From contig JAEETF010000030.1 of assembly GCA_016290195.1 (NCBI GenBank), forward strand, positions 1 to 35,727: a stretch of DNA of 35,727 bases, read 5' to 3'. The notes beneath the pieces were generated by a model. The model was not told the origin of the DNA. It did not search any database and worked only from the letters and a program-made list of their open reading frames with translations. The DNA comes from Bacilli bacterium (GTDB taxonomy: Bacteria; Bacillota_I; Bacilli_A; RF39; UBA660). How positions within the stretch are numbered: position 1 is the stretch's first letter; the number at the start of each line of letters is the position of its first letter. A program made the position numbers and the translations under genes. Below, in pieces: positions 1 to 35,727 of this stretch.

Positions 1-1
1 T

Positions 2-77
<76 letters not shown>

Positions 78-95
78 TTCTTTTTGATAGTAGCT

Positions 96-172
96 GCGCT
101 CGTAGCTCAGCTGGATAGAGTGTTTGGCTACGAACCAAAAGGTCAGGGGTTCGAATCCCTTCGAGCGCACCA
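96..172 (+). tRNA. tRNA-Arg (ACG)
   Basis: Acceptor GCGCTCG/CGAGCGC, anticodon loop CTACGAA, GGTTCGAATCC T-loop, encoded CCA. Confidence 0.96.
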
Positions 173-178
173 GATTAT

Positions 179-255
179 CGGGAAATGGCTCAACTTGGTA
201 GAGCACTTGGTTTGGGACCAAGGGGTTGCAGGTTCAAATCCTGTTTTCCCGACCA
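179..255 (+). tRNA. tRNA-Pro (TGG)
   Basis: Acceptor CGGGAAA/TTTCCCG, anticodon loop TTTGGGA (TGG), GGTTCAAATCC T-loop, encoded CCA. Confidence 0.95.
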
Positions 256-265
256 TTTAGTATGT

Positions 266-291
266 AAAGCCTTACTCTAAGGCTTTTTTTT
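266..291 (+). terminator. Rho-independent terminator after tRNA cluster
   Basis: AAAGCCTTACTCTAAGGCTTTTTTTT hairpin plus T-run. Confidence 0.85.
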
Positions 292-302
292 GTGGAGGTT
301 TT

Positions 303-1394
303 ATGATTTTTCTAGGTTCAATGCTTTTACTTTGTATACTTGCATTAATAATGGTTTTATTTGTAACTAAAAAAATATATTTATTTGAAATATTAGGAAA
401 AATAAAAAATAAATATATAAGATATATTATTGCATGTATTCCTGCTTTAATAATTATGCCTATGTTGTGGATTAATTATTTTAATACTATTATTGTTTTA
501 TTTACGTTAGTAGTATTTTGGATTATTGGTGATTTAATTTGCTTATTAATAAAAAAAATAACTAAAAAAGTTATTAAAAATATAACTAGAGGTACTATAA
601 TTCTATTATTTACTACTATATATTTTGTTATTGGATTTTATTTAGCTCATAATGTTGTTGAAACAAAATATACTATAGAGACAAATAAAAATATTGGTAT
701 GGAACAATTTAGAATTGCACAAATATCTGATAGTCATATTGGTTCTACTATGGATGGCAAACAGTTTAGCAAATATATGGACAGAATAAATAATACAAAT
801 CCTGATATTGTTGTTATAACTGGTGATTATGTTGACGACGATACTAGTTTTTATGATATGCGTATAGCTAGTGAAGGTCTTGGAAAATTGAAAACTAAAT
901 ATGGAGTATATTTTATTTATGGTAATCATGATAAAGGATATTTTGATTATCGTGATTTCGATGATAATGATTTAAGGAAAGAACTTCAAAAAAATAATGT
1001 TATTATTTTGGAAGATGAAGTAGTAGAATTAACAGATAAAATATATTTAATAGGAAGACAAGATAAGACTGTTAAAGATAGAAAATCGATTCAAAAACTA
1101 GTTGAAAATTTAGATAAAAATAAGTATATGATTGATCTTAACCATCAACCAAATGATTATAAAAATGAAGAACAAGCAGGTGTTGATTTAGTCTTATCAG
1201 GACATACTCATGGAGGACAATTCTTCCCTCTTGGACAAATAGGAACATTATTAGGTTTTAATGATGGATATTATGGACTTGAAAAAAGAGGTAATACTAA
1301 TTTTATAATAAATTCTGGTTTAGGAGACTGGACTATAAAATTTAAAATAGGAACTATTTCAGAATATACTATTATTGATATAGTAAAAAAATAG
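303..1394 (+). CDS. Membrane-anchored metallophosphoesterase (calcineurin-like, YkuE/YaeI type)
   Basis: N-terminal TM helices, then motifs ISDSHIG, ITGDYVDD, YGNHDKG, LSGHTHGGQ. Confidence 0.9.
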   Translation: MIFLGSMLLLCILALIMVLFVTKKIYLFEILGKIKNKYIRYIIACIPALIIMPMLWINYFNTIIVLFTLVVFWIIGDLICLLIKKITKKVIKNITRGTIILLFTTIYFVIGFYLAHNVVETKYTIETNKNIGMEQFRIAQISDSHIGSTMDGKQFSKYMDRINNTNPDIVVITGDYVDDDTSFYDMRIASEGLGKLKTKYGVYFIYGNHDKGYFDYRDFDDNDLRKELQKNNVIILEDEVVELTDKIYLIGRQDKTVKDRKSIQKLVENLDKNKYMIDLNHQPNDYKNEEQAGVDLVLSGHTHGGQFFPLGQIGTLLGFNDGYYGLEKRGNTNFIINSGLGDWTIKFKIGTISEYTIIDIVKK

Positions 1395-1396
1395 AT

Positions 1397-1421
1397 AGAA
1401 GAAGATTTTCTTCTTTTTTTG
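1397..1421 (+). terminator. Rho-independent terminator
   Basis: GAAGAAGATTTTCTTCTTTTTTT. Confidence 0.7.
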
Positions 1422-1452
1422 CATATTTTTCTAAAAAATCATAAAATTAAGT

Positions 1453-1950
1453 ATGAGAACAATAATACATGATTTAGATAAAGAAAAACTATCAAAATTT
1501 AATTTTGATATGGAAGATTATATTGTAAATGCTAATGAATGCAAAAATAGTTGTATTGGTTGTTTTTCGTGTTGGATTAAGCATTCTAAATATTGTTTTT
1601 ATAAAGATAACTTTTCAAAATTAGTAGATAAACTTAAAAATTCTGATGAATTAATTATAATTAGTAAATCAAGATATGGTTGTTATAGTACAAACATTAA
1701 AAGAGTGTTAGAACGATGTCTAGGCTATGTATTACCATATTTTGAAGTACGAAATAATATGATTCATCATAAATTACGTTATAAGAATAATTTAGAGATT
1801 AATACTTTTTTCTATGGAGTCGCTTCAAAAGAAGATCAAGATAATTTATATTCATTAGTTAAAGCAAATTGTATTAATCTTGGTGTTATTAATTTTAACG
1901 TTAATTGTTTTAATGAAATTGAGGAGATAACAAATGCATGTTTTGATTAA
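1453..1950 (+). CDS. Flavodoxin-like/NAD(P)H-dependent FMN reductase family protein
   Basis: CKNSCIGCFSCWIKHSKYC cysteine cluster, ELIIISKSRYG, RNNMIHHKLRY; overlaps a second flavoprotein-like ORF. Confidence 0.7.
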   Translation: MRTIIHDLDKEKLSKFNFDMEDYIVNANECKNSCIGCFSCWIKHSKYCFYKDNFSKLVDKLKNSDELIIISKSRYGCYSTNIKRVLERCLGYVLPYFEVRNNMIHHKLRYKNNLEINTFFYGVASKEDQDNLYSLVKANCINLGVINFNVNCFNEIEEITNACFD

Positions 1951-2479
1951 TGGAAGCCAGAAAAGTAAGAGTAGTAATTCAGAATATTTTTTAGAATACA
2001 TTAGTAAAAATATCAATGAATGTACTATTTTTAGTTTAAAAAAAGATAGTTATAAAAACATTATTAGTAGCATTAAAGAGTCTGAAAATGTAGTTATGGC
2101 ATTTCCTTTGTATGTTGATAGTCCAAACACAGTGACAATTTGTTTTTTAGATTATATATATGATAATAATATTACTATAAATAAAAATATTTATGTTGTT
2201 ATTAATTGTGGTTTTAGAGAAGGAGAACATAATATAACTGCTCTTAATATTATAAAAAACTGGTGTAAAAAAGTTCACGCTAATTATTGCGGAGCCGTTT
2301 TAATTGGTGCAGGTGAAGTTGCTGGAAATAAAAAGTATCAATTCATTAGTAAAAAAGTTTTCAAATGTTTGAATAAACTTAGTAATGATATTGAGAATAA
2401 TATAGTCTCAAAAGATATGATAACAACTGTTAGTTTATTAAATAATAAACTATATTGTATGATTGCCAATATATCTTAG
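1934..2479 (+). CDS. NADPH-dependent FMN reductase / flavodoxin-like protein
   Basis: N-terminal VLINGSQKSKSSNSEYFL phosphate-binding loop, VVMAFPLYVDSPN, VVINCGFREGEHN. Confidence 0.7.
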   Translation: MHVLINGSQKSKSSNSEYFLEYISKNINECTIFSLKKDSYKNIISSIKESENVVMAFPLYVDSPNTVTICFLDYIYDNNITINKNIYVVINCGFREGEHNITALNIIKNWCKKVHANYCGAVLIGAGEVAGNKKYQFISKKVFKCLNKLSNDIENNIVSKDMITTVSLLNNKLYCMIANIS

Positions 2480-2888
2480 AATAAAGACAGTAAAAAAAAT
2501 AATTTAACTAAGAATGATATAATGAAACAATGAAAGGAACTTATAAAAGCTCCCTTTTATAAAATTCAAATAATTTAAAAATTTTTCTAATGGAACAAGT
2601 GTTGCAATAATTTTTACGTTTTTGCTCATAACTGATTTTCAGTAATTTCTAAATACAATTTATCAGATATAAAAAAGTATCAATTAATAATCATAATCAT
2701 GATTTTCTAAATTATCATTGAATTTACTTTAAATATTAAAATTATGTACATTTTTTTATAAATGTTTACAAAAACGTTACTTATAAATCATTTGATGTAG
2801 TCATTAACTAATTATGAACGATAATATGCGAAATATTATATTTAATTGTTAAAATTAAATGAATAACAAGTATAAAGGAGATATTTAA

Positions 2889-3071
2889 ATGAATGATGAT
2901 AAAAAGAAACCAGAAATAGATATATTAACACTATATAGAAATTATTTATGTGCTTTACAAGAAAGAAAAGAAAATGGAACAAAATATGGTGATACAGATA
3001 ATATGATTAGTTTTTATGAAAAACATTTAAATTTAAAATCAAAAAAAATGGTAAATAAAAAGAAAAAATAA
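2889..3071 (+). CDS. Small hypothetical protein (60 aa)
   Basis: ORF with AAAGGAGA RBS at a suitable spacing, followed by a terminator; no family recognised. Confidence 0.55.
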   Translation: MNDDKKKPEIDILTLYRNYLCALQERKENGTKYGDTDNMISFYEKHLNLKSKKMVNKKKK

Positions 3072-3097
3072 TTTAACAATTATTTATTATCTAAAAA

Positions 3098-3127
3098 ACA
3101 AAAAAGAACTTTTAAAAAGTTCTTTTT
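3098..3127. terminator. Rho-independent terminator
   Basis: AAAAAAGAACTTTTAAAAAGTTCTTTTT, A-run and T-run on both sides. Confidence 0.8.
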
Positions 3128-3135
3128 AATTCATA

Positions 3136-3209
3136 TGGAGGGCCCGACCGGATTTGAACCAGCGATCAGGGAGTTGCAGTCCCATGCCTTACCACTTGGC
3201 TACGGACCC
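3136..3209 (-). tRNA. tRNA-Cys (GCA)
   Basis: Reverse complement GGGTCCG...CTGCAAC...GGTTCAAATCC...CGGGCCCTCCA; anticodon GCA, encoded CCA. Confidence 0.95.
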
Positions 3210-3304
3210 ACGCAAAATAATTATATCAAACATTAATTTAATTTACAAGTATTTATGTTTAAAAATAGAAACTTGTGCATACTATTAATGTTTGGAGGAA
3301 ATAC

Positions 3305-5150
3305 TATGCATAAAGAAAAAATAATATTTAGTATTTTATCAATTTTTTTAACAATTTCATTAATATATTATATTTTAATTTTTAAAAATATTGAGAATGT
3401 ATTTAGATTAATAATTATTAGTATTTTAATAATTATTGATATTGTTATTTTAGTAAAAATATGGAAGTCTAAATTAACTTTTACTAAAGGAGTATTCTTT
3501 TGTACATATATTTTATTTCTTATGGTAGCAATTACTAATTTAAAAGACATATATGGTAATTTAAAGAGTATTAGTGCTTCATATAGTATATCTGGTAGTA
3601 GTATAGTAAAACTCAAAGGAAAAGAGCTAAATAATAGAAAAATAGGGGTATTATTTGATGATATGGAACATTTAAAAGTGTTATCATTTTATAATTTAGA
3701 ATTAGTAGTTGAAAATAGTTATTTAGATATATTAAATGATTTATATGAAGAAAAAATATATTATGCCTATTTACCATCTAATTATATTCAAATGTTTAAT
3801 ATGTTAGAACAGTATAAGTCAATTGAAAATGATACTGAAGTAATATATACTAATTATAAAAAAGTAAAAATTGAAAATAATAATATTGATATTATTAATA
3901 ATCCATTTAGTATATTAGTAATGGGTGTTGATTCTAATTCTGAAAGTTCATTTAATGGTGATGCTTTAATATTAATAACATTTAATCCTAAAACATTAAA
4001 ATCAACTGTTTTAAGTATACCAAGAGATACATATACTAATATTACTTGTTTTAATAACAATAGAAAAAATAAAATTACTCACGCTGCTTGGTATGGTGAA
4101 GATTGTATGATATCATCAATAGAAAATTTATTTGATATTAAAATTAATTATTTTGTAAAAATAAATTTTGAAGGATTTGTATCTTTAGTAGATTTATTAG
4201 GTGGTATAGAAGTAGATGTTCCTATTTCTTTTTGTGAACAAGATAGTAAAAGAAATTTTGATAATCAAATATGCCTTGAAAAAGGATTAAAAAATTTAAA
4301 TGGTGAAGAAGCACTTGCACTTGCAAGACATAGAAAAACGATAAATGATTTTATTAGAAATGATAATCAAAAAATAATTCTTGAATCATTAGTAAAAAAA
4401 ATAAGTAATGACTTAAGTATTGATAAGTTAAAAGGAATATTAAATATTATTAGTAAAAATATAACTACCAATATGAGTATAGATAATATTATGAATTTAT
4501 ATAATTTAGTATCTAAGAAAGATTTGCTTTCAAAAAGTCAAATTCTTAAATTAGAAGGTGAAGATGCATATATATATGATTATGATTTTATTCATAATGA
4601 AGGAATGGATATGTTACTATATGATTTTGTACCTAATAATGATAATATTAATTATGTATCGAGTATAATGCAAGAAAACTTATATGGGAAAGTAAATAGT
4701 GCTATTAAAGATAGAAGCGTTATATTATTACCAGAATTTAATAATATTAATGAAGCTAAGGATTTTTGTAATAAACATAATATTATATTAGATATAGAAT
4801 ATAAAGATAGTAATAGTGATGGCGTTGTTTTAAGTCAAAATATACCACCAAATACTGATATTGATTATATATCTGATTTAACAATTGAAGTATCTAAAAA
4901 GAAAGAAAAAATAAATTGTTTAAGTGAAGAATATAAAAATAGTGATAAATGTATTATTCCTAATTTTATCGGTAAGGATTATGATGAATTTAAAACTTGG
5001 TTAAAACAAAATAATTATAGTTTTATAATAAACACTAATACTATTAAAGATAATGATAATAAGGGAAAGATAATAAAGCAATCTATAAGTGGAGTATATA
5101 TAGTAGATTTAATTGGTAAAAAAATAGAAATAACTTATGTCGAAAAATAA
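3305..5150 (+). CDS. LytR-CpsA-Psr (LCP) family protein with C-terminal PASTA-like repeats
   Basis: VMGVDSN, DALILITFNP, LSIPRDTYT, LVDLLGGIEVDVP, GEEALALARHR; C-terminal VILLPEFNN... and CIIPNFIGKDYDEFKTWLKQNNY... segments. ORF opens at 3255, but ATG 3305 follows GGAGGA. Confidence 0.88.
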
Positions 5151-5172
5151 AAAACCTATTCAGGTTTTTTAT
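5149..5172. terminator. Bidirectional terminator between convergent genes
   Basis: AAAAAACCTATTCAGGTTTTTTATTTT. Confidence 0.8.
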
Positions 5173-7195
5173 TTTGTACTATTGATTCTGATTCTTTAGT
5201 TTTCTTAATTAAGTCATAAGTAATAATTGAATCAGAAATTGATATTGCTTCATTAGCTTTATCAATACCATTATTTATATAATCTAGTGTTATTGTTTCA
5301 TCCGGATTAATTAATTTCCATTCCTCTTTTTGACCTAAATAATATAATTTGTCGGTAAGCCAGTCACCATTAGGGAATACAACAATATTATCTTTAACAT
5401 TAAATATATCATGTCCTAGACTATATTTACTAGAAAAATTGAACATGTTTCCAAGAGTAGGTAGAACATCATACATACCCATGGCACTATCTACTTCACC
5501 ATGAAGTTTCTTTTGTATATCCTTGTCTTTTGTCCAAATAATAAGTGGCACTTTTCTATTTAATTCATAAAAATAATTATCAATAGTTACGTAATCAGGA
5601 TCTTCTTTATCTTTTATTGAATCAGTTTCTGGATCATAATTATAGAATCTGTTAAATTCTGCTTTTTTAAGCTTAGCATCATGATCGCCATAAATAATTA
5701 TAACTAAATCATCAAGAAGACCTTCTTTATCTAAGTCATCAATTAATTGACCAATGGCCTCATCAGCATAATGAACAGTCTTTAAATAGTCACCCATTGT
5801 TGTACCTTCAAGATATGGTGCAGTAACAGTTTCTTTTAAACCAGTTTCTTTATTTTCTACCTCATATTTATAAGTAACATCAAAGTCGACTGTTTCAGCA
5901 GCAGCAAATGGTGTATGATTTGTAAGCATAATTAGAATACCATAATATTTTTCATTATTTTCATCAATATCTTTTATCTTTTCAACAGCTTGTCTAAAGA
6001 ATGACTTATCACTTAATCCAAGACCAAGTACTTCATCAATTTCAAAGTCTTTATTGTAGCAATAGAAACGATCATAACCAAGAGATTCATGAGCTACATT
6101 TCTATTCCAAAAAGTACAATTATTAGCATGCATACTAAATGTATAATAATTTTGTTCTTTTAATAATTTTGGGATTGTTACATATTCACGATCATAATAA
6201 TTTACAAATACTGTTCCACTTGAAGATGGCATAAGTGAAGTATTGAATGTAAATTCAGTATCACTACTTGTACCAACACTATCTTGAGCATAAAAATTTG
6301 TAAAATATAATCCTTCTTTAGCTAATTTATTAAGATTAGGTGTAACTTCTTTGTTATTTATTTTTGTATCCATTGTAAATTTTTGAATACTTTCAGCATG
6401 AATAACAAGGACATTTTTATCTTTTAATAAATTAGTATATTTATTATCTTCATGTGTATAATCTTTATTATCATAATATTCTCTAAATGTTTTAGCATGT
6501 TCATCATATCCAAATAATGGACTAATTTGTGGTTTTATACTTATTACTAAATCATTAAATTGATATAAATATAGTCCAAATTTCATAACAACATATTCAC
6601 GATTCCATTGTTTACTAAAACGACCAATATCTAAGTTGCTAAGAGTGGAAACAAAAAGTCCTACGAAAATTACTCCAACAATCAATGTATTTAGTAAAAA
6701 TTGTTTAGCATTTTGTTTAATTTTATCATAATATTTTTTCCTTTTTAAACTACCATGAACGATAATTAAAATAATAATTTGTAGTATATAAATAAAGTCT
6801 TTTGCTTCCATAACATTTTGAACAATTGCATCTGATACTCCAAGTGCTTGAAGTGAAGTTGCAATTAATGAAAAAGAAGTAAATGATAAAAAGTTATTAT
6901 AATAAACTGAATTAACTACGCATATTGTAGTAAAAAATATAGACCAAACTAAATAATATTTAAATCTATTTTTAGGTTTAAATAAATAACCAAAAGATGC
7001 AATAATTAATATTACAGCAATATCAGCTAAAAGTGGTTTAAGTTCTAATGGATTTTTTACTGAAAAACTTCTAATTAGAAGTTCATTAATTATTGAAGTA
7101 ATAACAAATGTTAAAAATAATACATTCGTTTTGCAATAATCACTTATTTTTTTCATAATTTTATTAAACAATTTACTCACCTCATAAACTAGCAA
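5156..7195 (-). CDS. LTA synthase family / sulfatase-domain membrane protein
   Basis: Five-TM N-terminus, NVLVIHAESIQKF, FYAQDSVGTSSDTEF, HANNCTFWNRN, IIYGDHDAKL. Confidence 0.9.
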   Translation of the reverse strand: MLVYEVSKLFNKIMKKISDYCKTNVLFLTFVITSIINELLIRSFSVKNPLELKPLLADIAVILIIASFGYLFKPKNRFKYYLVWSIFFTTICVVNSVYYNNFLSFTSFSLIATSLQALGVSDAIVQNVMEAKDFIYILQIIILIIVHGSLKRKKYYDKIKQNAKQFLLNTLIVGVIFVGLFVSTLSNLDIGRFSKQWNREYVVMKFGLYLYQFNDLVISIKPQISPLFGYDEHAKTFREYYDNKDYTHEDNKYTNLLKDKNVLVIHAESIQKFTMDTKINNKEVTPNLNKLAKEGLYFTNFYAQDSVGTSSDTEFTFNTSLMPSSSGTVFVNYYDREYVTIPKLLKEQNYYTFSMHANNCTFWNRNVAHESLGYDRFYCYNKDFEIDEVLGLGLSDKSFFRQAVEKIKDIDENNEKYYGILIMLTNHTPFAAAETVDFDVTYKYEVENKETGLKETVTAPYLEGTTMGDYLKTVHYADEAIGQLIDDLDKEGLLDDLVIIIYGDHDAKLKKAEFNRFYNYDPETDSIKDKEDPDYVTIDNYFYELNRKVPLIIWTKDKDIQKKLHGEVDSAMGMYDVLPTLGNMFNFSSKYSLGHDIFNVKDNIVVFPNGDWLTDKLYYLGQKEEWKLINPDETITLDYINNGIDKANEAISISDSIITYDLIKKTKESESIVQNKKPE

Positions 7196-7218
7196 TATTA
7201 TAACACTTTTTAAAATAA

Positions 7219-7245
7219 TAAAGCAAACTATAAGTTTGCTTTTTG
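7219..7245 (-). terminator. Terminator of the HD-GYP operon
   Basis: AAGCAAACTATAAGTTTGCTTTTT inverted repeat at the 3' end of the 7228..7728 gene. Confidence 0.65.
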
Positions 7246-7728
7246 GTATATTTTTTCATTATCTGGTAAGATGATAGTGTATTTTTTATTTTCTTTTTCT
7301 ACTATAGGGCTTAAAGTCCAATTTTTTTCCATAAAATCTATGATTTTATTAATGACTAATATTTCATTTTCTTCAATATGTTCACAGGCATCAAGAAAAG
7401 TTAAAACGCAGTCTTCAATTGATACATGTTTTGAATTATTAGTAGATAATTCGTGATAAAGATTCATAACATCATGTTTATTTTCAATAATTGGTGCATC
7501 TTGTAAAGATAATTCTATACCAAAATTTAATGTTTCATAATCTTGAATAATATTTAAAGTATAATCAAGTTTTAAATAAGTAAATATATCATTTAAAATA
7601 TCTATTTCTTCTTTTGAAAAAATAGGACTATCAAGTAATAAATTAAGAGCTATATTCATAATACGTTTATCGTTTTGATTTTTTGATAGTGCAATATGTT
7701 TTTTTATAGTTTCTATATAATTAGGCAT
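7228..7728 (-). CDS. Hypothetical protein co-encoded with HD-GYP protein
   Basis: 166-aa ORF overlapping the end of the upstream HD-GYP gene by 8 bp; no recognisable domain. Confidence 0.75.
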   Translation of the reverse strand: MPNYIETIKKHIALSKNQNDKRIMNIALNLLLDSPIFSKEEIDILNDIFTYLKLDYTLNIIQDYETLNFGIELSLQDAPIIENKHDVMNLYHELSTNNSKHVSIEDCVLTFLDACEHIEENEILVINKIIDFMEKNWTLSPIVEKENKKYTIILPDNEKIYQKANL

Positions 7729-8926
7729 ATTCTTTAGCTCCTTTATTAATTATTTTTTGCATATTTTCATATGTAACATCAGCAATAGCTTTTTGTTTAT
7801 TAAGTTCATTCATAATAGTCTTACTATTTTTTATTGTTTTAATAAATAATTTGACAAGTTCAGGATTATAAAAATAACCTAATCCACCATCTTCTTTAGA
7901 TTTAGTATGATCCAGTAAATCATTTAATGCATCAGAAACAGATTTAACATGATTGTATGTTCTTTGACTAGTCATTGCATCAAATGAATCAGCAATTGCA
8001 ATTATTTGAGCACCAAGTGAAATTTCATCTTCTTTTAAGCCATCTGGATATCCAGAACCATCAAGTTTTTCATGATGACCACGAATAGAATCTTTAATCT
8101 TATTATAAGCATTATTAGGCAGTAGTGCAGTACCAAGTTCAACATGCTTTTTCATTAAATTAAATTCAAAATCAGTTAAACCAGAAGTTTTAGTAATTAT
8201 AGCATCTGGAAGGGCAATTTTTCCAATGTCGTGTAAATTAGCAGCTAAAATAAGATCTTCAATTTCAGTATTATTAAGTCCATATGCCATACCAAGAGCT
8301 TCTGCATACATAGCAACTCTTTGACAATGACCAGCAGTATAATGATCTTTAAAAGTAATATAACTATTTAATACTTTGGCAAGTTTAAATAAATATTCTT
8401 TAGAAACATCTGAAAAAGTTTTACCTTGAGAATATTCTTTATCAATATCAATACTATGAAGAATTTTATTAGATCTATGCCCAATCATTTCATGTAATTT
8501 AGCTATATTAGATAATTGGCATAAATGAGTTATTTTATTTAATGATTCAGCTACTACTGTTGTATTTTTAGAAACAAATCTTTCGCCTTTTTTTTCTAAA
8601 ATAGTAATATTATCATTAGTAAGTTCAAATGTATTACCAGTATATACTTGTAACTTTTTAGTGGTTACTTTAGCTAGACCACATTTAGAATGATATAATG
8701 CATTTCTAATGTTATTATCTAGCTCAGTGTTTTCATCACATATTAATAAGTCTGGTTTATTTAAAATTTCTTTTTTTTCTAATTCTAAAAATTTAGTGTA
8801 ATCATTTTGAATATCTATAACTTCAAAGTGTTCTTCTGTAAAATATGTTTTCAAAACAACATACTCTCTTGAAGTTAAATTATAAAGCCATACTATATAT
8901 TTATTATTATGGTTCGTATTATTCAT
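7721..8926 (-). CDS. HD-GYP domain protein (putative cyclic-dinucleotide phosphodiesterase) with receiver-like N-terminus
   Basis: HYTAGHCQRVAMYAEAL, ANLHDIGKIALPDAI, GHHEKLDGSGYPDGL, IAIADSFDAMTSQRTY. Confidence 0.9.
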   Translation of the reverse strand: MNNTNHNNKYIVWLYNLTSREYVVLKTYFTEEHFEVIDIQNDYTKFLELEKKEILNKPDLLICDENTELDNNIRNALYHSKCGLAKVTTKKLQVYTGNTFELTNDNITILEKKGERFVSKNTTVVAESLNKITHLCQLSNIAKLHEMIGHRSNKILHSIDIDKEYSQGKTFSDVSKEYLFKLAKVLNSYITFKDHYTAGHCQRVAMYAEALGMAYGLNNTEIEDLILAANLHDIGKIALPDAIITKTSGLTDFEFNLMKKHVELGTALLPNNAYNKIKDSIRGHHEKLDGSGYPDGLKEDEISLGAQIIAIADSFDAMTSQRTYNHVKSVSDALNDLLDHTKSKEDGGLGYFYNPELVKLFIKTIKNSKTIMNELNKQKAIADVTYENMQKIINKGAKEYA

Positions 8927-9002
8927 ATTATCACCATAGGTATTATAACATTTGCGTTAAAGATTGTAAATAATGTGTTATAATATAGATGGAGGGTATG
9001 AC

Positions 9003-10113
9003 ATGGATATAAATTTATTAATAAATACTTATGAAGAACTAAAAAATAAGAGTGAAGAATTATGGAGGGTTCTTTGACTACGATAGGCAAGTACAAAGAA
9101 TAAATGAACTGGAATCTAAGATAAGTGAAGAACATTTTTGGGATGATAAACGTACATCTGAAAATATTATTAATGAACTTAATTATATAAAAAAATTAAT
9201 TGGTGATTTAAAAAATTTAATTGATAATATAAATAATAACTTAGATTTATTAAAAATGTGTCAAAACGAAGAAGATGAGATTTTAGAAGTTATTAATAGT
9301 GAAATTCCAACTATAAAAGATGCTTTGTCAGAACTTGAAATAAAACTATTATTAAGTGATGAATATGATAAAAATGATTGTACAATTGAAATTCATCCAG
9401 GAGCTGGAGGAACAGAATCTCAAGATTGGGCATTAATGCTTAAAAGAATGTATTTAAGATGGTGTGATAAAAAGGGTTATAAGTATGAAATATTAGATGA
9501 ACAAATAGGAGAAGAAGCCGGTATTAAATCAGTTATTTTTCTTATACATGGTTTATATGCCTATGGTAATTTGAAATATGAAAAAGGTGTTCATAGATTA
9601 GTTCGTTTATCACCATTTGATTCGAATAATCGCAGGCATACTTCTTTTGCCTCTGTAGATGTGACTCCTTTGTTTGATGCCGAAAAAATAAATATTGATA
9701 TTAACCCTGCTGATTTAAAAATAGATGTTTATCGTAGTAGTGGTAAAGGTGGACAAGGTGTTAATACTACTGATTCAGCAGTTAGAATAACACATTTACC
9801 AACTAAAATAGTAGTTACTTGTCAAAATGAAAGAAGTCAGATTCAAAATAAAGAAAAAGCACTTGAAGTTTTAAAAAGCAAACTATATAGGATAGAAGAA
9901 GAAAAGAAAAAACAAGAACTTCAAGATTTTAAAGGAGAATTATCTGATATTAATTTTGGATCACAAATAAGAAGTTATGTTATGCATCCATATTCATTGG
10001 TTAAGGATAATCGAACTGGTACTCAAACAAGTGATGTAGTTAGAGTACTTGATGGTGATATTGATAATTTTATATATGATAATTTAAAGGGAGTGAAAGC
10101 TAGTGATATTTAA
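9003..10113 (+). CDS. prfB: Peptide chain release factor 2, expressed by programmed +1 frameshift
   Basis: Frame 1 from ATG 9003 (MDINLLINTYEELKNKSEELWRVL) to TGA 9075-9077; continues in +1 frame DYDRQVQRINELESK. HPGAGGTESQDWALMLKRMY and SSGKGGQGVNTTDSAVRITH are RF2 motifs. Confidence 0.97.
9062..9078 (+). promoter_or_regulatory. prfB programmed frameshift site
   Basis: ATGGAGGGTTCTTTGAC: SD-like GGAGGG just upstream of slippery CTT-TGA-C. Confidence 0.93.
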
Positions 10114-10981
10114 GAAAAAATTTGATGAAGATAGTTTAATTAAAAAAATATATAAGAAAGATAGATTAGTTAGATATTCATATTTTTTTGCTGGAATTGT
10201 AATTGTTGCTTTAGCATTTAATATACTAGTTATGCCTAGTAGTATAGTTTATGGAATGAATGGTGTAGGAGTAATGGTTAATCATTTATTTTCAATTGAT
10301 CCATCAATAGTTATATTGATTGGTTCAATAATTTTACTAGGTTTTAGTTATTTGTTATTAGGTAGAGAATTAACTGCAAGATCTGTTTTAGGTTCTTTAA
10401 TGATGCCACTTTTTATAAAACTAACTGAAGGATTTAGTTCATATATTTCATTAGCTGGTGCTGATCCTTTATTAATAGTTATTATGGGTGCTGCAGCAAC
10501 AGGACTTGGTCTTGGTTTAGTTTTTAAATCTGGTTTTTCTACTGGAGGAACTGATATTTTAAATCAAATAGTAGCTAAATACTTTAAAATGTCTATTGGT
10601 AAATCAATGTTTTTTACTGATGGTGTTATTATTGCTAGTAGTATTTTAGTATTTGGACCTGTTAAATTTATGTATTCAATTTTATCACTTTATATTATAA
10701 GTTTAATTACTGATAAAGTTATACTTGGAATATCAAGCGCTAAATCATTTTATATTATTACTAAAAAAGATGTTGAAATTAAATTATTTATTACTGAGTA
10801 TTTGCACCATGGAGTAACAGTTTTAGATGCTAGAGGTGGTTATACAGGTAATCATGAAAAAATGATTATGTGTGTTATTCCTACTAAAGAATATTACATT
10901 TTTAAAGAAGGTATAAGAAATATTGATCCTAGTGCTTTCTTTGTTGTAACTGACTCTTATGAAATTTATGGTGGAGCTTAA
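10103..10981 (+). CDS. YitT family membrane protein (DUF161 + DUF2179)
   Basis: Multi-TM, GLGLVFKSGFSTGGTDILNQIV, C-terminal AFFVVTDSYEIYG. Confidence 0.9.
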   Translation: MIFKKKFDEDSLIKKIYKKDRLVRYSYFFAGIVIVALAFNILVMPSSIVYGMNGVGVMVNHLFSIDPSIVILIGSIILLGFSYLLLGRELTARSVLGSLMMPLFIKLTEGFSSYISLAGADPLLIVIMGAAATGLGLGLVFKSGFSTGGTDILNQIVAKYFKMSIGKSMFFTDGVIIASSILVFGPVKFMYSILSLYIISLITDKVILGISSAKSFYIITKKDVEIKLFITEYLHHGVTVLDARGGYTGNHEKMIMCVIPTKEYYIFKEGIRNIDPSAFFVVTDSYEIYGGA

Positions 10982-11045
10982 AGATTTGATAGACAAATAT
11001 AGTATTTTTTGCTATACTTATGTATAGTAATGATGGAGGATAGAT

Positions 11046-11741
11046 ATGGATTTAATTAGACTTAAAAATGTTAAAAAACAATATAAAAATGGTGTTGTTG
11101 CTATCCATGATATGGATTTAAACATTCAAAAAGGTGATTTTGTTTTTATAATTGGATCTACTGGTTGTGGTAAGTCAACATTAATTAAAATGCTTTATCG
11201 TGAAGAAAAACCTACATCTGGAAAGATATTAATTGCAGGACTTGATGTTGCCAAATTAAGAAATCGAAAAGTATATAAACTTAGAAGAAGAATTGGTGTT
11301 GTATTCCAAGACTTTAAATTACTAAATCGTATGAATGCTTATGAGAATGTAGCTTTTGCTCAAGAAATATTTGGTATACCAAAATCTGAAATACATCCAA
11401 GAGTTTTAAAAGTACTTGATTTAGTTGGACTTAAGAATAAAGCCAAAAGCTATCCTAATGAATTATCTGGTGGAGAACAACAAAGAGTTGCAATTGCGCG
11501 TGCTATAGTAAATGAACCAAAAATTTTAATTTGTGATGAACCTACTGGAAACTTGGATGCTAATACAAGTATGGAAATAATGAAAGTTCTTGATGAAATT
11601 AATAAACTTGGAACAACTATAATTATGGTTACACATGATCGTGATATTGTTGAACGTATGGGAAAAAGAGTTCTACTATTAGATGCCGGTAGAATTGTTA
11701 AAGATTATGAGAAAGGAACGTTTAAAAATGAAAGCATTTAG
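11046..11741 (+). CDS. ftsE: Cell division ATP-binding protein FtsE
   Basis: Walker A GSTGCGKST, signature LSGGEQQRVAIARAIV, Walker B ILICDEPTGNLD; adjacent to ftsX. Confidence 0.95.
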   Translation: MDLIRLKNVKKQYKNGVVAIHDMDLNIQKGDFVFIIGSTGCGKSTLIKMLYREEKPTSGKILIAGLDVAKLRNRKVYKLRRRIGVVFQDFKLLNRMNAYENVAFAQEIFGIPKSEIHPRVLKVLDLVGLKNKAKSYPNELSGGEQQRVAIARAIVNEPKILICDEPTGNLDANTSMEIMKVLDEINKLGTTIIMVTHDRDIVERMGKRVLLLDAGRIVKDYEKGTFKNESI

Positions 11742-12627
11742 AATTTTAGGAAGAAACATTCGTGATGCCTTCAAGAGTGTTTTTAGAAATTTTTCATTAT
11801 CCCTTGCATCTATATCATGTATAACAATTACTTTAATTGTTGTTTCCATAGCTATTATACTTACTAGTAATGTTAATAATTTTGCTGATTTAGTAAAAAA
11901 AGATGTTACTATTGTAACTTTCCTTGATCAAGGAATTACTGAAGAGAAAATAAAAGAAGTAGAACAAAATATTAAAAAAATTGATGGTGTTGAATCATAC
12001 GAATTTCAAGATAAAATGGATATTTCTAAAGATATGATGGAATCATCTGATACATTTAAATCTATAATGGAAAACTGGACTGAAGATGATACACCAATTC
12101 AAGATACATTTTTAGTAAAAGTTGTTGATATTGAAAAAATTGGTGATATAGCCAAAGAAATAGAAAAAATAGAAAATGTTGAAAGCGTAAAATATGGTGA
12201 AGGTATGGTTGAACAATTAGTTGCTGCTTTCAATGTTGTTAAAAATATTAGTATAGCAATTGTTATTGCATTAATACTTGTAACCGCATTCTTAATTTCT
12301 AATACAATTAAGATTACAATATTTTCAAGAAAAAGAGAAATTGAGATTATGCGTTTAGTAGGTGCTTCTAATATTAATATTAAAATACCATTTATATTTG
12401 AAGGATTATTCTTAGGTTTATTTGGTTCAATAATTCCTATTATAATAACTACATATGGCTATATAGGATTATATAATCATTTTGATGGAAGATTATTCTC
12501 ATCATTTATTAAGCTTGTTAAACCAGAACCATTTATATATATGATATCTGCAGTATTAGTAGCTATTGGTATATTAGTTGGTATGTTTGGAAGTTTAAGA
12601 GCTGTAAAAAAACATTTAAAAATATAA
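11728..12627 (+). CDS. ftsX: Cell division permease FtsX
   Basis: Four-TM permease, RILGRNIRDAFKSVFRN, EIEIMRLVGASN; overlaps ftsE. Confidence 0.94.
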   Translation: MKAFRILGRNIRDAFKSVFRNFSLSLASISCITITLIVVSIAIILTSNVNNFADLVKKDVTIVTFLDQGITEEKIKEVEQNIKKIDGVESYEFQDKMDISKDMMESSDTFKSIMENWTEDDTPIQDTFLVKVVDIEKIGDIAKEIEKIENVESVKYGEGMVEQLVAAFNVVKNISIAIVIALILVTAFLISNTIKITIFSRKREIEIMRLVGASNINIKIPFIFEGLFLGLFGSIIPIIITTYGYIGLYNHFDGRLFSSFIKLVKPEPFIYMISAVLVAIGILVGMFGSLRAVKKHLKI

Positions 12628-12650
12628 GTTATACTTATATTTTTTTTTAT
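12620..12650 (+). terminator. Terminator after ftsEX
   Basis: AAATATAAGTTATACTTATATTTTTTTTT. Confidence 0.7.
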
Positions 12651-12676
12651 TAAACATATAATTAATTGGTGATTAT

Positions 12677-13438
12677 ATGGAATTTAAAATTGGAGATTTT
12701 GTTACTAGAAAATCTTATAATCATGATATTATTTTTAAAATCTATGATATTAAAGAAAGTATTTGTTATTTAGTAGGAACTAATGTTAGATTAGTTGCAG
12801 ATAGTAAAATAGAAGATTTAGAAAAATACAATGGGGAAAGGGATACTGAAGAAAAAGAATTTGTTGATAGAATAACTAACACAGATAAATTAGATCGTAA
12901 TGATTATTTTTATTTACCTGGTAAAATACTTCATATAGATAGTGATAAAGATTATTTAGAACGATGTTTAAATTTTTATGAGCAAATGAATATATGGGCA
13001 GTTGGAATATGCGAAAGTGAAGAAGAAATATCAAATAAAATATTTGATTTTTTGTCACAATATAATCCTAATATAGTAGTAATTACAGGACATGATGCTT
13101 ATTATAAAAATAAAAAATATCGTAATAGTGATAATTTTATAAAAGCAGTAAAACAGGCACGTAAGTATTGTGATAGCCATGAAAAACTTATTATCATTGC
13201 TGGTGCATGTCAATCTAATTATGAAGAATTAATAAAAGCAGGGGCTAATTTTGCTTCAAGCCCTAAAAGAGTTAATATTCATGCTCTTGATCCAGCTATA
13301 GTAGCTACTAAAATCAGTTTATCAGAAATAAATAAAGATATTGATTTAAAAAAAATACTAGAAGCTACTAAATATGGAAAAGATGGTATGGGTGGAATTA
13401 TTACTAGAGGAACAATGTATGTTGGATATCCAAGATAG
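12677..13438 (+). CDS. yabG: Sporulation-specific protease YabG
   Basis: FKIGDFVTRKSYNHDIIFKI, PGKILHIDSDKDYLERCL, VITGHDAYYKN, ACQSNYEELIKAGANFASSPKRVNIHALDP; followed by veg. Confidence 0.93.
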   Translation: MEFKIGDFVTRKSYNHDIIFKIYDIKESICYLVGTNVRLVADSKIEDLEKYNGERDTEEKEFVDRITNTDKLDRNDYFYLPGKILHIDSDKDYLERCLNFYEQMNIWAVGICESEEEISNKIFDFLSQYNPNIVVITGHDAYYKNKKYRNSDNFIKAVKQARKYCDSHEKLIIIAGACQSNYEELIKAGANFASSPKRVNIHALDPAIVATKISLSEINKDIDLKKILEATKYGKDGMGGIITRGTMYVGYPR

Positions 13439-13446
13439 GAGGAAAA

Positions 13447-13668
13447 ATGACGATTAGCCAAATTAAAAATGATATTTCAAATCATATGGGTTCAAAAGCA
13501 ATAATTAAGTATAATTTAGGACGCAATAAATATGAAAAATATGATGTTATTATTAAAGAAATGTATGATAATGTTTTTTTAGTAGAACATAAAAATAATA
13601 ATGATATATTTATTAAATCTTTTTCGTATAGTGATATAATTACTAAAATTATAAAAATTAATTATTAA
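13447..13668 (+). CDS. veg: Veg family protein
   Basis: 73-aa protein with Veg-like pattern and yabG-veg synteny. Confidence 0.8.
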   Translation: MTISQIKNDISNHMGSKAIIKYNLGRNKYEKYDVIIKEMYDNVFLVEHKNNNDIFIKSFSYSDIITKIIKINY

Positions 13669-13737
13669 GTTATTGCATTTATAAAATATTTATTATACAA
13701 TTATAGTGTATATATAATATGCGAAGGAGGAAGTTAC

Positions 13738-14013
13738 ATGAAAATTACATCTGTCAAAGTAAAAAAATTTGATAATGAAGACTCAAAAATGAAAGGAATT
13801 GTAACTGTTGTACTTGATGATTGTATTGCTATTCACGGCATTAGAATTATTTTAAAACAGAACGAAGATGGTACTGAAAAGTATATTTTAGCAATGCCAA
13901 ATCGTGTATCACCGAATGGTGAAAAACATGACATTGTTCATCCAATTAATGAACAAACAAGAAATGAATTTGAAAAAGTTATTTTAGATGAATATAACAA
14001 AGCAGAAGAATAA
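13738..14013 (+). CDS. spoVG: SpoVG family RNA/DNA-binding regulator
   Basis: MKITSVKVKKFDNEDSKMKGIVTVVLDDCIAIHGIRII...MPNR...HDIVHPIN. Confidence 0.95.
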   Translation: MKITSVKVKKFDNEDSKMKGIVTVVLDDCIAIHGIRIILKQNEDGTEKYILAMPNRVSPNGEKHDIVHPINEQTRNEFEKVILDEYNKAEE

Positions 14014-14029
14014 TTCTTCTCTTTTTTTT
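14004..14029 (+). terminator. Terminator after spoVG
   Basis: AGAAGAATAATTCTTCTCTTTTTTTT. Confidence 0.75.
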
Positions 14030-14039
14030 GTATAATTAA

Positions 14040-14786
14040 ATGGTGATAAAATTGAAGTTAAAAAGAAAAATTAAAACTATTAATAAATTAATAATAATTA
14101 TTATTAGTTTATGTGTAATGATATTTTTAACATTTAATTATATTAATAAAAAAGTATCACCAGTATTAATGGAATATGCTAAATCATATATAACAAAAAT
14201 TACTAATTTAATTATTAATAAAGCTATTTCTAAACAAATATCTGAAGAATTAGTAGTTAATGATTTATTTATTATTAATAAAGATGATAGTGGAGTAATA
14301 AGAACTATTGATTTTAATCCTACATTAGTAAATAAAACATTAACTATTATTACTAATAATATTCAGTTAAATTTAAAATATTTAGAAGAAGGTAAAATTA
14401 ATTTAATTGAACTTCCTGATAATGTAGAAGTTAAATTAGATAATAATGATAAAGGAATAATCTATGAAATACCAACAGGTGTTATTTTTAATAATTCTTT
14501 ATTAACAAATCTTGGACCAAAAATACCAGTTAAATTAGAAATAATAGGTGATATTGTAAGTACTATAAATACTAAAGTTACTAATTATGGAATAAATAAT
14601 GCATTAATTGAAGTAAATGTTTTAGTAAGTGTTGAAGAAATGGTACTTCTTCCAATGACAAGTAAAAAAATTAAAGTAGAAACCAGTGTACCAGTTGCCA
14701 TAAAATTAATACAAGGTACAGTTCCAAATTATTACTTTAATGGCTTAGAAAATAGTTATCCAAATATTTCTTTAAATAACTCTTAA
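14040..14786 (+). CDS. yunB: Sporulation protein YunB
   Basis: N-terminal TM, SPVLMEYAKSYITKITNLIINKAI, TNYGINNALIEVNVLVSVEEMVLLP; start may be TTG 14052. Confidence 0.85.
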   Translation: MVIKLKLKRKIKTINKLIIIIISLCVMIFLTFNYINKKVSPVLMEYAKSYITKITNLIINKAISKQISEELVVNDLFIINKDDSGVIRTIDFNPTLVNKTLTIITNNIQLNLKYLEEGKINLIELPDNVEVKLDNNDKGIIYEIPTGVIFNNSLLTNLGPKIPVKLEIIGDIVSTINTKVTNYGINNALIEVNVLVSVEEMVLLPMTSKKIKVETSVPVAIKLIQGTVPNYYFNGLENSYPNISLNNS

Positions 14787-14842
14787 ATTATTTATGTTTT
14801 GCCATATATGTGATATACTATATGTATAATGGAGTTGGTGAT

Positions 14843-16552
14843 ATGGCTACGAAAAAGAGAGTAAAAATAAAAGTAGGAAGATTATTAATTTTATTATTAC
14901 TACTTGCACTTGCACTATTTTTAATAGTTAAGATTATTAGTTTGCCACTTAAATTAATTGGTAGTAAAGATAGTGATTTAAAGGGTTATATTTCTTCGAT
15001 AACTAAGAGTGCTCAGTTATATAATGAAGAGTTTAAAGAAGATAATACTATAACTAGAGGAGAAGAGGTAGAAGTATCTTCTGAAAAATATAAAGATGAA
15101 TCTGGAAAAGAATACTATAAAATACAAAGTAAAAATAATAAAGGTAAATATATTTTAGTTGATAATTATGCTAGTGATATAAAAGATAGTATCAAAGAAA
15201 AAGAAATGTATGTTAGGACTTATGTAACAGTATATAAAGATGATACTTCATCAGCTATTGAATCTACAATAGATAAGGGTAAGAAACTTGAAGTACTAGG
15301 ATTTGATAAAATAAATGTTGATGGTAGTGTAAATAAATATAAAATCAAATATAAAGATATAACAGGTTATGTTTATGGCAAATATTTAGTTGATAATGAG
15401 GCAGATGCTCTTCTTAACTATGATGAAGAAAATACTTATAAGTTACATGCTAATTGCAGTGATGCTTATGATGTAGGAACTGCTGAAAACCTAGATTTTT
15501 ATCCAGTAGAAAAGCCAAAATTTGAAGATAATGTTATGCCTGAAGAAGTACATGCATTATATTTGAATGCAGCAGTTGTTGCTGATGTAGATAGTTATAT
15601 AAAATTAGCCGATCCAACTGGTATTAATGCTTTTGTTATAGATATTAAAGATAATACAGTACCAGGTTATGATTCACCTGTGATGCGTAAATATTCAAAG
15701 ACTAATGCTGATGAAGCTATTAGTGACATGGAAACATATAAAAAGGCAGTTAAAAAATTGCAAGATAAAGGTTATTATGTAATAGGTCGTATTACTATGT
15801 TCAAAGATTCTTTCTTAGTAGAAGATCATCCAGAAGTTGCTCTTATTGATACAGAAACTGGTAAACCATTCTTACATAATGGTTCTTACTGGCCAAGTGC
15901 TTTCAATCGTTATGTTTGGGAATTTAATGTAGAACTTGCTAAAGAAGCAGTTACTGAAATAGGATTTAATGAAATCCAATTTGATTATGTACGTTTTCCT
16001 GATGGAACATATTCTTATGAAAGTCGTGGCTTAATCGATATGCAAAACGAATATAATGAAGAAAAAGCACAAGCTATTCAAAAATTCTTAATGTATGCAA
16101 CTGATGAAATACATTCAGTAGGAGCTTATGTATCTGCAGATGTATTTGGAGAATCTGCTCATAATTATGTTACAGGTTATGGACAATATTGGGCTGCTAT
16201 TTCTAATGTTGTTGATGTTATAAGTGCCATGCCTTATCCAGATCATTTTAATAAATATGATTATGATTTTGATGTTCCAGTATGGACAGTGCCATATGAT
16301 TTACTATGTTATTGGGCTGAATATGTTGTTAATAGACAAAAGAGTATTCCAACACCAGCTATTGTTAGAACATGGATTCAAGCATATGATGCTATTAAAT
16401 CACCACAAGTAGAATATGATTCTGAAAAAATAAAAGATCAAATAGATGCTTTAAAAGATTCAGGATTAACAGGTGGTTATATGACATGGAATTCAGCATC
16501 AAGTTTAACTAAATATGGAGAAATAAAAGGTGCATTTGGGAAGGATAAATAA
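14843..16552 (+). CDS. Putative glycoside hydrolase (DUF4015 type) with SH3-like N-terminal region
   Basis: TM helix, FVIDIKDNT, YYVIGRITMFKD, NEIQFDYVRFPDG, ADVFGESAHN, VDVISAMPYPDHF; start chosen at ATG after GGAGTTGGTGAT. Confidence 0.85.
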   Translation: MATKKRVKIKVGRLLILLLLLALALFLIVKIISLPLKLIGSKDSDLKGYISSITKSAQLYNEEFKEDNTITRGEEVEVSSEKYKDESGKEYYKIQSKNNKGKYILVDNYASDIKDSIKEKEMYVRTYVTVYKDDTSSAIESTIDKGKKLEVLGFDKINVDGSVNKYKIKYKDITGYVYGKYLVDNEADALLNYDEENTYKLHANCSDAYDVGTAENLDFYPVEKPKFEDNVMPEEVHALYLNAAVVADVDSYIKLADPTGINAFVIDIKDNTVPGYDSPVMRKYSKTNADEAISDMETYKKAVKKLQDKGYYVIGRITMFKDSFLVEDHPEVALIDTETGKPFLHNGSYWPSAFNRYVWEFNVELAKEAVTEIGFNEIQFDYVRFPDGTYSYESRGLIDMQNEYNEEKAQAIQKFLMYATDEIHSVGAYVSADVFGESAHNYVTGYGQYWAAISNVVDVISAMPYPDHFNKYDYDFDVPVWTVPYDLLCYWAEYVVNRQKSIPTPAIVRTWIQAYDAIKSPQVEYDSEKIKDQIDALKDSGLTGGYMTWNSASSLTKYGEIKGAFGKDK

Positions 16553-16554
16553 CA

Positions 16555-16854
16555 GTGAAAAAATACAAATATAATAATAATGAATATGAATTAATAGATA
16601 ATTATAAAGATGGCTTTGATAATGAAGAAGTTACAAATAAATTAGCTGAAACTGATTATTTTGATTACTATGATTATATTGTAGGTGATTGGTCATACGG
16701 AAAATTAAGATTAAAAGGTTTTAATGATTCTAAAAATAAGAATGTTAAAAAGTGCAATAATTATAATAATCTAAGTGATTATATAAAAAATGAATGTGCT
16801 TATGATTGTAAATGGTTTTCATTAAAAAAGATAAACAAAGAAAATAACAAATAA
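16555..16854 (+). CDS. Hypothetical protein (99 aa)
   Basis: ORF with GTG start directly after upstream CDS and followed by a terminator. Confidence 0.6.
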   Translation: MKKYKYNNNEYELIDNYKDGFDNEEVTNKLAETDYFDYYDYIVGDWSYGKLRLKGFNDSKNKNVKKCNNYNNLSDYIKNECAYDCKWFSLKKINKENNK

Positions 16855-16872
16855 TTAATTTGTTATTTTTTT
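16843..16872 (+). terminator. Rho-independent terminator
   Basis: AATAACAAATAATTAATTTGTTATTTTTTTTATTTTT. Confidence 0.75.
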
Positions 16873-16993
16873 TATTTTTAGGTAGGAGTTTGTTAAATTT
16901 TTGAGTATATATAATTAGATGCTAATTGAAAGGAGGACTTGTGATAGAAGAAACAAATAAAATAAATATTACTTGCAAAATAGTAAAGGAATA

Positions 16994-17143
16994 AAGTTAA
17001 CTGAAAAGTTATAAATCCATCATATAGATATTGAAAAGTGTTATAATATATGGTATTCTAAAAACCTTAAAGAAAAAGGAGTTAATTTAAATATAATATC
17101 TGAAGCAACAGGTTTAACTATCGAAGAATTAAATAAATTATAA
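16994..17143 (+). pseudogene. Remnant of PD-(D/E)XK nuclease family transposase / Rpn-like protein
   Basis: One frame reads KLTEKL*IHHIDIEKCYNIWYSKNLKEKGVNLNIISEATGLTIEELNKL*, with the typical C-terminal 'EKGVxLxIISEATGLTIEEI' tail; in-frame stop and missing upstream portion. Confidence 0.6.
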
Positions 17144-17240
17144 AGGTGTGATAAAACACACTTTTTTGTTTAATAAATATAAAAAAATTAAACTTTTATT
17201 TATTATACGTGATATAATAAAAATAGAGGTGGTACGTAAA

Positions 17241-18575
17241 ATGTTTTTTAGTATTTTAATTGGTAAATTCTTAGTTTTTATTGGTAAAATTTTGCATAAA
17301 GGAAGTTCTAAACCTGGTGAAGTTGTTCTTAAAATGAAGAAAGATTTTTTTAAGAATATTAAACTACCTAAAAAAGTTATTGCTGTAACTGGATCATCTG
17401 GTAAAGGTAGTATTTCAACTATGATAGCTGAAATATATCGTAAATCTGGTTTTACAGTTGCTCATAATAGTAAAGGAGCAAATTTAAATTCTGGAATTGC
17501 TACTTTATTGCTTGAAAATTGTAATTTAAGAGGAAAAATAAAAAAAGATGTTTTAGTTTGTGAAGTAGATGAAAGATTTGCCAAGTATTTATTTAAAGAT
17601 ATTAAACCAAATTATGTTGTTATTACAAATATTTGCCGTGATCAACCACCAAGACAAGGAAATGTTGATATTGTTTATGAAGAAATTGAAAAGGCCCTTG
17701 ATGAAGGTATGCATCTTATTTTAAATGCTGATGATCCATATCTTCAAAAATTTACATTTGCTGATTTTGATGTTACCTATTATGGAATGGATAAAAATAA
17801 ATATTCATATGAAAAAAATAAATTTGATAGTTTAAATATATATTATTGTCCAAAATGTGGTAGAAAGTTAAAATACAATTTTTATCATTTTGAAACATTA
17901 GGTGATTATACTTGTGAAAATTGTAGTTTTAAAAGACCAAAACCTAATTACACTGTAACTGATGTTGATTATGATAATTCAATTATAACTATGAATGGTA
18001 AGTACAAACTTCATGTGCCATTTGCTATTTTATATGCTACTTATAATACAGCAGCTGCTTTTACAATGGCAGCACTTGATGAATTACCTCTTGACAAAGT
18101 AGTAGAAGCTATTAATGAATCAAAAACTAATACAAAAATAAATAATAGTTATATGTATCAAGAACGAAAAGTAAATGTTTTAAGTAATAAAAATGAAAAT
18201 AGTACAACATTTAATCAATCAATATTATTTACTAAACGTGAAGATAAAGAACGCGTTATTTTAATTGGTTGGAAAGAAATTAGTAGAAGATATGTATATT
18301 ATGATTTATCTTGGCTATATGATATAGCATTTGAAAATTTAAATGATCAATATACACAAAAAGTTTATTGTGTAGGAGAAAATGGTTATGATATTGCTGT
18401 GAGAATGAAATATGCAGGGTTTGATGAGAAAAAAATCGCATATTATGAAAAATTAGAAGATGCTGTTTCTGATTTAAAAAACAATACTACAGGTGATATA
18501 TATGCTATTGTTAATTTCGATTATGTAGAACCATTTAATAATTTAATGATGGTAGGTGATAAAAATGAACATTAA
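17241..18575 (+). CDS. murT: Lipid II isoglutaminyl synthase subunit MurT (Mur ligase family)
   Basis: AVTGSSGKGSISTMIAEI, NSKGANLNSGIATLL, NICRDQ, CxxC zinc ribbon CPKCGRKL...CENCSF, C-terminal DUF1727-like region; followed by gatD. Confidence 0.92.
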   Translation: MFFSILIGKFLVFIGKILHKGSSKPGEVVLKMKKDFFKNIKLPKKVIAVTGSSGKGSISTMIAEIYRKSGFTVAHNSKGANLNSGIATLLLENCNLRGKIKKDVLVCEVDERFAKYLFKDIKPNYVVITNICRDQPPRQGNVDIVYEEIEKALDEGMHLILNADDPYLQKFTFADFDVTYYGMDKNKYSYEKNKFDSLNIYYCPKCGRKLKYNFYHFETLGDYTCENCSFKRPKPNYTVTDVDYDNSIITMNGKYKLHVPFAILYATYNTAAAFTMAALDELPLDKVVEAINESKTNTKINNSYMYQERKVNVLSNKNENSTTFNQSILFTKREDKERVILIGWKEISRRYVYYDLSWLYDIAFENLNDQYTQKVYCVGENGYDIAVRMKYAGFDEKKIAYYEKLEDAVSDLKNNTTGDIYAIVNFDYVEPFNNLMMVGDKNEH

Positions 18576-19290
18576 AATCGCATATTTATATGATGACTTA
18601 ATGAATCTTTATGGTGAAATAGGAAATGTTAATGTTTTGAAGTATCACTTAGATAAATTAGGTATTAATGCTGAGGTATTTAAATTTTCTGTTGAAGATG
18701 ATGTTGATATTGATTTATATGATGTATTTATTATTGGTAGTGGTACTGAGTATAATCAAGATAAAGTAGTTCGTGATTTCATTCAGTATAAAGATAAAAT
18801 CAAAACTGCTATAGAAAACGGGAAAGTATTTCTATGTACTGGCAATTCAATAGAATTATTTGGTAATACCATAACAGATAGTTATGGTAGTATTAATAAG
18901 GGACTTGGTATATTTGATTTTACAGTTAAACATAGTAAACAAAGAATAGTAGATGATATACTATTTGAATTTCCAGAAATTGGTAAGTCTATAATTGGTT
19001 TTCAAAATCAAGAAGGATTTATTGAAAATTATGAATTTAATTTATTTAATGTTATCCGTGGTTTTGGTGGTAATACTAATATAACTAAAGAGGGAATTCA
19101 TTATAAGAATTTCTTTGGAACTTATGTATTAGGTCCTATTTTAGCCCGTAATCCTTATTTTCTAGAGTATTTTATAAAATGTATTATAGAAAGTAAAGAT
19201 AAAAATTATCAATTAAAACCTATTGATTTGGAACTTGATAAGAAAGCATATAATAATATAATGGAAAGACATTATCCTAAATATTTATAA
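18565..19290 (+). CDS. gatD: Lipid II isoglutaminyl synthase glutamine amidotransferase subunit GatD
   Basis: IAYLYDDLMNLYGEIGNVNVLKYHL, FLCTGNSIELFG, YVLGPILARNP; overlaps murT end. Confidence 0.92.
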   Translation: MNIKIAYLYDDLMNLYGEIGNVNVLKYHLDKLGINAEVFKFSVEDDVDIDLYDVFIIGSGTEYNQDKVVRDFIQYKDKIKTAIENGKVFLCTGNSIELFGNTITDSYGSINKGLGIFDFTVKHSKQRIVDDILFEFPEIGKSIIGFQNQEGFIENYEFNLFNVIRGFGGNTNITKEGIHYKNFFGTYVLGPILARNPYFLEYFIKCIIESKDKNYQLKPIDLELDKKAYNNIMERHYPKYL

Positions 19291-19293
19291 AAA

Positions 19294-19322
19294 AATTCCT
19301 ATTTACGAATAGGAATTTCTTT
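19294..19322. terminator. Bidirectional terminator
   Basis: AAATTCCTATTTACGAATAGGAATTTCTTT between convergent genes. Confidence 0.8.
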
Positions 19323-20432
19323 ATATTCATTAATTATTATATTTGATTTTAAATTATAAATCTCTGTAACTCTTTTTTCAATTAATAATTGTTCAAATTC
19401 TTGTTTTCCAAGTTTAGAAATAATAGGAATACTTACGTTTTTCTTTATTTTATTTAAATATTTTTGCCCATTATTATTAAAGCCTAAAATACGAATATAT
19501 TCTATTTTTTTATTTCTATTTGCTTCTTCTTTTGTAAATGAACAAAGTATATGAATAAACATTCTACATATTTTATTATAAGTATATCTTTTTGTTTTAA
19601 TTACTTTAATTAAATCATCAATATTATTACATTTAGAAATATATTTTAAAATTCTATTTTCAATACCTTCATCGACAGTTTGATACTTATTTATGTTTTC
19701 TTTTTCACATAATATTTTATATTTTAATAAATCAAAATAATTATTTAAATCAATATATTTTAAATTTAAATCAGATATATCTTTAGGTACAAAATCACTT
19801 ATATTTTTATTTTCTTTAATTAGATTTCTAATAGCAGTACCACTAATAATACTATTATCAGAGTTTAATGAATGATAATCATTAGTTCTTTTTATACTAA
19901 TAGCTTCTATATTAGAATTCAAATGTTTAATGGCTTTTATATAACTAATTCCAAGTAAATCGTTTGGTGTATTTATATTTTTATTTGTAAGTTTTGAAAT
20001 AGCTTTAGAAATAGCTGTTGGATAGTTAATACCTTGATCTAAGTATTCTTTTAATAAATTATTATATTTAGTACTATCTTGAATAGTAGCGATTTTTTTT
20101 AAAGTTTCTATATTATTAATCTCACTACCAAATACTAATGTATCAATATTTAATGTATTTAATATTTGAATAGCTCCACTAGCAAATATATCTGCACTTT
20201 GTGTAGCAAAAACAAATGGTAATTCAACTATTAAATCAATGTTATGATTTAATGATGAGTTAATTTTATCTAATTTATTTAAAATATTAATTTCACCACG
20301 CTGTGAAAAATATCCATTTGTAACTAATATAATAATACTATCAGGAAACATTTCCTTAATCTTATTTATATGGTATATATGACCATTGTGAAGAGGATTA
20401 TATTCACAAATAATACCAATTATTTTAGTCAT
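19299..20432 (-). CDS. tmcAL: Nucleotidyltransferase YlbM / tRNA(Met) cytidine acetate ligase family
   Basis: IIGIICEYNPLHNGHIYHI, VTNGYFSQRGE, VELPFVFATQSADIFASGAI, ISGTAIR; next to yceD-rpmF. Confidence 0.92.
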   Translation of the reverse strand: MTKIIGIICEYNPLHNGHIYHINKIKEMFPDSIIILVTNGYFSQRGEINILNKLDKINSSLNHNIDLIVELPFVFATQSADIFASGAIQILNTLNIDTLVFGSEINNIETLKKIATIQDSTKYNNLLKEYLDQGINYPTAISKAISKLTNKNINTPNDLLGISYIKAIKHLNSNIEAISIKRTNDYHSLNSDNSIISGTAIRNLIKENKNISDFVPKDISDLNLKYIDLNNYFDLLKYKILCEKENINKYQTVDEGIENRILKYISKCNNIDDLIKVIKTKRYTYNKICRMFIHILCSFTKEEANRNKKIEYIRILGFNNNGQKYLNKIKKNVSIPIISKLGKQEFEQLLIEKRVTEIYNLKSNIIINEYKEIPIRK

Positions 20433-20519
20433 AGTATCACTTCCTGGTTAAATTATAACATTATAATAATTGGTTGTAAAATATGAAAGTATCATATATA
20501 ATAAAAACAGGTGATTATT

Positions 20520-21005
20520 ATGGAAATTGATATAACTGAATTAAATAATCGTATTAAAGATAGAATTAATATTGATTTAGAATATTCATTTTCAGAAGAA
20601 CAATTAAAAGGAACTGATATAAGAAAACTAGATGATTTAAAAATTAATGGTTATATAACTAAAGATGTATTAAATAATATATGTATTTTTTTAGAAGCAA
20701 ATGGGGAAATGATTCTTCCATGTTCTGTTACTCTTAAAGATGTTTTATATCCATTTAGTTTCAAAATTGATGGTATTTTAGAGGAAATAGAGTCTGAAAA
20801 CGAATATTTTTTAAAAAAAAGTGAAAATACTATTGATATTTTTCCAATAATATGGGAAAATATATTAATGGAAATTCCCATGAAAGTGGTAAGTGATGAA
20901 GCCAAAGATTATACTGCTGAAGGTAATGGTTGGAAATTAATTACTGAAGAAAACAGTCATGAGGAAATAAATCCTGCATTGGCAAAATTGAAAGATTTAC
21001 TTTAG
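20520..21005 (+). CDS. YceD family protein (DUF177)
   Basis: Position upstream of rpmF; C-terminal GNGWKLITEE...NPALAKLKDLL. Confidence 0.85.
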   Translation: MEIDITELNNRIKDRINIDLEYSFSEEQLKGTDIRKLDDLKINGYITKDVLNNICIFLEANGEMILPCSVTLKDVLYPFSFKIDGILEEIESENEYFLKKSENTIDIFPIIWENILMEIPMKVVSDEAKDYTAEGNGWKLITEENSHEEINPALAKLKDLL

Positions 21006-21020
21006 AAAGAGGTGGATAGT

Positions 21021-21203
21021 ATGGCTGTACCATTTAGAAAAGTTAGTAAAACTAGAGGAAGAATGCGTCGTACACATTATAAAATTACTGAAAATGAAAC
21101 AACAAAATGTCCAAAATGTGGTGCTGAAATAAGACCACATCGTGTATGTGCATCTTGTGGAACATATAAAGGTAAAGAAGTAATTAAAAAAGACGAAAAA
21201 TAA
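21021..21203 (+). CDS. rpmF: 50S ribosomal protein L32 (Zn-binding)
   Basis: MAVPFRKVSKTRGRMRRTHYKI...CPKCGAEIRPHRVCASCGTYKGKEVI. Confidence 0.97.
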   Translation: MAVPFRKVSKTRGRMRRTHYKITENETTKCPKCGAEIRPHRVCASCGTYKGKEVIKKDEK

Positions 21204-21227
21204 AAAGTTCATAGAACTTTTTTTTCT
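21202..21227 (+). terminator. Terminator after rpmF
   Basis: AAAAAGTTCATAGAACTTTTTTTT. Confidence 0.8.
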
Positions 21228-21283
21228 TTACAATTATATATAAAAAAGAGTATAATAAAAATATGGAAGCATAGAGGTGTTAT

Positions 21284-21682
21284 ATGAAAAATAAAGGATT
21301 TACCTTAGCAGAAGTATTAGGTGTGGTTGTAATATTAGGTTTATTAGTAATAGTTTCTTTCCCACCATTATTGAATCAATTAAAAAAATCAAAAAATACT
21401 TTAAGTGAAGCAGAATTAAAAATATTAGGTGAAGCTGCTGGCTTATATATAGATGATCATCTTAGTAATTATCCAACTGTTGAAGATAATGTTTATTGTA
21501 TTAGTCTTGATACACTTGTTAAAAATGGATATCTAAAATCACCAATTATTGATGCAACTACAAATGAAGAAATTAATGAAGTAAATAATGAAATTAGAGT
21601 TGTTATTAATGGTCAAAATGATTATTCATATGATTTAAGAGATAAAACAACAAGTGATAAATGTGTAGAAATTAGAGCTTAG
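21284..21682 (+). CDS. Type IV pilin-like / pseudopilin protein
   Basis: MKNKGFTLAEVLGVVVILGLLVIVSFP prepilin cleavage/methylation motif. Confidence 0.88.
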   Translation: MKNKGFTLAEVLGVVVILGLLVIVSFPPLLNQLKKSKNTLSEAELKILGEAAGLYIDDHLSNYPTVEDNVYCISLDTLVKNGYLKSPIIDATTNEEINEVNNEIRVVINGQNDYSYDLRDKTTSDKCVEIRA

Positions 21683-21693
21683 CTCTTTTTTTT
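21670..21693. terminator. Terminator between convergent genes
   Basis: AGAGCTTAGCTCTTTTTTTTTT. Confidence 0.7.
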
Positions 21694-22821
21694 TTATTCA
21701 TTTGTATATTTATTATTTTCAACAGTTATACTAAGTACAATACCCATCATAATCATATAACTTAGCAGACTAGAGCCACCATAACTAATAAAAGGTAAAG
21801 TAATACCAGTTATGGGTATTAGTCCAAATGTCATACCTATATTTTGAAGTTGTTGATAAAGGAGCATACCAATAATACCAGCAAGTATATATTTACTAGT
21901 ATTCTTTTTACTATTATTTGCAATAGCAATTATTTTTAAATCAAAAATAAGAATTAATATTAATAAAATACTAGAACCAACAAATCCAAAATTGCTAGCA
22001 TAAACTGCAAATATAAAATCTGTTTGAGGTTCTGGAAAATAAATAGGAGTATTATATAATCCATATCCTGTAAAACCACCAGAACTAATAGCTGTCAAAC
22101 CATTTTCAAGCTGGTAACCACTTTTATTTGACCAATCAAGTAAACGATCTACACGTAAGAAAAAACTAGAACCAAATAATTTAATAAATAAGTCTTTATT
22201 TGAAAAATAAATTATTAAAATAGTACCTATTATTATACCAACTATTAAGAATAGAAGGAAAAACCATCTATATCTAATTCCGCCAATAAAAAGCATAACA
22301 ATAGTTATAATAATGTATATTAATACTACTCCTGTATCTGGTTGCAAAAATGTTAAAATACTTGGTATTAATACTACAAACATTACTTTTAATAAAAAGA
22401 AAAATTCTTGAGAAATAGTAGGATTTTCATAATTTTCATTAAAGTCAGTAATCATTTTAGCATTTACAATAATTAATATAATTTTCATGAATTCACTAGG
22501 TTGAAATGTACCAATACCAGGTATAGTAAACCAACATTTTGCTTCATTAATGGTAGTTCCAAAGAATAATAATAGTATTAATAAAATAACTCCAATTATA
22601 TATAAAAACCAGGCATTTTTAAGTATAATATTATGTCCCTTTATTACAATAACTAATAGTAAAATAAAACCAACTATATACCAAATTATTTGTTTACTCA
22701 TTAAATAATTCATAGAATCAGGTAGTAGTTTTTGAGCACTACCAATTGTCATAATACTTATTATGGCAAACATTATTAATAAAATAAAAATAGTTTTATC
22801 AAATTTAATTAATTTCTGCAT
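21694..22821 (-). CDS. FtsW/RodA/SpoVE family peptidoglycan polymerase
   Basis: Multi-TM SEDS protein, TFQPSEFMKI, QPDTGVVLIYI, AISSGGFTGYGL, TDFIFAVYASNFGF, PFISYGGSSLL. Confidence 0.92.
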   Translation of the reverse strand: MQKLIKFDKTIFILLIMFAIISIMTIGSAQKLLPDSMNYLMSKQIIWYIVGFILLLVIVIKGHNIILKNAWFLYIIGVILLILLLFFGTTINEAKCWFTIPGIGTFQPSEFMKIILIIVNAKMITDFNENYENPTISQEFFFLLKVMFVVLIPSILTFLQPDTGVVLIYIIITIVMLFIGGIRYRWFFLLFLIVGIIIGTILIIYFSNKDLFIKLFGSSFFLRVDRLLDWSNKSGYQLENGLTAISSGGFTGYGLYNTPIYFPEPQTDFIFAVYASNFGFVGSSILLILILIFDLKIIAIANNSKKNTSKYILAGIIGMLLYQQLQNIGMTFGLIPITGITLPFISYGGSSLLSYMIMMGIVLSITVENNKYTNE

Positions 22822-22926
22822 AAAACCACCCCATTATTATCTTACACCAAATTACTATTTTATACAAATAAATTACAATTTGAAAAATAATTTAAAATAT
22901 AGTATAATATATTATAGGTGATTAAA

Positions 22927-23241
22927 ATGGAATATATACAATATATAATAATAATTGCAGTTACAGTTCTTTTAGCAATTGCAATTGTTAAATCTAAAAA
23001 GAAAGATTTTCATATTGAAGCAAATAAATTAGTAGAGTATTTAGGTGGAAAAGATAATATTATTAATTATGAGGTTAATAAATCACGTTTTATTGTTAAT
23101 TTACATAATACAGAAATAGTTGATAAAGATGCTATTCAAAAAATGGGTGCTCAAGGTATTGTAGAAATTGAAAATCAACTAAAGATTATTTTTGGTAGTG
23201 ATTCAACTCAGTTAAAGAAACATATAGATCAATTAAAATGA
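22927..23241 (+). CDS. Membrane-anchored PTS EIIB-like domain protein
   Basis: N-terminal TM then VEYLGGKDNIINYEVNKSRFIVNLHNTEIVDKDAIQKMGAQGIVEIENQLKIIFG, the glucose-family EIIB fold pattern. Confidence 0.75.
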   Translation: MEYIQYIIIIAVTVLLAIAIVKSKKKDFHIEANKLVEYLGGKDNIINYEVNKSRFIVNLHNTEIVDKDAIQKMGAQGIVEIENQLKIIFGSDSTQLKKHIDQLK

Positions 23242-23262
23242 CAAAATTTGTCATTTTTTTCA
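23237..23262 (+). terminator. Terminator
   Basis: AAATGACAAAATTTGTCATTTTTTTC. Confidence 0.75.
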
Positions 23263-23316
23263 TTTTTCGACAAAATTCTACATATTTATAATGTAGAATT
23301 TTTTTGAGGTGATATA

Positions 23317-24510
23317 ATGAATTTTCTATTAGTATTATTATTTTCATTTATTATTATTTTATTTCCATTATTAACTTATTTATTCTTTGTAGCATATAAT
23401 AAAAATATTGATTCTAAATTAAATAAATTTTATTTTGGATTAGCATTAATTACAATATATTATTTACAAATAAAGTACTTACAAATTAATTATGATAGTA
23501 GTGTAATTATAATAACTTTTATACCACTTTTAATAGCCATAATAAAAGATGATAAAATTAGTATATCTATTCTTATGATTATTCAAATATTAACGTTATA
23601 TATAATTTATAAATATAATATTTATTCTTTATTAATACTTCATTTAATAATTATAATAATATCTTTAGTAAGAAAAAACAAATTATTTCCAGTTATATAT
23701 TTTAGTATAATTAGTATATTTTTATTTATAGAATTAAGATATAATATTTTGCTATTAATATTTAATTATCTAGCTATTAATATACTTTATCTATTTATTG
23801 ATATATTTTTAAAAAAGGGTGATAAGATTATAAATTATCATATGTCTCTTAAAGAAATAGAACAAGAAAAACAAATACAACAATCATTATTTAAGATTGC
23901 TCATGAAATTAAAAACCCACTTGCTGTATGTAAAGGTTATTTTGATATGTTAGATTTAAATAATAAAAAACATATAGAAAAATATATTCCAGTTATTAAA
24001 GAAGAAATAGAACATTCTTTGTTAATATTACAAGATTTTTTATCAATAACTAAAATTAAAGTAGAAAAAGATATTATGGATATAAATATGTTAGTTGAAG
24101 AAGTAAATGATAATTTTAAACCATTATTTAAAAATAAAAAAATACATAATAATATAAAACTTATAGATGATGAAGTATATATTAATGGTGATTATAATCG
24201 TTTAAAACAAGTATTAATTAATATTGTTAAAAATAGTATAGAAGCATTAAATAAAGAAAATTCTAAAATAAATATTATGACTATGAAAAATAATAAATAT
24301 TTTCAAATAATTGTTGAAGATAATGGAGTAGGCATGGATGAAGAAGTAATAAAACACTTTTCTGAACCATTTTATACAACTAAACAAAATGGTACAGGTT
24401 TGGGTATTACTTTATCAAAAGAAATATTAAAAGAACATAATGCAACAATTACTTATAAATCAGAGAAAATGATTGGAACTAAAGTATTAATAAATATACC
24501 ATTGAACTAA
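23317..24510 (+). CDS. Membrane sensor histidine kinase (sporulation KinB-like architecture)
   Basis: Multi-TM N-terminus, H-box IAHEIKNPLAVCKGYFDML, N-box LINIVKNSIEAL, DNGVGMDEE, GTGLGITLSKEI. Confidence 0.9.
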   Translation: MNFLLVLLFSFIIILFPLLTYLFFVAYNKNIDSKLNKFYFGLALITIYYLQIKYLQINYDSSVIIITFIPLLIAIIKDDKISISILMIIQILTLYIIYKYNIYSLLILHLIIIIISLVRKNKLFPVIYFSIISIFLFIELRYNILLLIFNYLAINILYLFIDIFLKKGDKIINYHMSLKEIEQEKQIQQSLFKIAHEIKNPLAVCKGYFDMLDLNNKKHIEKYIPVIKEEIEHSLLILQDFLSITKIKVEKDIMDINMLVEEVNDNFKPLFKNKKIHNNIKLIDDEVYINGDYNRLKQVLINIVKNSIEALNKENSKINIMTMKNNKYFQIIVEDNGVGMDEEVIKHFSEPFYTTKQNGTGLGITLSKEILKEHNATITYKSEKMIGTKVLINIPLN

Positions 24511-24533
24511 AAAAGAGTACTTAGTACTCTTTA
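24510..24533. terminator. Bidirectional terminator
   Basis: AAAAAAGAGTACTTAGTACTCTTTAATTT. Confidence 0.7.
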
Positions 24534-27464
24534 ATTTGTTGTATTATTATTTGTATTACTATTGTTATTGTTGTTTGTATTTGTTTTAGCAACATAATTA
24601 ACAGTTCTTGTTAATACCTTTTCTTCACCTTTGTAAGTAACAACATATGTAATTGTATATGTATCAGTTTTATTTATATCAATTTCGCTAAAACTATTAA
24701 GTGACTTTTTATCAGATTTTCTAACAATAGTTATATCTGGATTTTTAGATGTAACTGCTGTTTTAGTAACATCTTTACCATTTTCTTTTATAGTTACTGA
24801 TTGATCAGTATATTTTTGACCAACAGTAATATCAATAGTTTCTTTACCAGCTAATTCTATTTCGATATAATCATCAGCTACATGTTTAACATTAACACTT
24901 TTACCATCACTCATATTTGCTTTAAAGATACTATAACAAGTCTTAACAATATATGTATAGTCAGTATCTTTTTTGTCATTATCAAATGATGTAGTAAATG
25001 TTTTATCTTTAGTAAATCCTAAGAATTCTTCACCACTAGATGTTTTTCTATAAACGTTATATCCAACTTCACCAATATATCCTTGATTATATTCTAAACG
25101 AGCATTTATTTCTTTTTGAAGAGTTCCTTCATCTTGGAATATACTAGATAATAGTTTTTTAATATATTCTGGGTTTATAGCATCAGGAGTAGCAATACCA
25201 TCCCAAGTAAGAACTACTTTTTTATTATCCTTAATTTCAGCTTTTAAATTACTTACATTATCAAGTTTTGAATATCTAGTAGATACTTCGGTTGGTTCTG
25301 TACCACGTTTAAATAATTCAGTAACTTTTAAATCATCAGGTGTAAATTCACTTGGAAGTTTAGCAGGATTAGTATCTCTTTCAACAGTAACAGAAACAAC
25401 ACTCGAAGGTCTATCAAATGGTATATCTTCTGTAAATATTCCTTCAGCAACAGCTTTGAAAATACGTGAGTTTTGACCACTACTAATAACATTGTAATAA
25501 TCTTCATAAACTTGGTCATAACCATACCATACAGCTATTGAATATTGTGGTGTAATACCAGCTACCCAAATATCATTAACAGCATTATTTGGAAGATTAT
25601 ACTCATCAAATATTGCTTGTGGGAAATTAGATGTACCAGTTTTGGCACCAAATGTTACACCATTAACGTATGAATAACGTCCAAGTGCAGAACCAGCGGT
25701 TGAAACTAATACACTTGAAATCATATAAGCGGTATCTTCTCCCATAGCTCTTGTTTTTTGTACTTTTCTATTATATACTTCACCAGAATCACGGAATACT
25801 ATTTTAGTGAAACTATAAGGTTTAATATAGTAACCACCATTAGCAAATGCTGCATAAGCTGCTGCAAGCGATAATGGACATTCTCCTTCATATCCACCTA
25901 AGGCATGTGATTCATATAAACCATCTTTATCATCAGGGGAAAGACCTAAACCTCTAACAAATTGATCAATATTATCACGATTATTAGCTTGGAAAGCTTT
26001 AAGAGCTGGAATATTCCAAGAACCCATTACAGCTTCTCTTAAAGTTAATATTCCATTATAAGTATAATTCCAATTATCAATTCTTAATCCACTACTATAA
26101 GCATGTGGTTCATCTCCAAAAAGGGTATATGTAGACCAGTTTTCAAATTCAATACCAGGACCATAATCATATAAAGGTTTAGCAGTAGAACCAATATGTT
26201 TTTTAATCATAGTAGCATAGTTATATTGACGAAGACCGTCATTATTTCTTTTACCACCAATTGCAACAATTGCACCAGTATTAACATCAACAACAGCAAT
26301 ACCTGCTTGAACACGATCATTTTGCCATTCATAAGTATTTCCAGTTACAGGACTTTCAACACCTTGCATAACACTATTAACATGATCTTGTTTTGTACGA
26401 TCCATAGTTGTCCAAATTTCCATTGGTGTGTCATATGGATCAATTTCTAATCCTTCTTCGGCATACATATCTATAACATCTTGAACAACCATATCAATAA
26501 ATTGTTGATACTCTCCACCTTGAGATTCATGTTCTTTAAGAATAAGTTTATCAATAGTCATTTCTCTAGCTATTAATCTTTCTTCTTCAGTAATGTATCC
26601 ATGATCTTCCATAAGTTGAAGAACAATTCTTCTTCTTTCTTCGGCAGCCTCAGGATCTAGATATGGGTCATAAGCATTAGGTGCTTGGAAAAGACCAGCA
26701 ATCATAGCAGCTTCAGCAAGGTTAACATCTTTAGCATGTTTTCCAAAATATGTTAAACAAGCTTGTTCAACACCATAAGCTCCATTATTAATAACTGTTG
26801 TTCCACCTAAGAAATTATAGTTAGCATAGAATTCAAATATTTCTTTTTTAGTATAATTTTTTTCAATTTTAAATATTGACATATAAATATCTGTAAATTT
26901 TCTTTTAATACCTTCTAAACCAGAAGCAGCTTTGTTGAATTTTTTATCGGTAACACTATTTTTAGATATTTGCATTGTAAGAGTAGAAGCACCACCGGCA
27001 TCTTGTCCCATTGCTTGTCCAAAACTTGCTTTAGCAAAACGAGGTAAATCAAAACCATTATGAATGAAAAATCTTGAGTCTTCAGTAGCTATAATTGCAT
27101 CTATTAAAACTTCTGCCATATCTTCAAAGGCAATTTTCTCACGTTTTTCATTTCCTATTTTAGCTATCATTTGCCCATTCGCATCATAAATAATAGTAGA
27201 TTCTTGTTGATATAGATTTTTAGGATCAAAATCAGGAGCATTTTTAATAATTGAAGCAATAAATATAATTCCTGCAGTTACAACAGCTAAAATCGCAATA
27301 ATAATTATAATAAGAAAAATTTTAAGCATCATCATTATATTATCTTTTTTGATTCTAAATTTTTTCTTTGTTTTAACCGCATTATTATTTGGGTTATCAA
27401 CATTAATTTTCTTTTCTTTTTTTGAACCCTTTTTAAATAGATTTTCCTTTTTTAATTTTTTCAT
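24531..27464 (-). CDS. Class A penicillin-binding protein (PBP1A) with C-terminal extension
   Basis: GT51: AIIATEDSRFFIHNGFD, GGASTLTMQISKN; transpeptidase: IGSTAKPLYDYG, GAKTGTSNFPQ; FN3-like and Asn-rich C-terminus. Confidence 0.94.
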   Translation of the reverse strand: MKKLKKENLFKKGSKKEKKINVDNPNNNAVKTKKKFRIKKDNIMMMLKIFLIIIIIAILAVVTAGIIFIASIIKNAPDFDPKNLYQQESTIIYDANGQMIAKIGNEKREKIAFEDMAEVLIDAIIATEDSRFFIHNGFDLPRFAKASFGQAMGQDAGGASTLTMQISKNSVTDKKFNKAASGLEGIKRKFTDIYMSIFKIEKNYTKKEIFEFYANYNFLGGTTVINNGAYGVEQACLTYFGKHAKDVNLAEAAMIAGLFQAPNAYDPYLDPEAAEERRRIVLQLMEDHGYITEEERLIAREMTIDKLILKEHESQGGEYQQFIDMVVQDVIDMYAEEGLEIDPYDTPMEIWTTMDRTKQDHVNSVMQGVESPVTGNTYEWQNDRVQAGIAVVDVNTGAIVAIGGKRNNDGLRQYNYATMIKKHIGSTAKPLYDYGPGIEFENWSTYTLFGDEPHAYSSGLRIDNWNYTYNGILTLREAVMGSWNIPALKAFQANNRDNIDQFVRGLGLSPDDKDGLYESHALGGYEGECPLSLAAAYAAFANGGYYIKPYSFTKIVFRDSGEVYNRKVQKTRAMGEDTAYMISSVLVSTAGSALGRYSYVNGVTFGAKTGTSNFPQAIFDEYNLPNNAVNDIWVAGITPQYSIAVWYGYDQVYEDYYNVISSGQNSRIFKAVAEGIFTEDIPFDRPSSVVSVTVERDTNPAKLPSEFTPDDLKVTELFKRGTEPTEVSTRYSKLDNVSNLKAEIKDNKKVVLTWDGIATPDAINPEYIKKLLSSIFQDEGTLQKEINARLEYNQGYIGEVGYNVYRKTSSGEEFLGFTKDKTFTTSFDNDKKDTDYTYIVKTCYSIFKANMSDGKSVNVKHVADDYIEIELAGKETIDITVGQKYTDQSVTIKENGKDVTKTAVTSKNPDITIVRKSDKKSLNSFSEIDINKTDTYTITYVVTYKGEEKVLTRTVNYVAKTNTNNNNNSNTNNNTTN

Positions 27465-28048
27465 ACAAACTCTCCTTTTTCAAAGTATATGATGTCAATT
27501 ATTCTTAAGTAATCAAGACGTGGATTAAATCTTTCTTGTAATATATATCCTTTATCTTCAAAATAAGATACAGGAATAGATTTTCTTGTATTTTTTTCTA
27601 GAAACTCTAATAAGTATTTAGCTTCTAAAAAATATGTAACATTTAAATTAGTAAATCTTACAATTAAAAAAGCAATACCACCATGATTTAAAACTTTTCT
27701 TAAATGTTCTATTTGATGATCATGAATATTTCTAAGAGGAAAATATTCAGTATTTAATGTTTCTTTTGCTTCAAAGTCAATATATTTACCATTATAGATA
27801 CCATTATAATCAGTAGTAGATGGAGTTTTGAAATAAGCTTCTTTAATTACTGCATCTTCTCTTGACTTAAAATCGACTTTAACAATAGTAACAGGAGTTG
27901 GTTTTTTATAAATGACAGCTCTATCTGTTACAAGGTAATAATTGTTTGTTTGATTTAAATCATCTTCTAAGTTCATACCTCTGTTCTTATAATTTACTTG
28001 ATTATTATATACTTTTGCTAGACCATTTGGGTATTTCACAAATATCAC
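27461..28048 (-). CDS. recU: Holliday junction resolvase RecU
   Basis: NRGMNLEDDLNQTNNYYLVTDRAVIYKKPTPVTIVKVDF, STTDYNGIYNGKYIDFEAKETLN, HQIEHLRKVLNHGGIAFLIVRF; overlaps PBP gene as in recU-ponA. Confidence 0.95.
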   Translation of the reverse strand: MIFVKYPNGLAKVYNNQVNYKNRGMNLEDDLNQTNNYYLVTDRAVIYKKPTPVTIVKVDFKSREDAVIKEAYFKTPSTTDYNGIYNGKYIDFEAKETLNTEYFPLRNIHDHQIEHLRKVLNHGGIAFLIVRFTNLNVTYFLEAKYLLEFLEKNTRKSIPVSYFEDKGYILQERFNPRLDYLRIIDIIYFEKGEFV

Positions 28049-28159
28049 CTTATCTTATTATACTATAATAAAAAAAATTTTTCTACAATTATTAGCTAGT
28101 TTTGTCGATTTGCAACATACTACTTAGAAAATATGTTAATTTATAACAGAGGTGATAAT

Positions 28160-28258
28160 GTGGATAGAAATTTTCATATACAAGTTATGCTTAATAATAT
28201 GATTAATGATGTACAATATGTCCAAAGGAACTACTTAATTCGAAAGAGAAGAAAGTAG
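28160..28258 (+). CDS. Possible small protein (32 aa)
   Basis: GTG start after AGAGGTGATA; VDRNFHIQVMLNNMINDVQYVQRNYLIRKRRK*. Confidence 0.3.
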   Translation: MDRNFHIQVMLNNMINDVQYVQRNYLIRKRRK

Positions 28259-28348
28259 TTTTATTTATTTTTATGACATATGTCACCAAACATTGACAAA
28301 AAGACAAAATTTTGAGAAAATATAGTATAGATAAAAAGAGGTGATGGT

Positions 28349-28675
28349 ATGTCTCAAGATAGAATTTTACTTACAACTAAAGATATTTTGGAAAAAGAAT
28401 TCAAAATAGATACAAGAGGTTATAGACCACAAGAAGTTGATAAGTTTTTGGATATTATTATTAGAGACTATGAAGAATTTAATCAAATTCTAAAAGAAGT
28501 TGAAGATGAAAAGAAAGAACTTGCTGAAGAAAATATAAGATTAAAACAAGATATGCGTATATTAAAAACAAAACTAGATGTTGTAAAAGATGGAAATACT
28601 GCAGAAATAAATAATGCTGATATTTTAAGAAGATTATCTAGTCTTGAAAAATTAGTTTATGGAAAAGAAGAATAA
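28349..28675 (+). CDS. gpsB: Cell division/cell cycle regulator GpsB (DivIVA-like)
   Basis: LTTKDILEKEFKIDTRGYRPQEVDKFLDIIIRDYEEF, C-terminal ILRRLSSLEKLVYG. Confidence 0.94.
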   Translation: MSQDRILLTTKDILEKEFKIDTRGYRPQEVDKFLDIIIRDYEEFNQILKEVEDEKKELAEENIRLKQDMRILKTKLDVVKDGNTAEINNADILRRLSSLEKLVYGKEE

Positions 28676-28677
28676 TA

Positions 28678-29020
28678 TTTTGACAAACGCTGCATTTTTC
28701 ATGATGTAGAGGAAAGTCCATGCTTGCACAGTCTGTGATGACTGTAGTTTTCGTGCGTAGGGAAAAAATAACCTACGGTAGTATGTAAATACTAACGGAA
28801 CTGAATAAACCTAAGTCTTTGATATGGTTTTAGTAGGTATAAAGTGCCATAGTGACGATGCTAAAGAGAAATTTTTAGAGTGGAACGCGGTAAACCCCTC
28901 GAGCAAGAAACCCAAATTTGGTAGGGGAACTAGTCCAAGAGAATCGAATTAAGGACTGGATGGGATATCCCATAGATAAATGTTTGTCGCCTTTTTAAGG
29001 AACAGAACATGGCTTATAAA
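28678..29020 (+). ncRNA. rnpB: RNase P RNA (type B)
   Basis: GAGGAAAGTCCATGCT near 5' end, AACGCGGTAAACCCCTCGAGCAAGAAACCCAAATTTGGTAGGGGAAC core, TGACAAAC/GTTTGTCG closing pair, ACAGAACATGGCTTAT near 3' end; follows gpsB as in Bacilli. Confidence 0.95.
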
Positions 29021-29055
29021 ATATTATTTTTTTTAATTTAAAAGAAAGTTGGTGT

Positions 29056-29541
29056 GTGGTGAAAGAGATTGGTCAAAGATTGAAAGAAGCAAGAGAAAGC
29101 ATTGGTATTTCAATTGAAGAGGCTGCAGAAGATTTAAAAACTAGACCATCACAAATAGAAAATATGGAAGCAGGTAATATGGATGCTTTCAAAGATGTAT
29201 TTTATTTAAAATATTTTATTCGTGATTATGCGAAATATTTAGGATTAGATTATGATGATATGGTAGATGAGTTTAATGAATATTTATTTGATTTTACATC
29301 TAAAATATCAGTTGATGACATAAAAAATGCTCGTAAAAAAACATTAAAAGAAGATAAAGAAAAAGAAGAAAAAATTATGTCACCATATACAATAGAAAGA
29401 AAAGGAAGATTTTTTATTCCACTTTGGGTAGTTATTGCATTAATTATTGTTTTAATAGGAGTTGCATTAGTTGTTATTTTTAAACCATTTAGTGGTGGTG
29501 GTACTAAAACAAATAATGAACCAACTAATATAATTAATTAA
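29056..29541 (+). CDS. RodZ-like membrane protein with N-terminal HTH
   Basis: GQRLKEARESIGISIEEAAEDLKTRPSQIENMEAGN HTH, then single TM IPLWVVIALIIVLIGVALVVIF. Confidence 0.85.
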   Translation: MVKEIGQRLKEARESIGISIEEAAEDLKTRPSQIENMEAGNMDAFKDVFYLKYFIRDYAKYLGLDYDDMVDEFNEYLFDFTSKISVDDIKNARKKTLKEDKEKEEKIMSPYTIERKGRFFIPLWVVIALIIVLIGVALVVIFKPFSGGGTKTNNEPTNIIN

Positions 29542-29550
29542 GGAGGATTT

Positions 29551-30156
29551 ATGAATACTTCAAATAAATTAACAATATTTCGTATTTTTTTATCTTTTAT
29601 TATTGTAGCAATATTACTATTACCTTTTGAAGCATTAGGTATTGATTTACCAAAATTATTTGTTAATGAATTAATTGTTATGGATGTAAAATATATAATT
29701 GCAGGTGTATTATTTATTATTGCTTCTATTACAGATTTATTAGATGGATATTTGGCAAGAAAAAATAATTGTGTTACTGATCTTGGGAAAATGCTTGATG
29801 CAATTGCTGATAAGATACTTGTTAATCCAGTATTAGTTATACTTGCTGCAACAGGATTTATTCATCCAATTATACCAGTTGTTATTATTATTCGTGATTA
29901 CTTTGTTAATGGATTTAAAATGCAAGCTGGTAATAAGGGTGATGTAGTATCAGCAATTAGATTAGGCAAAATTAAAACTGTATGTATGATGATTGGAATT
30001 GCTTTAACATTATTATATAATATGCCATTTGAAACTATGAATATTAAGTGTTCTGACTTTTTACTTATAGTAGCAACTGTATTATCAGTAATATCTGCAG
30101 TTCAATATTATAATTTAACAAAAAAATATTTTACAGAAAATAAAAATTTGAATTGA
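29551..30156 (+). CDS. pgsA: CDP-diacylglycerol--glycerol-3-phosphate 3-phosphatidyltransferase
   Basis: CDP-OH-P motif DLLDGYLARKNNCVTDLGKMLDAIADK. Confidence 0.93.
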   Translation: MNTSNKLTIFRIFLSFIIVAILLLPFEALGIDLPKLFVNELIVMDVKYIIAGVLFIIASITDLLDGYLARKNNCVTDLGKMLDAIADKILVNPVLVILAATGFIHPIIPVVIIIRDYFVNGFKMQAGNKGDVVSAIRLGKIKTVCMMIGIALTLLYNMPFETMNIKCSDFLLIVATVLSVISAVQYYNLTKKYFTENKNLN

Positions 30157-30165
30157 AATAATAAC

Positions 30166-30198
30166 GAAAGTTCTATTTTTGAATAGAACTTTTTTTAT
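30166..30198 (+). terminator. Terminator after pgsA
   Basis: AAAGTTCTATTTTTGAATAGAACTTTTTTT. Confidence 0.8.
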
Positions 30199-30226
30199 TT
30201 CTGTAAAAACTTTGTAAAAAAAATAA

Positions 30227-30240
30227 CAAACAAATGTTCG
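30227..30240 (+). promoter_or_regulatory. Candidate LexA (SOS) box upstream of recA
   Basis: CAAACAAATGTTCG, two mismatches to CGAACATATGTTCG. Confidence 0.6.
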
Positions 30241-30249
30241 AATTTAGTA

Positions 30250-30278
30250 TTGACAAGTGAAAAATATTATTATACAAT
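30250..30278 (+). promoter_or_regulatory. recA sigma-A-type promoter
   Basis: TTGACA (30250-30255), 17-bp spacer, TACAAT (30273-30278). Confidence 0.7.
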
Positions 30279-30301
30279 GTTAATGTAGAGGAGGAATTAA
30301 G

Positions 30302-31345
30302 ATGGCTAAAACAACAACTGATAATACATTAAGCCAAGTCCTTGCCGATATTGAAAAACAATTTGGTAAAGGTGCAGTTATGAAATTAGGTGATCATGAA
30401 CATAGAGAAATAGATGTTATTTCCAGTGGATCACTTTCACTTGATATATGCTTAGGAATAGGTGGTTATCCTAAGGGAAGAATTATTGAAATATTTGGAC
30501 CTGAATCTAGTGGTAAAACAACATTTGCCCTTCATGCAATTGCTGAAGCTCAAAAGAAGGGTGGAAGAGCTGCATTTATTGATGCTGAACATTCTCTTGA
30601 TCCACAATATGCTGCAAAATTAGGTGTAAATATTAATGAACTTTTATTATCACAACCTGATAATGGAGAACAAGCTCTTGAAATATGTGAAGCACTTGTA
30701 CGTAGTGGTGCTATAAGTGTTATTGTAATTGATTCTGTTGCTGCGCTTGTTCCACAAGCTGAAATTGAAGGAGAAATGGGAGATTCTCATGTTGGGCTTC
30801 AAGCTAGATTAATGAGTCAAGCACTTCGTAAACTTTCAGGTGTTATTAATAAAACAAATACTATTGCTATTTTTATCAATCAATTACGTGAAAAAGTTGG
30901 TGTAATGTTTGGAAATCCTGAAACTACACCAGGTGGAAGAGCATTAAAATTTTATGCTTCAATTAGACTTGATATCAGAAGAGCTGAACAAATTAAACTT
31001 GGTACTGATATAATTGGTAACAAAGTAGCAGTAAAAGTAGTTAAGAATAAAATGGCACCACCATTTAAGAATTGTGTAGTTGATATTATGTATGGTGAAG
31101 GAGTTTCTAAAGAAGGAGAAATTGTTGATCTTGCTAGTGATATAGGAGTACTTGAAAAAGGTGGATCTTGGTATTCATATAAAGGTGAAAAATTAGGTCA
31201 AGGTAAAGAAAATGTTAAAGAACTTCTAAAGAAAGACAAGAAACTTTGTGACGAACTTGAAAAGAAAATCCGTGATTATCATGATGTCAATGGTAAAAAA
31301 ATTAATGAAGAAATAATTGATGATGAAGAATTACCTGAAGAGTAA
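30302..31345 (+). CDS. recA: Recombinase RecA
   Basis: [92 protein letters not shown]. Confidence 0.98.
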
Positions 31346-31423
31346 TTCTTTTATCATAAGATAGGTGAAATTTCACCTAATTAAAACTGAAGAAATTTTA
31401 TATATTTTAAAAGATAATTATAC

Positions 31424-31450
31424 TAAGATTAGAAAAATTCTAATCTTTTT
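31424..31450 (+). terminator. Putative terminator
   Basis: AAGATTAGAAAAATTCTAATCTTTTTG. Confidence 0.65.
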
Positions 31451-31475
31451 GTTATAATATAAATAGGTGATAATA

Positions 31476-32168
31476 ATGGGTAATATAATAATAGGTATTG
31501 TTGGAAGACCAAATAAAAATAAAGATGGTATTAATACTATTGATGTTTTTGAAAAAATGAGAAAAGCTGTTATTAAAAATGGTGGTACACCTATAGCTTT
31601 ACTTCCGGTACAAGATGTTGAATATGATGATGTAATACCTAAAGATATATTAGAACTTACTGATATTGAAAAAGAACAATTAAAAAGTATGATTAATTTA
31701 TGTGATGGTATTATTATGCCTGGTGCTAATAAATTATATCAATATGATTTTTATATTTATGGCTATGCATATGAAAAAAATATACCTATTCTTGGAATAT
31801 GTGGTGGTATGCAACTTATGGGTATTTATGATAATAATGGTTCTTCACTTACAGAAATTGATTCTAAAATTAATCATTCAAATAGCTTAGAAAAATATGC
31901 TCATGATGTTTCTGTAGATATGAGTTCACCACTATATAGTATTTTTGGTAAAAGTAGTTTTGCTGTTAATAGTAATCATAGATATATGATGAATAAAGTG
32001 AATGAACTTAAAGTTGCTGCTAGATCTAATGATGGCGTTATAGAATCTGTTTATGCTCCTAAGAAAAAATTTGTTTTAGGTGTACAATGGCATCCTGAAA
32101 AGATGATTGAATATGATGCTAGACAAAATAAAATATTTAAAGCTTTTATTGATGCAGCTAAAAAATAG
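31476..32168 (+). CDS. Class I glutamine amidotransferase (gamma-glutamyl-GABA hydrolase/peptidase C26 family)
   Basis: GIMPGANKLYQYD, ILGICGGMQLMG nucleophile elbow, NSNHRYM, GVQWHPEKM. Confidence 0.9.
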   Translation: MGNIIIGIVGRPNKNKDGINTIDVFEKMRKAVIKNGGTPIALLPVQDVEYDDVIPKDILELTDIEKEQLKSMINLCDGIIMPGANKLYQYDFYIYGYAYEKNIPILGICGGMQLMGIYDNNGSSLTEIDSKINHSNSLEKYAHDVSVDMSSPLYSIFGKSSFAVNSNHRYMMNKVNELKVAARSNDGVIESVYAPKKKFVLGVQWHPEKMIEYDARQNKIFKAFIDAAKK

Positions 32169-32173
32169 ATATA

Positions 32174-32198
32174 GAAAGGTTAATAACCTTTTTTATTT
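32174..32198 (+). terminator. Terminator
   Basis: AAAGGTTAATAACCTTTTTTATTT. Confidence 0.7.
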
Positions 32199-32251
32199 GA
32201 CTAAATGAGCCTTTAGTGATATACTAAGTCGACAAAGGAAGTGGGGAGTTT

Positions 32252-35200
32252 ATGAAAAAGAAAATTAGTTATTTAATATTGTTTCTTGGTTTATTCGTAT
32301 TTTCAAATATGAATAGTGCAAAAGCATTAATATCAGAAACAGATTCTAGGTGCGGAGGATTTTATGTTCAATATCAAACATTAGATGGTAATGCAGCTAG
32401 TGCAAAGTTTATAAAATTAAATGATTATTATACACAACTTGATACGCCAACAAAAGTTGGTTATAAATTTGCAGGCTGGTATTATGATCAAAATTTAACA
32501 CAAAGAGTATATGATACAAGAGCATTATATTTATCAAATAATTATAAAGTTAAATCAAATAATACATGTCCAGTAGTTACTTTGTATGCTAAATGGGAAT
32601 TTAATCAAGATACAAGATATCAAAATTGTAATAATGGTTTTAGATTAATTTATCACTATAATAATCCATTACAAACTGATGAAGATTTATTTGTATCAAA
32701 TAATGGTATTTTTGGTTTAAATATACCAACAAGAGATGGATATACATTTGGTGGTTGGTATTATGATACATATTTTACTCAACCAGTATATGCTAAAAAA
32801 GAAGTAGATCTTGATAGTAGATATAAAATACAAAACTATAATGGTTGTTCAGTTATACATATATATGCTAAATGGAATTCAAATACTAAAACAGAAGAAT
32901 CATGTGGTGGTTTTTATGTTAAATATAATACAATGAATGGTGATCAATTAAATCAAACATTTGTTAGAAGTTATGATTATTATGCAACATTAGCAACTCC
33001 AACAAGAGTAGGATATAATTTTGCGGGTTGGTATTATGATGCTAGCTTAACTCAAAGAGTTAATGATAATCGTGCAGTTTATTTATCAGATAATTATAAA
33101 GTTAAATCTATGTATGAATGTCCTAGTGTAACTTTATATGCAAAATGGGAAGCAGTTACTAAAACAGAAGAATATTGTGGTGGATTTAATGTTAACTATA
33201 ATCCAATGAATGGAAATCAAGTAAAACAAGTATTTATTAAAACAAATGATTCTTATACAACATTTGAGGTACCAACAAGAAGTGGTTATAACTTTGTAGG
33301 TTGGTATTATGATGCAAATTATAATACAAAAGTAAATGTTACAAAGGTAAGTCAATTATCTAATTCATATAAAGTACCAACAAATAATTGTCCAACAGTA
33401 ACATTATATGCAAGATGGGAAAAGGCAAGTGAAACATCATATTATACAGAAGAATATTGTGGTGGATTTAATATAAAATATGATTCAAAGAATGGAAATC
33501 AAATTAAGAAAGTATTTATTAAGTCAAATGATAATGTAACATATTTAGATACTCCAACAAAAAATGGATATAAATTTGCTGGTTGGTATTATGATGATAG
33601 TTATAAAACAAAAGTAGATGTATCAAAAGCAAGTCAGCTTTTAGACTTATATAAATTCCCAAGTAATAGTGACTGTCCAACAGTGCATTTATTTGCTAAA
33701 TGGGAAAAAGTAAGTGAAACATCATATTATACAGAAGAGTATTGTGGTGGATTTAATATAAAATATGATCCAAAGAATGGAAATCAAATTAAGAAAGTAT
33801 TTATTAAGTCAAATGATAATGTAACATATTTAGATACTCCAACAAAAAATGGATATAAATTTGCCGGTTGGTATTATGATGATAGTTATAAAACAAAAGT
33901 AGATGTGTCAAAAGCAAGTCAGCTTTTAGACTTATATAAATTCCCAAGTAATAGTGACTGTCCAACAGTGCATTTATTTGCTAAATGGGAAGAAGAACAA
34001 AAAACAGAAGAATATTGTGGTGGCTTTAATGTAAGATATCAAACATTAGATGGTAGTGCTGTTAAAGAAGTATTTATAAAAACAAATGATTATTATACTA
34101 GTTTAGAAACTCCAACAAGAAGTGGTTATAAATTCTTGGGTTGGTATTATGATATTAATTTCACTAAACCTGTAAATGATTCTAAAGCTGGTAATTTATT
34201 AGACGCTTATAAAACGAAATCAAGTGTAGGTTGCCCAGTAGTTAATATATATGCAAAATGGGAAAAGATAGCTGAAACAATGTATCAAACAGAAGAATCT
34301 TGTGGAGGATTTAGAGTTAGATATCAAACTCTTGATGGAACAAATGTAAAAGAAGGTTTTGTTAAAACAAATGATTATAATTCGACACTTGAAATTCCAA
34401 CAAGAAATGGTTATAAATTCTTAGGATGGTATTATGATATTAATCTAACTAAGAAAGTGGATGTAACAATTGTAAGCGCACTTTCAAGTGATTATAAAGT
34501 TAAGTCAAGTACATCTTGTCCTTTAATTAATATATATGCAAAATGGGAACCAGAACAACAAGAAGTTCATCAAAATCCTAATTGTGGAGGATTTAACGTA
34601 AGATATTACACAAATGATAATAATCTTCCAACAAATACTTTCATAAAATACAATTCTATGACAAATTTATATATTCCTGTAAGAGAAGGATATACATTTG
34701 GAGGATGGTATTATGATGAAGCACTTTTACAATCAGTTACTACTGATAAAGCAATTTATCTATCAAATAATTTCATTATTAATAATGACAGTGTTTGTCC
34801 ATATATAAATTTATATGCTAAATGGTTAAAAAGATATGATTTAAATAATGCTTCAGTATCTATTCCAGAATCGATGACTAATGTTGTAAATATTGAAGTA
34901 AAAAAATATGAAGACCCAAATCAAATTACAACTTTAAGATCATTTAATGAATTAAATAAAGTAAATTATTCAGTTTATGAAATAGATTTATATGATGAAG
35001 GTCAAAATAAAGTACAACCTGATGGAATGGTAAGAATTGAATTTGATATTCCTGCAAATTTAAGAAATACTAAATTAATTGTTTATCGTCTTGAAGGTAG
35101 TGAATTAATCCCATATACAGTAACAGTTATTAATAATAAAGCAACTATTGATACAAATCATTTTAGTACTTATATTCTTGCTGAAAAACAAGAAGCAAGT

Positions 35201-35299
35201 AGTACTGGAGTTAATAAATTATTTGTATTTATTGGAATGGTAGCATTCTTAGTTGCAGTTAGACTTTTACTTATGAAAATAAGAAATAAAATGGCTTAA
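32252..35299 (+). CDS. Secreted/membrane-anchored InlB B-repeat (Flg_new-like) multi-repeat surface protein
   Basis: Signal peptide; nine repeats of ~80-95 aa with core TPTRxGYxFxGWYYD...(C)PxVxLYAKWE; C-terminal TM KLFVFIGMVAFLVAVRLLL + KIRNK. Confidence 0.88.
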   Translation: MKKKISYLILFLGLFVFSNMNSAKALISETDSRCGGFYVQYQTLDGNAASAKFIKLNDYYTQLDTPTKVGYKFAGWYYDQNLTQRVYDTRALYLSNNYKVKSNNTCPVVTLYAKWEFNQDTRYQNCNNGFRLIYHYNNPLQTDEDLFVSNNGIFGLNIPTRDGYTFGGWYYDTYFTQPVYAKKEVDLDSRYKIQNYNGCSVIHIYAKWNSNTKTEESCGGFYVKYNTMNGDQLNQTFVRSYDYYATLATPTRVGYNFAGWYYDASLTQRVNDNRAVYLSDNYKVKSMYECPSVTLYAKWEAVTKTEEYCGGFNVNYNPMNGNQVKQVFIKTNDSYTTFEVPTRSGYNFVGWYYDANYNTKVNVTKVSQLSNSYKVPTNNCPTVTLYARWEKASETSYYTEEYCGGFNIKYDSKNGNQIKKVFIKSNDNVTYLDTPTKNGYKFAGWYYDDSYKTKVDVSKASQLLDLYKFPSNSDCPTVHLFAKWEKVSETSYYTEEYCGGFNIKYDPKNGNQIKKVFIKSNDNVTYLDTPTKNGYKFAGWYYDDSYKTKVDVSKASQLLDLYKFPSNSDCPTVHLFAKWEEEQKTEEYCGGFNVRYQTLDGSAVKEVFIKTNDYYTSLETPTRSGYKFLGWYYDINFTKPVNDSKAGNLLDAYKTKSSVGCPVVNIYAKWEKIAETMYQTEESCGGFRVRYQTLDGTNVKEGFVKTNDYNSTLEIPTRNGYKFLGWYYDINLTKKVDVTIVSALSSDYKVKSSTSCPLINIYAKWEPEQQEVHQNPNCGGFNVRYYTNDNNLPTNTFIKYNSMTNLYIPVREGYTFGGWYYDEALLQSVTTDKAIYLSNNFIINNDSVCPYINLYAKWLKRYDLNNASVSIPESMTNVVNIEVKKYEDPNQITTLRSFNELNKVNYSVYEIDLYDEGQNKVQPDGMVRIEFDIPANLRNTKLIVYRLEGSELIPYTVTVINNKATIDTNHFSTYILAEKQEASSTGVNKLFVFIGMVAFLVAVRLLLMKIRNKMA
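33427..33990 (+). repeat. Near-identical 285-bp tandem duplication (copies from 33427 and 33712)
   Basis: AAGTGAAACATCATATTATACAGAAGA... repeated with only about four substitutions by eye. Confidence 0.93.
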
Positions 35300-35328
35300 A
35301 AATAACACATTTGTGTTATTTTTTTTGA
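35300..35328 (+). terminator. Terminator
   Basis: AAAAATAACACATTTGTGTTATTTTTTTT. Confidence 0.8.
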
Positions 35329-35383
35329 CATTTAATATTTTATTTGTTATTATATAACGCAATTAATGAAAAGAGGCGTTTTT

Positions 35384-35727
35384 ATGAATTATGATGTAAG
35401 AAGAATTGAGAATAATACAATTGATTTTATATCTATATGTAGCTATATTGAAGAAAAAATTAATAGAGAAAATTTATCAAAAAATGGTGGCACATTGAAT
35501 TATTCAAATCTTACATATAGATCAGATATACTATTTGTTGCATATGCCGATGAAACACCAATTGGTTATAATTCAGTAGTAGAATGTGAAAATGGTTATT
35601 ATATTTATCAAATAGCAGTAAAAAAAGAATATCAACAGCAAGGAATAGGAACATCAATGATGAATGAAATAATGGAAGTAGCTAATCAAGAAAATAAAAA
35701 TGTATATGCTCATGTTATGAATTATAA
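35384..35727 (+). CDS. GNAT family N-acetyltransferase (truncated by window end)
   Basis: MNYDVRRIENN..., YIYQIAVKKEYQQQGIGTSMMNEIMEVANQE acetyl-CoA-binding motif; open to window end. Confidence 0.85.
   Translation, partial: MNYDVRRIENNTIDFISICSYIEEKINRENLSKNGGTLNYSNLTYRSDILFVAYADETPIGYNSVVECENGYYIYQIAVKKEYQQQGIGTSMMNEIMEVANQENKNVYAHVMNY

Follow-up and report, generated by a model that had tools for sequence, protein, structure and literature searches.

A nine-repeat Flg_new surface protein with one cysteine pair per repeat: a possible disulfide-stapled stalk in a Bacilli bacterium

The InlB B repeat, or Flg_new domain (Listeria-Bacteroides repeat; PF09479, TIGR02543), has been treated as a stalk domain (PMC9210967). 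In the beta-grasp fold of the InlB B repeat, a loop connects two edge strands that run parallel (PMC8900821). Tandem adhesin domains that contain disulfides have been described in a giant adhesin of Mobiluncus mulieris and in Actinomyces FimA and FimP (PMC10619420). Those domains, from Actinobacteria, are Ig-like isopeptide or ester domains; their intramolecular disulfide links neighbouring strands, and the mapped disulfide joins cysteines 8 residues apart. Here we describe a protein encoded in a 35,727-nucleotide stretch of contig JAEETF010000030.1 (hereafter the window) from a Bacilli bacterium. It shares its sequence family with the InlB B repeat and is predicted to share the fold of the InlB B-repeat structure 2y5p, and both are tandem, exported and anchored. 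Canonical Flg_new repeats have a pitch of ~70-75 residues and usually no cysteine pair, whereas the window repeats have a pitch of 91-95 residues, a longer loop ahead of the last strand, and cysteines before the first and last strands. Like the Mobiluncus and Actinomyces adhesins, the window protein carries tandem extracellular domains on a Gram-positive surface protein, but its modules are of the beta-grasp type, the loop closed by the putative bridge spans 71-73 residues, and it belongs to relatives of the Bacilli. Disulfide-bearing adhesin repeats and Flg_new stalks are thus already known; in the part of the literature naming Flg_new that was available to us, we found no description of a cysteine-paired Flg_new subfamily with two independent pairs and several protein architectures.

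The gene is a single open reading frame of 1015 codons on the forward strand (32252..35299), and its coordinates, strand and length were all confirmed. Its ATG start lies just downstream of a purine-rich ribosome-binding stretch, AAGGAAGTGGGGAG. Further upstream, a promoter-like site (TTGACT-17-TATACT with a TG ahead of the -10 element; 32197..32225, + strand) suggests that the gene may have its own promoter, this being a consensus match of a kind no more frequent here than in shuffled sequence. The adjoining genes encode RecA, a C26-type glutamine amidotransferase and a GNAT acetyltransferase, none of which has an obvious functional link to the repeat protein.

The protein consists, in order, of a signal peptide, nine Flg_new repeats, a cysteine-free beta-rich domain and, at the C-terminus, a membrane anchor. 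The signal peptide (MKKKISYLILFLGLFVFSNMNSAKA; 32252..32326, + strand), which we recognised by eye, ends in an AxA-type cleavage site. The repeat array begins directly after it, with no separate N-terminal domain. The preliminary description had counted nine Flg_new/InlB-B-like repeats, and the Pfam profile PF09479 indeed matched nine stretches (261.2 bits against a cut-off of 27; E = 3.8e-79); the NCBIfam model TIGR02543 matched at 119.2 bits (cut-off 20.95). From the Pfam matches and the cysteine positions, the repeats, all on the + strand, were placed as follows: repeat 1 at 32333..32602 (Cys34/Cys106); repeat 2, the most divergent, at 32609..32881 (Cys126/Cys199), opening with NCNNGF as had been reported; repeat 3 at 32885..33154 (Cys218/Cys290); repeat 4 at 33158..33424 (Cys309/Cys380); repeat 5 at 33440..33709 (Cys403/Cys475); repeat 6 at 33725..33994 (Cys498/Cys570); repeat 7 at 33998..34267 (Cys589/Cys661); repeat 8 at 34283..34552 (Cys684/Cys756); and repeat 9 at 34565..34831 (Cys778/Cys849). 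The beta-rich domain of ~110 residues (34847..35176, + strand) matched no Pfam or NCBIfam family. It has relatives at two other loci, L015 and L019 (we use L for loci and G for genomes, with G000 the window's own), and the copy in L019 likewise lies directly upstream of a membrane anchor. The anchor itself (35189..35296, + strand) comprises SSTGVNK, a hydrophobic segment and a KIRNK tail, and is possibly a degenerate sortase signal. Equivalent motifs in relatives read NPETG, NPDTG, NPQTF and NTGINK, and the window's genome encodes three sortases. No internalin-type leucine-rich repeat family matched the protein; there was only a weak NF033188 match across the B-repeat region. Because Pfam recognised no known adhesive domain, the repeats themselves may bind a ligand.

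We next consider the cysteines. The protein contains 18, two in each repeat and none elsewhere, signal peptide and anchor included, which bears out the earlier count. The second cysteine had been placed ~70-80 residues after the first; the exact spacing within repeats is 71-73 residues, and 19-23 residues separate the second cysteine of one repeat from the first of the next. Pairwise identity among the repeats ranges from 33% to 99% (mean 50%), and both cysteine columns are among the 18 of 83 alignment columns that are invariant across all nine. Repeats 5 and 6 are 99% identical, and three other compared pairs differ at 27-37 amino-acid positions. The cysteine codon is TGT at 16 sites and TGC at 2. 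Since the codons vary and the compared pairs differ at so many positions, the cysteine pattern is not merely a product of recent duplication. Given the near-identity of repeats 5 and 6 and the draft state of the assembly (88 contigs), nine could be a minimum set by the assembly, and the protein may have more repeats.

To place the cysteines in the fold, we modelled repeats 8-9 with the C-terminal domain using AlphaFold2 (mean pLDDT 74.5; repeats mostly 80-95), and a relative with four cysteines as a second model (pLDDT 91.4). Confidence around the first cysteine was moderate in both, with block means of 68 for the window repeats and 67 for the relative. Foldseek matched the window model to the InlB B repeat 2y5p (probability 1.00; TM by target 0.62-0.66), at an E-value of only 0.01-0.09 and an rmsd of ~7 for this multi-domain query; a sequence match to InlB was also obtained. 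The four-cysteine model also matched 2y5p (probability 1.00; TM by target 0.63), and its best match was a Treponema sialidase, 10qf (TM by query 0.54). Four strands are predicted in repeat 8 (residues 686-692, 699-705, 721-727 and 758-767). In both modelled repeats, each cysteine stands exactly 2 residues ahead of strand 1 or strand 4; we refer to the cysteine before the first strand as C1 and to that before the last strand as C4. Because the edge strands of the InlB B repeat are parallel and loop-joined (PMC8900821), strands 1 and 4 would be central, parallel neighbours. C1 and C4, each 2 residues before one of these neighbouring strands, should therefore lie opposite one another at the same end of the sheet. 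Structure prediction had been proposed as a check on the disulfide idea, and the predicted topology of repeats 8 and 9 fits a C1-C4 bridge. We consider one disulfide per module likely.

We consider it reasonably probable that the protein is an anchored rod of nine InlB-B-like modules, each holding one intramolecular disulfide, which acts as a stalk or as a binding array. Under this explanation, the protein would be secreted and anchored at the cell surface as a rod of beta-grasp modules, and a thiol oxidoreductase outside the membrane would join C1 to C4 within each module after export. Force would then pass from the linker to C1, across the S-S bond to C4, and along the last strand to the next linker. 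Because the first and last strands form the module ends and should lie side by side, the bridge would carry a pull straight from end to end. It would shield 71-73 of the ~93 residues of each repeat, and just the 19-23 inter-module residues would extend. The outcome would be a short, compact stalk or multivalent binding array that resists proteases, is hard to unfold and does not extend. We infer disulfide formation, these mechanics and the adhesive or stalk role; the stalk role is suggested by analogy. If the explanation is correct, it would add a further route to a non-stretching stalk, beside isopeptide and ester bonds and the disulfides of Ig-like domains.

The most probable of the rival readings is that the cysteines are mostly reduced in the anaerobic gut, serving as redox-responsive thiols that form a disulfide only upon exposure to an oxidant. 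The lineage is probably anaerobic, its relatives being rumen and gut metagenome-assembled genomes. Exported proteins of obligate anaerobes tend to exclude cysteine, and some obligate anaerobes fold a few disulfide proteins through DsbA-like enzymes that lack a partner (PMC12453122). In a 210-kb sample, exported-like proteins contained 0.66 cysteines per 100 residues and cytosolic-like proteins 1.32, the exported-like class being set by hydropathy alone and including errors. The repeat protein, at ~1.8 per 100 residues, stands out against the exported-like value. The preliminary description had called for a search for an extracellular thiol oxidase, and we ran the Thioredoxin, AhpC-TSA and VKOR family profiles. 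VKOR was found in none of the 40 genomes searched, the window's own included, and no AhpC/TSA (SdbA-like) oxidase matched in the window's own genome, where the only Pfam thioredoxin match was a 106-residue protein of the cytosolic type.

The genome does encode a candidate of another kind. A lipoprotein of the same genome (G000:C36:54374-54793; L204 875-1294) contains a thioredoxin-like domain with a CSHC motif and a Ser-Thr-Pro-Thr loop, and is a candidate extracytoplasmic thiol oxidoreductase as judged from its sequence. It resembles PedC/BrcD and bacteriocin transport accessory proteins and is a possible redox partner; TIGR01295 is its best family at 43.9 bits, well under the family cut-off of 120, and 1zma its best solved relative. 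A homologue in the sister genome G001 is 49% identical, and 10 of the 12 genomes that have the paired subfamily contain a match. PedC-like proteins could act as reductases or isomerases. In G001 (C117; L080 1671-2477, - strand) we also observed a membrane-anchored protein whose two thioredoxin-like domains carry CSFC and CHYC; similar proteins of 269-277 residues are present in G003 and G029. While the cysteine-poor exported-like proteins and the missing VKOR are in keeping with free thiols, the paired conservation of the cysteines implies mutual bonding, at least part of the time, and CxxC proteins of the extracytoplasmic type occur widely across the family. We therefore regard mostly reduced cysteines as rather unlikely.

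A bonded state could also take another form, in which the second cysteine of one repeat bridges to the first of the next, or to an adjoining molecule, to give a covalent chain. The short and regular spacing of 19-23 residues between these cysteines would suit such a bridge, and tandem proteins could use it. Three single-domain proteins (L090, L093 and L097) nevertheless keep the cysteine set; pairing is thus possible inside one domain, and pairing between repeats is not needed. C1 and C4 are likewise kept where one domain adjoins another part (L091, L094 and L012). In the model, the second cysteine of a repeat and the first of the next lie at opposite ends of the last strand, with the whole strand between them. 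Finally, repeats 1 and 9 both have two cysteines, although the former lacks a partner upstream and the latter a partner downstream. Bridging between repeats or molecules is, on this evidence, improbable, and the intramolecular C1-C4 bridge is preferred.

Relatives of the repeats were informative because many of them have four cysteines, with a CxxC following strand 2 in addition to C1 and C4. Both pairs occur in G034, G248, G081, G207, G195, G184, G214 and G255, and, by eye, in G261 (L099). C1 and C4 are present without CxxC in the window and in L086 (G001), L088 (G021) and L092 (G105), and CxxC is present without C1 and C4 in repeat 1 of L096 (G214) and in L101 (G134). An apparent C1 in repeat 1 of L096 proved to be the lipobox cysteine, which lies 52 rather than 44 residues ahead of the core. 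We saw no half-pair, that is, a single cysteine of C1/C4 or of CxxC, in the intact domains of the group; L128 lacks C1 because its contig ends there. Loss of individual cysteines in homologues, which the preliminary description had named as evidence against pairing, was thus not seen, and C1/C4 and CxxC are each lost as a unit. In the window, C1 and C4 each stand 3 residues ahead of the first strand hydrophobic; in the four-cysteine relatives this distance is ~7-11 residues, so that loop lengths shift jointly on the C1 and C4 sides.

These patterns bear on a further rival, that C1, CxxC and C4 formed an ancestral zinc site of which the window version is a degenerate or partner-dependent remnant. 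Many relatives do have four cysteines per domain, and the CxxC, located where strand 2 ends, could be close to C1. The two pairs are lost independently, however, with C1/C4 alone in four genomes and CxxC alone in two, whereas one would expect a four-ligand site to decay wholly or residue by residue, and two cysteines by themselves make a poor zinc site. Because the pairs are lost separately, we reject a four-cysteine zinc site, and a metal-binding origin has little probability in our view.

We then asked how widely the paired repeats occur. The window's genome is 1.13 Mb, and genomes of its family are mostly ~1-1.5 Mb. Flg_new matches were present in 140 of 193 genomes of the family. A profile of the paired repeats, by comparison, reached 12 of 291 family genomes at E <= 3e-17, followed by a gap to ~1e-14. 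Across 395 genomes sampled from the whole class, the upper group was reached only by three genomes of this one family, and the best match outside the family scored 51 bits. Because this first profile contained the cysteines, we masked them in profile and targets and reran the comparison. The top 25 entries (>=79 bits, from 12 genomes) all had C1 and C4, with one window repeat counted twice and the window repeats part of the profile; no domain without the pair scored in this range (79 bits and above). Most top entries had built the profile and hence score high, so the absence of unpaired domains is the informative part. In a motif scan of the 414 Flg_new-like domains of all loci, 306 had no cysteine at either position. 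The features we propose for the subfamily, C1, C4 and a long loop before the last strand, are present in all nine window repeats, and the masked profile places these repeats together with the other paired domains. A whole-protein search of genome contigs gave no match, and a contig search with the repeat alignment returned mostly canonical Flg_new proteins.

These data show that a cysteine-paired subfamily of Flg_new, a known stalk domain, is real, in a sample that is small and whose members are related to each other. Of the original proposal of a distinct subfamily with one pair per repeat, distinctness and pairing held with the cysteines masked, and the single pair did not hold generally, many relatives adding CxxC. 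That the protein is an ordinary InlB-B/Flg_new stalk whose unbonded cysteines spread by repeat duplication as a lineage accident is very improbable: repeats 5 and 6 are recent duplicates at 99% identity, but the other repeats retain both cysteines at identities from 33% up, and cysteines occupy these two positions again in about ten genera and in differing architectures. Anaerobic Gram-positives are thought to keep exported proteins free of cysteine, and the subfamily, with cysteines kept or lost only as pairs, offers a clean set of substrates with which to ask if they make disulfides and which enzyme is responsible. We put forward, tentatively, the wider idea that a probably anaerobic lineage related to Bacilli has evolved a disulfide-locked Flg_new domain with two independent pairs, maintained by a PedC-like thioredoxin system and not by VKOR, in inextensible surface stalks, membrane-anchored single-domain proteins, peptidase-type proteins and pilin-like proteins.

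Several further proteins were observed at these loci. In the window's own genome, a 535-residue protein (L036, G000:C65) has 13 cysteines, about three repeats with C1/C4-type cysteines by eye, and a sortase-like NPDTG anchor; it is similar to a protein of G001 (C64) with NPETG. A 764-residue protein (L095, G184:C3) combines a pilin-like N-terminus, GFTLVELLAVIVIL, with one four-cysteine Flg_new domain. A cysteine-paired Flg_new domain stands beside a metallopeptidase-like part with an HEIIH motif in L012 (G021:C16), and beside possible peptidase-like C-terminal parts in L091, L092 and L094. Elsewhere in the window, a LytR-CpsA-Psr protein (3255-5150, + strand) carries C-terminal PASTA domains (Pfam 4.6e-39 and 5.6e-13), an unusual pairing. 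A class A penicillin-binding protein (24531-27464, - strand) has a C-terminal Bact_surface_Ig-like domain, and a 132-residue open reading frame (21284-21682, + strand) begins with a type IV pilin-like N-terminus, MKNKGFTLAEVLGVVVILG.
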